Below are positions 1 through 64,000 of a stretch of 64,000 bases of DNA, in pieces. The translations under genes and the position numbers were made by a program. Source of the stretch: Alphaproteobacteria bacterium (GTDB lineage: Bacteria > Pseudomonadota > Alphaproteobacteria > Caulobacterales > Aquidulcibacteraceae). The stretch covers positions 1 through 64,000 of the forward strand of contig JAGWZE010000007.1 of NCBI GenBank assembly GCA_018969015.1, written 5' to 3'. Below the pieces are notes generated by a model that saw nothing but the letters and a program-made list of their open reading frames with translations, did no database searches and had not been told where the DNA came from. How positions within the stretch are numbered: position 1 is the first letter of the stretch; each line of letters begins with the position of its first letter.

Positions 1-251
1 ATGGCGAGCTGCAGGTTCGGGCCGCCGGAGATCTGCGCCGCTTGCAGCGCGTCCTGGCTGAAGGCCGAAACGGCGATCGGAACGTCCTGGATCGAGGCTT
101 CGCGCTTTTCGGCGGTGACCACGATTTCTTCGAGGCCGGAGGCCTGCGGTTTGGCCGGGGCCGCCTGTTGCGCCATGGCCGGCGCGGCCATGGTCAGCGC
201 GGCGGCAGAGGCGCCCGTAAACAGGGCAAAAAGCGAGTGTACTCTTTTCAT
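1..251 (-). CDS. TonB-dependent receptor, N-terminal part (cut by window edge)
   Basis: Outer-membrane receptor of the kind that imports siderophores, carbohydrates or other large substrates using TonB energy. Only the first 83 residues or so are present. The start is well supported: ATG at 249-251 with a GGGAGGAG ribosome site just upstream. A signal peptide (about residues 1-28, ending in AMAQ) is followed by EEIVVTAEKREASIQDVPIA, the usual beginning of the plug domain in alphaproteobacterial receptors, then SAFSQDALQAAQI. The barrel lies outside the window, so the substrate cannot be inferred. Confidence 0.9.
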   Translation of the reverse strand, partial: MKRVHSLFALFTGASAAALTMAAPAMAQQAAPAKPQASGLEEIVVTAEKREASIQDVPIAVSAFSQDALQAAQISGGPNLQLA

Positions 252-311
252 GCGATCTCCTCCCCTGGCCGTCGCCTCTTGTTCGGGCATAACGACCTGA
301 CGTTCCTGGGC

Positions 312-349
312 TGACTAAAAGTCAGTCGCGCCTAGTCATGACCAATTGG
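312..349. promoter_or_regulatory. Cluster of short palindromes upstream of the TonB receptor
   Basis: Three palindromes lie within 38 bases of the receptor promoter region: TGACT-AAA-AGTCA (312-324), GTCATGAC (335-342) and CCAATTGG (342-349). They are 60-100 bases upstream of the receptor start, where an operator would be expected. No specific regulator is recognised. The rest of 252-430 shows nothing else. Confidence 0.35.
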
Positions 350-430
350 CGGGGGGAAGGGTTCCTGTGTCAACAGGTCAATCGGAGTAACTGAAATTAT
401 CGTGAGCCTGAGGCTGACATGACACGGTCT

Positions 431-775
431 TCAGGCGATTTCCGAAGACAACCACCCGAGAAAAGCGAATGATGACGTAGCGGTACTCGCGTCGAACGCG
501 AGAACGCAGGGCGTCTCGTACGGGTGTTGCGCCAGGATCGCGTCCCGGGTCGATTCGGCCTGGCGGGCCACGGTTTTCACCAGCATGACGGTCTCCCGGC
601 CGGTTTCGACGGCCTCGCGCCACCGGTATAGGGACGTGATCTCCGGCCCGATGTTCACGCAGGCGGCAAGCCGACGGGCGAGCAGGTCCCGGCCGCAGCG
701 TTCGGCGGCGCCCGCATCCGGCCAAGTGGTGTAGAAGACGACCGCCTTTTCCAGTTCCCGCTCGTTCGATCCCAT
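431..775 (-). CDS. cutA: CutA divalent-cation tolerance protein
   Basis: Small trimeric CutA1-fold protein of 114 residues, linked in other bacteria to copper and other divalent metal tolerance; its exact biochemical role is unsettled. The core [20 protein letters not shown] and the following ETVMLVKT match the family closely, and the length is typical. The ATG at 773-775 is chosen because an AGGAGG site sits five bases upstream; an in-frame start 17 codons earlier would run into queC. The start codon overlaps the divergent queC start by two bases (shared CATG at 773-776). Confidence 0.9.
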
Positions 776-1475
776 GACCGCCTCCTCAGCTCTCGTCCTG
801 TTTTCCGCCGGCCAGGACTCCACCACCTGCCTCGCCTGGGCGCTCGACCGCTTCGAGCGGGTGGAGACCGTCGGGTTCGACTACGGCCAGCGGCACGCCA
901 TCGAACTCGAGCAGCGCCCGCGCGTGCTCGAGGCTATCCGCCGGGCCTTTCCGGCCTGGGCGGCGCGACTTGGCAACGATCATATGGTCGACTTGCGGGG
1001 ATTTGGCGCGATTGCCGAGAGCGCCCTGACGGCCGACCGCGCCATCGAGATGCAGGCCAACGGGCTGCCGAGCACCTTCGTGCCGGGCCGCAATCTGGCG
1101 TTCCTGGTTTGCGCGGCGGCGCTGGCGGACCGGCGCGGGCTGGCGCGGCTCGTCGGCGGCATGTGCGAGACGGACTATAGCGGGTACCCCGACTGCCGGC
1201 GGGCGACGCTCGACGCCATGGCGCAGGCGCTGACGCTCGGCCTCGACCGCGAAACGCCGATCGACACGCCGCTGATGCATCTCACGAAAGGCGAGACCTG
1301 GGGGTTGGCGCAGACGCTTGGCGGCCGCGCGCTCGTGGACCTGATCGTGGAGGACACGCACACCTGCTATCGGGGCGACCGCACCCATCGCCAAGCCTGG
1401 GGCTATGGCTGCGGCGAATGCCCGGCCTGCGCGTTGCGGGCCGAAGGCTGGGCGGCGTTCGGGGGCGCGGCGTGA
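774..1475 (+). CDS. queC: 7-cyano-7-deazaguanine synthase QueC
   Basis: Converts 7-carboxy-7-deazaguanine to preQ0 with ATP and ammonia, in the queuosine tRNA-modification pathway. The ATP-pyrophosphatase loop is near the N-terminus as SAGQDST (residues 11-17), where most relatives have SGGLDS or SGGQDS. The zinc-binding cysteines are present at C198 and C213-x2-C216-x2-C219. Length 233 aa is typical. The ribosome site is weak, and the start overlaps that of cutA on the other strand. The gene ends in GTGA, overlapping the queE start by four bases, so the two are translationally coupled. Confidence 0.95.
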
Positions 1476-2101
1476 GCTACGCGGTCAAGGAAATGTACTA
1501 CACGCTCCAGGGCGAGGGCGCGCAGGCGGGCCGGGCGGCGGTGTTCCTGCGGTTTGCGGGCTGCAATTTGTGGTCGGGCCGCGAAGAGGACCGGGCGAGC
1601 GCGGTGTGCCGCTTCTGCGACACCGACTTCGTCGGCATGGACGGCCCCGGAGGCGGGCGGTTCGAGACGCCCGCGGCGCTGGCCGAGGCGGTCGCGCGGC
1701 ATTGGCCGGGCGGCGGGCGGCCGTACGTGGTCTGCACCGGCGGCGAGCCGCTGCTGCAGCTCGATGCGCCGGCCATCGCGGCGCTGCACGCGCGCGGCTT
1801 CGAGGTGGCCGTCGAAACCAACGGGACGCAGCCTGCGCCGGACGGCCTCGACTGGATCTGCGTCAGCCCGAAAGCGGGCGCGCCGCTGGTGCTGACGCGC
1901 GGCGACGAGTTGAAGCTCGTGTTTCCGCAGGCCGGCGCGGAGCCGGCGCGGTTCGAGGATCTGGCGTTCACGCATTTCCTGCTGCAGCCGATGGACGGCG
2001 CCGACAGGGAAGGCACGACGGCGGCCGCGCTCGCCTATTGCCTCGCGCACCCGAAATGGCGGCTGAGCCTGCAGACGCACAAGATCCTGCGCATCCCGTA
2101 G
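1472..2101 (+). CDS. queE: 7-carboxy-7-deazaguanine synthase QueE (radical SAM)
   Basis: Radical SAM enzyme that contracts 6-carboxytetrahydropterin to 7-carboxy-7-deazaguanine, one step before QueC. GTG start overlapping the queC stop; residues 2-16 ([15 protein letters not shown]) are the conserved beginning. The [4Fe-4S] cysteines are C31, C46 and C49: a CX14CX2C spacing known from a QueE subclass, not the usual radical-SAM CX3CX2C. The glycine-rich CTGGEP follows. 209 aa. queD is not in this window. Confidence 0.95.
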
Positions 2102-2141
2102 CGGTTCGGGCCGCGCGCCGCAGCGCGACGCGACGTTTCGA

Positions 2142-2678
2142 TCAGGACTCGGGCTTGGCCGGCGCGCCCGTGGCGGCTTCCTTCACCTGCGCCGAGAACC
2201 AGCGGATCGCGCGGTTGGCGTCCGACCAGGTCGACGCGGCCATCACGTCGCGGATGTCGCTCTCGTACCAGCTGTAGGAGACCGTGCGCAGTTCGGCGCC
2301 GGAGGCGTCCCGCAGCGTCGCGCGCAGGGCGGCGCCGCCGATGCCGATGGACTCCATCGACAAGCCCGGGATGTCGGTCATCTGCTTCATCGTCGGCCGG
2401 TTCGGCTTGGCGTCGACGATCTCGACGTCGACCCGCGTCGCGGTCGGCGCGCTGGCGCCGGCGACGGCCCGCTCGATGTAGCGGCGCACGTCGGCGGAGA
2501 GCTTCTCGCCCTCGCGCTGGCCGTACTTCTTCTCGAGCATTTTCTGGAAGTCGGCGCTGTAGGTGATCGTGCCGACCGTGACCGGCGCGGCGAACGCGGG
2601 GGCGGCGGCGAGAACCGTCGCAGCGGACAGCAGGAGAGCGCCGGCGAACGTGCGCGCCACGCGAAGCGAAGTCGTCAT
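2142..2678 (-). CDS. Secreted protein of unknown function
   Basis: About 178 residues beginning MTTSLRVARTFAGALLLSAA with a clear Sec signal peptide (cleavage after APAFA). The mature part is soluble and mixed, with two tryptophans near the C-terminus in a region resembling SYSWYESDIRDVM. No family is recognised. The ATG at 2676-2678 is preceded by AAGGAGA, so the longer in-frame start at 2732 is rejected. It converges with queE and stands alone. Confidence 0.7.
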   Translation of the reverse strand: MTTSLRVARTFAGALLLSAATVLAAAPAFAAPVTVGTITYSADFQKMLEKKYGQREGEKLSADVRRYIERAVAGASAPTATRVDVEIVDAKPNRPTMKQMTDIPGLSMESIGIGGAALRATLRDASGAELRTVSYSWYESDIRDVMAASTWSDANRAIRWFSAQVKEAATGAPAKPES

Positions 2679-2763
2679 GGAAGTCTCCTTCGGCGAACGT
2701 TGATCATGTAGGCGCCGCAGCGGCGCCGTCAAATTGCGAAGCCGTCACCCGCGCGACGCAGCG

Positions 2764-3024
2764 CTACTCGTCTTTCTGCTTTTTCTCGTCCTTGTCGTCA
2801 CCGGGCGTTGCGGCGTCGATCACGGCGCCGGTGGTCTTCACGGCGACTTTCGCCGTGGTTCCGACAACAGCGCCCGCCACACCCACGGTCGCGGCGCCGG
2901 CGGCGACGCCGAGCGCGCAGCCGCCGAGCAGCGCCGGCGCGGCAAGCGCAACGAGCGCCAGCGCGCCGCGGCGAACGCGCGAAGAGGAAGACGACGGTGA
3001 CGGAAAAAGGAGACGCATGTGCAT
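2764..3024 (-). CDS. Small putative lipoprotein
   Basis: 86-residue protein starting MHMRLLFPSP with a hydrophobic segment ending in the lipobox LLGGC, so probably lipid-anchored. The mature part is alanine/valine/glycine-rich with small-residue repeats and ends in a very charged tail (DDKDEKKQKDE). It resembles small alphaproteobacterial lipoproteins with a TGAVIDAATP core, function unknown. ATG 3022-3024 follows GGCGAGG; ATG at 3018 is an alternative. Confidence 0.65.
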   Translation of the reverse strand: MHMRLLFPSPSSSSSRVRRGALALVALAAPALLGGCALGVAAGAATVGVAGAVVGTTAKVAVKTTGAVIDAATPGDDKDEKKQKDE

Positions 3025-3046
3025 GACCTCGCCTTTGGCGTCGGCG

Positions 3047-3568
3047 TCAGGCGATCGCGTCGAGATCCAGTTCGTCCGAGCGGCCGTCCGAAACGCGCCG
3101 GAGCGGGCCTTTGTAGTTGCGATCCAGGAACACGCGGCGATCGGGGCCGAAGTACGTCTTCGATCGCACGAACGGACGGCGATCGGCAATCACGGCGTTC
3201 ACATGGTGCAGGATCGACTTCGCCGAGACGGGCTTGGCGAGGAAGGTGTTGACGCCGGCGTCGCGCGCATAGCGGACGCGGGTGCGGTCGGAGTGGCCGG
3301 TCATCAGGATGATCGGCACGTAGGGATCGGGGCTGTCCGGCGCGGTGCGGACAAGCTTGGCGAACTCGATGCCGTCGATCGGCCGCATCGCAAGATCGGT
3401 GATGATCATGTCGGCGGTGTGGACGCGCAAAACTTCGAACGCTTCGACCGCGTCGCTCGCCTCGCTCACGCGCAGGAAGCCGAACTCGCGCAAAAGCGAT
3501 CGCACGAGGAACCGCATCTGGCGGTTGTCGTCCACGATCAGGATGTGGATCTGGTCGAGGCCGGGCAT
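3047..3568 (-). CDS. Receiver-only response regulator with basic C-terminal tail
   Basis: Single CheY-like receiver domain (about residues 5-125) followed by a tail containing KTYFGPDRR, a motif seen in many alphaproteobacterial receiver-only proteins. The acidic pocket (DD at 13-14), phospho-acceptor D58 (IITDLAM), threonine (LMTGH) and lysine (LAKPVS) are all present, so it should be phosphorylated. There is no output domain, so it probably acts by protein contact. No histidine kinase is adjacent. The upstream 88 bases are AT-rich compared with the surroundings and probably hold its promoter. Confidence 0.85.
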   Translation of the reverse strand: MPGLDQIHILIVDDNRQMRFLVRSLLREFGFLRVSEASDAVEAFEVLRVHTADMIITDLAMRPIDGIEFAKLVRTAPDSPDPYVPIILMTGHSDRTRVRYARDAGVNTFLAKPVSAKSILHHVNAVIADRRPFVRSKTYFGPDRRVFLDRNYKGPLRRVSDGRSDELDLDAIA

Positions 3569-3656
3569 CGCGCAATCGTTTCTAATTGCGAAGTAGTTAA
3601 CGTTCTAAATCTGAAGAAAAGATTACCGCGCTCGGCCGCACCCTGATTTACTTAGC

Positions 3657-4358
3657 CTATGCTTCGACGACGAGAAGCTCTGCGTCGCTGGACGACGTAG
3701 CGGTAAGCGCGTCGATTTCGGCGATCGCGACGCCATCGCGCGCGGCCAGAGCCACGCCGTTGACGGTCGCTTCGCCCTTGGCCAGCACCGCATAGGCGCG
3801 GCGGGGGCCAGCGAGCGTATGGGTGATCGTCTCGCCCGGACGCAGCGTCGCGGCGAGCAGGCGCGCATCCTGGCGGATCGGCAAGGCGCCGGCGGCGAGA
3901 TCCTCTTCATAGCCGGACGCGAGCGTCACGAGCTTGCCCGCGCGATCGCCTTTCGGGAATTTGGCGGCGCCCCAGCTCGGCTTGAAGCCGCGCGCTTTCG
4001 GCAGGATCCAGATCTGGAACAGCGTGGTGGCGTCGTCCTCGCGGTTGAGCTCCGCATGGGTGATCCCCGTGCCTGCCGACATCACCTGCACGTCGCCCGC
4101 TTCGGTGCGGCCGATATTGCCGAGGCTGTCCTGGTGGGTGATCGCGCCGGTGCGGACATAGGTGATGATTTCCATATCCGCGTGGCTGTGCGGCGCGAAG
4201 CCGGTTCCGGCCTTGATGGTGTCGTCGTTCCACACCCGCAGCGCGCCCCACTGCGTGCGTTTGGGATCGAAATAGTTCGAGAACGAGAAGTGGTAGTTCG
4301 CGTCGAGCCACTCGTTGCGGAAGCGGCCGAGCGACTTGAACGGGCGATGCTCCAACAT
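3657..4358 (-). CDS. Pirin family protein (YhhW-like)
   Basis: Bicupin protein of 233 residues. The N-terminal cupin carries the metal-binding set HSHADMEIITYV and a later HAE, as in pirins and in E. coli YhhW, which has quercetinase activity in vitro. It begins one base after the wrbA stop, so the two form an operon; pirin-WrbA pairing suggests a role in quinone or electrophile stress. The physiological substrate is unknown. Confidence 0.88.
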   Translation of the reverse strand: MLEHRPFKSLGRFRNEWLDANYHFSFSNYFDPKRTQWGALRVWNDDTIKAGTGFAPHSHADMEIITYVRTGAITHQDSLGNIGRTEAGDVQVMSAGTGITHAELNREDDATTLFQIWILPKARGFKPSWGAAKFPKGDRAGKLVTLASGYEEDLAAGALPIRQDARLLAATLRPGETITHTLAGPRRAYAVLAKGEATVNGVALAARDGVAIAEIDALTATSSSDAELLVVEA

Positions 4359-4359
4359 G

Positions 4360-4959
4360 TCAGCCTCTCAGTTTCTGGGCGATTTGCGCCACGTGTTTGC
4401 CTTGGGCGCGCGCCTGTGCGCGCTCGTTGTCGGATATCTGGCGCTCGCCGCGCGCGCCGGCCACCATGCCCGCGCCGTACGGCGAACCGCCACGCACCTG
4501 TGAGGTGTCGGCGATCTCCGGCGTCGAATACGGCAGGCCGACGATCACCATGCCGTGGTGCAGCAGCGTGACGTGCGTGGCGAGGATCGTGGACTCGTTG
4601 CCGCCGCCCGTGCCCGTCGACGTGAAGACCGAGCCCACCTTGCCGATCAGCGCGCCTTTCGCCCAGAGCCCGCCGGTCTGATCGAGGAAGGTGCGCATCT
4701 GGCCGGACATGTTGCCGAAGCGCGTGGGCGTGCCGATGACGATCGCGTCATAGTCGGCGAGTTCCTCCGGGCGCGCCACAAGCGCGGCCTGATCGAGCTT
4801 CATGCCGGCGGCCTTGGCGGTCTCGGCCGGCATGGTCTCGGGGACGCGCTTCACCGTCACCTCCGTGCCGGCCACGCTGCGGGCGCCTGCGGCGATCTCT
4901 TCGGCCATCGTCTCGATGTGGCCGTAGGCCGAATGATAGAGGACCAGAACCTTCGTCAT
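4360..4959 (-). CDS. wrbA: NAD(P)H:quinone oxidoreductase, WrbA type
   Basis: Flavodoxin-fold FMN enzyme that reduces quinones by two electrons, avoiding semiquinone radicals. 199 residues, the usual WrbA length. It starts [20 protein letters not shown] (phosphate loop of the FMN site), has [20 protein letters not shown] in the middle and the GGSPYGAG motif near the end. AAGGGAG lies upstream of the ATG. First gene of an operon with pirin, and divergent from a LysR regulator that is its likely controller. Confidence 0.95.
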
Positions 4960-5044
4960 CGTCGCGCTCCCTTCGGCCTTTGGGCCGGGTCTGTCACGGC
5001 AACGCATATGGGGCTGGACGATCGGGCGGGAATGGGAATAAATC

Positions 5045-5058
5045 GAACGAATTGTTTC
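5045..5058. promoter_or_regulatory. Imperfect palindrome in the LysR/wrbA divergent region
   Basis: GAACGAATTGTTTC matches its reverse complement at 10 of 14 positions and sits 17 bases upstream of the LysR gene. This fits the autoregulatory site of a LysR-type regulator that also controls the divergent wrbA-pirin operon. Assigned by position and symmetry only. Confidence 0.4.
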
Positions 5059-5074
5059 CAAGAGAGCCCCGCTG

Positions 5075-6019
5075 ATGCCGCCCGCCACGCCGTCCGGTCT
5101 GTCGCTCGACCTGTTCGCGATTTTCGCCCGGCTGGCCGAGACGGGCAGCTTCTCGCAGGCGGCGCGCGATCTCGCGATGTCGAAGGCGACCATTTCCAAG
5201 CGCATCGCCGAACTCGAGGCCGGCCTTGGCGTGACGCTGCTGGCGCGCACCACGCGGCGCGCGGCGCTGACGGAAGCGGGCGAGCAGGTGCTGCGGCGCG
5301 CGCAGAAGATCCTCGAGGAGGCCGAGTGTGCGGTGGAGGAGGCGCGCGAGACGCGGGCGGTGGCGCGCGGGCGGCTGAAGATCGCCGCGCCGCTCGGGTT
5401 TGCGCTGCGCTATCTCGGGCCGGTGCTGCCGGACTTCTTCCGCGCCTATCCCGACATCGCGCTTGATCTTTCGCTGGATGATCGCGTGGTCGATCTCATC
5501 GCCGGCGGCTTCGACGCGGCGCTGCGGATCGGCGAGATGCCGGATTCGAGCTTCACCGCGCGCAAGCTCGCCCCCGTGCATGCCCATGTCGTCGCCGCGC
5601 CCTCCTATTGGCGCGCGCATGGCAAGCCGAAGTCGCCGGAGGAGCTCGCGGCTCACGCGTGCATTCGCTACGCCAACACCGCGTCGGGCATGGTGTGGCG
5701 CTTCACGGGGCCGGACGGAAAAGTGGTCAACGTGCGCGTCGACGGGCCGCTGTGCGTCAACAACGGCGACGTGGAGCTGGCGACGATCTGCGCCGGCCTC
5801 GGCGTGGCGCGGCTGCCGGATTTCCTCGTCTGGCGCGAGGTCGCGGAGGGGCGGCTGGAAACGGCGCTCGAGACGTGGCGCCCCGCGCCGATGGCGCTGC
5901 ATCTCTTGACGCCGTCGAGCCGCGCACACCCGCGCCGCCTGCGCGCGTTCTCGGATTTCCTGTTCGACACCTTCGGCGGCGGACGCGCGCCGTGGCTTGC
6001 CATGGAGCGCGGCGCCTAG
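5075..6019 (+). CDS. LysR family transcriptional regulator
   Basis: 314 residues: N-terminal winged helix-turn-helix (about 10-70, [20 protein letters not shown]) followed by a LysR substrate-binding domain (about 95-300). It is divergent from wrbA-pirin, the classical arrangement for a LysR protein and its target, so it probably responds to a quinone or electrophile. The nearest family members are CrgA/DhcR-like regulators, many of which control quinone reductases. Its TAG stop shares the tetramer CTAG with the stop of the convergent DUF2237 gene. Confidence 0.9.
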
Positions 6020-6420
6020 AGCGGTCCGCCGTCGTCCTCGTCGTCGTAATCGTCCGGCCCCAGCGCATGGTCGCGGAAGGACTCGATCGAGGCGTATTGA
6101 AGCGCGGCTTCGTGCGTGGCTGTGAGATCGACCTTGGGCGCGACGCCCGCGTCCCGCGCCTCCACCCAGCGTTCGACGCAGATGCACCAGTGATCGCCGG
6201 GCTTCAGGCCCGGAAAATCGAACTCCGGCCGCGGCGTGACGAGATCGTTGCCCTGCCGCACGGAGAACGCCAGGAATTCGGCCGTCATGCGCGCGCAGAC
6301 GACGTGCACGCCGCGATCGTTCGGGCCGGTGAAGCAATCGCCCGTGCGGTAGAACCCCGTCATCGGTTCGCAGGAGCACGTGTCGAGCGGTTCGCCGAGC
6401 AGGTTCTTTGCGAAGCTCAT
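6016..6420 (-). CDS. DUF2237 family protein
   Basis: 134 residues matching the DUF2237 family, function unknown. It has the family core NLLGEPLDTCSCEPMTGFYR, CARMTAEFL and GDHWCICVERW with conserved cysteines, and an acidic tail. The ATG at 6418-6420 overlaps the stop of the upstream small membrane protein (ATGA), so the two are translationally coupled. Its stop overlaps the LysR stop. Confidence 0.85.
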   Translation of the reverse strand: MSFAKNLLGEPLDTCSCEPMTGFYRTGDCFTGPNDRGVHVVCARMTAEFLAFSVRQGNDLVTPRPEFDFPGLKPGDHWCICVERWVEARDAGVAPKVDLTATHEAALQYASIESFRDHALGPDDYDDEDDGGPL

Positions 6421-6716
6421 GGTTTCCTGCGTCTCCGCAAACGGAAGGCGCCCAGCGCGCCGATCAGCAACGCGAAACTCGCGACGGTCACGAGCGCGCG
6501 CAGCGCATCGGCCTCCCAGGCGCGCAAGAACACCGTGCGCGCAGGGCCGAACATCTGCAAGGTCTGCGGCACCACGAGCCCGTCGAGCGGGAAGGGCTCC
6601 TGCGGGCGGAAGTTGAAGACATAGACATGCGCCGCCGCCGAGAGCGCAAAGAGCGCCAGCGCCGCGTAGGCGGCCCAGGTCGTCATCGCGTCGAAACGAT
6701 CCCGGGATTTGGTCAT
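6417..6716 (-). CDS. Small two-span membrane protein
   Basis: 99 residues with two hydrophobic segments (about 12-30 and 70-90) and a strongly basic C-terminus (RLRRRRKP), which should face the cytoplasm. Between them is a PLDGLVVPQTLQMFGP stretch. No named family is certain. It overlaps the DUF2237 start by four bases and is probably co-transcribed with it. A second in-frame ATG ten codons in is also possible. Confidence 0.65.
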   Translation of the reverse strand: MTKSRDRFDAMTTWAAYAALALFALSAAAHVYVFNFRPQEPFPLDGLVVPQTLQMFGPARTVFLRAWEADALRALVTVASFALLIGALGAFRLRRRRKP

Positions 6717-6765
6717 ATGGCGTTGTCCTGCAGGCGTGAGCCAACGCCGATGACCACACGCGCTT

Positions 6766-6788
6766 GCCCTCCCCCGCTGGGGGAGGGC
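6766..6788. repeat. Family A intergenic palindrome (single copy)
   Basis: GCCCTCCCCC-GCTG-GGGGAGGGC hairpin between the SDR gene and the small membrane gene. The same hairpin occurs in inverted pairs at 21165-21289 and 40041-40142, so it is a dispersed repeat first, although it may also act as a terminator for the SDR gene. No T-run follows on either strand. Confidence 0.75.
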
Positions 6789-6810
6789 GCGCGGTGCGGC
6801 GGCGCCCGCC

Positions 6811-7728
6811 TCACACCGTATCCCAGTTGAACACCGACGCCGTCGCGCCGAGGTCGGTGTAGTTGCCTTTCATCGCCGGCAGCGCGTGCTCGAGGATGGT
6901 TTCCGGGCTCCAACCTTCCAGGCGCGCGAGGCCGCGCACGGGGCGCGGCTGGTTGAAGAGGAAGACCTCGTTGCCGCGCACGGCGAAGATCTGGCCGTTC
7001 GTCTCCTTCGCGCCGTCGGCGCACAAGGCGACGGCAAGCTGCGCCACCTGATCGGCGCGCATGGAGTTGCGCATGCGCTCGACGCGCTTGGCGCTCGCTT
7101 CGTCCTTCACCGGGATCGTCGCGATCATCCGTGTCCAGGCGAACGGCGCGATGATGTTGGAGCGCACGTTCTTGGCCGCGCCCTCCATGGCGATGATGCG
7201 CGACAGGCCCATCACGCCGAGCTTCGCCGCGGCGTAGTTCGCCTGGCCGATATTGCCGATCAGGCCGGAGGTGGAGGTGAACAGCACGTAGGAGCCGGAC
7301 TGCTGCTCCCGGAAGAGCTCGACCGTCGCGCGCGTGACGTTGAAGGCGCCGTGCAGGTGGACGTCGATGACGGCCTTCCAGTCTTCCCAGGACATCTTGT
7401 GGAACATGCCGTCGCGCAGGATGCCGGCCGGATTGATGACGGCGTGCAGGCCGCCGAACGCCTTCAGCGCCTGTTCGCGCATGCCTTCGACGGCGGCGTA
7501 GTCGGTGACGCTGTCGGAGTTGGAGATGGCCTTGCCGCCGGCGTCGCGGATTTCGCGCGCGACGGTCTCGGCCGGGCCAGCCGAACCTTCGTCGCCGCCG
7601 GAGACGCTGCCGCCGAGATCGTTGACGACGACCGCCGCCCCTTGGCGCGCCGCCAGGAGCGCGCATTCGCGACCGATGCCGTTGCCGCCGCCGGTGACCA
7701 GAACGACCTTGCCGTCCAAAACGCCCAT
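6811..7728 (-). CDS. Short-chain dehydrogenase (MFE-2 / 3-hydroxyacyl-CoA dehydrogenase-like)
   Basis: NAD(P)-dependent SDR of 305 residues. The cofactor motif GGGNGIG is at 13-19, and the catalytic set is Ser near 152, Tyr165 and Lys169 (YAAAK). The N-terminal region with VNDLGGSVSG and the long C-terminal extension resemble the (3R)-hydroxyacyl-CoA dehydrogenase domain of peroxisomal multifunctional enzyme 2, suggesting a beta-oxidation or steroid-type substrate. It stands alone; the exact substrate is unknown. Confidence 0.88.
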   Translation of the reverse strand: MGVLDGKVVLVTGGGNGIGRECALLAARQGAAVVVNDLGGSVSGGDEGSAGPAETVAREIRDAGGKAISNSDSVTDYAAVEGMREQALKAFGGLHAVINPAGILRDGMFHKMSWEDWKAVIDVHLHGAFNVTRATVELFREQQSGSYVLFTSTSGLIGNIGQANYAAAKLGVMGLSRIIAMEGAAKNVRSNIIAPFAWTRMIATIPVKDEASAKRVERMRNSMRADQVAQLAVALCADGAKETNGQIFAVRGNEVFLFNQPRPVRGLARLEGWSPETILEHALPAMKGNYTDLGATASVFNWDTV

Positions 7729-7840
7729 GTCAGTTTCCTCCCTGATATGGCGGGGAAGCTAGCGGCGGGGCGCGGGGGTGTCGAGGCGGGAGGGGCTTGG
7801 GCGGCGGTGTTGGGGCCGGCGGCGCCGGGGCGCCGCGGCG

Positions 7841-8314
7841 TCAGAGGTCGCGGCCATAGAACAGCGTGCACGCATTGCCCGGCTCGTTGTGCGGTTCGCT
7901 CGGGACAAAGCCCAGCCGCTCATAGACCGCGATCGCCGCGGTGAAGCTGGCGTGCGTGTCGAGCACCATGCGCGTGAAGCCCAGCGCGCGGGCGCGGTCC
8001 ATGGTCTCGCGCGTGAGGCGCTCGCCGAGCCCGAAGCCGCGGAACGCGTCGCGGCAATAGAGGCGCTTCAGCTCGCAGCACGCCGCATCGATCCGCTTCA
8101 ACCCGCACACGGCGGCCGCCGCGCCGTCGACGCGCGCCAGGAGCACGAAGGCGTAGCGGTCCGGGAAGGTCGCCATCTCGCCGTCGAAATCCTGATAGGC
8201 GACGCTGATGCCGTGATCGCGCCCGAGGCGGAACACGTACTCGCGCATGAGGTCCTGCGCGGCGGCGATGTCGGCCGGCGTGGCGATCGGCGCGAGGGCG
8301 ATGTGCGGGGTCAT
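7841..8314 (-). CDS. GNAT family N-acetyltransferase
   Basis: 157-residue GCN5-related acetyltransferase. The acetyl-CoA site appears as CELKRLYCRDAFRGFGLGER, followed by VLDTHASFTAAIAVYERLGF, the usual C-terminal half. The acceptor is unknown. The ATG overlaps the MFS stop in ATGA (8311-8314), so it is translated with the transporter and may modify the same compound family. Confidence 0.85.
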   Translation of the reverse strand: MTPHIALAPIATPADIAAAQDLMREYVFRLGRDHGISVAYQDFDGEMATFPDRYAFVLLARVDGAAAAVCGLKRIDAACCELKRLYCRDAFRGFGLGERLTRETMDRARALGFTRMVLDTHASFTAAIAVYERLGFVPSEPHNEPGNACTLFYGRDL

Positions 8315-9768
8315 GCCGGGCTTGCCGTCTGCGCCGCGGCGCGCGGCGGCGTTTCGGCGAACGCGAGTGCGTCCTCGAAACTGTCCATGCGCCACAGCTG
8401 CGGGAAGATCTTGATCCACAAGCCCGAGCAGATCACCGCGCCGATCCCGCCCAGCACCACCGCGCCAACCGGCCCCAGGAACCGCGCCGCGACGCCGGAC
8501 TGGAACTCGCCGAGTTCGTTGGACGCCGAGATGAAGATGAAGCTCGTGGAGGCCACGCGGCCGCGCATGGCGTCCGGCGTCGCCAGCTGGATGAGCGAGG
8601 AGCGCACATACACCGATACCATGTCCGACGCGCCGATCAGGAACAGCGCGACCACGGAAAGCCAGAACACCGTCGACAGGCCGAAGAGCAGCGTGGCAAG
8701 GCCGAAGACGCCCACCGCCGCGAACATCCAGGGGCCGACGCGCCGCTGCAGCGGCGCCGCGGCGAGGATGACGGCGACGAGTGCGGCGCCCGCCGATCCG
8801 GCCGCGCGCATGATCCCCAGGCCCTCGGGGCCGACATGCAGGATGTCGCGCGCATAGACCGGCAGAAGCGCCGTCGCGCCCGCAAGCAGCACGGCGACGA
8901 GGTCGAGCGAGATGGCGCCCAGCACGATCTTGTTGCGCCAGACATAGACGAAGCCTTCGCGGATCATCACCAGCGCGTTGCTGTTGGCGGGCGGCTCCTG
9001 CGGCGGCGGACGGATGAGGGCGCAAACGCAGAAGCCCAGAATGAAAAAAGCGCCCGCGAGCCCATAGGCGATCGTGGCGCCGCCGAACGTCGTGCCCTCG
9101 CCAAGTGCGATGGCCGCGCCGGCGAGCGAGGGTCCGACGATGCTCGCCGTGGAGAACGCCAGCGAGGAGATCGCGACCGCCTGGGGCAGCTCTTCCCGCG
9201 GCACGAGCCCCGGCAGCAGCGCCTGGCTCGCCGACGGCGCGAACGCGTTCACCGCGCCCGACACGACCGCCGCGCAGAACACCGCGATCAGCGCGGCGTC
9301 CGAGGCGAGCGCCGAAGTCGCGGCCAGCGCGAGCAGCGTAACGATCTTCGCCGCCTGATAGGCCTGCAGGATGCGCTTGCGGTTCCAGCGGTCCGCCGCC
9401 TGCCCGCCGAAGGGGGACAAGAGCAGCAGCGGCAGGAACTGCGCGAGGCCCACAAGGCCGAGAAGAAAGGCCGAGTCCGCTACCGAGCGCCCGGAATCCC
9501 GCGCCAATTCGTACACCTGCCAACCGATCGTCGTCGCCTGGATCTGGAAGCCCAGGGTCGAGACGGCGCGCATCGTCCAGTAGAGCGCGAAGTTGCGGTG
9601 ACGCAGGGGGGCGAAGGAGGGAAGGCGCACGGAGGACGCACCGTGCGACGGGCGGGGCGCGGGCGCAATGGGGGCGGGGGGTGACGGTTGACGGCGCGGG
9701 CCATCTTCCTCGGCTCTGGCGTCTCCCCGCGCGCCGCTTTGACACGCGCGCCCGCCGGCCCTAGACAC
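8311..9768 (-). CDS. MFS transporter (EntS/enterobactin-exporter-like)
   Basis: Major facilitator with about 12 membrane spans, starting its conserved part at LPSFAPLRHRNFALYWTMRA. It has the loop motif GGQAADRWNRKRIL between spans 2 and 3, typical of the MFS_3/EntS drug and siderophore exporters. The start is uncertain: GTG at 9766-9768 has an AGGCGGG site; the only other in-frame start is GTG at 9628-9630, without a ribosome site but closer to the conserved region. The extra 46 residues are Pro/Arg/Gly-rich. Operon with the GNAT gene; substrate unknown. Confidence 0.8.
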   Translation of the reverse strand: MSRAGGRACQSGARGDARAEEDGPRRQPSPPAPIAPAPRPSHGASSVRLPSFAPLRHRNFALYWTMRAVSTLGFQIQATTIGWQVYELARDSGRSVADSAFLLGLVGLAQFLPLLLLSPFGGQAADRWNRKRILQAYQAAKIVTLLALAATSALASDAALIAVFCAAVVSGAVNAFAPSASQALLPGLVPREELPQAVAISSLAFSTASIVGPSLAGAAIALGEGTTFGGATIAYGLAGAFFILGFCVCALIRPPPQEPPANSNALVMIREGFVYVWRNKIVLGAISLDLVAVLLAGATALLPVYARDILHVGPEGLGIMRAAGSAGAALVAVILAAAPLQRRVGPWMFAAVGVFGLATLLFGLSTVFWLSVVALFLIGASDMVSVYVRSSLIQLATPDAMRGRVASTSFIFISASNELGEFQSGVAARFLGPVGAVVLGGIGAVICSGLWIKIFPQLWRMDSFEDALAFAETPPRAAAQTASPA

Positions 9769-9904
9769 CGCCCGCCTGACTGCAGGGTTCGACCACGCCG
9801 ATGCCGCGCGCCATTCCTCTCCGACGCCGACGCGTCACACCCCCCGCGTCAACCGCGCGCTAACCCCGCAGCGCGCTTCCTCTCCGCCCCTCCGGGAGCG
9901 CGCC

Positions 9905-10411
9905 TTGGCCGTCACTTTCGCCCCCGAACATCCCGTCCACGCCGCCGCGATCGAGCGCGTGCTGGACGCCGCCTTCGGTCCCGGACGGTTCGCGAAGGTG
10001 AGCGAGCGCGTGCGCGAAGGCGCCCGGCTGGACTATGCGCGCTCGCGTGTCGCGCTGTCCGGCGGGCGGCTGATCGGGTGCTGCCGCATGTGGCCGGCGC
10101 AGGTCGGGACGGGGCGGGCGTTCTTCCTCGGGCCGCTGGCGATCGATCCGCGCCTGCAGCGCAGCGGGCTCGGCGCGCAGCTGGTCGAGGCGACGCTCGC
10201 CGCCGCGCGCGGGACTGGGTTCGACGGCGTCATTCTCGTGGGGCGGCCGCAGTTCTTCTCGCGGTTCGGCTTCGCGCCGATCCCGGCGGGGCGGGTGACG
10301 TTGCCTGGCCCCGTCGAGGCGCAGCGGCTGCAATGGCTGGCGTTGCGGCCGGGCGGGCTGGAGCGCCTGGCCGGGCCGCTCAACGCGTTTCGCGCCGCCA
10401 CCCGAGCATGA
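9905..10411 (+). CDS. GNAT family N-acetyltransferase
   Basis: 168-residue acetyltransferase (YhbS-like) with a TTG start. LGPLAIDPRLQRSGLGAQLVE is the acetyl-CoA binding segment, and GRPQFFSRFGFAPI is the conserved following strand-turn. Acceptor unknown. Its 3' end overlaps the convergent gene by 32 bases (10380-10411). Confidence 0.82.
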   Translation: MAVTFAPEHPVHAAAIERVLDAAFGPGRFAKVSERVREGARLDYARSRVALSGGRLIGCCRMWPAQVGTGRAFFLGPLAIDPRLQRSGLGAQLVEATLAAARGTGFDGVILVGRPQFFSRFGFAPIPAGRVTLPGPVEAQRLQWLALRPGGLERLAGPLNAFRAATRA

Positions 10412-12425
10412 GCAGAAGCAGGCCCGCCATCGCCCATGCGACGCCGGGACCGAGCGGCTCGGCGGCGGATGCGCGCACGACATAGCCTTCGCGGCGGCGC
10501 AGGCCGATCCAACCGTCGCCCGCCGCGCCGTCGTTGCGGCCGACACGGCGGATCTCCGGCAGCGGCGCCCCGCGCTCGCCCAGCACTTCCACGCCGCCGC
10601 CCGTCTCGCGCGCCACCGGTTCGAGGATCGTGGGATCGGCGGCGACCGCGGCGGCTTCCTTCGGATTGAGCGGCCCCACCGCAGCGAACGCGCGCAACCC
10701 GCCCGAGCGCGCCTCGTAGATGCCGTTCTGCGGATCGGGCACCACGGCGCGGAAAAGGCCGGGGCCTGCCGCCTCCAGCGGGCGTTGCGTGATCGCGCCG
10801 TCGGGGGCCACGATGTCGACGGCGCCGGGCGCGTCGCCCAGCGTCGCCCGTTCGATGGCGAGGCCGCCGGGTCCGGCGGCGAGGGAGAGGCGCTCGTCCT
10901 CGAGTTCGGGCTCCTGCATCAGCCAGTGCGCGAGGCGGCGCAGCAATTCGCCGTGCGGGCCACCGCCGTCATAGCCGCGCGCCCACAGCCACACCTGATC
11001 GGACCAGAGCTGCGCGACGCGGCCGCGTCCGGCGCGATCGAGCACGAGGAGCGGGCGTCCTTCGGCGCCGGTCAGCAGCACCTGGCCGCCGCCGGCGCGC
11101 GCAGCGACCATCCGCGTCCAGCGCCCCCAGGTCGAGCTGTCGGGCAGGCCGCGCAGAACCGGGTGGCGCGCGCCGAGCTGGGTGGGCGTGGGCTTGAAGG
11201 CGCCGTCGAGCACCTGGTTGTCGGGCTGCGACGGCAGGATTGCCGCTAGCGGCGTGCGCGAGAGGGAATCGTCGCCGGCGTCGCCAGGCCCCGCCGACAC
11301 GAGCAGCGCCCCGCCCGCCTCCACGCGCCGCGCGATGTTCTCGAAATAGCTGAACGGCAGGATCGAGCGCCGCTGGTAGCGATCGAAGATGATCAGATCG
11401 AACTGGTCGAGCTTCTCGACGAACAGCTCCTCGCGCGGGAAGGCGATCAGCGCGAGTTCTTCCTGCGGCGTGGCGTCGGGCTTTTCCGGCGGGCGCAGGA
11501 TGGTGAAGTGCACGAGATCGACGCTCGGATCGGACTTGAGGAAGTTGCGCCACACGCGTGCGCCCGGATGCGGCTCGCCGGTGACGAGCAGCACGCGCAG
11601 ACGATCGCGCACGCCGGCAAGCTGGAACGCCGCGCGGTTGTTGGCGGCGCTGATCTCCTGCGGCCCCGGCGCCGCTTCGACGACGACGAGATTGGCGCCG
11701 CGCTTGGGCGTGCGGATCGCCAGCGTGAAGGGGCGCCCCGTCGCGACGGTATCCTCGCGCACGACCTGGCCGTCGACGAGCACGCGCACGCGCGCCGTCG
11801 AGCCGGCGGCGGGATCGATCACGCGCGCCTCGATCTGCACGGGCTCGCCGACGATGCCGAACGCCGGCGCGGAGATGAGTTCGATGCGGCGATCGCCGCG
11901 CTTGGGATCGCCGACGATGAGCGTGTGCACGGGGCCGAGCTGGCGCACGCGCGTGAGGTCCTCGGGCACGTCGGACACCTGGCCGTCGGTGACGAGCACC
12001 GCGCCGGCGATGCGGTCGCGCGGGGCGTCGGCGAGCGCGTCTTCGAGCGCGCCGATCATGGCGGTGCCGTCCGGACCGCCCGTCACTTCGCGGACGCGCA
12101 CGTCGAGGCCCGTCTCGGCGCGGAGCCTCGCGGCGACGGCGTCGCCCGCGGCGCGCGCGGCGTCCTTGCGGCCAGCCAAGGCGAGGGACTCGCTCTGGTC
12201 GACGATCACGGCGGCGATGTCGGCCACGGGCTCGCGCCGTTCCCGGACGATCATCGGGCCGGCGAGACCGATCAGGATCAACGCGATGCCGAGCCCGCGC
12301 GAGAGCGGGGCGCCGCCGCCGCGCCACAGATAGACGACGAGCAGCAGCGCCGCAGTCGCGGCCAGGATCGCCAATGCCGGCCAGCCGAGGCCGGGATTGA
12401 ACGCGATGCGGTCGGCGACGGTCAT
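10380..12425 (-). CDS. Membrane protein with von Willebrand/glutamine-amidotransferase-like periplasmic domain
   Basis: 681-residue protein, fourth gene of the MoxR operon. It has two N-terminal spans (about 15-35 and 42-60), a large region with a VWA-like pattern (AAVIVDQSESLALAG; later VLVTDGQVSD), a central Rossmann/GATase-1-like part (LRVLLVTGEPHPGARVWRNF, DLIIFDRYQRR) and a last membrane helix near the C-terminus. Such proteins accompany MoxR ATPases in alphaproteobacteria; a role in envelope stress or protein maturation is inferred from other MoxR systems only. The start ATG overlaps the stop of the upstream gene (ATGA 12422-12425). Confidence 0.82.
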   Translation of the reverse strand: MTVADRIAFNPGLGWPALAILAATAALLLVVYLWRGGGAPLSRGLGIALILIGLAGPMIVRERREPVADIAAVIVDQSESLALAGRKDAARAAGDAVAARLRAETGLDVRVREVTGGPDGTAMIGALEDALADAPRDRIAGAVLVTDGQVSDVPEDLTRVRQLGPVHTLIVGDPKRGDRRIELISAPAFGIVGEPVQIEARVIDPAAGSTARVRVLVDGQVVREDTVATGRPFTLAIRTPKRGANLVVVEAAPGPQEISAANNRAAFQLAGVRDRLRVLLVTGEPHPGARVWRNFLKSDPSVDLVHFTILRPPEKPDATPQEELALIAFPREELFVEKLDQFDLIIFDRYQRRSILPFSYFENIARRVEAGGALLVSAGPGDAGDDSLSRTPLAAILPSQPDNQVLDGAFKPTPTQLGARHPVLRGLPDSSTWGRWTRMVAARAGGGQVLLTGAEGRPLLVLDRAGRGRVAQLWSDQVWLWARGYDGGGPHGELLRRLAHWLMQEPELEDERLSLAAGPGGLAIERATLGDAPGAVDIVAPDGAITQRPLEAAGPGLFRAVVPDPQNGIYEARSGGLRAFAAVGPLNPKEAAAVAADPTILEPVARETGGGVEVLGERGAPLPEIRRVGRNDGAAGDGWIGLRRREGYVVRASAAEPLGPGVAWAMAGLLLLMLGWRRETR

Positions 12426-15151
12426 CGGCGGCGCTCACGCACGGGTTGCTGGCCGAGCCGCTGCAGCAGCGCCGGCAGGTGCACCTGATCGCCCTTGTAG
12501 TTGCCGGTGAGCGCGACCATCACGAGATTGACGCCGAAGCGCAGCGCCAGTTCGCGCTGGCGGCCCTCGGTGGTGAGGGGGCGGCCGGCGGCGTCGGTGG
12601 CCCAGGCCGCGGCCCAGTCGCCATCGCCCACCATCAGGGCGGCGACGCCGTCGCGCGCGGAGGCTGCGCTCGCGCTCTCGGCCCAGACCTTCGCGCCGCG
12701 AAGACGGCCGGGGAAGGTGGGCAACAGATAGAACGATTTGCCGAGCACGTTGTCGGCCGCAACGGGTTCGAGCGGCGGCGCGTCGAAGCCCTGCAGCAGC
12801 ACCGCGGCGGGGCCGGGCGATCCGACGGGCCGCGGCGCGCCGGCGTCGCGCGTGTCGACGAACAGAAGGCCGCCGAGCCGCATGTAGCGGTCGAGATTGG
12901 CGACGGCGGCGTCGGACAGGCGCGCGGGCTGCGAGGGCGCCGCCCAATAGAGAATGGGGTACACGGACAGATCATCGCGCGCGGGATCGACGCCCACCGG
13001 CGGCCCCGGCTCGACGGCGGTGCGCTCGATCAGCGTGTCCGTCAGCGCCTGCAGGCCGGCGGCCGTCATGCGATCCACGCGCGCGTCGCCCGTGCGCACA
13101 TAGGCGAGCCGGATCTGCATCGTCGGGTCTTCGGGCGGGATCTGCTGGGCGTGCGCCTGCGGCGCGCCCGCGGCGAACGCGACGACGACAGCGAGCGCGA
13201 GCGCTGCGGCTGCGGCCGGCGCGCGTGACGACGGCCGCGGCAGGCGGCCCGCCAGGTAGAGCGAGAGCAGGAGATCGAGCGCGATCGCGAGTGCGGCGAG
13301 CGCCAGGAGCGGCCCGCCGAGATCGAGGGCGCGCGCGCCGCCGAGGCCGAGCCGCGTGGCGCCGGGCGGCGTCGCGAGGGAGGCGAGCGGTTCGTCCGCG
13401 CGGGCTGCGTCGATCGAGGCCGCATCGCCGCCGGCGCGTTCGTAGAGGCCGGGCGGCGCGGCGGGGCTCGCGCGGGCGGCGCCGAAGGCCTCCGCGGGAA
13501 TGGCGAGCGCATCGGGACGGGCGGGCTCAGCCGCGCCGAAGCCGTCGAGCAGCCGCGTCGGCCGCCAGGGCTCGGTGCTGGCGCGCGCCTCGGCGGCGCC
13601 CTGCGCGCGACCCGAGAACGCGAGCGTGCGCTTGAGCATGTCGACGTAGAGGCCGGACAGCGGGAGATCGGACCAGTCCGGCCCCGCGGTGACGTGGAAG
13701 AGCACGATCAGCCCGCGTCCGCGCGGCGCCGCGGTGACGATCGGCGCGCCGTCGGACAGACGCGCCCACACCCGCGCCTCCTTGTCGGCGCCGGGATCGC
13801 CCAGCACCTGCCGGCGCACGGCGACGTCCTCCGGAATGGCGAGGCCCGCGAAGGGGCTGTCGTCCGGCGGCGGCGCGATCTTCTGCGGCTGTTCCCAGGC
13901 AAGCGCGCCGCCGAGCGCGCGCGCGCCGGGCCGCAGCATGACGGGCAACAGATCGTCCTGATCGTTGGCGAGGCGGGGGCCGGCGAACCGCACGAGCAGA
14001 CCGCCCTTCTTCAGCCAGTCTTCGATGGCGGCGCGATCGGCCGGCGCGATGCGGCTGGCGTCGGCGAGGACGAGCGCCTGCGCGCCCTGGCCGATCAGCG
14101 CTTTCGGTTCGCCGCGGCGGGCGGTGGCGAACGGCGCGATGGCGCGCTCGACATAGTAGAGGTCCTGGAGGAGCGTCTGTCCGCCGGCGACGCCGACATC
14201 GACGAGGCCCACGAGCGGGCGTCCGGAGCCGGCCGGCAACAGGCGCACGGCGCCGGCGCTTTCCTCCGAGACGATCCGCAGCCGTGCGGCGCGCGCGGCG
14301 ATTTCCGGCGGCAGGTCGATGCGCACGCGCGCGGTCTCCGCGCCGGCCTCGAAACGGAAGGGCGCGGCGCCCAGCGCGCGGCCCTCGATGGTTTCGGCGG
14401 CGACCGCGCCGTTCACTGCGCCGTCCGGCCCGCGGCGCACCTGGGCCATCAGGCCATCGGCGGTGGCGGCGGCGTCCGTCAAAGCGCGGGCGGTGACGGC
14501 GGGCGTGCGCAGCGTCAGCGGGCCGCGCGCGGCGAGCGCCCGCCCGAGCGCGGCGGCCCCTGGATCGTCGAGACCGTCCGAAATCCACACGATCCGCGCA
14601 TAGCGGGCCGGCGTGTCGCCAAGGCGCTTCAGCGCATCGGCGCGATCCGGGCGCCAGGCGCGCGGCTCCAGGCGGGCGATCGCCGCGCGCGCGGCGGCGG
14701 CGGTCATTTCCTCGTCGGCGCGCTGGGCGGCGCGCGCCGGCGCCGTGCGCAGGAGATGCACCGATGCGCCGTTGCGCTCGGCCTCGGACGCCACCGCTTC
14801 GGCGGCGGCGCGCAGATCCGACCACGCGTGCGCGCTCGTCCAGCCATCGTCGATCACGAGCAGCACAGGGCCCGAACCCGCCGCCGTCGCGCTCGCCTGC
14901 GGCGCAAGGCTCGGGCGGGCGAAGCCGATGATCATCAGCGCCGCGGCGGCGGCGCGCAGCAGCACGAGCCACAGCGGCGCGCGCTTGCGGCTTTCTTCTT
15001 CCGTGACGAGCCCCTGCAGGAGGCGCACAGGGGGAAATGCGGCGCGGCGCGGCGCCGGCGGGGTCGCGCGCAGGATCAAGAACAGCGCTGGCAGCGCGGC
15101 GAGCGCGGCGAGCGCCCAGGGCGCGGCGAAGAAGATCGGACCGAGCGTCAC
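12422..15151 (-). CDS. BatA/DUF4159 membrane protein of the MoxR operon
   Basis: 909 residues. The N-terminal Aerotolerance/BatA region has two spans (LGPIFFAAPWALAALAAL; APLWLVLLRAAAAALMIIGF), then a VWA-like domain (VLLVIDDGWTS). A central helix (LLALAALAIALDLLLSLYL) precedes a C-terminal DUF4159 domain from about residue 700 (QIRLAYVRTGDARVD ... FVDTRDAG). GTG at 15149-15151 is chosen as start because it overlaps the DUF58 stop (GTGA) and has a GGGAGAG site. Coupled to both neighbours by four-base overlaps. Confidence 0.88.
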   Translation of the reverse strand: MTLGPIFFAAPWALAALAALPALFLILRATPPAPRRAAFPPVRLLQGLVTEEESRKRAPLWLVLLRAAAAALMIIGFARPSLAPQASATAAGSGPVLLVIDDGWTSAHAWSDLRAAAEAVASEAERNGASVHLLRTAPARAAQRADEEMTAAAARAAIARLEPRAWRPDRADALKRLGDTPARYARIVWISDGLDDPGAAALGRALAARGPLTLRTPAVTARALTDAAATADGLMAQVRRGPDGAVNGAVAAETIEGRALGAAPFRFEAGAETARVRIDLPPEIAARAARLRIVSEESAGAVRLLPAGSGRPLVGLVDVGVAGGQTLLQDLYYVERAIAPFATARRGEPKALIGQGAQALVLADASRIAPADRAAIEDWLKKGGLLVRFAGPRLANDQDDLLPVMLRPGARALGGALAWEQPQKIAPPPDDSPFAGLAIPEDVAVRRQVLGDPGADKEARVWARLSDGAPIVTAAPRGRGLIVLFHVTAGPDWSDLPLSGLYVDMLKRTLAFSGRAQGAAEARASTEPWRPTRLLDGFGAAEPARPDALAIPAEAFGAARASPAAPPGLYERAGGDAASIDAARADEPLASLATPPGATRLGLGGARALDLGGPLLALAALAIALDLLLSLYLAGRLPRPSSRAPAAAAALALAVVVAFAAGAPQAHAQQIPPEDPTMQIRLAYVRTGDARVDRMTAAGLQALTDTLIERTAVEPGPPVGVDPARDDLSVYPILYWAAPSQPARLSDAAVANLDRYMRLGGLLFVDTRDAGAPRPVGSPGPAAVLLQGFDAPPLEPVAADNVLGKSFYLLPTFPGRLRGAKVWAESASAASARDGVAALMVGDGDWAAAWATDAAGRPLTTEGRQRELALRFGVNLVMVALTGNYKGDQVHLPALLQRLGQQPVRERRR

Positions 15152-16038
15152 CGGTGCTCTCCCAGCGCCGCGCATAGCGCCGCGAGTGTCGGCGCGGGGC
15201 TGCGGTCGGTGCGATGGAGGAGCGCGACGAAGCCGTACTGCGCCGCGATCGCGCGCACGGCGGCGCGCTGCGCGGCGAGGCGTTCGGCATAGGCGGCGCG
15301 GGCCGATTGCGCGCGGCCGAACAGCACGGTCTCGCGCCGGCCCGGCGCCTCGAACAGCGTGCGGCCTTCGTAGGGGAAGTCTTCCTCGGCGGGGTCGCTC
15401 ACCATCACCAGCGCGCCGCCGGCGCCGGCGGCTGCGGCGGCCTTCAGGCGCGCGCGCCAGGGATCGAGAGGGCCGTAGAAATCGCTGAAATACAGCGCCG
15501 CCGAGCGCAGCAGCGGCGGCGGCGGATCGGCGACGTTCAGGCCCGCGAGGTCTTCCGCGAGGCGATCGACGGCGCGGCCGCCGGCGCGCGGCGGCGGCCC
15601 GCCGAGTGCGCCCGCGCGCTCCCCGCCGCGGGTGACGAGCAGCGCGAACGCGAGCCCAATCGTCATCGCGCGGCGGCGCTTCGTGGGCCAACCGGGACCG
15701 CTCGCCCAGCCGAAGCCGGGATCGGGATCGATCCAGAACAGCGCCGTCTGCGCGGCTTCCCGTTCGCGTTCGCGCACGTAGAGGCGCTCGCCGCGCGCCG
15801 AGCGGCGCCAGTCGACGAGGCGGGCGCCGTCTTCGGGGCGATGGTCGCGGAACTGCCAGAACGCTTCGCCGAGGCCCGCGCGCCGGCGCCCGTGCACGCC
15901 GGGCGCGGCGCCGGCGAGGCGTCGCGCTTCCAGCAGCACGGCCGGCAAATCGCCCGCAAGACCTTCGGCCTCGAAGCGGGCGGTGTCGGTCGCGGGGGAT
16001 TTCGGCCGAAGCGGGTTCGGGCCGCGGGGTGCGCTCAC
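15148..16038 (-). CDS. DUF58 domain-containing protein
   Basis: 296 residues; the MoxR-partner DUF58 protein. It has the core GLGEAFWQFRDHRPEDGARLVDWR, a conserved D-x-R-x-x-x-W turn, then a VWA-like fold (TALFWIDPDPG; LVMVSDPAEEDF). No clear membrane span, unlike some DUF58 proteins. GTG start inside GTGA (16035-16038), overlapping the MoxR stop. It probably acts as a substrate or adaptor of MoxR; that is known for the family only in outline. Confidence 0.9.
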   Translation of the reverse strand: MSAPRGPNPLRPKSPATDTARFEAEGLAGDLPAVLLEARRLAGAAPGVHGRRRAGLGEAFWQFRDHRPEDGARLVDWRRSARGERLYVREREREAAQTALFWIDPDPGFGWASGPGWPTKRRRAMTIGLAFALLVTRGGERAGALGGPPPRAGGRAVDRLAEDLAGLNVADPPPPLLRSAALYFSDFYGPLDPWRARLKAAAAAGAGGALVMVSDPAEEDFPYEGRTLFEAPGRRETVLFGRAQSARAAYAERLAAQRAAVRAIAAQYGFVALLHRTDRSPAPTLAALCAALGEHR

Positions 16039-17057
16039 GCAGCCCTCGCGGCGAGATCGTCGACGAGGCTGTCGACGTCGAGCCCTTCCGCGCGCGCGCC
16101 GAAGGACAGCGCCATGCGGTGTACGAGGGCGGGGCGGGCGAGCGCGGCGACGTCGTCGATCGCGGGCGTGAGGCGCCCGCGCAGCAGCGCGCGCGCGCGC
16201 ACGGCGAGCATCAGCGCCTGGCCGGCGCGCGGGCCGGGGCCCCAGGCGACGTGCGCGTTGACGCGCGGATCCGTCGAGGAGCCCGGCCGCGCCGAGCGCA
16301 CGAGTTCGAGGATCGCCGCCAGCACCTTTTCGCCGACCGGCATGCGCCGCACGAGGCGCTGCAGCGCGAGCAGCCGGCCCGGATCGAGCACGGGCTGGGG
16401 CGTCTGGTCGGAGAGGCCGGTGGTTTCGACGAGGATGCGCCGCTCCGTCTCCTTGTCCGGATACGGAACGTCGATCTGCAGCAGGAAGCGGTCGAGCTGG
16501 GCTTCGGGAAGCGGATAGGCGCCCTCGTGCTCGATCGGGTTCTGGGTGGCGAGGACGTGGAACGGCTCGGGCAGATCGTAGCGCGCGCCGGCCATCGTGA
16601 CGTGATGCTCCTGCATGGCCTGCAGGAGCGCCGATTGGGTCCGCGGCGAGGCGCGGTTGATTTCGTCCGCCAGCAGCAGGCTCGTGAAGATCGGCCCCTT
16701 GACGAACCGGAAGGCGCGCCGGCCCGTTTCGTCCTGATCCAGCACTTCCGAGCCGAGGATGTCGGCGGGCATCAGGTCCGGCGTGAACTGGACCCGGCCC
16801 CAGGGCAGGCCGAGCACCACGGCCAGGGCGGCGGCGAGCCGCGTCTTGGCGAGGCCCGGGGCGCCGACCAGGAGGCCATGCCCGCCGCCGAGGATGGCGG
16901 CCAGGACGAGCTCGACGACCCGCTCCTGGCCGAAGACGGCCTTGGCGATCTCGGCGCGGACGCGGCCCAGAAGGACGGTGGCCTCTTCGGCCTCGCGGAC
17001 GAGGGCGGCCGCCTCGGCGGGGGTGGGATCGGCGGGCGGCACGGGGGGAAGGCTCAT
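16035..17057 (-). CDS. MoxR family AAA+ ATPase
   Basis: 340 residues, first gene of the operon. Walker A GAPGLAKT (65-72), Walker B LLLADEINR (D131-E132), sensor motifs (LATQNPIEHEGAYPLPEAQLDRF), all intact, so an active ATPase chaperone. MoxR proteins work with DUF58/VWA partners in metal insertion or envelope stress. The four genes are joined by successive four-base overlaps, which should keep their stoichiometry tight. Divergent from DUF1285 (start 17151), leaving 93 bases for both promoters. Confidence 0.93.
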   Translation of the reverse strand: MSLPPVPPADPTPAEAAALVREAEEATVLLGRVRAEIAKAVFGQERVVELVLAAILGGGHGLLVGAPGLAKTRLAAALAVVLGLPWGRVQFTPDLMPADILGSEVLDQDETGRRAFRFVKGPIFTSLLLADEINRASPRTQSALLQAMQEHHVTMAGARYDLPEPFHVLATQNPIEHEGAYPLPEAQLDRFLLQIDVPYPDKETERRILVETTGLSDQTPQPVLDPGRLLALQRLVRRMPVGEKVLAAILELVRSARPGSSTDPRVNAHVAWGPGPRAGQALMLAVRARALLRGRLTPAIDDVAALARPALVHRMALSFGARAEGLDVDSLVDDLAARAA

Positions 17058-17150
17058 AGGGGCGGGCTCATGGAGACGGGCTCGTGGGGAGGGACGGTGC
17101 GTCCTGGCGGCGAGGGGATTATCTATGCGGGGCGGACTTTAGGCGAACCA

Positions 17151-17744
17151 ATGGCGATGGGCGAGCATCCCCCTTCCTTGCAGGCGTTTTTGGCGGAACT
17201 GCAGCGCGCCGGCGGCGACGCGCCCGGCCGGCCGCCGCCGCCGGTCGAAAAATGGAACCCGCCCGATTGCGGGGACGCCGGGATCGAAATCCTCGCCGAC
17301 GGGACATGGCGCCATGACGGCGCGCGAATGACGCGGGAGTCGCTGGTGCGGCTGTTCGCCTCGATCCTGCGCAAGGACGAGGATGGCGTGACGTATCTCG
17401 TCACCCCGGTCGAGAAGGTGCGGGTGCGGGTGGAGGACGCGCCCTTCGTCGCGATCCGGGCCGACAGGCTGGGCGAGGGCGCCGATCAAAAGATCGTGCT
17501 CACCACCAATGTCGGGGATCAGGTCGTGGTCAGCGCGGCGCGGCCCCTGCGTGTCGCCGCCGACGCCGCGGGGGCCCCGCGGCCCTACGTGCTCGTGCGG
17601 GGGCGCCTCGAGGCCCGCATCCTGCGCGCGCCGTTCTACGAGCTCGTGGACTGGGCCGAGGAGGGGCCGGACGGGCGGCTGCGGCTGGCCAGCGACGGCG
17701 CGATGTTCGATCTCGGCGCCCTCATTGACCCTGGCGGGCCGTGA
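17151..17744 (+). CDS. DUF1285 domain-containing protein
   Basis: 197 residues; the DUF1285 family is small, structurally known and of unknown function. Seen here: WNPPDCGDAGIEILADGTWRHDG, then DGVTYLVTPVEKVRVRVEDAPF. ATG at 17151 or 17157 are both possible; the former has a weak AGGCG site. It heads a forward block with the Nudix, VOC, DUF6111 and CCA-transferase genes, an order conserved in many alphaproteobacteria opposite the MoxR operon. Confidence 0.88.
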   Translation: MAMGEHPPSLQAFLAELQRAGGDAPGRPPPPVEKWNPPDCGDAGIEILADGTWRHDGARMTRESLVRLFASILRKDEDGVTYLVTPVEKVRVRVEDAPFVAIRADRLGEGADQKIVLTTNVGDQVVVSAARPLRVAADAAGAPRPYVLVRGRLEARILRAPFYELVDWAEEGPDGRLRLASDGAMFDLGALIDPGGP

Positions 17745-17759
17745 GCCGCATATCGCCCC

Positions 17760-18395
17760 ATGGCCTACATCGACGACGCCGATCTGGACGCGCGCCTGCG
17801 CACGCGGCTCGACCCTTTGGAGTTCGGGCTCGGCTGGGGCGATCCGCCGCCGTTCGGGGACTATGACCTCAACCCGCACTTCCGCCCCGCGAGCCGCCCG
17901 ATCCTGAAGCGGGCGGCGGTGCTCGCGCCCATCGTGCGCCGGCCGGAAGGGTTCACGATGCTGCTCACGCAGCGCACCGCGGACATGCCCACCCATGCCG
18001 GCCAGATCGCCTTTCCCGGCGGGCGCATCCAGGCCGAGGACGACGGGCCCGTCGGCGCGGCGCTGCGGGAGACGTTCGAGGAAGTCGGCGTCGAGCCCCG
18101 CTTCGTCACGCCGCTGGGGGCGCTCGCGCCCTACGAAACGGTGACGGGCTACGCCGTCGCCCCCATCGTCGCCTATGTCGATCCGGGCTTCACGCTGCGC
18201 CCCGATCCGCGCGAGGTGGCCGACGTGTTCGAGACGCCGCTGTCGTTCCTGATGAACCCGGCCAATCACGAGCGCCACGAGCGCGACTGGCAGGGTCAGA
18301 CGCGGGCCTACTACGTCATGCCGTTCGAGAACCGGTTCATCTGGGGCGCCACGGCCGGGATGATCAAGCGGCTCTACGAGCGGCTTTATTTGTGA
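17760..18395 (+). CDS. Nudix hydrolase, CoA pyrophosphatase type
   Basis: 211 residues. The Nudix box runs about 88-110 (GGRIQAEDDGPVGAALRETF followed by EEVGV), and the upstream region LTQRTADMPTHAGQIAFPGG is the NuCoA motif, so it should cleave coenzyme A or its derivatives to phosphopantetheine and ADP. 15 bases after DUF1285 and probably in the same operon. Confidence 0.92.
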   Translation: MAYIDDADLDARLRTRLDPLEFGLGWGDPPPFGDYDLNPHFRPASRPILKRAAVLAPIVRRPEGFTMLLTQRTADMPTHAGQIAFPGGRIQAEDDGPVGAALRETFEEVGVEPRFVTPLGALAPYETVTGYAVAPIVAYVDPGFTLRPDPREVADVFETPLSFLMNPANHERHERDWQGQTRAYYVMPFENRFIWGATAGMIKRLYERLYL

Positions 18396-18476
18396 CCCAG
18401 CGCGGCCTCGACGCCGGCGCCGGCCTCGGATAGGCGAATGTCGACCGGGGACGACACCCTGGCGAAGGAGGATCGC

Positions 18477-18848
18477 ATGGCTGGTATCGGATACGTGTCC
18501 GTGGGCGTGAACGACATGGATCGGGCGCTCGCGTTCTATGACGCCCTGCTCGGGATGATCGGGGGCGCGCGCATGATGCCGACGCCCAAGGGCCAGATTT
18601 ATCGCATGGCCAGCGGGCCGATGATCATGGTCACGAAGCCGTATGACGACCAGCCCGCCACCAAGGGCAACGGCACGATGATCGCCATCCAGGCCGACAG
18701 CAAGGAGCAGGTCGCGGCTCTGCACGCCAAGGCGCTGGAGCTGGGCGGCACGTGCGAAGGCCCCCCGGGCCCGCGCGGGGCGTTCGGCACGTTCGCCTAT
18801 TTCCGCGATCTCGACGGCAACAAGCTCGCCGCCTTCGTGATGGGCTGA
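18477..18848 (+). CDS. VOC family protein (glyoxalase/bleomycin-resistance fold)
   Basis: 123 residues with one vicinal-oxygen-chelate module: GYVSVGVNDMDRALAFYDAL at the start and FAYFRDLDGNKLAAF at the end, the typical beta-alpha-beta halves. Start ATG 18477 has AAGGAGG six bases upstream; an earlier in-frame ATG is rejected. Function unknown, with no partner that hints at a substrate. Confidence 0.87.
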   Translation: MAGIGYVSVGVNDMDRALAFYDALLGMIGGARMMPTPKGQIYRMASGPMIMVTKPYDDQPATKGNGTMIAIQADSKEQVAALHAKALELGGTCEGPPGPRGAFGTFAYFRDLDGNKLAAFVMG

Positions 18849-18922
18849 GCGCAGTCGCGCGCGGCGCGCCCCCGCTCAAAGGCGCCCTTAACGGCGGGGG
18901 CGCGTCGCGCTAAGCCATCGCC

Positions 18923-19207
18923 ATGTTGCGTCGCTATGGATTGATGCTGTTCGCCCTCGCGGCGCCGTTCGTCGTGTACTGGCTGTACGCGGCGTGGAAA
19001 CGCCGTCGCGAGGCCGGCGCCGGCGATCCCTGGCCGATGACGGTGCTGCTGCTGGCGGGCGTTGCGCTCGCGGCGGAGACGCTGGCGGTCGCGGCGCTCT
19101 CGGAGCCGCGCGTGCGGGATGGCCGCTACGTGCCGGCGCATCTCGACAACGGCCGGCTGGTGCCGGCGCAGACCCTGCCGGAAACGCCGGCGAAAGATCG
19201 CCCATGA
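18923..19207 (+). CDS. Small membrane protein, DUF6111-like
   Basis: 94 residues with two hydrophobic helices (about 7-23 and 39-60, separated by WKRRREAG) and a C-terminal part GRYVPAHLDNGRLVPAQTLP. It overlaps the CCA-transferase start by ATGA. Proteins like this precede the CCA-transferase gene in many alphaproteobacteria and are filed as DUF6111; no function is known. Family name from memory of context and pattern. Confidence 0.72.
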   Translation: MLRRYGLMLFALAAPFVVYWLYAAWKRRREAGAGDPWPMTVLLLAGVALAAETLAVAALSEPRVRDGRYVPAHLDNGRLVPAQTLPETPAKDRP

Positions 19208-20463
19208 CGACCCCTGGCGTGACACGGCTCACCGCCGCCTGGCTCACCGCGGCGCCGACGCGCGCGGTCATCGCCGCACTGGAGGCCGCGCGGCCTCGCG
19301 CCGCCCGGTTCGTCGGCGGCTGCGTGCGCAACGCCCTGATCGGCGCGCCGGTGGACGACATCGACATCGCCACGCCGCTGACGCCGGACGAGGTGGTGCA
19401 GGCGGTCACGGCCGCGGGCCTCGCCGCGCATCCGACGGGGATCGAGCACGGGACCGTGACGGTCGTCGCCCAGCGCACGCCGTTCGAGGTCACGACGCTG
19501 CGCCGCGACGTCTCCACGGATGGTCGCCGCGCGACGGTGGCGTTCACGCAGGACTGGGCCGAAGACAGCGCGCGCCGCGACTTCCGCATGAACGCGCTCT
19601 ATGCCGATCCGGACGGCGTCGTGCACGATCCCACCGGCGGCGGGATCGACGACGCGCGCGCCGGGCGCGTGATCTTCATCGGCGATGCGCAGACGCGCAT
19701 CCGCGAGGATTATCTGCGCATTCTGCGGTTTTTCCGTTTCGCCGCCTGGTACGGCAAAGGCCCGCTCGACATGACCGGGCTTGCAGCCTGCGCCGCGCTG
19801 AAGGACGGGATTTCGAGCCTTTCCGTCGAACGCGTGTGGAAAGAGACGCGCAAGCTGCTCGCCGCGCCGGACCCGCGCGACGCGCTGGCCGCGATGCAGA
19901 GCGCCGGCATTCTCGCGGAAATCGCGCCGGAGATCGACGCGGAGGGGCCAGCCCGCCTCGCGCGGCTCGTCGAGATCGAAACCAGCCGCTTCCTGCCGCA
20001 CGATCCGCTGCAACGGCTCGCCACGCTGTTGCCGGCGGACGCCGAGGTCGTGCGGGCGTTTGCGCGGCGCCTCAAGCTCGCCAATGACGAGCGCGATCGT
20101 CTCGTCGCCGCGGCGGGACAGACGCCGCGCATCGTCTCCTACATGTCGATGCGGGAAGTGCGGCGCGCGCTTTATGCGCTCGGGCGGGGCGTGTTCGTCG
20201 ATCGCGTGAAGCGCGGCTGGGCGGCGGCGGACGAGGGCAAGGCCGATGCGCAATGGCGCGCCTTGATCGCGCTCGCGGATGGCTGGACGCCGCCGCGGTT
20301 TCCGCTCGACGGCGCAAGCGTCGTCGCGGCCGGCGTGCCGCCGGGGCCGCTCGTCGGCGCGGTGCTGCGCGAGGTCGAGGCATGGTGGATCGAGTCCGAT
20401 TTCACCGAAGACGAGTTCTCGATCGCCGAGCGTCTGAAGGCGGTCGTTCAGGGCATGGTCTAG
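19204..20463 (+). CDS. cca: CCA tRNA nucleotidyltransferase
   Basis: 419-residue class II poly(A) polymerase/CCA enzyme that adds or repairs the 3' CCA of tRNA. Seen: FVGGCVRNALIG (36-47), catalytic carboxylates in DDIDIATPL (about 51-54), EHGTVTV, RRDFRMNALY and the RILRFFRFAA motif. The start at 19204 overlaps the DUF6111 stop. Last gene of the forward block. Confidence 0.93.
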   Translation: MTTPGVTRLTAAWLTAAPTRAVIAALEAARPRAARFVGGCVRNALIGAPVDDIDIATPLTPDEVVQAVTAAGLAAHPTGIEHGTVTVVAQRTPFEVTTLRRDVSTDGRRATVAFTQDWAEDSARRDFRMNALYADPDGVVHDPTGGGIDDARAGRVIFIGDAQTRIREDYLRILRFFRFAAWYGKGPLDMTGLAACAALKDGISSLSVERVWKETRKLLAAPDPRDALAAMQSAGILAEIAPEIDAEGPARLARLVEIETSRFLPHDPLQRLATLLPADAEVVRAFARRLKLANDERDRLVAAAGQTPRIVSYMSMREVRRALYALGRGVFVDRVKRGWAAADEGKADAQWRALIALADGWTPPRFPLDGASVVAAGVPPGPLVGAVLREVEAWWIESDFTEDEFSIAERLKAVVQGMV

Positions 20464-20530
20464 CGCCGTCATATCCGCTGGACGGACGCGGCGCGACCTG
20501 TCTCAGTGGGCGCCTGCCAGGAGACCGCCC

Positions 20531-21133
20531 ATGAAGCTGCACTACGCCCCGCGCACCCGTTCGTTCACGGCGCTGTGGATGCTCGAGGAGGTCGGCGCGC
20601 CCTATGAGATCGTCACCGTCGACATGCGCGGCCCGAGCCATCCGGCGGCGGCGCTGAAGGCGGTCAATCCGATGGGCAAGCTGCCGGCGCTCGAGGACGG
20701 CGACGCGAAGTTCGGCGAGACGGCTGCGATCCTTCTCTATCTCGCCGACAAGTATCCCGCCGCGGGCCTCGCACCCGCGCCGACGGACGCGCGCCGCGGC
20801 CGGTTCCTGCAATGGCTGATGTTTCCGGCCACGACGATCGAGCCCGCCGCGTTCGAGAAAATGACCAAAGGCCCCACGAACCCGACCGCCGCCGGCTGGG
20901 GCAGCTACGAGCGCATGCTCGACGCGGTGTCCGGCGCGCTCGCGCCGGGGAGCAACCTGTTCGACGCCGCGTTCACCGCGGCTGATCTCTACATGGCCTC
21001 CTCGCTCAAGTTCATGATGACGTTCGGCATGATCGAGAAGCGCGCCGTGTTCGAGGATTTCGTGGGCCGGGCCGAGGCGCGCCCGGCATGGGCCCGCGCC
21101 ACGGCGATCGAGGCCGAGCGCGGCGCGGGTTGA
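20531..21133 (+). CDS. Glutathione S-transferase family protein
   Basis: 200 residues. The N-terminal thioredoxin-like domain MKLHYAPRTRSFTALWMLEE ... NPMGKLPALEDGD ... FGETAAILLYLADKYP contains the cis-proline and SNAIL/TRAIL-like glutathione-binding turn (here GETAAI), followed by an all-helical C-terminal domain. Substrate unknown. AGGAGACCGCCC precedes the ATG. Alone; a repeat pair follows. Confidence 0.9.
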   Translation: MKLHYAPRTRSFTALWMLEEVGAPYEIVTVDMRGPSHPAAALKAVNPMGKLPALEDGDAKFGETAAILLYLADKYPAAGLAPAPTDARRGRFLQWLMFPATTIEPAAFEKMTKGPTNPTAAGWGSYERMLDAVSGALAPGSNLFDAAFTAADLYMASSLKFMMTFGMIEKRAVFEDFVGRAEARPAWARATAIEAERGAG

Positions 21134-21164
21134 GGGCTGCGCACGGTGGCGGTGATGCGCGGTT

Positions 21165-21289
21165 CCCCTCCCCAGCGGGGAGGGGCCAGGGGTGGGGAGA
21201 GCGCGCATCGCCATTTCAGGGGAATAGCAAACCCCGCGCGCCGCAGTTCGCTTCTCCCCCTCCCAAACCCTCCCCCGCTGGGGGAGGGC
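21165..21289. repeat. Family A repeat, inverted pair
   Basis: Left element (about 21165-21203) reads CCCCTCCCCAGCGGGGAGGG, then a GGGGTGGGGAGAGCGC flank. The right element (about 21250-21289) is the same unit reversed: flank first, then the CCCTCCCCCGCTGGGGGAGG hairpin. Between them are about 45 unrelated bases. Same design as 40041-40142. Sits between the GST and MarR genes. Confidence 0.8.
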
Positions 21290-21296
21290 TTCAAGT

Positions 21297-21320
21297 AACA
21301 TCGTTGACGATATATCTGTT
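21297..21320. promoter_or_regulatory. Operator-like palindrome before MarR gene
   Basis: AACATCGTTGACGATATATC ending in TGTT. The inner part ATCGT-TG-ACGAT (21300-21311) is a perfect palindrome and outer AACA/TGTT arms match. It is AT-rich in a GC-rich setting and lies just before the MarR-type gene, as expected for its own operator. Confidence 0.5.
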
Positions 21321-21329
21321 GCGATGTAA

Positions 21330-21776
21330 TTGGCTTTTGTGGTCGAACGCTCTTCCCCGCGCTTCATGCTTCTGCTCGCCCGCGCCGCGCGCGCGGCGCA
21401 GCAGGCGTCGGATGCGGGGCTCGTCGATCTGGGGCTCACGTCGGCGCAGGCCGGGGTGCTGTTCGCGGTCCCGAAAGAGGGCGGCGTCGGCGTCAGCGCG
21501 ATCGCCGAGCAGATGGGGCTTGCGCAGTCCGTCGTGTCGGTCTTGACGCAGCGGCTCGTGGAGCAGGGGTTTCTGGCGCGCGCGCCGGATCCGGACGATC
21601 GCCGCGCCGTGCGTCTCAGCCTCACGGCGGCGGGAGCGACGGCGCGGGCCGAAGCCGCCCGTCGCGCACGCGGTCTCAACACCCGCATCACGCGGGAATT
21701 CAGTGCGGCCGAGCAGGCCGCGATCGCCCGGTTTCTCGAGGGCGTCATCGGATTGAAGGAGGTCGGAGATGACTGA
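21330..21776 (+). CDS. MarR family transcriptional regulator
   Basis: About 148 residues with the MarR winged helix: LTSAQAGVLFAVPKEGGVGV, AIAEQMGLAQSVVSVLTQRL and a DRRAVRLSLT wing (DxRxxxxxLT signature). The start is uncertain (TTG 21330, or GTG 21339; no good ribosome site). It overlaps the enoyl-CoA hydratase gene by eight bases, so the two form an operon; it probably represses both and responds to an acyl-CoA or aromatic ligand. Confidence 0.85.
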   Translation: MAFVVERSSPRFMLLLARAARAAQQASDAGLVDLGLTSAQAGVLFAVPKEGGVGVSAIAEQMGLAQSVVSVLTQRLVEQGFLARAPDPDDRRAVRLSLTAAGATARAEAARRARGLNTRITREFSAAEQAAIARFLEGVIGLKEVGDD

Positions 21777-22518
21777 CGACGTGATCGTGCGCCGCGACGG
21801 CGCCGTGCTGGAAATCCGGTTCGCGCGGCCCGCGAAGAAGAACGCCATCACCAACGCGATGTATGGCGCTTTGGCCGATGGCCTCGAAGCCGCCGAGCGC
21901 GACGACGGCGTGCGCGTCGTGCTGTTCACCGCCGAAGGCGATCTCTTCACCGCCGGCAACGACCTGATGGATTTCGCCGCGCAGGGCGCGGGCCAGCACA
22001 GCGGTCCGCGCCACGTCGAGCGGTTCCTGCAGCGGATCATCAACGCGCACAAGCCGCTCGTCGCGGCGGTTCAGGGCCACGCCGTCGGCGTCGGCACGAC
22101 GATGCTGCTGCACTGCGACCTCGTCTATGTCGCCGAGACTGCGCGCCTGACGACGCCGTTCGTCGATCTCGGTCTCGTGCCGGAAGCGGCTTCGAGCCTC
22201 ACCATCCCGGCGCGCATCGGCCACGTGCGGGCGTTCGCGCTGCTCGGGCTCGGCGAGCCGATCCTCGGCAAGGACGCCGTGACGATGGGGCTCGCCAACG
22301 CCGCGTGCCCCGCGGGCGAGGTCGAGACCAAGGCCCGCGCCGCCGCGCACGCGCTCGCCGCCAAGCCGGCCGAGGCGGTGCGCCTGACGAAGATGCTGAT
22401 GCGCGACCGCGACGCGCTCAACGCCCGCAACCTGAAAGAGGGTGAGCTGTTCGGTCAGCGCCTGCGCTCGCCCGAAGCGGTCGCGGCGTTCCAGGCGTTC
22501 TTCCAGAAGCGGGCGTAA
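21769..22518 (+). CDS. Enoyl-CoA hydratase/isomerase family protein
   Basis: 249-residue crotonase-fold protein. Oxyanion-hole stretches are FTAGNDLMDF and VQGHAVGVGTTMLLHCDLVY; the acidic residue in GLVPEAASSL sits where delta3-delta2-enoyl-CoA isomerases of the PECI type have their catalytic glutamate, so isomerase activity is more likely than hydration. AAGGAGG precedes the ATG inside the MarR gene. Substrate unknown. Confidence 0.88.
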   Translation: MTDDVIVRRDGAVLEIRFARPAKKNAITNAMYGALADGLEAAERDDGVRVVLFTAEGDLFTAGNDLMDFAAQGAGQHSGPRHVERFLQRIINAHKPLVAAVQGHAVGVGTTMLLHCDLVYVAETARLTTPFVDLGLVPEAASSLTIPARIGHVRAFALLGLGEPILGKDAVTMGLANAACPAGEVETKARAAAHALAAKPAEAVRLTKMLMRDRDALNARNLKEGELFGQRLRSPEAVAAFQAFFQKRA

Positions 22519-22527
22519 TGCGACCCG

Positions 22528-22630
22528 CCGGCGTCATCCTCGCCGCGCCGCAGGCGTGGCGGGGATCCAGCGGCGGTCGCGCTCCACGTCTGGATCCCCG
22601 GCGCGCGCCGCGCGCCGAGGATGACGCCGG
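22528..22630. repeat. Family C intergenic inverted repeat
   Basis: Perfect 15-base outer arms (CCGGCGTCATCCTCG at 22528 and its reverse complement ending at 22630), with an inner pair GGGGATCCAG / CTGGATCCCC. A related element is at 58463-58564. It lies between two convergent genes and may also end both transcripts. Confidence 0.8.
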
Positions 22631-22633
22631 CAG

Positions 22634-23542
22634 CTACGGCCACTTCACCTCGGGCGGCATCGACGAGAGGATGCTTTCGATGTTGCCGCCTGTTTTCAGG
22701 CCGAAGATCGTGCCGCGGTCGTAGAGCAGGTTGTACTCGACATAGCGGCCGCGGCGGATCAGCTGCTCCTCGCGATCGGCCGGCGTCCAGGGCTGATCCA
22801 TCCGGCTGCGGACGATCTTGGGGTAGATGTCGAGGAAGCAGCGGCCGACGTCCTGGGTGAAGGCGAAGTCCTTGTCCCAGGTGTCGCGCTCTTGCCCGCC
22901 GCTGTTGTGGTGGTCGTAGAAGATGCCGCCGACGCCGCGATGCTCGCCGCGGTGGGGCAGCCAGAAATACTCGTCCGCCCACTTCTTGTATTTCGGATAG
23001 AGGTCCGCGCCGTGCGGGGCGCAGGCCTTCTCGTAGGCGGTGTGGAAGGCGCGGGCGTCGTCGGCGCTTTCGCTGCGCTGGTAGTCCTGGGTGGGGTTCA
23101 AATCGCCGCCGCCGCCGAACCACCACTGCGTCGTGACGATCATGCGCGTGTTCATGTGCGCGGCCGGGATGTGCGGATTGCGCAGGTGGGCGATCAGGCT
23201 GATGCCGCTGGCCCAGAAGCGGGGATCGTCCGCCGCGCCTTTGACCTGCTTGGCGAAGTCGGGGCTGAACGCGCCATGCACCGTCGAGACGTGCACGCCG
23301 ACCTTCTCGAACACCCGCCCGCGCATCAGGCCCGCGACGCCGCCGCCCTGATCCTCGCCGCCGCCGCCGGGCTGGCGCTTCCACGGCGTCTTTTCGAACC
23401 GGCCGGGCGCGCCCGGATAGAGGGAGGCCGGGGCGTCGTCCTCAATGGCTTCGAAGGCGGCGCAGATCTGGTCGCGCAGGCTTTCGAACCAGGCCTTGGC
23501 CGTCGCTTTCCGTGTCTCCAGATCCCCGAGCTTCGAATCCAT
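22634..23542 (-). CDS. hemF: Oxygen-dependent coproporphyrinogen-III oxidase
   Basis: 302-residue HemF, which oxidatively decarboxylates coproporphyrinogen III to protoporphyrinogen IX in heme synthesis. Signature stretches [42 protein letters not shown] and [20 protein letters not shown] are all present. Start ATG 23540-23542 follows GGGGCGG; ten bases after the trmL stop, so an operon. Heme made here would serve the neighbouring cytochrome bc1. Confidence 0.95.
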
Positions 23543-23552
23543 GTCCGCCCCT

Positions 23553-24017
23553 TCACGGAAAGCCGTCGAACCCGCCCGTCTGGCGCAGGGCCTCGGCCAG
23601 GGCGACGGCCCCGGCCACGGCGACGTTGAGCGACCGCAGACCGGGCGCCATCGGAATGCGTACGACCGCATCGACCGCCGTGTAAACGCCCTGCGGCGTT
23701 CCGGCGCTCTCCCGGCCGAGGAGAAGCGTGTCGCCCGGCGCGAACCGGAAGTCGGTCAGGCGGGCGTCTCCGTCCGTCTCGATCAGGACCAGCCGGCCGG
23801 CTTGACGTAACGGCGCCTGGAGAAACGCCTCGAAGCTCGGATGCCGGACGACCTCGGCCTTCTCGCCATAGTCCATCGCCGCCCGCGCAAGGGCTTTGTC
23901 AGTCAGCGGGAAGCCGCAAGGCTCGATCAGATCGAGCGGAACCGCCCAGCAGGCGGCGATCCGCAAAGCGGCGCCAAGGTTTTGCGGAATGTCGGGTTGA
24001 TACAAGGCGAGACGCAC
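23553..24017 (-). CDS. trmL: tRNA (cytidine(34)-2'-O)-methyltransferase TrmL
   Basis: 154-residue SPOUT methyltransferase that methylates the wobble ribose of leucine tRNAs. [20 protein letters not shown] is the conserved start; [12 protein letters not shown] and [15 protein letters not shown] form the trefoil-knot SAM site. Operon with hemF and divergent from petA. Confidence 0.93.
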
Positions 24018-24164
24018 GTTAAGCGCTCCGGCTGGGATGGGACGGGCGCAAGCGCCGTGCGGCGAGAAGCCGCGCTGGTCGCGCGCGGGGCCGTTCTAGC
24101 TATTGGGCCGCAGGCGCCTATGAAAGCGCGCTTGCACTCGCATACGGATCTCGGGGGTTTTGGC

Positions 24165-24728
24165 GTGGCCGAAACGACGACGAACAGCACCGCAACGGAC
24201 GCTCCGGCGCCCTCGCGGCGGGACTTTATCCATATCGCAGCCGGCGCCGCCGGCGCCGTCGGGGCCGCGATGGTCGTGTGGCCGTTCATCGACCAGATGA
24301 ACCCCGCCGCGGACACACTCTCTTTCGCCTCCATCGAGGTGGATCTGAGCTCGGTCGCGGAAGGCCAGCAGATCCAGACGCTCTGGCGCGGCAAGCCGAT
24401 GTTCATCCGCCACCGCACGGCCGACGAGATCGCCCGCGCCGAAGCGGACGACAAGGCGCCCGACCTGAAGGACCCCGCGACGGACGACTCCCGCCTGCTG
24501 CAGTCCAATGGTCAGCCCGGCAAGCGCGAGTTCCTGATCCTCCTGGCGTCCTGCACGCACCTCGGCTGCGTCCCGACTTTCGCGGCCGGCGATTACGGCG
24601 GCTGGTTCTGCCCGTGCCACGGCTCGCACTACGACACCTCCGGCCGCATCCGGAAGGGCCCGGCGCCGAAGAACCTCGTGGTCGCGCCGTACGTCTACCT
24701 GTCCGACACCACCATCAAGATCGGGTGA
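24165..24728 (+). CDS. petA: Ubiquinol-cytochrome c reductase Rieske iron-sulfur subunit
   Basis: 187-residue Rieske protein of the bc1 complex. SRRDFIHIAAGAAGAVGAA is the Tat signal and membrane anchor. The cluster ligands are in CTHLGC (130-135) and CPCHGS (149-154), with a disulfide pair as usual. GTG 24165 is preferred because it gives the usual MAETTT...RRDF beginning; ATG at 24120 in frame would add 15 residues. First gene of petABC. Confidence 0.93.
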   Translation: MAETTTNSTATDAPAPSRRDFIHIAAGAAGAVGAAMVVWPFIDQMNPAADTLSFASIEVDLSSVAEGQQIQTLWRGKPMFIRHRTADEIARAEADDKAPDLKDPATDDSRLLQSNGQPGKREFLILLASCTHLGCVPTFAAGDYGGWFCPCHGSHYDTSGRIRKGPAPKNLVVAPYVYLSDTTIKIG

Positions 24729-24732
24729 TTGA

Positions 24733-26175
24733 ATGAGCGGCCCTTCGACCTACGATCCCAAGACCGGCATCGAGAAGTGGCTCGATGCGCGGCTGCCGAT
24801 CATCCGCCTGGCGCATGACAGCTTCGTCTCGTATCCGACGCCGCGGAACCTCAACTACTTCTGGACGTTCGGCGCGATCCTGACGTTCTGCCTCGTCACG
24901 CAGATCGTCACTGGCATCGTGCTCGCGATGCACTACGTGCCGAGCATCGATCACGCGTTCGCCTCGGTGCAGCGCATCGAGCGCGACGTGCCCTATGGCT
25001 GGCTGATCCAGAACATCCACGCCGTCGGCGCCTCGATGTTCTTCCTGGCCGTCTACATCCACATGTTCCGCGGCCTCTATTACGGGTCCTACAAGGCGCC
25101 CCGCGAGGTGCTGTGGATCCTGGGCTGCGTGATCTACCTGCTCATGGTCGGCACGGCCTTCCTCGGCTACACGCTGCCGTGGGGCCAGATGTCGTTCTGG
25201 GGCGCGACGGTCATCACCAACATCCTCGGCGCGGTGCCGGTCGTCGGCGAACCGATCAAGCAGTGGCTGATGGGCGGCTTCTCGATCGACAACCCGACGC
25301 TGAACCGCTTCTTCTCGCTGCACTACCTGCTGCCGTTCGTGATCTTCGGCGTCACGATCCTGCACGTGTGGGCGCTGCACGTGTCCGGCCAGAACAACCC
25401 GGCCGGCGTCGACGTGAAGTCCGCCGACGACACCGTGCCCTTCACGCCGTACGCGACCGTGAAGGACCTGTTCGCGCTGGCGGTCTTCCTGCTGATGTTC
25501 GCGGTGTTCGTGTTCTACATGCCGGACGCGCTCGGCCACGCCGACAACTACATCCCCGGCAACCCGCTCGTGACGCCGCCGGAAATCGTGCCGGAATGGT
25601 ACCTGCTGCCGTTCTACGCGATCCTGCGCGCTATCACGTTCAACATCGGCCCGATCGACTCCAAGCTCGGCGGCGTCATCGCGATGTTCGGCGCCATCGC
25701 CGTGCTGTTCGTGCTGCCGTGGCTCGACACCTCGAAGGTGCGGTCGATGCGCTATCGTCCGTGGGCGCAGCGCTTCTTCCTCGTGTTCGTGGTGGCCTGC
25801 TTCGCGCTTGGCTGGTGCGGCGGCCAGAACCCGGCGAAGGCCGTGTATCAGGCCGGCGACTACTCGCAGGTCGTGACCTATAAGGCCGCGGACGGCACGG
25901 AAGCGACGCGCACCTTCGCGGCGCACACGCCCGAAGAACTCGCGATCGCCGTGCGCGCCTGGGAGCAGGACAATCCGGGCGCCGAAGGCAAGGCGGCTGC
26001 GGTCGTCGAGCCGTTCAAGTTCACCGTCGAAACCTTCTCCCAGCTTTTGACGGCCTACTACTTCGCCTTCTTCCTGATCATCCTGCCGGTGCTCGGCCTG
26101 CGCGAAACGCCGCGCCGCGTGCCCGATACGATCGCGAAGGCCGTCCTCGACGGCTCCAAGGCGGCTGCGGAATAA
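24733..26175 (+). CDS. petB: Cytochrome b subunit of the bc1 complex
   Basis: 480 residues. Heme ligands H96, H110, H197 and H211 and the quinol-site PEWY (287-290) are intact, so it should be functional. Unusual: between the seventh and eighth membrane helices there is a polar stretch of about 65 residues (about 366-430, [20 protein letters not shown] then [20 protein letters not shown]) where most bacterial cytochromes b have a short loop, accounting for the extra length. Four bases after petA. Confidence 0.95.
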
Positions 26176-26188
26176 GGGGCGAACGAGA

Positions 26189-27076
26189 ATGAAAACGATC
26201 CTGCGCGCCCTCGCGCTCACGGCGGCCCTGCTCGCCGCCCCGGCGCTCACGCCCGCGGCTCACGCCGCCGGCGAGGCCAAGCATCCGGAAAAGCAGGCCT
26301 GGTCGTTCCAGGGCCCCTTCGGCCAATACGATCAGGCGGCGGTTCGCCGCGGCTTCGTGGTCTACAAGCAGATCTGCTCGAGCTGCCACGGCCTGAAGAT
26401 GCTGAGCTACCGCAACCTCGGCGAAGCCGGCGGTCCGTTCCAGGCGGTGGCGCCGAAGAACTGGCAGCTGCGCGGCGAGGAGCCCGTGCTCGGCGCGCCG
26501 GGCCACGGCAAAGAACTCGTCAACGCGATCGACAACCCCTGGGTGAAGGCGATCGCGGCGAACTATGAGGTGACGGAAGTCGATCCGAACACGGGTGAGG
26601 ACGTGACGCGTCCGGCGCGCCCGTCGGACAAGTTCATCTATCCGTACCCGAACGAAGGCATCGGCCGGGCCGCGAATGGCGGCGCCTACCCGCCCGACTT
26701 GTCGGTGATCGTGAAGGCCCGCCACGGCGGCGCCGACTACGTCTACGCGTTCCTCACGGGCTTCAAGGACGAGCCGCCGAAGGGCGTCGAAGTCGTCGAA
26801 GGCAAGAACTACAACCCGTACTTCCGGGGCGGTTGGGTCGCGATGGCGAACCAGCTCGGCATCGCGGAAGAAGCCGGCGTCATCACCTACGAGGACGGAA
26901 CGCAGGCCACCAAGCAGCAGATGGCGAAGGACGTCGTCACCTTCCTGCAATGGGCCGCGGATCCGAAGATGGCGCAGCGCAAGTCGCTCGGCATGCAGGT
27001 GATGATCTACCTGCTCGTCCTGACGGCGCTGCTCTATGCCGCCTACAAGCAGGTCTGGCGCGGCCAGAAGCACTGA
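26189..27076 (+). CDS. petC: Cytochrome c1
   Basis: 295 residues with a cleaved signal peptide (to AHAAG), one covalent heme at CSSCH (C63, C66, H67), the axial methionine region GGWVAMANQLG and a C-terminal anchor helix (MQVMIYLLVLTALLYAAYKQ). It completes the bc1 complex that passes electrons from ubiquinol to cytochrome c. Followed by a strong terminator at 27101. Confidence 0.95.
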   Translation: MKTILRALALTAALLAAPALTPAAHAAGEAKHPEKQAWSFQGPFGQYDQAAVRRGFVVYKQICSSCHGLKMLSYRNLGEAGGPFQAVAPKNWQLRGEEPVLGAPGHGKELVNAIDNPWVKAIAANYEVTEVDPNTGEDVTRPARPSDKFIYPYPNEGIGRAANGGAYPPDLSVIVKARHGGADYVYAFLTGFKDEPPKGVEVVEGKNYNPYFRGGWVAMANQLGIAEEAGVITYEDGTQATKQQMAKDVVTFLQWAADPKMAQRKSLGMQVMIYLLVLTALLYAAYKQVWRGQKH

Positions 27077-27100
27077 TCCGGCGCATCCCGCCGTTCGTCG

Positions 27101-27127
27101 AAGGCCGCCCTCCGGGGCGGCCTTTTT
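27101..27127 (+). terminator. Rho-independent terminator of petABC
   Basis: GGCCGCCC-TCCG-GGGCGGCC with flanking AA/TT and a TTTTT run, 25 bases after the petC stop. Confidence 0.9.
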
Positions 27128-27206
27128 CGTTTCGGCTAAGACTGCGCCGCGCGTCCCCCACCGCGACGACTTGAGCCGGCGCCTCGGACGGCCTAGCCCT
27201 TCGCAC

Positions 27207-27815
27207 ATGAGCCAGAAGCGCATCGTCGTCGATCCGGATCCGCGGTGGCGGGAGGAGGGGCTTGCCCTCGCGCGCCGGGTGCGTGACGCGCTCGCCGCCT
27301 GCCACGCCGACGTCGATCATGTGGGCTCGACGGCGGTGCCCGGATTGGCCGCCAAGGACGTCATCGACCTCCAGGCGCTCGTGCTCGATCTCGACGATCC
27401 CGTGCTGGTCCCCGCCCTGACGGCGGCCGGTTTCCGGCATCGTTCGGACACGACTTCGGACCTGCCGCGCCCCGGCTTCGGGCGCGGCGCGCCGGACGAC
27501 TGGCGCAAGCTCTATTTCACCGCGCCGCCCGGCGCGCGCGACGTGCATCTCCACGTCCGGCGCATGGGCGCGGCGAACGCCACGATCGCGCTCCTGCAGC
27601 GCGACTTCCTGCGCGCGGACGCCGGCGTGCGCGCCGACTGGGAGCGCCTCAAGCGCGCGCTGGCCGCGCACACGCACGATCGCGCCGTCTATGCCGATCT
27701 CAAGGAGCCCGCGACAACGCTTCTCGTGCGGCTCGCGCTGGAATGGGCCAAAGCCACGCGCTGGCGTCCCGGCGCCAGCGATGCGCCGGCCGGCGGCGGC
27801 GACAGGGAGGGGTGA
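27207..27815 (+). CDS. GrpB family protein
   Basis: 202 residues of the GrpB/UPF0157 family (nucleotidyltransferase-like fold). VDHVGSTAVPGLAAKDVIDL is the family signature, followed by RKLYFTAPPGARDVHLHVRR. Often mis-annotated as dephospho-CoA kinase because it is fused to that enzyme in some actinobacteria. Function unknown. Its stop is one base before the mtnP ATG, so likely co-translated. Confidence 0.88.
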   Translation: MSQKRIVVDPDPRWREEGLALARRVRDALAACHADVDHVGSTAVPGLAAKDVIDLQALVLDLDDPVLVPALTAAGFRHRSDTTSDLPRPGFGRGAPDDWRKLYFTAPPGARDVHLHVRRMGAANATIALLQRDFLRADAGVRADWERLKRALAAHTHDRAVYADLKEPATTLLVRLALEWAKATRWRPGASDAPAGGGDREG

Positions 27816-27816
27816 G

Positions 27817-28698
27817 ATGAGCGGTTGGGTTCTCGGCGTCATCGGCGGATCGGGCCTCTATGACATTCCCGGCCTCGAAGGCGCGTGGCGCACGGTCGAG
27901 ACGCCCTGGGGCGCGCCTTCCGATCAGCTGTTCGACGGCCGGATCGGCGACCAGCGCGTCGTCTTCCTGCCGCGACATGGGCGCGGCCACCGCATCCCGC
28001 CGTCGGCGCTCAACTTCCGCGCCAATGTCGACGCGCTGAAGCGGCTCGGCGTCACCGACGTGGTGTCGCTCTCGGCGTGCGGCTCGCTGCGCGAGGATCG
28101 CCCGCCGGGTGCGTTCGTGGTCGTGGACCAGTTCATCGATCGCACGTTCGCGCGCGAGAAGAGCTTCTTCGCGACGGGGCTCGTGGCGCACGTCTCGATG
28201 GCGCATCCGGTGTGCCCGCGTCTGTCCGCACTGGCCGCCGCCGCTGCGCGCGAGGCCGGGGCGGAGGTGCACGAGGGCGGGACGTATCTCGTCATGGAGG
28301 GCCCGCAGTTCTCGACGCTGGCGGAATCCCGCCTCTACCGCAGCTGGGGCTGCGACGTGATCGGCATGACGAACATGCCCGAGGCCAAGCTCGCCCGCGA
28401 AGCCGAGCTGCCTTACGCGAGCGTGGCGATGGTGACCGACTATGACTGCTGGCGCGAGGAGACGGAGGCGGTCACCGTGTCCGAGGTGGTCGAGGTGATG
28501 CACGCGAACGCCGGCAAGGCCCGCGCGCTCGTCGCCGCGCTGGCGCGGTCGCTCGCGACCACGCCGCGCGCGCCGAGCCCGATCGACACCTGCCTTGACA
28601 CCGCAGTGATCACCGCCCCGAACGCCCGCGACCCGGCGCTGACGGCGAAGCTCGACGCGATCGCGGGACGCGTGCTGCGCCGCGCCGGCGGCGCCTGA
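27817..28698 (+). CDS. mtnP: S-methyl-5'-thioadenosine phosphorylase
   Basis: 293-residue trimeric purine phosphorylase that splits methylthioadenosine to adenine and methylthioribose-1-phosphate. VIGGSGLYDIPGL (phosphate loop), FLPRHGRGHRIPPSALNFRA, EGPQFSTLAESRLYRSWGCD and MTDYDCW-like VTDYDCWRE motifs match. AGGGAGG precedes the ATG. The adenine it releases is recycled by apt, 850 bases downstream. Confidence 0.94.
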   Translation: MSGWVLGVIGGSGLYDIPGLEGAWRTVETPWGAPSDQLFDGRIGDQRVVFLPRHGRGHRIPPSALNFRANVDALKRLGVTDVVSLSACGSLREDRPPGAFVVVDQFIDRTFAREKSFFATGLVAHVSMAHPVCPRLSALAAAAAREAGAEVHEGGTYLVMEGPQFSTLAESRLYRSWGCDVIGMTNMPEAKLAREAELPYASVAMVTDYDCWREETEAVTVSEVVEVMHANAGKARALVAALARSLATTPRAPSPIDTCLDTAVITAPNARDPALTAKLDAIAGRVLRRAGGA

Positions 28699-28749
28699 TC
28701 TGGGCGATGGCGGCCGTAGTGCGACGCTCCACGGTGGTATGATGCCGTC

Positions 28750-29022
28750 ATGGCCAAATCCAATCCGACCAAGACTCCGAAATCTGCCCGAAAGGCGCCT
28801 CAAACGAAGGGGGCGGCAAAGCAAGCGGCAAAACAAGAAGCGTCGGCAAAGTCGAGGGCATCCGTTGGGACTAAGCCGCCCGCACATCCTGAAGCTGCGT
28901 CCCAAAAGGCCAAGGCTGTTTTTCCGAAGGGCTATGGATCGCTTCGCGGCATGCTGAAGATCGATCCGCGCGTCGATCTGTCGAAGCCCATCGCCGCGCA
29001 AGTGGCGCGCTGGAAGGTCTGA
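28750..29022 (+). CDS. Putative antitoxin with histone-H1-like basic tail
   Basis: 90 residues in two parts. Residues 1-60 are Lys/Ala/Pro/Ser-rich with 12 lysines and two arginines and no predicted fold, like histone H1 tails. Residues 61-90 (GYGSLRGMLKIDPRVDLSKP then IAAQVARWKV) resemble the short C-terminal toxin-binding peptide of VapB-type antitoxins (G-S-x-[KR]-G then DxxxDxP). It is 19 bases upstream of a PIN-domain gene. The gene is visibly lower in GC than its neighbours. No known DNA-binding domain (AbrB, RHH, HTH) is present, which is odd for an antitoxin. Antitoxin role is inferred from context and the C-terminal pattern. Confidence 0.7.
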   Translation: MAKSNPTKTPKSARKAPQTKGAAKQAAKQEASAKSRASVGTKPPAHPEAASQKAKAVFPKGYGSLRGMLKIDPRVDLSKPIAAQVARWKV

Positions 29023-29041
29023 GGTTCGCTGACCTGACCTG

Positions 29042-29482
29042 ATGCGGAAGGGAGAGGGCCTCCTCCTCGATACGGTCGCGTTCTATCGCCTTCTCATGGG
29101 CGAGGGGCTTTCGTCAGACGTGCTGGCCGCCGTGGATGTCGCCGGGCGGAGTGGCCGGCTGTTCGTCTCGGTCGTTACGCCGATCGAGGTTGCGCTCGCG
29201 GCGCAAAAGAAGAACGCCTCCCGGATCAACTTGGACGGGCTCGGCCCGATCGGTTGGTGCAGCATCGGCGTGCGAAACCTTGGCGCGCGCTGGGCCAGTA
29301 TCGGGCAGCGTGTCGCGCTGAGCGCCAGCGAAACTCCGCGCCGCCTCGGATACCGCGATCCCTGCGACGCGTTGATCGTGGCGACGGCGCATGCGCGCCG
29401 GCTTCGCCTGGTCACGTCCGACGAGCGCATACTCGCCCTCGCGAAACGCGATCCCGTCTATCTTGATGCGCTGAGGTGTTGA
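29042..29482 (+). CDS. PIN-domain ribonuclease, VapC-like toxin
   Basis: 146-residue PIN domain. The acidic metal-binding set is complete: D10 (LLLDTVAF), E49 (VVTPIEVALAAQ), D106/D109 (YRDPCDALIVATA) and D127 (LVTSDERIL), so it should be an active Mg-dependent RNase. PIN proteins of this size with a short upstream gene are usually VapC toxins cutting tRNA or rRNA. No clear ribosome site before the ATG, suggesting translation coupled to the upstream gene. Confidence 0.82.
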   Translation: MRKGEGLLLDTVAFYRLLMGEGLSSDVLAAVDVAGRSGRLFVSVVTPIEVALAAQKKNASRINLDGLGPIGWCSIGVRNLGARWASIGQRVALSASETPRRLGYRDPCDALIVATAHARRLRLVTSDERILALAKRDPVYLDALRC

Positions 29483-29542
29483 GGACCGCCCCCCAAAAGT
29501 CAGCCTTGGCGCCGGCCCGCAATCCCGCCAAACCTAGCGGTC

Positions 29543-30070
29543 ATGAGCCTCATCGACGCCATCCGCACGATCCCGGACTATCCCAAGCCCGGCATCCTGT
29601 TCCGCGACATCACCACGCTGCTCGGCGACGCGCGCGCGTTCCGGCGTGCGGTCGACGAACTGGTCCAGCCCTTCGCCGGCGCGAAGATCGAGAAGGTGGC
29701 CGGCATCGAGGCCCGCGGGTTCATCCTGGGCGGCGCCGTGGCGCACCAGCTTTCCGCCGGCTTCACGCCGGTGCGCAAGAAGGGGAAGCTGCCGGCGGCC
29801 ACGCTGCGCCAGACGTATGCGCTCGAGTATGGCGAGGACGAGGTGGAGATCCACGTCGACGCCGTGCGTCCCGGCGAAAGCGTGCTCATCATCGATGACC
29901 TGATCGCCACGGGCGGCACGGCCGAAGCCGCGATCAAGCTTTTGCGGCAGGCGGGCGCGAACGTCGTCGGCGCCGCGTTCGTGATCGATCTGCCCGATCT
30001 CGGCGGCGCGGCGCGGATCGAAGGGCACGGCGTGCCGGTGCATGCGCTGGTGCAGTTTCCGGGGCACTGA
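29543..30070 (+). CDS. apt: Adenine phosphoribosyltransferase
   Basis: 175 residues. [20 protein letters not shown] is the typical start and [18 protein letters not shown] is the PRPP loop. It salvages adenine to AMP, and with mtnP upstream it closes the methylthioadenosine salvage route. A hairpin (GGGCGGG/CCCGCC, about 30081-30099) follows but lacks a T-run. Confidence 0.95.
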
Positions 30071-30166
30071 CGAAACGCGAGGGCGGGCCCGTCCCGCCCG
30101 AGGCTCACCGCTTCGTGACGCCGGGCGGCCTTGTGCGGGCCGGGGCGCGGGCCCTTCTCTGAGGGC

Positions 30167-30241
30167 ATGAAGAAGATCGCCCCCGTTCTCGTCCTTCTGC
30201 TCATCGCGGCCGTGGCCATCACGTCGGTGGCGAGCGGCTGA
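30167..30241 (+). CDS. Possible 24-residue membrane peptide
   Basis: Small open frame reading MKKIAPVLVLLLIAAVAITS then VASG, with GAGGG six bases upstream of ATG. Two N-terminal lysines and one hydrophobic run fit a single-span peptide. It occupies the gap between apt and the convergent LysE gene and has no overlap with either. Too short for composition tests; expression unproven. Confidence 0.4.
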   Translation: MKKIAPVLVLLLIAAVAITSVASG

Positions 30242-30262
30242 CGACCGCAACCCTTCCGTCGG

Positions 30263-30913
30263 TCAGGCCGGGACGCTCCGCCCGGTCTCCCACAGCATCC
30301 AAAGCGCGATCGCCGCGATCGCGACCGCGGAGAGACGCCCCGCAAGACGGCTTTGCGCCAGCGCCTGCGCCCGCGCCGCCGCCGTGACGATCGAGGCATG
30401 AACCGCAACCGCCACGCCGAGATGCACGCTGCCGAGCAGCAGCGCCTGCGCGACCGGGTTGGCGTGGTCCGGGCGCATGAAGGTCGGCAGCAGCGTGATG
30501 TAGAACACCGCCGCTTTCGGGTTGAGCACGTTGGCGACGAAGCCCCGCAGCGCGGCTTGGCGCCGATCGGCGGCGTCCGGCTCGGCGGGTGAGCCTGCGC
30601 CGTCGCCGCGGCTCGTCCAGGCCTCGTAGGCGAGCCACAGGAGATAGGCGACGCCCGCCCACCGCAGCGCCTGGTAGAGGCCCGGCGCGCGCAGCACGAC
30701 CTCGCCGACGCCGAACGCCGCGGCGAGCATGTACACCGCGAGCCCGGCCGTCACGCCCGCCACCGCCGCGAACCCCGCCGCGCGCCCGCGCGTCGCCGCG
30801 AGCACCGCAAGCCACGACATGTTCGGGCCGGGAGTCAGCTCGATCAGCAAGACAGCAATGAGAAACGGCCCGACAACGCCAGGATCGACGGGCCACGCCG
30901 CGTGCGGGATCAC
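30263..30913 (-). CDS. LysE family translocator
   Basis: 216-residue exporter of the LysE/RhtB family with about six spans. ELTPGPNMSWLAVLAATRGR is the conserved first helix and loop (PGPN), and GFVANVLNPKAAVFYITLLP is the second conserved segment. Such proteins export amino acids or homoserine lactone-like compounds; the substrate is unknown. GTG start. Confidence 0.88.
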   Translation of the reverse strand: MIPHAAWPVDPGVVGPFLIAVLLIELTPGPNMSWLAVLAATRGRAAGFAAVAGVTAGLAVYMLAAAFGVGEVVLRAPGLYQALRWAGVAYLLWLAYEAWTSRGDGAGSPAEPDAADRRQAALRGFVANVLNPKAAVFYITLLPTFMRPDHANPVAQALLLGSVHLGVAVAVHASIVTAAARAQALAQSRLAGRLSAVAIAAIALWMLWETGRSVPA

Positions 30914-30937
30914 GGCGTCCGCGCGACGTGGATCAAC

Positions 30938-31342
30938 TCACGGACCATGATGCACGGCCTCGACCTTGTTGCCGTCGGCGTCGCGCACGAAGGCGCCGTA
31001 GTAGTCGGGGTGGTACTCGGTGCGCAGGCCCGGGCTGCCGTCGTCGTGTCCGCCGTGCTCGAGCGCGGCGAGATAGAAGGCGTCGACCGCTTCGCGCGAG
31101 GGCGCCGCGAAGGCGAGGTGCGCGCCGTTGCCGGCGGACGGTGCGCCGCGATTGATCGGCAGGCCGATCCAGAACGTGGGCTTAGCGCTGCCCGCGTCGC
31201 CATAGCCGACCGAGACGAGGCCGGCGCCAGGCACTTCGACGGGCATCAACGGCGCCATGCCGAGCGGGGCAAGCACCGCGTCGTAGAACGCCTTGGCGGC
31301 CTTGACGTCACGGACGCCGATGGAGACGTGGTCGAGCGGCAT
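30938..31342 (-). CDS. VOC family protein
   Basis: 134-residue single glyoxalase-fold protein: MPLDHVSIGVRDVKAAKAFY at the start, HLAFAAPSREAVDAFY in the middle and YYGAFVRDADGNKVEAVHH at the end. The His and Glu/His pairs at the usual metal positions are visible. Ten bases after the dienelactone hydrolase stop, so one operon; function unknown. Confidence 0.85.
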   Translation of the reverse strand: MPLDHVSIGVRDVKAAKAFYDAVLAPLGMAPLMPVEVPGAGLVSVGYGDAGSAKPTFWIGLPINRGAPSAGNGAHLAFAAPSREAVDAFYLAALEHGGHDDGSPGLRTEYHPDYYGAFVRDADGNKVEAVHHGP

Positions 31343-31352
31343 GGAGGATCCT

Positions 31353-32021
31353 TCAGCCGTGGGTGTCGAAAAAGGCGCGCGTGCGCGCCCAGGCGAGGTC
31401 GGCCTGGACGGCGTCGTGGTCGGCGCTGCGATCGGAGAAAAATCCGTGTCCGGCCGGATAGAGATGGATCGGCACGCCGGGGTGGGCGGCGCGCACCTTG
31501 TCCACGTCGGTCATCGGGATCATCGGATCGCGCGCGCCATAGTGGAGCTCGATCGGCGCCCGCGGCGTCTCGTCGAGCAGCCCGATGATGAGACGGCCAT
31601 AGAACCCCGCCGCGGCGGCGAGGCCGGTGCAGCGGCAGGCGGCGAGCCAGGCCACCGTTCCGCCCCAGCAGAACCCGGCGACGAACACCGGCCCGCCCGC
31701 TGAGGCGAGCGTGTCGATTGCGGCCTGGGTGTCGGCGGCGACCTGATCCCACGGCGTCGCCGTCACGGCGGCGCGCGCCTTGGCGAGGCCGGCCTCGTCG
31801 AAGCCGCCGTCGAAATGCGGATCGAGCCGCGCGAAGTACTGCGGCGCCAGGACGTCGTACCCGTCCTGCGCGAACCGATCGGCGAGGGCGCGGATGTTGG
31901 CGTTGACGCCGAAGATCTCCTGCACGAGCACGAGACCGCCGCGCCGCGGGCCTTGCGCGGCAACGCGATAGGCGGGGAGGGGCGCGCCGTCGTGCGCGCT
32001 CGTCAGCTGCGTCCAACTCAT
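31353..32021 (-). CDS. Dienelactone hydrolase family protein
   Basis: 222-residue alpha/beta hydrolase with the DLH triad C118 (GFCWGG), D165 (GARDPMIP), H192 (AGHGFF) and the supporting E35 (VQEIFGVN). Members open dienelactones or similar lactones in aromatic degradation, but no degradation genes are near. ATG 32019-32021 is chosen because it gives the conserved MSWTQLTSAHDGAPLPAY beginning. Confidence 0.9.
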   Translation of the reverse strand: MSWTQLTSAHDGAPLPAYRVAAQGPRRGGLVLVQEIFGVNANIRALADRFAQDGYDVLAPQYFARLDPHFDGGFDEAGLAKARAAVTATPWDQVAADTQAAIDTLASAGGPVFVAGFCWGGTVAWLAACRCTGLAAAAGFYGRLIIGLLDETPRAPIELHYGARDPMIPMTDVDKVRAAHPGVPIHLYPAGHGFFSDRSADHDAVQADLAWARTRAFFDTHG

Positions 32022-32109
32022 CGCTCTGTTGTGACGCCTCCCCGGAGACCGCGCAATGGCGGTTGCCGGCTGCGCAAACGCGCGCATAGTGACGTCGGAG
32101 GCCAAACGC

Positions 32110-33174
32110 ATGCGTCCTGCGGCGCGCACGATGATCGCTCTTGCGGCCGTCCGGGCCGCCCTGTGCGCGGCCGTTCTCGCGGGCGGCGCGATGGGCGCCG
32201 CGGCCGGCGTCGCGGCGCAGCCGCCCGTGCGCCCGTCAACGGCGCCGTCAGCGGCGACGTCGCCGGCGACGCCCGCGCCCGCCGCCGCCGTGCCTCCGGC
32301 CGAGGACGAAGCGGTCTACGCAATCCCCACGCGCAAGGACCGGATCGGCCGCGTGCTCGCGCCCGTCCACGTCAACGGCCAGGGGCCGTTCAAGTTCATC
32401 GTCGACACCGGGGCCAACAGCTCCGTCGCGAGCCCCAGGCTCGCCGAGGCGCTCGGCCTTACGCCGCAGCGCGAAGCCGGGCGCTTCGTGGTGCATGGCG
32501 TCACCGGCTCCATCGAGGCCGCCACGATCCCGGTCGCCTCGTTCCGCGCCGACACGATGCAGCAGACGAACCTGCGCATGCCGGTCATGGACGGCGGCAT
32601 TCTCGCAGGCGCCGATGGCGTGTTCGGCGTCGATGCGCTGGCGGGGCGGCGCCTGCTCGTCGATTTTCGCAAGGACCGGATCGAGATCGGTCCGGCGAAG
32701 CGTCGCTATGCGCCGAGCCGTGGGCTGCGGCTGAAGGGCAAGCTGCGCTTCGGCGCATTGTTCCTCACGGAGGCCGAGGTCGGCGGCGTCAAGGTCGCCG
32801 CCGTGATCGACACGGGCGCCGAGCGCTCGATCGCGAACTCCGCCTTGCTGCAAGCGTTGCGCGCGCGCGCCGCATCGATGCGCGAAGTGGGTGAGGTGGC
32901 GTTCACGGGCGCGACGGGCGCCTACATGCAGGGACGGCTGGTCTATCTGCCGCCGCTCAATGTCAGCGGAACTTTGCAGATCATGGAAATGCCGACGATC
33001 GTCGCGGACGCCCACGTCTTCACGGTGTGGGGCCTGACCAAAGAACCGGCCCTGCTCGTCGGCATGGACGTGCTCGGCCAGGCGGACGTTCTTTCGATCG
33101 ATTACAAGCGCGCCGAGATGGTGCTTTTGCTGCCCTATGGCCCGGAGGCGCGGGACGTGCGCCTGACGCGCTAG
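32110..33174 (+). CDS. Secreted retropepsin-like aspartic protease, two lobes
   Basis: 354 residues with a signal peptide (about 1-36), a Pro/Ala-rich linker (37-65) and two retropepsin-like lobes, each with its own active-site motif: FIVDTGANSS (D99) and AVIDTGAERS (D234). Each motif is followed by a hydrophobic-hydrophobic-Gly turn (VFGVDAL; LLVGMDVL). The single chain therefore imitates a retroviral protease dimer. It should act in the periplasm; substrate unknown. GGAGG precedes ATG 32110. Confidence 0.87.
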   Translation: MRPAARTMIALAAVRAALCAAVLAGGAMGAAAGVAAQPPVRPSTAPSAATSPATPAPAAAVPPAEDEAVYAIPTRKDRIGRVLAPVHVNGQGPFKFIVDTGANSSVASPRLAEALGLTPQREAGRFVVHGVTGSIEAATIPVASFRADTMQQTNLRMPVMDGGILAGADGVFGVDALAGRRLLVDFRKDRIEIGPAKRRYAPSRGLRLKGKLRFGALFLTEAEVGGVKVAAVIDTGAERSIANSALLQALRARAASMREVGEVAFTGATGAYMQGRLVYLPPLNVSGTLQIMEMPTIVADAHVFTVWGLTKEPALLVGMDVLGQADVLSIDYKRAEMVLLLPYGPEARDVRLTR

Positions 33175-33201
33175 CCGCGCGGCGCCCGCCCATTGACAGC
33201 G

Positions 33202-33957
33202 TCAGACGCGGGCTTCTCGTTCGCGTGGCGCGCGATTGCGCTTCTCCGCGTCCTTGATCAGCTCTTCCGCCTCGCGCCCAAGACTGCGCGCTTCTTCGTC
33301 GCCCGTCGAGGAGGCAGTCGTGCCGGTTGACGTTCCGGACGTCGTTGCATCGGCCGTGGTCGCTTCGGCGGACGCGCCATCGGCGGAGGATCCGTCGCCG
33401 CCCGAAGTATCGCCATTGGCGGCCGCGCCCGCATCCGTTGACGCCGTCTGCGCATCGGCTGCGGTCGGTGCAGTGGCGGCGCCTCCCGCGGCGCCGACGG
33501 CGGGCATTTCGCCCATGGCCTTCATCGCCTGCGCCATCGATTTGAGCACGGTCACGATCTGCGCGATCGCTGCTTTCCGCTCGGCTTCGGACATGGGCGC
33601 GGATTGCAGCCGTTGAAGTTCGGCGCGGAGTTCCCGGATCCTTTGGCGCACGGCGGCGATCACGCGGTCACGCTCGAACTTCACGCGCTCGCGGCTTTGT
33701 TCCTCGCGGAGTTCGTCGGCCTTCTTCGCGGTATCGAGGAGAACGGCCATTTCCGCGGGCGTTTTGCCGTAGTTCAGGACGAACGCGATGGCCTTCTCGT
33801 CGTCGGCGACAGTGGCGAGGCGCCTGGCCATCTCTTCGGGAATCTTGCCCAGGCGGATGTCCGCTTCGAGCTGCTCTTTCGTCGGCGCGGGGGCGGCGCG
33901 CGGAATGTTCGGCTGCGTCGCGTAGGCCGTCCCCGCAGAGCGCGCCGCTTCGATCAT
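33202..33957 (-). CDS. Unknown coiled-coil protein with low-complexity region
   Basis: 251 residues, no signal peptide or span. Residues about 25-75 hold two similar short motifs (LGKIPEEMARRLATVADDEK and YGKTPAEMAVLLDTAKKADE), suggesting an internal duplication. Residues 76-135 are strongly charged and helical (probable coiled coil). Residues 150-225 are Ala/Thr/Ser/Gly-rich and acidic, and the tail is charged again. No family recognised. A perfect palindrome sits just upstream of the start. Confidence 0.6.
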   Translation of the reverse strand: MIEAARSAGTAYATQPNIPRAAPAPTKEQLEADIRLGKIPEEMARRLATVADDEKAIAFVLNYGKTPAEMAVLLDTAKKADELREEQSRERVKFERDRVIAAVRQRIRELRAELQRLQSAPMSEAERKAAIAQIVTVLKSMAQAMKAMGEMPAVGAAGGAATAPTAADAQTASTDAGAAANGDTSGGDGSSADGASAEATTADATTSGTSTGTTASSTGDEEARSLGREAEELIKDAEKRNRAPREREARV

Positions 33958-33971
33958 CGCCCGACTCCAAT

Positions 33972-33985
33972 GTGAACTTGTTCAC
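33972..33985. promoter_or_regulatory. Perfect 14-base palindrome upstream of the coiled-coil gene
   Basis: GTGAAC-TT-GTTCAC lies 15 bases upstream of the start codon at 33957 and 64 bases downstream of the ychF stop side. Operator-like by position. The spacing does not match known LexA sites. Confidence 0.5.
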
Positions 33986-34048
33986 TTTGAGGTCGGGGTG
34001 GTTAACGAAATGCTGATTGCGCGTTGGCGCGCCGGGCCCACGCGCGCT

Positions 34049-35146
<1,098 letters not shown>

Positions 35147-35287
35147 GATGTTCGCCGTCCTCGCGATCGTTCGCGTCCCGGGCGCGGTGGGCGCCCGTGT
35201 CGCGCCTTCCTACCCGCCAGGGGAGCGGGCGACAACCTGTGCGCGTGTCAGGGGCATTCGCTTGGGAATTATTCGCATGCGCAGAAG

Positions 35288-35296
35288 TTATCCACA
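35288..35296 (+). promoter_or_regulatory. Perfect DnaA-box consensus
   Basis: TTATCCACA matches the strict DnaA-binding consensus. It lies alone in the gap between the divergent ychF and secreted-protein genes, 40 bases before the latter's start. No further boxes or AT-rich stretch, so not an origin. Confidence 0.5.
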
Positions 35297-35336
35297 ACGC
35301 GTCCGAAGGGTGGCGCAAGAACAATGGGGGTTGGGA

Positions 35337-35726
35337 ATGGATCGTTTGAAGACCGGATTCGGCACTTTGATGCTGTTTCTTTCGGTTCAGGCCGCCGCGT
35401 TCATGGCGCCGGCGCATGCCGCGCCACCCACTGCCGGCGCGACCGAAGCGACCACGCACACGGCCGGCGACCTCGCCGGCGCCGCCAAGGACTTCGTCCA
35501 GACCCTCGAGCGGGCCGCGGCCGACGCCTTCGCCTTCTCGTTCTTCGACGCGCCGCCCGCGCCCCAGACCGGCGCGGACGTCCCGCTCGGCGACGTCTCC
35601 CATGGCGGCGGCTTCGAAGCGGCTTCCCAGGCGCTCGCGATCGATTTCGGCATGGGCGATCATGCAGATCTCGCCGCTCTGGTGAAGAGCGCGGTCGACG
35701 CCGCCCACCACGACTGGATGTTCTGA
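35337..35726 (+). CDS. Secreted protein of unknown function
   Basis: 129 residues: signal peptide MDRLKTGFGTLMLFLSVQAA to AHAA, then an Ala/Thr-rich segment and a helical region rich in Ala, Asp and Phe (FVQTLERAAADAFAFSFFDA), ending HHDWMF. No family recognised. GGGGGTTGGGA precedes the ATG. Codon use is normal for the region. Confidence 0.6.
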   Translation: MDRLKTGFGTLMLFLSVQAAAFMAPAHAAPPTAGATEATTHTAGDLAGAAKDFVQTLERAAADAFAFSFFDAPPAPQTGADVPLGDVSHGGGFEAASQALAIDFGMGDHADLAALVKSAVDAAHHDWMF

Positions 35727-35781
35727 ACACCGCCCCGTCCGGTCCCGCCCCGTCAGGGGCGGGCAGGTCCGGGACTGGCGC

Positions 35782-36393
35782 TCACGCCTCGTCGTCCCCC
35801 GGGGGGCGGCGGGCCGGGACCTTGTCTGCCGGCGCAAGGCGCAGCACTTCGGCCTGATACTTCTCGTCTTCCCCCGCGACGAGAAGCGGGGCCGCGCGCA
35901 CGCACGCCTCGATCATCGCCGTGACCCACGGGTGATCCGCCTTCGGAATGTCGCCGAGCACGTAGTTCTGCACGAGATCCTTGTGGCCGGGATGGCCCAT
36001 GCCGAGCCGTGCGCGGCGGAAGTCGTCGCCGAGATGCGCGGTGAGGGAGCGGATGCCGTTGTTGCCGGCCGCGCCGCCGCCGCGCTTCATCCGGAAGCGG
36101 CCCGGCGCCAGATCGATCTCGTCATAGAAGGCTACGACGTCGCCGGGCGCGCGCTTGTAGAAGCGCATGGCCTCGGCCACCGCGCCGCCGGACTCGTTGT
36201 AGTAGGTCTGCGGCTTCATCAGCAGCGTCTTCACGCCGGCAATGTCGCCCTCGGCGATCTCGCTCTGGAACTTCTTCCGCCAGGGTCCGAAGGCATAGGC
36301 CGACGCGAACGCGTCCATGACCATGAACCCGACATTGTGCCGGTTCTTGGCGTATTTCGGCCCTGGATTGCCGAAGCCGACGAGAATCAACAT
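35782..36393 (-). CDS. pth: Peptidyl-tRNA hydrolase
   Basis: 203 residues. It releases tRNA from stalled peptidyl-tRNA. Key residues are in LVGFGNPGPKY (N9), NRHNVGF (catalytic H19) and FYDEIDLAPGRFRMK (acidic pair). 29 bases after rplY; the rplY-pth pair is a standard bacterial operon. Confidence 0.95.
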   Translation of the reverse strand: MLILVGFGNPGPKYAKNRHNVGFMVMDAFASAYAFGPWRKKFQSEIAEGDIAGVKTLLMKPQTYYNESGGAVAEAMRFYKRAPGDVVAFYDEIDLAPGRFRMKRGGGAAGNNGIRSLTAHLGDDFRRARLGMGHPGHKDLVQNYVLGDIPKADHPWVTAMIEACVRAAPLLVAGEDEKYQAEVLRLAPADKVPARRPPGDDEA

Positions 36394-36422
36394 GGCGGCG
36401 CCTCAGAAAGCGCCCGGCGCGC

Positions 36423-37058
36423 TTACTTCTTGTCGCCCTTCTTGGCGGGCGCGGCCGGCGCAGCGGCCGCCGGCTCCGGCGCCGGGGCCGACTTGTCGGC
36501 GTTGCGGCCGGTGATCGTGAGGATCGTCGCGTCGCCGCGCTGGGCGGGCTTGGCGCCGGCCGGCAGCTCGATCGCGGACAGGTGGACGACCGCGCCGATG
36601 TCGAGCGCGGAGACGTCGATCACGATCTCTTCCGGGATGTTCCCGGCCGGGACGCGCAGACGCAGCACGTGCTCGACGAGCGTCAGGGCGCCGCCCCGCT
36701 TCAGGCCCGGCGAAACGTCCTGGCCCTTCAGGTGCACCGGCACGCCGATCTCGATGATCGAGTTTTCCTCGACGCGGTAGAGGTCCAGATGGACGGGCTC
36801 TTCCGTGACCGGATGATACTGGATCGCCTTCGGGATCACCGGCTGCTTCTCGCCCTTATGGTCGAGCGTGATCAGGTGGGAGATGAACTTGCCGGAGCGG
36901 AGGGCCTTTTTGAGGTCGGTCGCCTTCACCTCGATCGCCACGGAGCCCCGCGCGCCGCCATACAGCACGCCCGGAACGAGACCTTCACGGCGGCGCGCGC
37001 GGGCCGAACCGGTGCCGACCTGCTCGCGGCGATCAACGGAAAGAACGATGCCCGCCAT
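36423..37058 (-). CDS. rplY: 50S ribosomal protein L25/general stress protein Ctc
   Basis: 211 residues: N-terminal L25 domain (VDRREQVGTGSARARRREGL, VPGVLYGG) binding 5S rRNA, then the TL5/CTC beta domain, ending in an Ala/Pro/Lys-rich tail (APAAPAKKGDKK). Heads the rplY-pth operon. A plausible promoter lies about 85 bases upstream. Confidence 0.95.
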   Translation of the reverse strand: MAGIVLSVDRREQVGTGSARARRREGLVPGVLYGGARGSVAIEVKATDLKKALRSGKFISHLITLDHKGEKQPVIPKAIQYHPVTEEPVHLDLYRVEENSIIEIGVPVHLKGQDVSPGLKRGGALTLVEHVLRLRVPAGNIPEEIVIDVSALDIGAVVHLSAIELPAGAKPAQRGDATILTITGRNADKSAPAPEPAAAAPAAPAKKGDKK

Positions 37059-37140
37059 GGGCCACCCCTATCACTGTGCCAAAGGAGGACGCCGCGCCCG
37101 GAGGAGCGCAGGTGCGCCTGGAAACCCGAAGGAAGCGGCG

Positions 37141-37169
37141 CGTATAGCGGAAGGGGCGGCGGCGCGCAA
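37141..37169 (-). promoter_or_regulatory. Candidate sigma-70-type promoter for rplY-pth
   Basis: Read on the minus strand: TTGCGC, 17 bases, TATACG. It would give a leader of about 75 bases before rplY. The surrounding 37059-37354 is otherwise non-coding; it holds a tandem 14-base repeat GCCCGCAAGGGACC (2.3 copies, 37294-37325) and nothing else I can support. Confidence 0.45.
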
Positions 37170-37354
37170 TGGGGCGGCGGGGGATGCGATCGTCCGCGCC
37201 GCGCGCCTCCCTATGGCCCCCGAGCGAAGGACGGGCGCGCCATCCGGCCGGCGTGCGCGGTCTGCGCGACGCCGGCCTTTGGCCGCGGGGACGGCCCGCA
37301 AGGGACCGCCCGCAAGGGACCGCCCCCGAAGCGAGGCCCCACGGCCCGCCATCG

Positions 37355-38443
37355 TCACCAGGCCAGCGTCACCCCGACCCGGCCGCCGGAGGAGGCGGAC
37401 TGTGATCCGGCGAAGCCGGCGTTGAGATAGACGCGGTTCGAGGCGCGGACGCTGGCGGCGACGGCGTAGCCCTGTTCGCCGCCATAGGTGGCGAGGTTGA
37501 GCGACAGCGCCACACGCGTGTTGGGCGGCATGACGGCGCCGCCCAGCGCCATGGCCGCCGCGATGCCGCCTTTCGCCTCGCGCGAGACGAGCGCGATCTG
37601 GCGGGTGTTCCCGGCGACGCGCTGATCAAGGGCGGCGAGGCTCGTCTCGCTTTGCGCCATCCGGTTCTGCAGCGACGCCAGCGATTGGCCCTGCGCGATC
37701 TGCGCGTCCTGCAGGGCGGAGATCGACTTGCCCTGGGTCTTCTGCCCGTCTTGCAGCGCGCTGACCGCAGTGCCGAGGGAGGACGCGACCGCATCGAGCT
37801 GGCGCTTGTTCACGGCGTCGGTGGCCTCGGTGCCGTCCGAGACGTTGATGATCTGGCGCGTGAACGCCGCAACGCCGTTTGCTCCCGTCCCGTCACTGCC
37901 GACCGATACCGCGCTGGCTCGGTTTGCGAGCGAGCCTGCGCCGATCGCGACAGCGCCCTCTGCCGTTGCCTCAGACAAGGCGCCGACTGCGGTTGCGAAG
38001 CGTTCCGAGGCCTTGGAATCGGAGCCCAAAGCGGTTGAAGCCCCCGCCTGGGCCTTGGCCGAAGAGCCGACGGCAGTCGATTGCTCGCCAATAGCTTGGG
38101 AAACGGCGCCAATCGCGGTTGCACTGGCTCCACTGGCCGTCGAATGGTCGCCGACCGCAGTGGACTGTGAGCCGGTGGCGTTCGCTGTGTCGCCGATCGC
38201 CGTGCTGCCAAGTTCGGTGGCTTGGCTGCCACCGCCGCAGGCCAGGGCATCATCGCCTGCATCCTTAACGCAGGCCGCGTCCAGATCAGGGCTTGGCACG
38301 TTCGGCGCGCCTGGGTTTGGCGCGGGCGCAGCAAACGCAGGGAGAGCGGCCGCTAGCGACAGAAAAGCAGCGAACCCGGCCACCAGCGCGGTGGAAGTGC
38401 GGTGGTTGGACCGACGCCGGTCTGAACTCGTAATGCAAGTCAT
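37355..38443 (-). CDS. YadA-like trimeric autotransporter adhesin
   Basis: 362 residues. Signal peptide to about residue 41 (FAAP), then a head of left-handed parallel-beta repeats of about 14 residues with the STAxG / SxAxG pattern (GSTAIGDTANATGSQSTAVG onward, about ten turns). A neck motif IINVSDGTEATDAVNKRQLD follows, then a short coiled-coil stalk and a C-terminal YadA anchor of four beta strands (AKGGIAAAMALGG to GVTLAW, terminal Trp). A single stalk makes this one of the short adhesins. ATG 38441-38443 chosen by signal-peptide position; an upstream frame extends further without coding signs. Confidence 0.85.
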   Translation of the reverse strand: MTCITSSDRRRSNHRTSTALVAGFAAFLSLAAALPAFAAPAPNPGAPNVPSPDLDAACVKDAGDDALACGGGSQATELGSTAIGDTANATGSQSTAVGDHSTASGASATAIGAVSQAIGEQSTAVGSSAKAQAGASTALGSDSKASERFATAVGALSEATAEGAVAIGAGSLANRASAVSVGSDGTGANGVAAFTRQIINVSDGTEATDAVNKRQLDAVASSLGTAVSALQDGQKTQGKSISALQDAQIAQGQSLASLQNRMAQSETSLAALDQRVAGNTRQIALVSREAKGGIAAAMALGGAVMPPNTRVALSLNLATYGGEQGYAVAASVRASNRVYLNAGFAGSQSASSGGRVGVTLAW

Positions 38444-38823
38444 TGACAATCCCCATTGCCGTGCCTGTCGGCAGGTGAGGGGGAGGCTAGTCGTCGGCGA
38501 AACGCGGAATCGTCCTTCATTTGGTGGAGGAAAACCGGGACGCGCGGTCGGTCCGGGCGCGAGGGCGGCGGGCGAACCACCGCGCTGATCCGCGCCTGCG
38601 TCGGCGCCGCAATCGTCCGAAGTCGTCGCTCCGGGTCGCGCGCGCGCCGTCAATCCCTCGAAGAGCCGCGCGCGGCGGGCGCACTGCGCGCCATTGGCCG
38701 CGCGCGCGCCTGTTGGCGCTCATTCTGGTCGATGACGCGCGGGCGCCGCGCGGCGTCTTCGGGCAATAAGATCGGGGACGGGCCGCAGGATGCGCCCAGT
38801 CCGGGCAATGTACGGGCCGCTGC
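38444..38823. other. 380-base gap between divergent adhesin and LuxR genes
   Basis: Should carry promoters for both genes. Apart from a small CCTG-TCGG-CAGG hairpin (38464-38475) near the adhesin start, I see no repeat, RNA or convincing reading frame. The frames present are arginine-rich and typical of chance frames in GC-rich DNA. Confidence 0.5.
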
Positions 38824-39963
38824 GTGGTGATCGATCCTCTGCGTTACAGCGATCTGGTGGGCGCCATCTATGATTGCGCGCTCGATCCCGCGCATTGGGC
38901 CGAAACGCTCGGACGGCTGTGCGCCGTGGTCGATGCCGCCACCGGCATCTTCTCGCACGTCTCGCGCGGTCCACGCTCGATCCCGCTCGTCGCGACCGGA
39001 ATGAGCGACGACGACCTGCGCGGCATCACCGACTATGACGCCGACGTCTTCGCCCTCTGGGGCGGTCCGGCGGCGTTCACGCGGCCGATCGATCGGCCCT
39101 GGGTGGCGTCGCGGCTGGCTTCGCCGGAGTTCTTCGCCGCGAACCGCTACGTGCGCGAATGGGCCGCGCCGCGCGACCTCGTCGATTGCGCGGCGGTGGT
39201 GGTCAGCCGCAGCCCGGAGCTCATGGGCGTCATCGCGATGGGCCGCCACCGCAGGTTCGGGCTGATGGACGATCGCTCCATCGCCGCGCTCGAGATGCTC
39301 ACGCCGCATCTCCAGCGCGCCGCGCGCATCACCGGCCTTCTGGACGCCAACGGCGACGCGCTGCGCAATTTCGAGGCCGTGATCGGGGCGATCCTCGCGC
39401 CGGCCTTCATCGTGCGCCAGGATCTTTCGATCGTGTTCAAGAACGCCGCCGCCGACGCGTTGGCCGCGCGGGGCGACGTGCTGCGCGCCGTCCATGGCCG
39501 CATCACCGCGCGCGAGCCGGGCCTGGAGCGCGCCCTCAGGCGGCTGCTCGCCCGGATCAGCGCGGACGAAACCGCCGTCTCCGGCTACGAGCTCGGGCTG
39601 CCGGTGCGCACGGCGGCGGGGCAGGTCTGTACGTTGAACCTCCTGCCGCTTGCGGGCGGGCGCGCGCGGGTCGCGGGCGAGGCGGTCGCGGCGATCTTCG
39701 TGTCCGCGAACGCGCTCGATCATGTCCCCGCGCTCGATCTTCTGGGGCCGCTGTTCGCGCTGACCGCAGCCGAGCAGCGCGTGTTCGAACTGATCGTCGC
39801 CGGGCGCAAGCCGCGGGAGGTCGCCGCCCAGCTCGGCGTCGCGCTGAGCACCGTCCGCACGCACCTTTTGCGCATCTTTGAGAAGACGGGCGTGAACCGC
39901 CAGGCCGCCCTGATCCGACTGGCGCACGCGCTCGCCGCGCCGACCGCGCCCGCGCGCGGCTGA
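38824..39963 (+). CDS. LuxR-type helix-turn-helix regulator
   Basis: 379 residues. The C-terminal HTH is clear: LTAAEQRVFELIVAGRKPRE, then VAAQLGVALSTVRTHLLRIF. The N-terminal 250 residues contain a GAF/PAS-like sensor, without the conserved autoinducer-binding residues of LuxR proper, so this is one of the solo sensors common in alphaproteobacteria. GTG start. Divergent from the adhesin gene, which it may regulate. Confidence 0.85.
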   Translation: MVIDPLRYSDLVGAIYDCALDPAHWAETLGRLCAVVDAATGIFSHVSRGPRSIPLVATGMSDDDLRGITDYDADVFALWGGPAAFTRPIDRPWVASRLASPEFFAANRYVREWAAPRDLVDCAAVVVSRSPELMGVIAMGRHRRFGLMDDRSIAALEMLTPHLQRAARITGLLDANGDALRNFEAVIGAILAPAFIVRQDLSIVFKNAAADALAARGDVLRAVHGRITAREPGLERALRRLLARISADETAVSGYELGLPVRTAAGQVCTLNLLPLAGGRARVAGEAVAAIFVSANALDHVPALDLLGPLFALTAAEQRVFELIVAGRKPREVAAQLGVALSTVRTHLLRIFEKTGVNRQAALIRLAHALAAPTAPARG

Positions 39964-40040
39964 CGTCGCTCGACGGCGCGGCGCCCGGCATGTCCGGCGG
40001 CGCCTCCGCGTCATCCTCGCCTCGCGGCCTCAGCCTCGGT

Positions 40041-40142
40041 TCCCCTCCCCAGCGGGGAGGCGCCAGGGGAGGGGAGAGCGCCCACGAACATCCATCGCAG
40101 CGCCCATCTCCCCCACCCAATCCTCCCCCGCTGGGGGAGGGC
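40041..40142. repeat. Family A repeat, inverted pair
   Basis: Left unit from about 40041 (CCCCTCCCCAGCGGGGAGGC, flank GGGAGGGGAGAGCGC) and reversed right unit to 40142 (flank, then CCTCCCCCGCTGGGGGAGGG). Same construction and spacing as 21165-21289. The right unit is followed by CTTTTG and may also terminate transcripts. Confidence 0.8.
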
Positions 40143-40158
40143 TTTTGCGGAGGCTTGA

Positions 40159-41028
40159 TCAGCGTGCGGCGACGGCGCTCGGTCCGGGCTGGCGCGCCTC
40201 CGCCTCCGCGATCGCAAGTTCTACGGCGCCCAGAACGTCGGTCACGCAGCAGGCGTTCAGGAAATGGTCCCCGGCGGGGACGGCGACGTAGCGCGCGCCG
40301 ACTTCGGCGGCCAGGGCGCGCGCGGCCTGGGGAGGGACGAAGGTGTCCTTGTCCCCGTGCAGCACCACGACTGGCTGTTTGAGCCCGGCGAGCGCCGTGC
40401 GGATGTCGGGCAGCTGCGCGTGCTGGCCCCGGACCTCGGCCAGGGCGTTCTTGAGGTCGCGCGGCAGCAGCGGCCCCGCGACCGCGCCCAGGCCCACGAG
40501 GCGCTTCGCCGTCGGGCCCGGATCGCCGAAGAAGCCGCTCATCAGCACCAGCGCGCCGACTTTGTCGGGGTGCTGGGAGGCGATCAGCGTGGCGATCGGG
40601 GCGCCATAGGACTGGCCGATCAGCACGACGCGCTGGTTCGGCGGGCCATCCAGCATGGCCGAGAGCGCGGCCGCCTGTTGCGTCAGGATCGGCACCGCGG
40701 CGGTCGGCTCGGACGGACCGAAGCCGGGGCGGTCGGCGACGATCATCTCCCGCGTCGTCGGGAGCTTGGCGATCGTCGGGGCCCAGTATTCGGACCAGGA
40801 CGGCGTCCCCGAAATCACCACGACCTTCCAGGACGCATCGCGCGCCGGCGTCGCGAGCGCGGAGATGCGCCACCCGAGCCCGCCGCCGGCGGTGAAGCTC
40901 GTGCGCGCCATCGTCGTCGCGGGAAAATCCTTGGACGTCGGGAAGCGCTTGTCTTCCTGGGAGTCGCCGCCGGCGCAGGCCGTCGCCATCACCATCGCCG
41001 CCAGGATCGCGGCCAAACGCTTCCGCAT
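40159..41028 (-). CDS. Lipoprotein alpha/beta hydrolase
   Basis: 289 residues, lipid-anchored through the lipobox MATAC (C18). Alpha/beta fold with nucleophile GQSYGAP, acid GDKDTFVPP and histidine PAGDHFLNACC. Periplasmic, attached to a membrane; substrate unknown. GGAGGTGAC precedes ATG 41026-41028, so the longer frame is rejected. Alone on its strand. Confidence 0.85.
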   Translation of the reverse strand: MRKRLAAILAAMVMATACAGGDSQEDKRFPTSKDFPATTMARTSFTAGGGLGWRISALATPARDASWKVVVISGTPSWSEYWAPTIAKLPTTREMIVADRPGFGPSEPTAAVPILTQQAAALSAMLDGPPNQRVVLIGQSYGAPIATLIASQHPDKVGALVLMSGFFGDPGPTAKRLVGLGAVAGPLLPRDLKNALAEVRGQHAQLPDIRTALAGLKQPVVVLHGDKDTFVPPQAARALAAEVGARYVAVPAGDHFLNACCVTDVLGAVELAIAEAEARQPGPSAVAAR

Positions 41029-41116
41029 GTCACCTCCCACACCCGTGCGCGCCCCTTAGCCTGAGCCGCGCGGCGCGGCGAGGGCGCGCGCCCGCGGCGC
41101 GTGGCCGCCGGCGCCG

Positions 41117-43723
41117 TCACGATCCGGCGAACCGCTCGAGCAGACGGCGCAGATACTCGCGTTCCGCTTCCGGACGACGCGGGTCCTGGGCCCGGCGGCG
41201 CAGTTCGTCGAGGATTTCGCGCGCGCGTTCGCGCTGCTGGGTGTCGGGCAGGCCGACATCGTCGCCGCCATCGACGCCCGCGCCGACGCGGCGCCCGAGC
41301 GGATCGCGCGCGCCCTGGCCGTCATCGGCCATGCGGCCGTCCTTGCCGCCCTCTTTGGACGCGCTTTTCGACAGCGCGTCGGCGCCCTCGCGCATGGCGC
41401 GCAGGGCCTCGTCCTGCGCCGCGCGCGCCTTGCCCACATCGCCGCGGCGCAACGCCTCTTCGGCTTCGCGCATGGACTGACCGGCCTTGCCGAGCTTTTC
41501 GGCGGCCGGGTCCTGGCCGTCCCCGGCGCCCTGGCCGCCTTTGCCGTCCTGGCCCTGTTGCGACTTCTCGAACTCACGCCGCAGCGCTTCTTGGCGTTGC
41601 GCCAGTTCGCCCGCGGACGGCGCGGAGGGATCGCGCTGGCCGTTCTGGCCGTTGTTCTCGGACCGCTGCGTGTCGTCGCGCAGGCCGCGCTGCTTGCCGA
41701 TCGCATCGGAGAGATTTTCGAGCTGGCGATCGAGTTCCTTGTTCTGGCCTTCGCCGGATTGGCCCGGCCCGTTCGCCAGCCGCACCTCGAGGTTCGCCAG
41801 CATTTCGGAGAGCTGCCGCAGAAGCTGCTGCGCTTCGGCGGTCCGGCCTTCCTGATTGAGGCGCTTCACGTCATCGAGCATGCGCTGGATGTCGGCCTGG
41901 CTGAGCGAGGACTGCTGCTCGGCGTCCTCGCGCGTTTCGGCCGTCTTGCCCTGGCGGATCGCCTCCTGCGTCAGCGCGTCGACATATTTCTGCATCGCTT
42001 CGCGATAGGCCTGCGTGAGGCGCTCGACCTCGTCCTGGCTCGCGCCGCGCGCCATCGCTTCGGACAACGCCTTCTGCGCCATTTCCAGCGCGCGCTTGGC
42101 GTCGGCGCTGTCGCCGTACTCTGCGCGCAGGGCGACTTCCCACAGCATGTCGGCGGCGACGCGCGTTTCTTTCACGTCGCCCGCGACGCTCAACGCCGCG
42201 CGCGAGGCCCGCAACCCGGCGAACACGGCGGCGTCGACGAAATAGCCGTCCTGCGGGGCGATCGTCAGGCCGTCGAGAAGGCTGGCGGCGCGACGGATGC
42301 CCGCCGGCGCCCGCTCGATCCGCGGCGCCTGGTCGTCCGTCTGGATGACGAGTTCCTGCGCGCCCCAGACGGGATCGGGGACGAGCATCGTGGCGGGCGG
42401 GCCGCGCTTGGCTTTCGGGGGCGCGGGCGCATAGGGCCGCGCCTCGTGCAGCACGACCTTGCGGATCTCGATCGCGGCCTGCGCGAGCGGCTGGAGGAAG
42501 ATCTTTTCCGGCAGCTTGAGGCGCACCGGCGCGCTCACGCCTTCCTGGCCCTGGGCGTCCGCGACAACCACGCGCGCCTCGACCTCCATGCCCGCATAAG
42601 CGTGCGGCGCGAGATCGAGATCGACGTCGGCTTCGGCTTCGCGCGGTTCGGCGGCCGGCGTGTCGAGTTGTGTCCGTTCAGGCGGCGCGCCGATGAGGCC
42701 TTCGGGCGGCGCGACGGGCGTGACCGCGAGCCACGCGGCGCGCACGCCGTAATCGTCCTTTGCGGACCAGGAGAACGTCACTTTGCCGTCGGCGATCACC
42801 GGCTCGACGGTGAAGCGCGCGGAGGGCGCCGCATCGGCGGACGGTTCGATGCGCCAGCGCGCTTTCGTCAGGAACCGGACGAGTTGCAGCGAGCCGGGGC
42901 CCGGCGCGTCGAGGCGCGCTTCCCACGCGCCGTCGGCGGCGCGGACGAACGTCACTTCCCGCGCCAGGGGGGCAGGATCCTTCAGCGTGCGGTCCGGCGT
43001 GAAGCGCAGCTTCGGCGCGCCGACCGGGCCCGTCACGCGCAGCGTGATCTCGACCTGGGGCGGCGTCTGCACGGTCTGGCCGATCCGGTCGGACAGCGGC
43101 GTCGGTCCGGCGCCCGTATAGGCCGCAGGCGTCGCCCAGCCTTCGATCTGCAGTTGGCCATCGCCGAGGACGGGCCCGGGATCGGGCACGACCGCGCGCG
43201 TCAGCCGATCGCCGGCGAGGGGGCCCGCCACGATGAGGCCTGCGGCGGCGGCCAGGGGCGCGACGTAGCGGATGCGCAGGGGATCGGCCTGGCGCAGCGT
43301 CGGTCGTGGCGGCGCTGCGGCGACGCGGCGGGCCAGCGCCTCGGCTTCGGATTGGGCCTTGCTCCAGAGCGCGAGCGCGACGGGATCGAGCTTGGCCGGC
43401 TGGTCCTCGAGCGTCTCGAGGGCGCCGCGATCGAGGCGGGCGTCCACCTCGAGCCGCGCGCGCGCCTCGGCGGCGGTGGGCTTGCGGTAGCGGCGCACCG
43501 CGCGCACGGCGAGCAGGACGATGATGAGCAGCGCGCCGGCGGTGAGCAGCGTGGCGGCGAGCGGCGGGACGAAGTCGTGCACGCCGAACAGGGACGCCGC
43601 GAGCCAGACCATGGCGGCCACGCCTGGCGCGAGCGTCAGCGGGCCCACACGCTCGGTGCGTAGGGCGCGGCGCGCGCGCTCGACCTCGGCGGCCAGGGCG
43701 GAACGGGCGTCCGCGTGCTTCAT
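41117..43723 (-). CDS. TIGR02302/DUF4175 membrane protein
   Basis: 868 residues, a family nearly confined to alphaproteobacteria. Two N-terminal spans (about 35-50 and 55-75), a soluble beta-rich middle part (about 190-420, including PQVEITLRVTGPVGAPKLRF) and a long glutamine/glutamate-rich helical C-terminal half (AQKALSEAMARG..., QEALRREFEKSQQGQDGKGG) with likely coiled coils. Function unknown. It is transcribed after lysA, lptM and argH, a conserved order. Confidence 0.92.
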   Translation of the reverse strand: MKHADARSALAAEVERARRALRTERVGPLTLAPGVAAMVWLAASLFGVHDFVPPLAATLLTAGALLIIVLLAVRAVRRYRKPTAAEARARLEVDARLDRGALETLEDQPAKLDPVALALWSKAQSEAEALARRVAAAPPRPTLRQADPLRIRYVAPLAAAAGLIVAGPLAGDRLTRAVVPDPGPVLGDGQLQIEGWATPAAYTGAGPTPLSDRIGQTVQTPPQVEITLRVTGPVGAPKLRFTPDRTLKDPAPLAREVTFVRAADGAWEARLDAPGPGSLQLVRFLTKARWRIEPSADAAPSARFTVEPVIADGKVTFSWSAKDDYGVRAAWLAVTPVAPPEGLIGAPPERTQLDTPAAEPREAEADVDLDLAPHAYAGMEVEARVVVADAQGQEGVSAPVRLKLPEKIFLQPLAQAAIEIRKVVLHEARPYAPAPPKAKRGPPATMLVPDPVWGAQELVIQTDDQAPRIERAPAGIRRAASLLDGLTIAPQDGYFVDAAVFAGLRASRAALSVAGDVKETRVAADMLWEVALRAEYGDSADAKRALEMAQKALSEAMARGASQDEVERLTQAYREAMQKYVDALTQEAIRQGKTAETREDAEQQSSLSQADIQRMLDDVKRLNQEGRTAEAQQLLRQLSEMLANLEVRLANGPGQSGEGQNKELDRQLENLSDAIGKQRGLRDDTQRSENNGQNGQRDPSAPSAGELAQRQEALRREFEKSQQGQDGKGGQGAGDGQDPAAEKLGKAGQSMREAEEALRRGDVGKARAAQDEALRAMREGADALSKSASKEGGKDGRMADDGQGARDPLGRRVGAGVDGGDDVGLPDTQQRERAREILDELRRRAQDPRRPEAEREYLRRLLERFAGS

Positions 43724-43883
43724 CGGGCTCCCGGCGGCGGTGGTGCTGGGGGCGAGTGCGCCTCGTGCATGTCGACCCTGGTCCCCATAATGGTCAGGTT
43801 TGGTATCTCACGGGGAAGTCTAGCATGCCCGTGCGCGCCTTCACCCTCAAACGCGCGTGCGGCCAGGATGTGGCGCCGCGCGG

Positions 43884-45146
43884 TCAGCGCGCCCAATCCG
43901 GGATGGTTTCCAGCGCCATCAGCTCGTCGACCTCGACGCGGCGGCGCACCACCTCGAACCGGTCGCCGCGCACCAGCACCTCGGGCACCAGCGGGCGCGT
44001 GTTGTAGGTGGAGGACATCACCGCGCCATAGGCGCCGGCCGTCATGAAGGCCACGCGGTCGCCGGGCGCGAGCGGCGGGAGCGGCCGGTCGCGGGTGAAG
44101 GTGTCGCCGGTCTCGCACACGGGGCCGACCACGTCCGCCGGCGTCATCTGCGCGCCCGCGGGGCCGGAGAGGGGCTGGATGTCGTGGAACGCGTCGTACA
44201 TCGCCGGGCGGATGAGGTCGTTCATGGCCGCGTCGACCACGACGATGCGCCGGTCGGGCCGGTCCTGCAGGCGCACGACGGTGCTCAGCAGCACGCCGGC
44301 ATTGGCGGCGATCAGGCGGCCGGGCTCGAACTCCAGCGCCACGTCGAGGCCCGCGGTCACGCGCTTGACCATCGCGGCGTAGTCCGAAGGCGGCGGCGGT
44401 TCCGGCTCGTTGAAATAGGGCACCCCGAGGCCGCCCCCGAGATCGAGACGCTCGACCGCGTGGCCCTGCGCGCGCAGCGTTTCGACGAGGCCGCTCATCA
44501 CGCCGAACGCGGCTTCGAGCGGCGCGAGCGACTTGATCTGGCTGCCGATATGGACGGCGAGGCCCTTGGGCGCGAGGTTCGGGTGCGCGCTTGCCCGCGC
44601 ATAGAGCGCCAGCGCTTCGGCGGGGCCGACGCCGAATTTCGCTTCGCGCCCGCCGGTGCTGATCTTGGCGTGCCCGCCGGCGCCGACGTCGGGATTGACG
44701 CGGATGGCGATCGATGGCCGCGCGCCAAGGCGGCTCGCCACCTGGCCGAGCAGGTCGAGCTCCGCCGGGCTCTCGACATTGATCTGGTGCAGGCCGAGCC
44801 GCACCGCCTCGGCGAGTTCGGCGTCCGTCTTGCCGACGCCGGAAAACACGATGCGCGAGGCCGGAACGCCAGCCTTCAAGGCCCGCGCGATCTCGCCGAT
44901 CGAGACCGTGTCGGCGCCGCAGCCGAGCCGCGCCAGCGTCGCGAGCACGGCGAGATTGGAGTTCGCTTTTACCGCAAAGGCGACGAACACCGGCTGGGGC
45001 GCGAAGGCCTCGATGAACACGCGATAATGCCGCTCGAGCGTCGCCGCCGAATAGACGTAGCAGGGCGTGCCGACGGCCGCGGCGATGTCGGCGAGACGAA
45101 CGTCTTCGGCCCAGAGGTCGCCGTCGCGGCGCTCGAAGAAATTCAT
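43884..45146 (-). CDS. lysA: Diaminopimelate decarboxylase
   Basis: 420 residues. PLP-dependent last step of lysine synthesis. K60 in VFVAFAVKANSN binds PLP; LDLGGGLGVPY and GPVCETGDTF are the other signatures. Four bases after the lptM stop, so an argH-lptM-lysA operon. Confidence 0.96.
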   Translation of the reverse strand: MNFFERRDGDLWAEDVRLADIAAAVGTPCYVYSAATLERHYRVFIEAFAPQPVFVAFAVKANSNLAVLATLARLGCGADTVSIGEIARALKAGVPASRIVFSGVGKTDAELAEAVRLGLHQINVESPAELDLLGQVASRLGARPSIAIRVNPDVGAGGHAKISTGGREAKFGVGPAEALALYARASAHPNLAPKGLAVHIGSQIKSLAPLEAAFGVMSGLVETLRAQGHAVERLDLGGGLGVPYFNEPEPPPPSDYAAMVKRVTAGLDVALEFEPGRLIAANAGVLLSTVVRLQDRPDRRIVVVDAAMNDLIRPAMYDAFHDIQPLSGPAGAQMTPADVVGPVCETGDTFTRDRPLPPLAPGDRVAFMTAGAYGAVMSSTYNTRPLVPEVLVRGDRFEVVRRRVEVDELMALETIPDWAR

Positions 45147-45150
45147 CGGC

Positions 45151-45453
45151 TCAGTTGGGGCGCTGGAACGGCGAGGCCTGCGGGGTCGGCTGCAGGGTTT
45201 CCGGCGCCTTCACGGCCGGCTGGGCCGGCGCGACGGGGATCTCCGTGCGCTGGCGTTCGCCGCTGGGCGTCGCCGCCGCGCCTTGCGCTTCGGCGGCCTT
45301 GGCGGCGGCTTCGTCCGCCTTGCGCTTCTGCTCGGCCTCGTAGGCGGCGCGCTGAGGCCCGAACAGCGGCGGCGGCTGCTCGAGCTTGCCGCGCAGGCCG
45401 CACCCCGAAAGCGCCACGAGCGCCAGAACGACAACAGCAAGACGGCGCATCAT
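45151..45453 (-). CDS. lptM: LptM-like lipoprotein (LPS translocon maturation)
   Basis: 100 residues. [15 protein letters not shown] is the YifL/LptM signature: a lipobox with C18 followed by [10 protein letters not shown], as in E. coli LptM that helps LptD form its disulfides. The rest is Ala/Glu/Pro-rich and disordered. It starts inside the argH stop (ATGA 45450-45453) with two consecutive ATGs, and precedes lysA, which is its conserved place in proteobacteria. Confidence 0.88.
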
Positions 45454-46904
45454 TCGAACTCCTCGTCCGCGTCGGCCTCGGCCAGAACCTCGCGCCAGCG
45501 CTCCACTTCGGCGCGCACCCGCACGGGCGCCGTGCCGCCCGCACTAGCACGGCTCGCGACGGATTGCTCCACGCTCAAGCGGGCGACCGCCTCCGCCGTG
45601 ATGCGCAGCTCGATCGTCTGGAACTCCGCCAGCGGCAGGGCGGAGAGCTCTGCAATGCCGAGCGTCTCGGCGCGCTTCACGACCGCGCCGGTGACGTGGT
45701 GCGCCTCCCGGAACGGCATGTTCAGCGCCTGCACCAGCCAATCGGCGAGATCGGTGGCCGTGGAGTAGCCCTTGGTGGCGGCGGCGCGCAGGGCGGCGCG
45801 ATCGAAGGTGATCGTCTCGATCATGCCCTGCATGGCTGCAAGGCAAAGCGCGAAGGCGTCGAAGGCCTCGAAGGTCAGCGCCTTGTCGTCCTGCAGGTCC
45901 TTCGCATAGGCCAGCGGGAGGGCCTTCACGACGCCGAGCAGGGCGTTGAGATTGGCGGCGATGCGCGCGGCCTTGGCGCGGATCAGCTCGGCGGCGTCGG
46001 GATTGCGCTTCTGCGGCATGATCGACGACCCCGTCGACCACTGGTCGGAAAGCCGCGCGAAGCCGAACTGCGGGCTCGTCCACAAGACGATCTCTTCCGC
46101 CAGACGCGACAGGTGCGCCGCGGAAATCGCGAGCGCCGCCAGGGCTTCGAGCGCGAAGTCGCGCGAGGCCACGGCGTCGAGCGAATTGGCCATCGGCTCG
46201 GCGAAGCCCAGGGCCTCGGCCGTGAACTGGCGGTCGATCGGATAGCTCGTGCCGGCCAGCGCCGCCGCGCCGAGCGGGCAGCCCGAGGCGCCCGCATGGC
46301 CGCACGCCGCCGCGATCCGCATCCAGTCGCGCTCCAGCATCTCCACATAGGCCAGCAGGTGGTGGCCGAGCGTGATCGGCTGCGCCGTCTGCAAGTGGGT
46401 GAAGCCGGGCATGACCCAATCGGCGTGCGCGCCGGCCTGCTCGACGAGCGCCCGCTGCAACGCGCGCACGGCGTCCTCGGCCTCAACCAGGGCCTGGATC
46501 ACCCACATCTTGAAGTCGGTCGCGACCTGGTCGTTGCGCGAGCGCGCCGTGTGCAGGCGCTTGCCGGCCTCGCCGATGCGCTCGGTCAGCCGCGCCTCGA
46601 TGTTGAGGTGGATGTCCTCGAGTTCGCGGGTGAAGGGGAACGCGCCCGCTTCGATCTCTGCGGCGATGGCGTCGAGCCCGGCCTGTATCGCGGCCTCGTC
46701 TTCCGCCGTAAGGATGCCTTGCGCGGCAAGCATGGCGGCGTGGGCCTTCGAGCCGTCGATGTCCTGGCGCCACAATCGCTTGTCGACGTCGATCGACGCA
46801 TTGATGGCCTGCATCACGTCGGAGGGCTTGGCGGCGAAGCGTCCGCCCCACATTTGCTGGCCGCGGCCGGCGTCGGGCGGAGACTGGTTTTGGGGATCGG
46901 ACAT
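45450..46904 (-). CDS. argH: Argininosuccinate lyase
   Basis: 484 residues. Last step of arginine synthesis. [20 protein letters not shown] is the catalytic signature loop; [20 protein letters not shown] is the second motif. ATG 46902-46904 gives the usual MSDPQNQ...MWGGRFA start. Its ribosome site is weak, and the start codon overlaps that of the divergent tlpA by two bases within CATG. Confidence 0.95.
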
Positions 46905-47565
46905 GAGTGAGACCACGGGGACAGAGCCACGGACGCCGCCGGCGGGAAGTGCGGGTCCTGATAAACCAAAACCCGGAAAACAAAAATCGTGGGCGCTCAA
47001 GGCCGCCGGGGGGCTCTTCGTTGCGGGCGCGCTCGGCTTCGTGATGGTCGCGTGCCAGGCGGGGCAGCCGGTGTCCGACCCGGGCTACAAGCGGTTCGCC
47101 AAGGGCGCGATGGCCAAGCTCGTGGTCGATCCCGCCGCGCCCGCCCAGCCGGCGACCGAATTCCTCAACGCCGAGAACCAGCCCGTCTCGCTCGCGCAGT
47201 TCCGCGGCAAGGTGCTGGTCGTGAACCTGTGGGCGACGTGGTGCGCCCCCTGCGTGACCGAGATGCCGACGCTCGCCGCCCTGCAGGCGGCCTATGCCGA
47301 CAAGGGCCTCGTCGTGGCGCCGATCAGCGTCGACCGTCTCGACGACCGCGACGACGCCAAGGCCGAACTCGCCAAGCTCGGCGCCGGCCATCTGGCCTTC
47401 TATGGCGATCACACCTACCGCATCGCCTACGACCTCAAGGCCCAGGGCTTCCCGACCACGATCGTCTACGGCAAGGACGGCCGCGAGATCGGCCGCGTCG
47501 CCGGCGAGGCGGACTGGAACAGCCCCGACGCGCGGGCGCTCATCGAGGCGGCGCTGGCGGAGTAG
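46903..47565 (+). CDS. TlpA family thiol-disulfide protein
   Basis: 220 residues: one N-terminal span (about 33-50), then a periplasmic thioredoxin domain with WCAPC (C114, C117). TlpA-type proteins reduce periplasmic cysteines, for example in cytochrome oxidase or c-type cytochrome maturation. GGGGATCGGAC precedes the ATG. Divergent from argH with overlapping start codons. Confidence 0.9.
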
Positions 47566-47626
47566 GGGCGGCGGCTGCCTTCGCAGCGGAATGCGCCGCA
47601 CCTCACATCGTTTCAACCAACCCCGC

Positions 47627-47744
47627 CGTCATTCCGGGGCGGCCGAAGGCCGAACCCGGAAGCCAGATGACCGGGCGCCGTCGACCTTCACGAGCCGCTC
47701 CCCTGGGTTCCGGGTTCGCGCGTTCCGCGCGCCCCGGAATGACG
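47627..47744. repeat. Family B intergenic repeat, inverted pair
   Basis: CGTCATTCCGGGGCGGCC and CGAACCCGGAAGCCAG on the left; the reverse complement (CCTGGGTTCCGGGTTCG ... CGCCCCGGAATGACG) on the right. Same family at 58625-58800. It sits between tlpA and the convergent lipoprotein gene. Confidence 0.8.
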
Positions 47745-47800
47745 CACACTAGAGGGTGCGGAAGCGTGTCTGTGTTTGGCGCTGAGCCGCAGCCGCCTTC

Positions 47801-48682
47801 TCACATCCCCGACAGCGCCAGCTCCACGCGCGCGATCTGCGCATACACGTCGCGTTTCGTCGCCGGCGTTTCGGGCGCCGCGGGGCCGGGCCAGAGGGCG
47901 ACGAGCTTGGCCATCTCGGCCTGGGCCGTCGCGTAGCGGGCCGGGTCTTTCGCTTTCAAGCCGATGCCGGCCTTGGCGAGCGCGTCCTGCGCCGCGAGCA
48001 CCGCGCCGAAACTGTGCTGGTACTCGACGGCGTCGACGCCGCCGGCGGCCGGCAGGACCATGCCGTAGAGGCCGCGCGTCAACGCGAGCATGCGGCGCAC
48101 GAGCTCGGCGTCGATGCCGCCGCCCTTGCGCTGGAGGTCATCGATCTTGAAGGCGGCCTTGCTGATTGCATCGACCATTTTCTGGTTGGTCGGCGACTGG
48201 AACGCGAGCTGTTCGATGGAGTCGAGATCGGCGCGCGTGAAGCCCGGCAGTTCGGCCGGCGCCGCATCGACGACTTCGAGCGCGCCCTGTCCGACGAGCA
48301 CGCCCGCTTCCTCCACCATGCCGGCCTTGGCGCTGGCCTGGGCGGCGAGCAGGAAGCCTTTCAGATGCTGGAAGCGCACGGCCGTCCGGGCGCCGCCGGT
48401 GAGCCCCACATAGGCGTCGACCGCGCCGGCTTCGCCGGTTTCGCCGCCGACGGGGGCAGCGACCGCCGCGCTGGAGGATGCGGCTGCAGCAGCGGGCGCG
48501 GCCGCGCTCTCGCCGCTTTCGCCCGCTTCGCCGCCGGCCCCGGCGACACCCGCCTGGCCGCCGGCCTTTTCCCCGCGCTCGCCGCCTTCGCCGCCACACG
48601 CCGCGAGCGAAAGGCTCGCGCCGATCAAGGCCGCCGCGCCGACGCCGCGCCACAGCCTGATTTTGCGTTCGATGCCGCGCAT
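47801..48682 (-). CDS. Iron-linked lipoprotein of unknown function
   Basis: 293 residues with the lipobox SLAACGG (C29), then a Gly/Glu/Ala low-complexity linker (31-95), and a helical domain (100-293: AYVGLTGGARTAVRFQHLKG, DDLQRKGGGIDAELVRRMLA, MVLPAAGGVDAVEYQHSFGA). The helix-rich region recalls imelysin/EfeO-type iron proteins but without certainty. Its promoter region overlaps a Fur-box-like site shared with the PKHD gene, so iron control is likely. GGGGAGCGG precedes ATG 48680-48682. Confidence 0.72.
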   Translation of the reverse strand: MRGIERKIRLWRGVGAAALIGASLSLAACGGEGGERGEKAGGQAGVAGAGGEAGESGESAAAPAAAAASSSAAVAAPVGGETGEAGAVDAYVGLTGGARTAVRFQHLKGFLLAAQASAKAGMVEEAGVLVGQGALEVVDAAPAELPGFTRADLDSIEQLAFQSPTNQKMVDAISKAAFKIDDLQRKGGGIDAELVRRMLALTRGLYGMVLPAAGGVDAVEYQHSFGAVLAAQDALAKAGIGLKAKDPARYATAQAEMAKLVALWPGPAAPETPATKRDVYAQIARVELALSGM

Positions 48683-48724
48683 GCTTGACCGCTCCCCGTT
48701 CGTCCGTTGACCGGACATTGCCCT

Positions 48725-48745
48725 TGTTGCAAACCATTCGCAACA
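48725..48745. promoter_or_regulatory. Fur-box-like inverted repeat
   Basis: TGTTGC-N9-GCAACA, read as TTGCAAACCATTCGCAA, close to the TTGCAAATxATTCGCAA pattern of Fur sites in Gram-negative bacteria. It covers the -35 (TTGCGA, 17 bases, CAATGT on the minus strand) of the lipoprotein gene and abuts the ribosome site of the PKHD gene, so it could repress both. Confidence 0.55.
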
Positions 48746-48758
48746 GGAGCCGGCGGCG

Positions 48759-49421
48759 ATGATGACTTTTTTGCAGGGCGTGCTGACCGCCGAAGACCTC
48801 GCGCTGATGCGCGAACAGCTCGCGCAGATCCCGTTCGGCGACGGGCGGGCGACGGCGGGGCCTACGGCGCGGCAGGTGAAGGCCAACTTGCAGGCGCCGG
48901 GCGCCGATGCGCGCGTGCAGGGGCTCGAGCGGTTCGTGCTCGAAGCGCTGATGCGCCATCCCGTGTTCGAAAGCGCCGCCCGCCCGGCGCGCTTCACGCG
49001 CGTGCTGTTTTCCCGCTACGAGCCGGGGATGACCTATGGCGCGCATACGGACGACGCGCTGATGGGCCCCTCCGGCGACCGCGTGCGCACCGATCTCGCC
49101 TTCACGGTGTTCCTGGCCGATCCCGAGACCTATGAGGGCGGGGCGTTGCGCATCGAGACGCCGGGCGGCGACACCGCCGTTAAACTCGCGGCCGGCGACG
49201 CGGTCGTCTATCCCGCCGGCACGATCCACGAGGTCGAGCCCGTCACCGCCGGCGCGCGCTGGGCGGCGGTCGGCTGGGTGCAGTCCCTCGTGCGGGACGG
49301 CGGGCGGCGGGAAATCCTGTTCGATCTCGCGCGGGCGCGCGCCGGCGTCGCGTCCGCCGCGGATGCGCTCCTGATCGACAAGTCGATCTCGAACCTGTTG
49401 CGCATGTGGGCCGAGCCCTGA
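48759..49421 (+). CDS. Fe(II)/2-oxoglutarate-dependent PKHD-type hydroxylase (PiuC-like)
   Basis: 220 residues. Iron ligands H96 and D98 (AHTDDAL) and H157 (AGTIHEVEPV) with 2-oxoglutarate-binding R167 (RWAAVGW). PiuC-type proteins of this family lie in iron-uptake loci and are Fur-repressed; their substrate is unknown. AGGAG precedes the first of two ATGs. A Fur-like site overlaps its leader. Confidence 0.9.
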   Translation: MMTFLQGVLTAEDLALMREQLAQIPFGDGRATAGPTARQVKANLQAPGADARVQGLERFVLEALMRHPVFESAARPARFTRVLFSRYEPGMTYGAHTDDALMGPSGDRVRTDLAFTVFLADPETYEGGALRIETPGGDTAVKLAAGDAVVYPAGTIHEVEPVTAGARWAAVGWVQSLVRDGGRREILFDLARARAGVASAADALLIDKSISNLLRMWAEP

Positions 49422-49434
49422 CGTCGCGGCCCGT

Positions 49435-50259
49435 TCAGTCGGCCGCGCGGCGCAGCACGACGAGCGCCTGTTCGTGGGGCCTTGGATCGCCGGCCGCAAT
49501 CACCTGACCGCCCCGCCAGGCCGGCCCGCCGCGCCAGTTGGTGACGAGGCCGCCCGCGCCTTCGACGACGGGGATCAGGCCGGCGACGTCATGGGGCTTG
49601 AGGCCGCTTTCGATGACGAGGTCGACGAAGCCCGAGGCCGCCATCGCGTAGGCGTAGCAGTCGCAGCCGTAGCGTGTGATGGGCGCGGTACGGCGCACCA
49701 TCTCGAAACCTCCGGCTTCGGAGGGCGTGAACAGGTGGACGTCCGTCGTCGCGGCAACCGCCTCGCGCAAATCCGCACACGGACGCACGCGGAGCGGGCG
49801 CACGCCGTGCCGGTCCTCGACTTCGGCGCCGCCGGGCCAGCCGCGAAACCGCTCGCCGAGATAGGCCTGGTCGATGATCCCGATCACCGGACGGCTCTGC
49901 CAGGTCAGCCCGATCAGCGTGCCCCACAGCGGCAGGCCGGCGACGAAGGCGCGCGTGCCGTCCACCGGATCGAGCACCCAGGACCATCCGGATACGGACG
50001 GTTTCACGCCAAATTCCTCGCCTTCGATCCCGTGATCCGGGTACGTGGCCTCGATCAATGCGCGCATGGCGCGTTCCGCGCCGCGATCGGCCTCCGTGAC
50101 GGGGTCGAAGGCCGCCTTGGATTTGTTCTCTATATCGAGCCCGCGTGTCCGGAAGTGGGGCAGGATCGCTTCGCGTGCGGCGTCGGCGAGACGGTCCGCG
50201 AAGGCCCGGAACGTGGCGATCTGGTCATCGGGAAAGGAAAAAGGCTGCGGCGTCGTCAT
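49435..50259 (-). CDS. hisN: Inositol-monophosphatase family protein, histidinol-phosphatase-like
   Basis: 274 residues with the metal-binding motifs KAAFDPVTEADRGAE, GEEFG and WVLDPVDGTRAF, and KPHDVAGLIPVVEGAG near the C-terminus. This arrangement is typical of HisN, the monofunctional histidinol-phosphatase of actinobacteria and many alphaproteobacteria; inositol phosphatase is the alternative. ATG 50259 or 50271 are both possible. Confidence 0.85.
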   Translation of the reverse strand: MTTPQPFSFPDDQIATFRAFADRLADAAREAILPHFRTRGLDIENKSKAAFDPVTEADRGAERAMRALIEATYPDHGIEGEEFGVKPSVSGWSWVLDPVDGTRAFVAGLPLWGTLIGLTWQSRPVIGIIDQAYLGERFRGWPGGAEVEDRHGVRPLRVRPCADLREAVAATTDVHLFTPSEAGGFEMVRRTAPITRYGCDCYAYAMAASGFVDLVIESGLKPHDVAGLIPVVEGAGGLVTNWRGGPAWRGGQVIAAGDPRPHEQALVVLRRAAD

Positions 50260-50350
50260 GCCCGCAGGCATACCACGCCACAGCCTTCAATGAAGCAGCA
50301 CTCGAGAAGCGAAGGGGCCCATGGAGAACGCGGGCCCGGTTCGGATGGGC

Positions 50351-50758
50351 TTACGCCGCGTCCGAGCTCTCTTCTTGCAAAGCCTTCGCAAGATCGAGCA
50401 GGCGACGCCGCGGGCGCTCGCCGAGCTTGTAGTAGGCGCGGATGAGCTCGAGCGTCTCTTTCTGGGAAAGGACGTCGGCCGCGATCAGGTCGCGATCGTT
50501 CGCCGGCTGTGCACTCGGCGCGGCGGCTTCCGCCTGGCCGAGATTGAGGCCTTCGAAGAAGTAGCCCACCGGAACGTTCAGCGCCACGGCCAGCTCGTGC
50601 AGACGGCTGGCGGTCACGCGGTTCGCGCCGCACTCGTACTTTTGAATCTGTTGGAAACGGATCCCGATCGATTCCGCCAGTTGCTGCTGGGTCATCCCCA
50701 GAAGACGACGGCGGCGACGGAGACGTTTGCCAACGTGAAGGTCAGTGTTGTTCGCCAT
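50351..50758 (-). CDS. XRE family transcriptional regulator
   Basis: 135 residues with an HTH_3 domain: KRLRRRRRLLGMTQQQLAES, then IGIRFQQIQKYECGANRVTA (about 10-65) and VPVGYFFEGL. The C-terminal half is helical. Homologous regulators in rhizobia and Caulobacter relatives (PhrR type) respond to stress. ATG at 50756-50758; the longer frame upstream is rejected. An inverted repeat TGACGCG/CGCGTCA (50873-50902) lies upstream. Confidence 0.87.
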   Translation of the reverse strand: MANNTDLHVGKRLRRRRRLLGMTQQQLAESIGIRFQQIQKYECGANRVTASRLHELAVALNVPVGYFFEGLNLGQAEAAAPSAQPANDRDLIAADVLSQKETLELIRAYYKLGERPRRRLLDLAKALQEESSDAA

Positions 50759-50872
50759 GTTGCGCCCGTCCGATGCTGTCACTCCGGACAGTCCGGAGCG
50801 CTTTCGCCACGAAGGGCGGGGAGCAAAGCGCGTGCCGAACTCGTGTTTCGACAATGAACCGAAATTAACCCG

Positions 50873-50902
50873 TGACGCGAGTTCAATTCGCGGAACGCGT
50901 CA
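50873..50902. promoter_or_regulatory. Inverted repeat upstream of the XRE gene
   Basis: TGACGCG, 16 bases, CGCGTCA, perfect arms. It lies upstream of the XRE start and reaches the stop codon of the AsmA gene. A possible autoregulatory site, or part of the AsmA terminator. Confidence 0.35.
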
Positions 50903-52801
50903 TTTAGGCGCGTCACGTGACATTTGTGCACGAGTACGGACGATTTGAACCTGCTGGGCGATCGTGTCGCGGGCGGCGCCGAGAAGGTCCAATTTGTAGG
51001 AAATCTGGCTCCAGGGGCCACTGGCCCGGAACGGCGCGGCGATCCCGGCCCCCGGCGCGATCCCGATCTGGGACAGCACCGAATCCGCCTTCGGACGAAT
51101 TCGCATGTCCAGCGTTCGTTGACTGAGATCAATGACGCCGACCGCCGTAATTTCCGAGTCCGCCGCTCGGATTCGCAGATCGTCCGTAGCCGCCACACCG
51201 TCCGATACGACGAAAGTCGTGGAAAACGTCTTGAACGGCGTGCGGGCGTTGGGCCCGACCATGCCGCCGCCGATGGCGGACCGGATCGTCCGGGACACGC
51301 CGCCGAGGTTGACGCCACGCAAGGCGCCGTCGGCCAGCGCCAACGACACCGAACCGTCCGTGGACGCCACGAGCCCCTGTTGATCCTGGCCGCGGCTGGC
51401 GAGCGAGAGCTTCAGGTTCGAGCGGCCCTCCAGGCGCGTGAAGCCTGCCGCGTCGGCAAGGAAGCGCGCCGCGTCGATCCCCGCCACGTCCAGCTCCTGG
51501 CGCAGCACCACTTCGGACGTGCGGGCGTCGACCTCGAGCCGGCCTTTTCCGGCGCCGCCATAAAGGCCGATGTCGGACAAGGTCGCGGCGAGGTAGCCCT
51601 CGTGCAGCACGAGATCGACCTTCGCGCGGTCCATCTTGAGATTGAAGGCCGTCAGCGGGCCCGTCGTGAGATCGAGATTGGCGTCGATGGCGCGCAGGCC
51701 GCCGAGATCGATCGGGGCGCGGCTCCAGCCGGGCGACGTAACGTCAACACTCTCGATCCGGGCGACGGGCGCGCCGCTTGCCGCCGCCGGTTGCGTCGTG
51801 ACGAGGTAGGGATTGAGGTCGAGGGCCGCGACCTGAAGGCGTCCGCTGATGGCGGGCTTCGTTCGTCCGGTTTCGACGAGGAAATCACCGCGCGCTTCGA
51901 TGGCGTCCAGCTTCAGCGTCGCATTCTCGAACGCCGCGCTTTTGGGCCCGAGCTCGAACCGCCCGGCGACCTTGAACGCCTGCAGGTTCGGGCCCTCGCC
52001 GACCGGCGCGCCGATCCAGGCCGTCAGCTTGCGCAGGGAAGGGCCCTCGGCTTCGAACAGGCCAGCGAGGCCGCCGGTCCTGACATCGATCACCCCGTTG
52101 AATTTCGTCGTGATGGGCGCGGAGGTGAAGGAGAACGCGATCGCCGAGCGCCCGCCCGCCAGGGCGACGCGCGGCGCCGCAAGCTTGGCGGCGACGTCGA
52201 GCTTCTCGCCGTTGAACGTCGCCGTGCCGTCGAGCCCGAGCGGCGAGTCGAGCCCGCTCAGGCTGACCACGGCGTTGATGTCCTGCAGCCCCATGCGCAT
52301 GCCGGACTTCATATTTGCGTAGCTGATCACGCCGCCTTCGATGCGCGCGCCGGCCAGCTGCACGTCGCGCACGCCGGTGTCGCCGCCCGCGCCGCCCGGG
52401 CGCGCCGGTTTCTGCGGGGCCAGGATCCAGTTCGGCTTTCCGTCGGCGCCGATCTCCAGCGACAGGCGCGGCTTCACGAACACCAGCGCCGTCACGTCGA
52501 GCTGTCGCGCCAGGAGCGGCCGCACGGCCACGCCGATCCGCACCTCGTCGGCCTCCAGAAGCGTGGGCGAGGCGCCGCCCGGCGCATTCGCGAGCGCGAC
52601 GCCGCCGGCCGTGACGCCCAGCGTCGGGAAGAACGCCGGCCGGACGGGTCCCGAGATCGTCAGGCGTCGGCCTGTCTGTTCGAACACGGCGGTTTGCAGC
52701 AGGCCTTTGACGTCGAGCTGCGCCACCAGAACGAACGCCGCCGCAACGAGCGCCATGATCACCGCAACGCCGCCCGCCGCCACGAGCCAAATCCGCTTCA
52801 T
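50900..52801 (-). CDS. AsmA family protein
   Basis: 633 residues: one N-terminal membrane helix (MKRIWLVAAGGVAVIMALVA), then a long beta-rich region of the AsmA type (FEQTGRRLTISGPVRPAFFP, ALVFVKPRLSLEIG) ending in a C-terminal AsmA domain (DMRIRPKADSVLSQ). AsmA-like proteins bridge the periplasm in phospholipid transport. The upstream gap holds a perfect 12-base palindrome CCGAACGTTCGG (52834-52845). Confidence 0.9.
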   Translation of the reverse strand: MKRIWLVAAGGVAVIMALVAAAFVLVAQLDVKGLLQTAVFEQTGRRLTISGPVRPAFFPTLGVTAGGVALANAPGGASPTLLEADEVRIGVAVRPLLARQLDVTALVFVKPRLSLEIGADGKPNWILAPQKPARPGGAGGDTGVRDVQLAGARIEGGVISYANMKSGMRMGLQDINAVVSLSGLDSPLGLDGTATFNGEKLDVAAKLAAPRVALAGGRSAIAFSFTSAPITTKFNGVIDVRTGGLAGLFEAEGPSLRKLTAWIGAPVGEGPNLQAFKVAGRFELGPKSAAFENATLKLDAIEARGDFLVETGRTKPAISGRLQVAALDLNPYLVTTQPAAASGAPVARIESVDVTSPGWSRAPIDLGGLRAIDANLDLTTGPLTAFNLKMDRAKVDLVLHEGYLAATLSDIGLYGGAGKGRLEVDARTSEVVLRQELDVAGIDAARFLADAAGFTRLEGRSNLKLSLASRGQDQQGLVASTDGSVSLALADGALRGVNLGGVSRTIRSAIGGGMVGPNARTPFKTFSTTFVVSDGVAATDDLRIRAADSEITAVGVIDLSQRTLDMRIRPKADSVLSQIGIAPGAGIAAPFRASGPWSQISYKLDLLGAARDTIAQQVQIVRTRAQMSRDAPK

Positions 52802-52833
52802 GTTCGCCTCCCGCCTCGCGCGCGGAGACTAAA

Positions 52834-52845
52834 CCGAACGTTCGG
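52834..52845. promoter_or_regulatory. 12-base palindrome before the AsmA gene
   Basis: CCGAACGTTCGG, perfect, 33 bases upstream of the start. The remaining gap 52846-53044 holds nothing else I can support. Confidence 0.35.
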
Positions 52846-53044
52846 CCGGCGCACCCGCTCAGCTGTGTCGCGACGGGGAGTTTCTTGCGCGCCGGCCCGT
52901 GCGCGCGCGCAACACTGCGAAGACCGGTGCAGCGACGGGATGAACCGTGCCGCCCCGGACGGCGTTCAGGGCGAAGCAGCTCAAGCTATGAAGGACGCGT
53001 GCGCCGGCGCGGGTGGAGCGGGGCCGGCGCGCAGGCGCGACCGC

Positions 53045-54877
<1,833 letters not shown>

Positions 54878-55049
54878 GAGCGTGCTTTCGACGTGGGGAG
54901 GCAGAGTGCGGGCGCGTTGTGCCTGTAGGGCGTCGCCGGAGCAAGGGCGGCGCCGACGAACGTCGCGACCTTGTGCGCTGCGTGGTCGCATGTGTGCACT
55001 GCAAAACGACAAGAAACGATCTAAGTCATTGATTTTGTTGTCTCGAAAA

Positions 55050-55087
55050 CTTCCCTACGTAAAGCTCTCGGTAGGAAGGGATTTTTT
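55050..55087. terminator. Hairpin with T-runs on both sides upstream of typA
   Basis: CTTCC(C)TAC and GTAGGAAG pair with one bulged base, followed by GGGATTTTTT on the plus strand and by TTTTC on the minus strand. Possibly a bidirectional terminator or an attenuator upstream of typA. AT-richer than the surroundings. Confidence 0.4.
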
Positions 55088-55091
55088 CGGG

Positions 55092-55119
55092 TTGATTTTT
55101 GTGCGGCGCAACGTAACTT
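55092..55119 (+). promoter_or_regulatory. Candidate promoter of the small RNA
   Basis: TTGATT, 16 bases, TAACTT on the plus strand. It predicts transcription starting near 55126, just before the first RNA hairpin. Confidence 0.5.
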
Positions 55120-55125
55120 GATCGA

Positions 55126-55213
55126 CGTGCGGCGTCCTGGACGCCGTCGCCCTTCTCGGGCGTTTCCTCCCTAGTACAAACTCGCCCCGGGCCAGCCCCG
55201 GGGCGTTTTTTTT
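55126..55213 (+). ncRNA. Candidate trans-acting small RNA with anti-Shine-Dalgarno tract
   Basis: About 88 bases with three hairpins. H1: CGGCGTC-CTG-GACGCCG (55130-55146). H2: CGCCC-TTCTC-GGGCG (55148-55162). H3: CGCCCCGGG-CCAGC-CCCGGGGCG (55183-55205) followed by TTTTTTTT, a strong intrinsic terminator. Between H2 and H3 is a 20-base unpaired linker with CCTCCC (55166-55171), complementary to ribosome sites. No open frame of note. No plus-strand gene precedes the terminator, so it needs its own transcript. Design like alphaproteobacterial sRNAs with CUCCC or CCUCC loops (alpha-r14, CcsR and GsrN types), but I cannot assign a family. Confidence 0.6.
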
Positions 55214-55268
55214 GCCCTGCGGGGGGTGTTTCAGGCGATTTTTGCCGGTGCAGGCGCCGCTGCGGCCG

Positions 55269-56195
55269 TCAGACGAGACGATCCGCCCACGGCGGGGCCG
55301 CAGCCAGGGCCTCGGCCAGGCGCGTCATATCCGCCCGCACCTTGGAAAATGCGCCCGAACGGGTAAGCGAGCGCTCCTGGAGATACAACCCCCGGTCGAG
55401 CTCGATCTGCAGCGCGTGCACGCCGGCGCGGGGGCGGCCATAGGTCTGGGTGGTGTGCCCGCCCGCGAACGGGGCGTTGCGGATCACCTTGTACCCCATG
55501 CCGCGCAAGGTCTGTTCGACGAAGGCCGTCAGTTCCGGATGGCAGGAGGCGCCGAACCGGTCCCCCAGCACGATGTCGGGCGCCTGCGGGCCGCGGGCGC
55601 AGCTCGGCATCGAGTGGCAGTCGATCAGGATCGCGCAGCCGAACAGCGCCTGCGTTTCGGCGACGAGCGTCTCCAGCATCGCGTGATAGGGCCGGTGGAC
55701 CGTGGCCAGGCGGCGCTCGGCCTCGGCGATCGGCAGGCGGCGGCGGTAGATCTCGTCCCCGTCGCCGGCGATGCGGGGGATCGCGCCCAGGCCGGCCTGG
55801 ACGCGCGGGGAGAGCGGGAAGCCGCCGCGCGGCGGACCGTCATGGAACATGTCCGGATCGAGTTCGGTCGGGTCCCGGTTCAGGTCGACGAACGCCCGCG
55901 CGACGGTCGCGCACAGGACCGGCGCCCCATGGGCGGCGGCGCCGGCGAACAATTCATCGACGAACGCATCCTCAGATCGGCGCAGGCTCTGCAGCGTCAG
56001 CCGCGTCTGGGCCAGCAGCGTTTCCGGGTAGCGGCGCCCGCTGTGCGGGGAGGCGAACACCACCGGGGCCGTGCGGCGCAACGGTTCGATCACCATGAAC
56101 GGCGCATCGCCCGGCCGTTCGGCCGGCCCAGGGCGGGCGGCGGCGCTGGCGGCGACGCTGTGGGGATCGCGCGGGTGCTCCATCCTGGGCAGCAT
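55269..56195 (-). CDS. N-formylglutamate amidohydrolase family protein
   Basis: 308 residues. FASPHSGRRYPETLL, FVDLNRDPTELDPDMF, CAILIDCHSMPS and HALQIELDRGLYL are the family metal-site motifs. It hydrolyses N-formylglutamate in histidine breakdown, though no other hut gene is here. Its place beside cpdR is conserved in several alphaproteobacteria. ATG 56195 or 56183. Confidence 0.9.
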   Translation of the reverse strand: MLPRMEHPRDPHSVAASAAARPGPAERPGDAPFMVIEPLRRTAPVVFASPHSGRRYPETLLAQTRLTLQSLRRSEDAFVDELFAGAAAHGAPVLCATVARAFVDLNRDPTELDPDMFHDGPPRGGFPLSPRVQAGLGAIPRIAGDGDEIYRRRLPIAEAERRLATVHRPYHAMLETLVAETQALFGCAILIDCHSMPSCARGPQAPDIVLGDRFGASCHPELTAFVEQTLRGMGYKVIRNAPFAGGHTTQTYGRPRAGVHALQIELDRGLYLQERSLTRSGAFSKVRADMTRLAEALAAAPPWADRLV

Positions 56196-56298
56196 CGGGG
56201 GCGCCGCCCCTCCGCGTCAACACGCGATGCAAGCGGCTCTTTACGCTTTTCGGGGAGTGTGGCGTGATCGAACGGCACGAGACACCGGCGGGGCATTC

Positions 56299-56658
56299 AT
56301 GGCGCGCATCCTTTTGGCGGAAGACGACGACTCCCTGCGCGGGTTCCTGACGCTCAATCTCAAGCGCGCCGGCCACGAGGTGGAGTCCTACGAGGACGGC
56401 GACAGCGCCTGGACCGCCCTCGAGCGCACCAGCTTCGACCTGCTCCTGACGGACATCGTCATGCCCGGCCTCGACGGCATCGAGCTCGCCCGCCGCGCGG
56501 CCGACCACGACCCGACGATGAAGATCGTCTTCATCACCGGCTTCGCCGCCGTGGCGCTCTCGAAATCCTCCCAGGCGCCGGCCCAGGCCAAGGTGCTCTC
56601 CAAGCCCTTCCACCTGCGCGACCTCGTCGCCGAAGTGGAGCGCGTGATCGCGGCTTAG
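56299..56658 (+). CDS. cpdR: Cell-cycle response regulator CpdR
   Basis: 119-residue single receiver domain. MARILLAEDDDSLRGFLTLN, phospho-acceptor D52 in LLLTDIVMPGLDGIELARRA, VFITGFAAVALS and KVLSKPFHLRDLVAEVERVI are near-identical to the CpdR signature. Unphosphorylated CpdR primes ClpXP to degrade CtrA and other substrates at the swarmer-to-stalked transition. The C-terminus ends in Ala-Ala, as expected for an own ClpXP substrate (inference). Divergent from the hutG-like gene. Confidence 0.92.
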   Translation: MARILLAEDDDSLRGFLTLNLKRAGHEVESYEDGDSAWTALERTSFDLLLTDIVMPGLDGIELARRAADHDPTMKIVFITGFAAVALSKSSQAPAQAKVLSKPFHLRDLVAEVERVIAA

Positions 56659-56674
56659 GCCGCGCCGCGCGGGC

Positions 56675-57037
56675 TCAATCGGGCAGCGGCGCCATGCAGC
56701 GCAGCAGGCTGCCGTTGGGATCGATCAGCGCGAACATGCGCATCCCGAACGGCTCGTCCTTCGGCGCGGTCATGCGCGGGACGCCGGTGTCCGGCAGGCC
56801 CGCGGCGGACCAGGCGCGATGGAGCGCGTCGACGTCGGCGACGCGGACGCACGCGCTGAACCACGAGTCCGCCGGCACGAGATCCGGATGCGGAAAGAAT
56901 TCGATCTCGAGCGCCCCGCGCGAAAGGATCATCCATCCCGCATCACGGAACTCGACCTCGAACCCCAGCCGTTCATAGAAGGCGACGGTCTCATCGAAGT
57001 CCCGCGCCGGAAGATTCGCCGTGACGACGTCGCCCAT
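56675..57037 (-). CDS. VOC family protein (bleomycin-resistance-like)
   Basis: 120 residues. GDVVTANLPARDFDETVAFY at the start and FGMRMFALIDPNGSLLRCM at the end are the VOC halves; the middle SWFSACVRVADVDALHRAW is also typical of bleomycin-binding (BRP) proteins. Whether it confers resistance is unknown. GAGGAG precedes ATG 57035-57037. Confidence 0.85.
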   Translation of the reverse strand: MGDVVTANLPARDFDETVAFYERLGFEVEFRDAGWMILSRGALEIEFFPHPDLVPADSWFSACVRVADVDALHRAWSAAGLPDTGVPRMTAPKDEPFGMRMFALIDPNGSLLRCMAPLPD

Positions 57038-57153
57038 GGATCTGCTCCTCGCCGCGATGCGCCGGGAGCCTCCTAGCAGAGTCCGCACGGCTCCGCCGCG
57101 GCGGGCGCGATCACCTTTTCGATGGGGGAGGCTTGTGGCCGCCGTGTGGGAAT

Positions 57154-57552
57154 TCAGCCGCCTTCGACTTCGAACTCTTTCTTCAGGTCGAGGTAGTCGC
57201 GGTAGCGCATCTTGCGGATTTCCTCGGCGGTGAACTCGCTTTCCAATGTCGCCGGCGCGTCGCTTCGACGACGGACCGGGGCGGGGATACACGCGTCGCT
57301 GTCGACGATCTCGATCGTGATCACGGCGCCAATGCCGATCTCCGGGACGGGCCATCGATAGTGGTAGCTATGGCCGTCGGCATCGGCCCGTGTGAGGCCG
57401 CCGATGTGCGAATGGATATCCAGTTCGCCGCCTCGGGCGCGGCTTTCGTCCGACCGGATCAGGCTGAGCGCGAAGCTGTGAACCGAAAAGTCCGCGTCCC
57501 CGAAATCCCCGAGCGGCTTGCCGTCGATCTGCACACGAAACGCGAGAGTCAC
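57154..57552 (-). CDS. Conserved-looking protein of unknown function
   Basis: 132 residues, soluble, no signal peptide. GTG at 57550-57552 is favoured since GGAGG lies six bases upstream; ATG at 57570 in the same frame is the alternative. Beta-rich N-terminal part (AFRVQIDGKPLGDFGDADFS), and a charged C-terminus (EEIRKMRYRDYLDLKKEFEV). No family recognised. Divergent from the DUF5990 gene; the 250-base space between (57553-57804) shows no other feature. Confidence 0.6.
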   Translation of the reverse strand: MTLAFRVQIDGKPLGDFGDADFSVHSFALSLIRSDESRARGGELDIHSHIGGLTRADADGHSYHYRWPVPEIGIGAVITIEIVDSDACIPAPVRRRSDAPATLESEFTAEEIRKMRYRDYLDLKKEFEVEGG

Positions 57553-57804
57553 GAGCGCGCCTCCATCCATCCCACCCTGTCGACAAGTGTGGCGCCTTTC
57601 CCGACCGCGCGGGAGTCAGCCACGGATCCGCAGCCCAGCGGCCTGCCGCGGCAAGGGGCGGGCGACGGTGGAGGGAGAAAGAAGGTCAGCTTTTTGCCGA
57701 AATCCGCCGTTCGTAGGCACGTTGGTGCGGTCCGGCAAGCCGTTTGCTCCAGCTCTCTACACCACGTTGACCGTAGTTGAGTTGAACGCCAATCTCCGAA
57801 CGTC

Positions 57805-58227
57805 ATGCCCCGCCCCGAACAGACCGAAATCCGCATGCGCCTAGTCGTCGAGACGCCAGTTCCTGGCGTAGCGTACAGCTTACAAGGCAAGCAGAGCGAG
57901 CCGGTCGACGTTAAAATGTCGAACGGCGGTCCCATCGTTTTCGAATTCTCCACTCGTGTCGCCGAGGGGCCCAAATTCTTTGGCGAGCACGTACGCAGCG
58001 AGGGGCCTCTCCGGCGTTTCGTTTACATCGCTACCGGCCAACAAGCCGGCCAGAAAGAGAGTTTTTGGAGCCGGCGAATGAAGATCGACATCCACACCAT
58101 CCCGGACGCTCTAGTTGCCAAAGCCAGGAACGGCCAAGCGCTCGAAGCCACCGTATGCGGAACCGGGAGCGACGGCACACCCGCTTGCGCCAGTGTGACT
58201 CTCACTAAGCCGTGGCGCGCCGTCTGA
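57805..58227 (+). CDS. DUF5990 family protein
   Basis: 140 residues beginning MPRPEQTEIRMRLVVETPVP then GVAYSLQGK, the DUF5990 pattern; FVYIATGQQAGQKESFWSRR follows. Function unknown. Codon use is clearly less GC-rich than the neighbours (for example TTACAAGGCAAGCAGAGCG), suggesting recent gain. Confidence 0.8.
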   Translation: MPRPEQTEIRMRLVVETPVPGVAYSLQGKQSEPVDVKMSNGGPIVFEFSTRVAEGPKFFGEHVRSEGPLRRFVYIATGQQAGQKESFWSRRMKIDIHTIPDALVAKARNGQALEATVCGTGSDGTPACASVTLTKPWRAV

Positions 58228-58462
58228 TCGGTGCCGGTACTGAATCTGGTTTGAGAGCGCGTGGAGAGCGAGAGTTCGCTCGGCTAGCACAGCCTCGACT
58301 TCGGCGGCTGAAGCGGCATCGCGCTAATGCCCATAATCAGAAACCTTGATGGACACGTCTGCCTCCCGCGCCCAGTCGCGCTTCACTTTGCTGCAATGTG
58401 TATGTCCACTTAGGGCCACACGCGGACACCCTGGATACCGAGCAATTTCGCCCCATTACATT
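58228..58462. other. Non-coding gap before the repeat cluster
   Basis: 235 bases, less GC-rich than average, with no gene, hairpin or promoter I can support. It separates the DUF5990 gene from the repeat cluster 58463-58800, which leads to the next gene at 58860. Confidence 0.5.
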
Positions 58463-58564
58463 CCGGCGTCATCCTGGATGCGCGCTATGCGCGCGTCCGG
58501 GATCCAGGGGCCGCAGCACCGCCCCTGGATCCCGGGCTCGCGCGGGGCGCGAGCCCAGGATGAC
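58463..58564. repeat. Family C intergenic inverted repeat
   Basis: CCGGCGTCATCCTGG ... CCCAGGATGACGG outer arms and GGGATCCAGGGG/CCCCTGGATCCC inner arms, a nested inverted repeat of the kind seen at 22528-22630. Confidence 0.78.
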
Positions 58565-58624
58565 GGAAAAGGGCGTGTCGGCCTCTCGCGGAAGCGGACA
58601 TTCGCGGCTCACCGCACTCGCCCC

Positions 58625-58800
58625 CGTCATTCCGGGGCGGCCGCAGGCCGAACCCGGAACCCAGGAGACTGGGCGCCGCCGTTCAATGCCAGCCCACGGA
58701 AGCACGACGATCGCATGGTCCCAGTCTCCTGGGTTCCGGGTTCGCTGCTGCGCAGCGCCCCGGAATGACGGAAGTTCGCGGGGGCCGCCCCGGAATGACG
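58625..58800. repeat. Family B intergenic repeat, inverted pair plus partial third copy
   Basis: CGTCATTCCGGGGCGGCC (58625) and its reverse ending CGCCCCGGAATGACG (58770), with CCAGGAGACTGGG/CCCAGTCTCCTGGG inside; a partial third copy, CCGCCCCGGAATGACG, ends at 58800. Same family as 47627-47744. Confidence 0.78.
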
Positions 58801-58859
58801 CCTCGGTGCGCGCAGCCGCGCAACCTGATCCGCATCCGGCGCGCGCGCGTAACACCGGG

Positions 58860-59273
58860 ATGAACATCATCCCGCGCGCCGCAGGCCTCGCCGTTCTCGT
58901 CGTCCTCTCCGCCTGCGCCACGCGCGCGCCCGCCGCTGCGCCGCCAGAGGGGGCTGCGGCCTTATCGGGCGCGTGGACGGTCGATCTCTCCGCCGAGCCG
59001 GGCGCGCCCTACACCAAGCCGATGCGTCTGACGCTCAATGCGGACAAGACCGTGACGGGCGACTTCTACGACAGCGAGATCCTCGCCGGCCGCTGGAAAA
59101 CCGATCGCGGCCGCACGTGTGTCAGCTTCCGCACCACCGACGGCGCCGGGCCCTACCACACGGCTGCGTGTCTCGTCGTCGACGCAAAGGGCGTCGCGAA
59201 CGTGCAGGGCCAGACCTGGGCCGAACACAGGAACTTCCTGTTCAACTGGAATGCGGTGAAAAGCGCGCAGTGA
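58860..59273 (+). CDS. Small beta-rich lipoprotein
   Basis: 137 residues with lipobox LSACAT (C19). The mature part (LSGAWTVDLSAEPGAPYTKP, TGDFYDSEILAGRWKTDRGR) has a lipocalin- or inhibitor-like beta pattern, with two cysteines (TCVSF, AACLV) likely forming a disulfide. No family certain. It starts just after the repeat cluster; no good ribosome site. Confidence 0.65.
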   Translation: MNIIPRAAGLAVLVVLSACATRAPAAAPPEGAAALSGAWTVDLSAEPGAPYTKPMRLTLNADKTVTGDFYDSEILAGRWKTDRGRTCVSFRTTDGAGPYHTAACLVVDAKGVANVQGQTWAEHRNFLFNWNAVKSAQ

Positions 59274-59297
59274 GCGGCGTGCGGGCCCGCGGGCGCG

Positions 59298-59747
59298 CTA
59301 GATCCGCCGCCAGATTTTCCGCAGCTTCAGTCCCGCCGCCGCGTCGAGGGCGGCGTCCTGGTCGGGCGTCGTGTCGAAGATGCCGGGATTGCGCGCCGCG
59401 AGCGCGACACGGCCGAACCCCGCGGGCCAGCCGAACGTGACGTCGTTCAGCGTTGTTGCGAGACGGCAGCAGGGCGTGGTCGCGCGAAGATCCGCGAACG
59501 CGGAGCGGAACGCGGCGTCCATGGCCTCGAACCACCAGTCCTCGATGTCGGCGGCGCAGCGCGGGCAGGTCACGCCGGACCAGTTCTCGCCGCAGTCGTG
59601 GAAGCGCACGTCGTCGGTGACGGTCGCGGCGACTTCATCGGCGTCGGGCGCCAGCTGCTTGAGAAGATCGAGCGCGCGCGCGATCGCGTCGGGCGCGGGG
59701 AGGGCGCGCGGATCCTCGGGCACGAACACCAGCCAGGTATCAGACAT
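59298..59747 (-). CDS. Protein of unknown function with cysteine pairs
   Basis: 149 residues, soluble. It has CPRCAADIEDWWFEAMDAAF and a later TPCCRLATTL; the CPxC and CC pairs could bind a metal. WLVFVPEDPRALP at the start. No family recognised. 36 bases after the thioesterase stop, in the same direction. Confidence 0.6.
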   Translation of the reverse strand: MSDTWLVFVPEDPRALPAPDAIARALDLLKQLAPDADEVAATVTDDVRFHDCGENWSGVTCPRCAADIEDWWFEAMDAAFRSAFADLRATTPCCRLATTLNDVTFGWPAGFGRVALAARNPGIFDTTPDQDAALDAAAGLKLRKIWRRI

Positions 59748-59783
59748 CGTCGGCCCGTCCTGCGTCGCGCCGGCGCGCGGCGC

Positions 59784-60227
59784 TCACTTCCGCTCGTTCG
59801 CGATCACCGCCATCGTCACGCGCGACAGGCACACGAGTTTGTCCTGATCGTCGACGATCCGCACCGTCCACACCTGAGACGTGCGCCCGCGGGATTCGCA
59901 GCGGCCGGTGGCGTGTACGAAGCCGTCCTTGGCCGGGCGGATGTGGTTGGCGTTGATCTCCATGCCCACCGCGACGGAGTGCGAGGTGTCGACCGCGAGG
60001 CTCGCGCCGACGGAGGCGACCGTCTCCGCCAGCACCACGGACGCGCCGCCATGCAGCCGGCCGAACGGCTGATGCACGCGCGGGGTGACGGGCATGCGCG
60101 CGGTGATCCAGTCCGGCCCGTAGGCGACGAACTCGATGCCCAGAAAGCCCGGCATGCAGTGCGCGCTGTTGGCGTTGATCGCGGCGAGATCGACCGCGCC
60201 GCCGTGCCAGATCGGAGCCTCGCTCAT
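59784..60227 (-). CDS. PaaI-type hotdog thioesterase
   Basis: 147 residues. HGGASVVLAETVASVGASLA is the hotdog core with the catalytic Glu; VGMEINANHIRP follows. Similar to YdiI/MenI acyl-CoA thioesterases. Its ATG overlaps the acyl-CoA dehydrogenase stop (ATGA 60224-60227), so the two are coupled and probably act on the same acyl-CoA pool. Confidence 0.9.
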   Translation of the reverse strand: MSEAPIWHGGAVDLAAINANSAHCMPGFLGIEFVAYGPDWITARMPVTPRVHQPFGRLHGGASVVLAETVASVGASLAVDTSHSVAVGMEINANHIRPAKDGFVHATGRCESRGRTSQVWTVRIVDDQDKLVCLSRVTMAVIANERK

Positions 60228-61993
60228 CCCGTGAAATCCTCCAGGTTCGGATCATAAAGCGGATCGGCGCCGACCTTGATGCTCGCCGCAAGACCGGGCG
60301 CCGCCGCGAGCACCGTTTCGGCATAGAAACCGGCCAACGCCTCCTGCGCCGTCGCGTGCTGCGGGTCCTGGCCCGCCGCCGTGGCGGAGAGCACGCCGCG
60401 CGCGAGCAGGGCGCCGCCCACGACGTCGCCCGCGAGCTTGAGGTAGGGGGTCGCGCCCGCCAGCGCGTCGCGGCGATCGCCGGCGCTCAGGATATAGGCC
60501 GTCGCGTCCTCAAGCGCGGCGACCGCCTCGTCCAGCCGCTTGGCGAGACGCTCCAGCGCGAAGCGCCCGGTGGCGACGCAATCACCCGCGACCGCCTTGG
60601 CCTCCGCCACGAGCGCCGCCATCGCCGCGCCGCCGTCGCCCGAGAGCTTGCGCCCGATCAGGTCGATCGCCTGGATGCCGTTGGTGCCCTCGTAGATCGG
60701 CGCGATGCGGGCGTCGCGATAGAACTGCGCGGCGCCGCCGTCCTCGACGAAGCCCATGCCGCCATGCACCTGCACGCCCTGGCTCGCCACTTCGACGCCC
60801 ATGTCCGTGCACCAGGCTTTCGCGATCGGCGTGAGCAGGTCCTCGCGCGCCTTCCAGAACGCGCGGTCCGCGTCGGAGCCGGTGAGCGCGCGATCGGCGG
60901 CTACCGCGGTCGCGTAGCAGATCGCGCGGCCGGCCTGGATCTTGGCCTTCATGGCGAGCAGCATGCGCCGCACGTCCGCATGCAGAAGGATCGGCGCCGG
61001 ACCTTTCTCCGTGGCGCCCTCCGCGCGGCCCTGGCGACGCTCGCGCGCGTAGTCGAGCGCCTTCTGGTACGCGGCCTCCGCCACCGCCACGCCCTGCAGG
61101 CCGACATTCAGCCGCGCGGCGTTCATCATCGTGAACATCGCCGCGAGCCCCGCATGCGGCGCCCCGATGAGCCAGCCCGTCGCGCCCTCATAGGCCATCG
61201 TGCAGGTCGGCGAGGCGTGGATGCCCATCTTCCGCTCGAGCCCGATGCAGCGCAGCGCGTTGCGCACGCCGGGCCTGCCGTCCGCGGTCGGCAGGTTCTT
61301 CGGCACGACGAACAGCGACACGCCCTTCGATCCGGGCGGCGCATCCGGCAGCCGCGCCAGCACGAGATGGACGATGTTCTCCGCCAGATCGTGCTCGCCC
61401 CAGGTGATGTAGATTTTCTGCCCGGTGATGGCGTAGGAGCCGTCGCCGTTGGGCGTGGCGCGCGAGGTGAGGGCGCCAACGTCCGATCCCGCCTGCGGCT
61501 CCGTCAGGTTCATCGTCCCGGTCCATGCGCCCGAGACGAGCTTCTCGAGATAGACCGCCTTCTGCTCGTCCGATCCGTGCGCCTCCAGGCACTCGATGGC
61601 GCCCAGCGTGAGCATCGGCGCGAGCCCGAACGCCATGTTGGCGGCGTGGATCATCTCGTGCACCGCGAGCGCCACCGCCTTCGGCAGGCCCTGGCCGCCA
61701 TGGGCGGGGTCTGCGGCGAGCCCCTGCCAGCCGCCCTCGACGAACCGGGCATAGGCCTCCGGGAAGCCCGCGGCCGCCCGCACGACGCCGTTCTCCAGCC
61801 GCACGCCCTCGCGGTCGCCGCTCTGGTTCAGCGGCGCCAGCGTTTCGGCGGCGAGCTGGCCCGCGCCGTCGAGAATGGCCGCAAGCAGGTCGGCGTCGAG
61901 ATCGGGATAGGCGCCGCCCGCCTGCACGGACCAGAGCCCGGCGGCGTGATCGAGCGCGAATCGGATGTCTTTCAGGGGCGCGGCGTAGGGCAT
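60224..61993 (-). CDS. Long-form acyl-CoA dehydrogenase (DmdC/FadE-like)
   Basis: 589 residues. MPYAAPLKDIRFALDHAAGL is typical of the long class with an extra C-terminal domain (DmdC/AcdA-like). LTEPQAGSDVGALTSRATPN, ITGQKIYITWGEHDLAENIV and the catalytic glutamate in APIYEGTNGIQAIDLIGRKL are present. FAD-dependent oxidation of acyl-CoA, chain length unknown. Start ATG 61991-61993; coupled with the thioesterase. Confidence 0.93.
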   Translation of the reverse strand: MPYAAPLKDIRFALDHAAGLWSVQAGGAYPDLDADLLAAILDGAGQLAAETLAPLNQSGDREGVRLENGVVRAAAGFPEAYARFVEGGWQGLAADPAHGGQGLPKAVALAVHEMIHAANMAFGLAPMLTLGAIECLEAHGSDEQKAVYLEKLVSGAWTGTMNLTEPQAGSDVGALTSRATPNGDGSYAITGQKIYITWGEHDLAENIVHLVLARLPDAPPGSKGVSLFVVPKNLPTADGRPGVRNALRCIGLERKMGIHASPTCTMAYEGATGWLIGAPHAGLAAMFTMMNAARLNVGLQGVAVAEAAYQKALDYARERRQGRAEGATEKGPAPILLHADVRRMLLAMKAKIQAGRAICYATAVAADRALTGSDADRAFWKAREDLLTPIAKAWCTDMGVEVASQGVQVHGGMGFVEDGGAAQFYRDARIAPIYEGTNGIQAIDLIGRKLSGDGGAAMAALVAEAKAVAGDCVATGRFALERLAKRLDEAVAALEDATAYILSAGDRRDALAGATPYLKLAGDVVGGALLARGVLSATAAGQDPQHATAQEALAGFYAETVLAAAPGLAASIKVGADPLYDPNLEDFTG

Positions 61994-62150
61994 CGGTGCG
62001 GTTCTCTCTGTGGACGGCCTTTTGACGCCTTTTGCCGCCGCGGAGAAGGGGGCGTGACGCCCGGCGGAAACGGATCGTTCCCGCCCGGGGTCTGGACCGA
62101 TGGTCGCGGGAGGCCCATGTAGGCGCGGGGAACAGCCCTGGAGACTGTCT

Positions 62151-62786
62151 ATGCGCGCGCTTGCTCTCGCTCTTTTGGTCGCGGCTTCGCCCGTGATCGC
62201 CCTTGCTCCCGTCGCCGTCGCGCCGGCGATGGCGGCCGAACCGGTCGCGCCGAAGGACCTGGCGGCGGTCCCCGCCGGCACGTTCCAGCTCGATCCGACT
62301 CACACGAGCGTGACCTGGCGCGTCAGCCATTTCGGCCTGACGCAATACACCGCCCGCTTCGACAAGATCTCGGGCTCGCTCAAAGTCGATCCGAAGGCCC
62401 CGGAAGCCAGCTTCCTTTCGGTGGCGATCGACGCGGCCTCCGTGAACACCGGCCTGCCGAACTTCGACAAGAAGATCGCGACCGACTACTTCAAGGCCGA
62501 GACGACGCCGTCGATCTCGTTCCAGTCCGGCAAGGTGCAGGTGACGGGCCCGGACAAGGCGTTCGTCACGGGCAATCTCACGTTCGCGGGCGTGACGAAG
62601 CCCGTCACGCTCGACGTCACCTGGAACGGCGGCACGTTCAACAAGTTCGCCCAGGCCTACGTGCTGGGCTTCTCCGCCACCGGCAAGCTCAAGCGCTCCG
62701 ACTTCGGACTGACGCAACTGCAGGGCGTCGTGGGCGACGAGGTCGATCTGCTGATCCAGGCGGAATTCCAGAACAAGGGCCAGTAG
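62151..62786 (+). CDS. YceI family protein, periplasmic
   Basis: 211 residues: signal peptide to AMAAEP, then a YceI lipocalin-like barrel (FQLDPTHTSVTWRVSHFGLT, YTARFDKISGSLKVDPKAPE, GFSATGKLKRSDFGL). The YceI barrel binds isoprenoids or similar lipids. First of two adjacent YceI genes; a terminator lies between them. Confidence 0.92.
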   Translation: MRALALALLVAASPVIALAPVAVAPAMAAEPVAPKDLAAVPAGTFQLDPTHTSVTWRVSHFGLTQYTARFDKISGSLKVDPKAPEASFLSVAIDAASVNTGLPNFDKKIATDYFKAETTPSISFQSGKVQVTGPDKAFVTGNLTFAGVTKPVTLDVTWNGGTFNKFAQAYVLGFSATGKLKRSDFGLTQLQGVVGDEVDLLIQAEFQNKGQ

Positions 62787-62800
62787 GCCCAGGCATCGAC

Positions 62801-62832
62801 GCGCGCCCCGCATTCGGGGCGCGCGCGCGGTT
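62801..62832 (+). terminator. Rho-independent-like terminator after the first YceI gene
   Basis: GCGCGCCCCG-CATT-CGGGGCGCGC hairpin (62801-62824), then GCGGTTTT, 14 bases after the stop. Confidence 0.75.
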
Positions 62833-62876
62833 TTCACAGGGAAGCCCGGGCATGGGCTCGGGGTTGGAGGGATGAC

Positions 62877-63587
62877 ATGAAGGTGAAGATGTTGCTCGGC
62901 GCTGCGGCGCTCGCGTTCGCGGCCGTGGCGTGCAGCCCGCAAGCCGCCAAGGCGCCGGAAGCGCCCGCCGCGCCGGCGCCCGCCGCGCCGGTGAAGGTGG
63001 AAGTGCCCGCCGGCGACTACGGCCTCGACCCGACCCACGGCAGCATCACGTGGAAGGTCAACCACATGGGCCTGTCGAACTACACGGCCCGCTTCGCGAA
63101 GTGGGACGCCACGATCACGTTCGATCCGGCCAACCTTTCGGCCTCGAAGGTCGTCGCCACGATCGATCCGACGTCGGTCAAGACGGACTATCCGGGCGAC
63201 TACAAGAAAACGCACGCCCAGACGGGCTTCAAGAGCTGGGACGAAGACCTCGCCAAGAGCGACAAGTTCTTCAACGCCGGCAAATTCCCGACGATCACCT
63301 TCACGTCCACCTCGGTCGAAACGACCGGCGAAAAGACGGGCAAGGTGACGGGCGATCTCACCTTCCTCGGCGTGACGAAGCCGGTGACGCTCGACGTCAC
63401 GTTCAACGGCTCGAAGAACCCGCACCCGTTCGTTCCGGCGGCGGCGATCGGCTTCTCGGCCACCGGCACGATCAAGCGCAGCGACTTCGGCGTGGCGTTC
63501 CCGCCGGGCCCGGTCGGTGACGACGTGCAGATCATCATCGAAGGCGAATTCATCCAGAAGGTCGCCCCGGCCGCGCCGGCGAAGTAA
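62877..63587 (+). CDS. YceI family lipoprotein
   Basis: 236 residues. Lipobox AAVACSP (C19), an Ala/Pro-rich linker (20-45), then a YceI barrel (YGLDPTHGSITWKVNHMGLS, FSATGTIKRSDFGVAFPPGP). About half of its barrel resembles the upstream YceI, so the pair arose by duplication. A 9-base-pair hairpin (63598-63625) follows. Confidence 0.9.
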   Translation: MKVKMLLGAAALAFAAVACSPQAAKAPEAPAAPAPAAPVKVEVPAGDYGLDPTHGSITWKVNHMGLSNYTARFAKWDATITFDPANLSASKVVATIDPTSVKTDYPGDYKKTHAQTGFKSWDEDLAKSDKFFNAGKFPTITFTSTSVETTGEKTGKVTGDLTFLGVTKPVTLDVTFNGSKNPHPFVPAAAIGFSATGTIKRSDFGVAFPPGPVGDDVQIIIEGEFIQKVAPAAPAK

Positions 63588-63597
63588 GGTGGCGCTT

Positions 63598-63625
63598 CCG
63601 GCCCGGGACACGCGTTCCGGGCCGG
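63598..63625. terminator. Hairpin between YceI lipoprotein and cytochrome b561 genes
   Basis: CCGGCCCGG ... CCGGGCCGG, perfect 9-base arms with a 10-base loop. No T-run follows on the plus strand, so termination would be partial at most; it may only protect the mRNA end. Confidence 0.5.
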
Positions 63626-63644
63626 TCGCTGCAAGAGGATCCGC

Positions 63645-64000
63645 ATGACCCGGTCGAGACGGTACACGCCGGTCGCCATCGCGCTGCATTGGCTGATCGC
63701 CATCAGCCTCGTCGCCCTGATCTTCGTCGGTTGGTGGATGGGCGACGCGATCGAGAAGCCCGAAACGCGCGCCGCCGCCTACGCTGCGTTCCAGCTGCAC
63801 AAGGCTTTCGGCGTCACCGTTCTCGTGTTGACGTTCGCGCGTCTCGCCTGGCGTCTCATGAACCCGCCGCCGCCGCTCACCACGGCGATGCCCGCGTGGG
63901 AGCGCTTCGCCGCGCAAGCCACGCACGCGGCGTTCTACACGCTCGCCATCGGCATCCCGCTCGCGGGCCTCGTCTATGTCTCGACGGGCTGGATCGCGCA
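63645..64000 (+). CDS. Cytochrome b561, N-terminal part (cut by window edge)
   Basis: First 118 residues of a di-heme membrane cytochrome (CybB type): MTRSRRYTPVAIALHWLIAI, then LQLHKAFG-like QLHKAFGVTVLVLTFARLAW. Histidines in ALHWLI, QLHKAFG and QATHAAF fit the heme ligands. YceI proteins are often encoded next to or fused with this cytochrome, which suggests electron transfer to or from the YceI-bound lipid quinone-like ligand. The C-terminus lies outside the window. Confidence 0.9.
   Translation, partial: MTRSRRYTPVAIALHWLIAISLVALIFVGWWMGDAIEKPETRAAAYAAFQLHKAFGVTVLVLTFARLAWRLMNPPPPLTTAMPAWERFAAQATHAAFYTLAIGIPLAGLVYVSTGWIA

Follow-up and report, generated by a model that had tools for sequence, protein, structure and literature searches.

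The stretch at positions 55092-55213 of the window (the whole DNA analysed, 64,000 nucleotides) is very probably a real small regulatory RNA (sRNA) gene, and its product is a member of the known alphaR8 family, which is widespread in alphaproteobacteria; membership of this family, and not novelty, is what we claim. A search of the whole window against all 4227 Rfam families at their curated cut-offs returned RF00519 as the sole family above its cut-off, through a match at 55142-55220 (58.3 bits against a cut-off of 41; E 2e-9 on the window) that spans the full model (positions 1-77 of 77); two further matches up to E 1 in 54900-55400 both fell below their own cut-offs. RF00519 (suhB) carries the Rfam description "Makes More Granules Regulator RNA (mmgR)", and an S. 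meliloti survey lists its RF00519 match as SmelC689 (PMC2873474). As described for alphaR8, these RNAs bear a single-stranded 10-nt UUUCCUCCCU after a weak hairpin and an intrinsic terminator, with a copy beside an FGase (N-formylglutamate amidohydrolase family) gene in most species (PMC12559287). Alongside the gathering score, the stretch carries a 10-mer identical to the published one (PMC12559287) after a weak hairpin, a Rho-independent terminator and an FGase neighbour, the last being usual for members and not required. SisA of C. crescentus was placed in RF00519 because the alphaR8 name is common to both; the Caulobacter control genome also matches RF00519. Studied members of the MmgR/SisA family bind mRNAs and have been tied to carbon-storage control (PMC12559287, PMC8401924).

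A sequence-only reading of this DNA had proposed an unannotated sRNA with a trans-acting make-up, comprising an anti-Shine-Dalgarno tract and a terminator of its own; the make-up stands, and by the RF00519 match the RNA is no orphan, the family having been overlooked together with the fact that the hutG-like neighbour is alphaR8's usual linkage and the PhaR motif in the promoter. That reading had likened the RNA to alpha-r14, CcsR and GsrN, which have C-rich or anti-Shine-Dalgarno pairing tracts, as here; the covariance search did lead to a known family, RF00519, the window's only one above cut-off, and did not show the RNA to belong to those types. We consider it highly probable that the stretch is the FGase-linked main alphaR8 copy, starting at about 55126, repressed by PhaR until PHB accrues and acting through Hfq-aided blocking of ribosome sites via UUUCCUCCCU, with expression, Hfq dependence, PhaR binding and target repression carried over from homologues; established here are family membership, architecture, the conservation of the 5' hairpin (SL1) and of the operator motif, and a genome that carries phaR, phasin, phaC and hfq.

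Table 1 Features of the sRNA unit, its neighbours and a candidate target in the window
Feature	Position	Strand	Basis and remarks
-35-like element TTGATT	55092-55097	+	Sequence reading
Predicted PhaR/AniA-type operator TGCGGCGCA	55102-55110		Perfect YGCRNYGCR match, between -35 and -10
-10-like element TAACTT	55114-55119	+	3/6 against the TATAAT consensus
Predicted sRNA transcript (alphaR8/MmgR/SisA), ~88 nt	55126-55213	+	5' end inferred; Rfam match and fold
5' hairpin SL1, 8 bp, one pair G-U	55129-55147	+	Fold
Hairpin SL2, 5 bp, CGCCC-UUCUC-GGGCG	55148-55162	+	Rfam structure line and fold
alphaR8 10-mer UUUCCUCCCU, predicted anti-Shine-Dalgarno pairing site	55163-55172	+	Unpaired in minimum-energy fold, directly after SL2
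Intrinsic terminator	stem 55183-55205 (9 G-C pairs), T8 55206-55213	+	Sequence, terminator scan and fold
typA/bipA, divergent upstream neighbour, 610 aa from ATG	53045-54877	-	PF21018 and PF00009
FGase gene (N-formylglutamate amidohydrolase family; hutG-like), convergent	55269-56195	-	PF05013, 256.7 bits
Candidate target site AGGGAGGAAAC	7733-7743	-	Perfect 11-nt complement of RNA 55162-55172, at ribosome-binding position, 4 nt before ATG
Candidate target gene, SDR-family oxidoreductase	6811-7728	-	PF00106, 131 bits

The layout of the unit (Table 1) agrees with the sequence-only reading, whose promoter elements with a 16-nt spacer, three hairpins, unpaired CCTCCC and T8 terminator were all recovered in place by reading and folding, and whose two minus-strand flanking genes proved by Pfam to encode TypA and an FGase. 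The FGase product scores below the curated cut-off of the hutG model TIGR02017 (133.8 against 278.75). The RNA at 55126-55213 folds at -42.7 kcal/mol, compared with -30.8 (sd 2.9) in 200 dinucleotide shuffles (z -4.09), and none of the 200 is as good, which bears out the structured RNA that had been proposed; for an inverted repeat at 55040-55085, by contrast, neither strand gave a fold that surpassed its shuffles (z 0.14 and -0.93). A scan of 54600-55700 found no sigma-70-like site, the promoter alone being no consensus match, and the promoter call is supported by comparison with relatives: judged by eye, most of the 36 copies from the same family have a TTG shortly 5' of the operator, and the -10 region is GTAT-like in many relatives.

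The spread of the family was surveyed in 61 genomes (our own, with 36 from its family and a further 24 from its order), and RF00519 exceeded its cut-off in 56 of them under filters that were stricter and able to lose weak matches. For comparison, 71 loci were taken, namely the best place in each of the 56 genomes and 15 extra copies, fewer than all family places listed; two were not located by the alignment script (L135, the best copy of G006, and L147, the third copy of G005), leaving 55 main and 14 other copies. L135 is clipped by a contig end and contains TTTCCTCCCC. An FGase is encoded at 27 of the 30 above-cut-off loci with flanks of ~1.5 kb (exceptions L005, L018 and L019), and among the 55 main copies a convergent FGase gene lies within 900 nt in at least 43 and TypA is nearby in at least 21, both counts being lower bounds as 25 of these loci had 0.8-kb flanks only. 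Conversely, 64 of 80 named FGase loci (18, 15, 17 and 14 per 20), some of them cut by contig ends, hold RF00519 at the Rfam cut-off. The sequence GUUUCCUCCC is invariant across the 55 aligned main copies, mostly by construction, since the script centred copies on CCTCC and favoured a preceding TTT; the loci had been selected by their Rfam matches, which are independent of this centring.

Additional copies were also seen. At four loci (L057, L058, L062 and L067), three of whose records are titled Hyphomicrobiaceae or Hyphomicrobiales, two tandem RF00519 copies adjoin the FGase gene. Our own genome has a second alphaR8-like copy (G000:C39:9141-9227, minus strand; locus L002, 1501-1587) that scores 34.3 bits, below the cut-off of 41. 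This copy has TTTCCTCCCCCGAGG, in which CCUC is able to pair with GAGG, and a small hairpin is accordingly predicted to sequester the core; the same variant occurs in the second copy of G015 and in G006. The PhaR motif was not found in the promoter stretch of L002.

The RF00519 model starts at 55142, inside SL1, which lies mostly outside it, and SL1 was therefore assessed from the relatives' sequences. A stem of at least 5 bp occupies the SL1 position in all 36 same-family copies (own included) and in 15 of 19 other same-order copies; 26 and 9 of these stems, respectively, are better than their dinucleotide shuffles at a threshold of p 0.05. Covariation was scored in 16 copies (14 distinct) chosen for the loop core T(T/C)TCGCGA, with our own sequence excluded. 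Of the 8 pairs, 4 have changed on both sides, a count that 15 of 500 shuffles also attain; such changes fill 8 cells (0 of 500), and the covariation score of 0.321 was reached by none of 500 shuffles, which ignore kinship, and compares with 0.055 to 0.104 for slid structures. SL1 thus very probably belongs to the RNA and, conserved and covarying as it is, makes a transcript start near 55126 likely, in agreement with the SisA contact at residues 33-45. This suggests that, for this order at least, one more hairpin might be added to the 5' side of the Rfam model.

Two other accounts of the hairpins bear on this view. The RNA could start at or after 55142, with SL1 acting as a DNA site (a 17-bp inverted repeat) and the family assignment still right: the RF00519 model begins at 55142, CGGCGTCCTGGACGCCG is a perfect dyad, and a protein-bound DNA dyad could change symmetrically too, though less freely. 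Yet the changes in the SL1 stem are compensatory and its loop hardly varies (in 16 rows picked for that loop), and the -10 position sets the start 5' of SL1. In addition, SisA's mapped CrfA contact is at residues 33-45, as expected if ~35 nt precede the core (PMC12559287), and the MmgR deletion 33-51 is said to remove its internal conserved core (PMC8401924), so that we judge a later start decidedly improbable. Exceedingly unlikely, in turn, is a mere bidirectional terminator between neighbouring genes with no sRNA at all, to which the terminator stem just 3' of the minus-strand FGase gene and a scan listing terminator-like sequence on both strands would lend themselves. Against it, the minus-strand T tract is interrupted (AGTTTGTACT), typA is transcribed away from the hairpins, SL1, SL2, the 10-mer and the promoter stand 5' of the terminator and are conserved or covarying, and homologues are expressed in two species (PMC12559287; PMC8401924). 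The narrower proposal, entertained in the sequence-only reading, that a minus-strand terminator of the hutG-like gene is the whole story was rejected on the broken T tract, the SL1 covariation and the conserved plus-strand promoter, and is very unlikely given the Rfam match as well. An sRNA gene with SL1 at its 5' end is the reading that we retain.

The spacer of the promoter holds the putative PhaR operator. YGCRNYGCR is the core motif for PhaR as established in S. meliloti (PMC12542648), where PhaR is described as the mmgR repressor and the motif is present in the mmgR promoter (PMC12542648; PMC8401924), itself among the gel-shift fragments (PMC12542648); according to a review, the mmgR promoter has a conserved dyad between its -35 and -10 boxes (PMC8401924). 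Among the 55 main-copy promoters, the strict motif is present in 38, compared with 0.5 expected from mononucleotide shuffles and with 1 and 6 of 55 flanking controls. A loose form is present in 54 of 55 (4.2 expected), yet also in 16 and 19 of 55 flanking controls, and because it is so frequent there, the strict form alone is taken as specific. The 14 other copies have the strict motif in 1 case and the loose one in 11. Of the 36 copies from the same family, 34, our own included, have a site with N3 or N4 spacing that starts 59 to 68 nt 5' of the CCTCC core; no operator was found at the usual place in the other two (G003 and G016). Of 30 phasin genes, 29 also have the strict motif on their 5' side, compared with 4.2 expected and with 8 in the downstream control.

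The two genera g6 and g14 depart from this pattern at both kinds of promoter. All 13 of their main sRNA promoters (8 in g6 and 5 in g14; for example, L006, L013 and L123) lack a strict N3 site and have YGCR-NN-YGCR instead. Their phasin loci were covered in 11 of the 13 genomes (L240-L250; G013 and G027 gave no phasin match), and N4 sites are present at 11 of 11 and N3 sites at 3 of 11, compared with N3 at 34 of 35 (29/30 and 5/5) and N4-like sites at 27 of 35 (23 and 4) phasin loci elsewhere. N4 is therefore common at phasin genes generally, and g6 and g14 stand out by having lost N3 at these genes (8 of 11). The joint change at sRNA and phasin promoters supports one common regulator, presumably PhaR.

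Our own genome encodes PhaR (TIGR01848, 162 bits; cut-off 109.45), one phasin, one Hfq and two PHB-synthase-like proteins, one above and one below cut-off; by sequence, the stretch thus pairs a motif between -35 and -10 with a PhaR gene in the genome, as a PhaR/AniA regulon member would. A PhaR gene was found in 55 of the 61 genomes, the six without a match being G024, G025, G039, G051, G055 and G059, and the sRNA was not found in G039, G043, G051, G055 and G059. Four of the five sRNA-less genomes therefore also lack a PhaR match (Fisher p 1.4e-4, kinship ignored), a joint absence that may represent only two events because three of the four belong to one genus. Counter-cases run both ways: G024 and G025 have the sRNA without a PhaR match, and G043 has PhaR without an sRNA match.

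The TGC-N3-GCA dyad might instead be bound by a regulator other than PhaR, such as an NtrC-linked factor, in keeping with the positive dependence of mmgR on NtrC and its nitrogen control in S. meliloti (PMC8401924) and with such a dyad accompanying the sRNA in the two genomes that have no PhaR match. TGCGGCGCA, however, matches the PhaR core motif perfectly, the same motif recurs at 29 of the 30 phasin promoters, and both N4-spacing genera also have N4 at their phasin promoters, mostly without N3. We therefore regard another regulator as improbable and continue with PhaR.

Under PhaR control, the circuit would run as follows. Without PHB, PhaR would occupy the spacer operator and block the promoter; as PHB builds up, PhaR would be titrated via the granules and the sRNA would be made; with the aid of Hfq, the sRNA would then cover purine-rich ribosome-binding sites through UUUCCUCCCU and block translation, its targets perhaps being genes of acyl-CoA and other carbon metabolism. 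Such pairing has been established for SisA, which represses mRNAs via the same 10-mer, as compensatory mutations showed for CCNA_03574 (PMC12559287), and PhaR control is described for MmgR, which limits PHB accumulation in S. meliloti (PMC8401924); for the present RNA we infer both from sequence.

Candidate targets were sought by complementarity to the core. AGGGAGGAAAC occurs twice in the genome, once in the sRNA gene itself and once before the candidate SDR gene (Table 1), whose product is above the cut-off of no NCBIfam model among the 25 matches listed. The predicted duplex at this site (-17.5 kcal/mol) ranks third and fourth, for two in-frame starts, among 879 candidate start regions in the window, and the two stronger duplexes precede ORFs that are putative genes only. 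The shorter GGGAGGAAA has 22 places in our genome, 2 of them sRNA genes, against 4 for a backward-pattern control; 6 of the 20 non-sRNA places stand 2-7 nt before an ORF of at least 237 aa, the SDR gene being one of these and the ORF of L204 resembling, by eye, an acyl-CoA ligase. AGGGAGGAAACH has 19 places in 16 of 37 genomes, one being the sRNA gene of G047; 7 stand 2-15 nt before an ORF of at least 98 aa, two more (L220 and L221), separated from an ATG by 1 nt, fell outside the range that the script covered, and no common target gene emerged from the 19. As GGGAGGAAA resembles ordinary Shine-Dalgarno sites, all of these targets, the SDR gene included, are weak leads only. A direct phasin target was set aside, phasin leaders carrying, by eye, ordinary GGAG-like sites.

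The core also has complements away from start sites. At L208 (G000:C58:52833-52841, around 1501-1509), a stop codon is closely followed by a 7-bp hairpin whose loop holds a perfect 9-nt core complement; its 17-mer is exact in our own genome only, among the 61, and we do not claim it as a CrfA-like sponge. No conserved sponge of this kind was found among exact core complements in our genome and its relatives. At L201 (G000:C48:36603-36611), GGGAGGAAA, which is perfectly complementary to a portion of the sRNA core, lies in what we take to be the conserved GAGGAAAGTCCGGGCTCC region of RNase P RNA.

Both described relatives resemble the present RNA in part. It shares with SisA of C. crescentus the same 10-mer after a hairpin, an intrinsic terminator and an FGase neighbour (PMC12559287), as well as further family copies elsewhere in the genome, here one and below the Rfam cut-off. 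It differs in that SisA's control is described as the CrfA sponge and not PhaR, and in having a PhaR motif, whereas no motif common to the sisA-D promoters is reported for C. crescentus (PMC12559287). With MmgR of S. meliloti it shares the family model, the 10-mer, a PhaR-matching dyad between -35 and -10 and the PHB genes, MmgR being 77 nt long compared with the ~88 nt predicted here (PMC8401924, PMC12542648). A bolder picture, which we put forward tentatively and hold to be rather doubtful as a whole, is that in this lineage the PHB sensor PhaR has alphaR8 as a conserved output, in a three-hairpin form truncated by the Rfam model, and that the RNA would directly block the ribosome sites of the SDR gene in the window and of other carbon genes, with operator spacing in two genera having co-changed at the promoters of the sRNA and of phasins.

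An apparent orphan sRNA is thereby assigned to a family of wide conservation, and a circuit from PHB through PhaR and alphaR8 to translation can be put to the test. The data suggest that PhaR control of alphaR8, as described for S. meliloti, extends to a further lineage of alphaproteobacteria; if true, many members of the class would adjust how carbon genes are translated to their PHB status.
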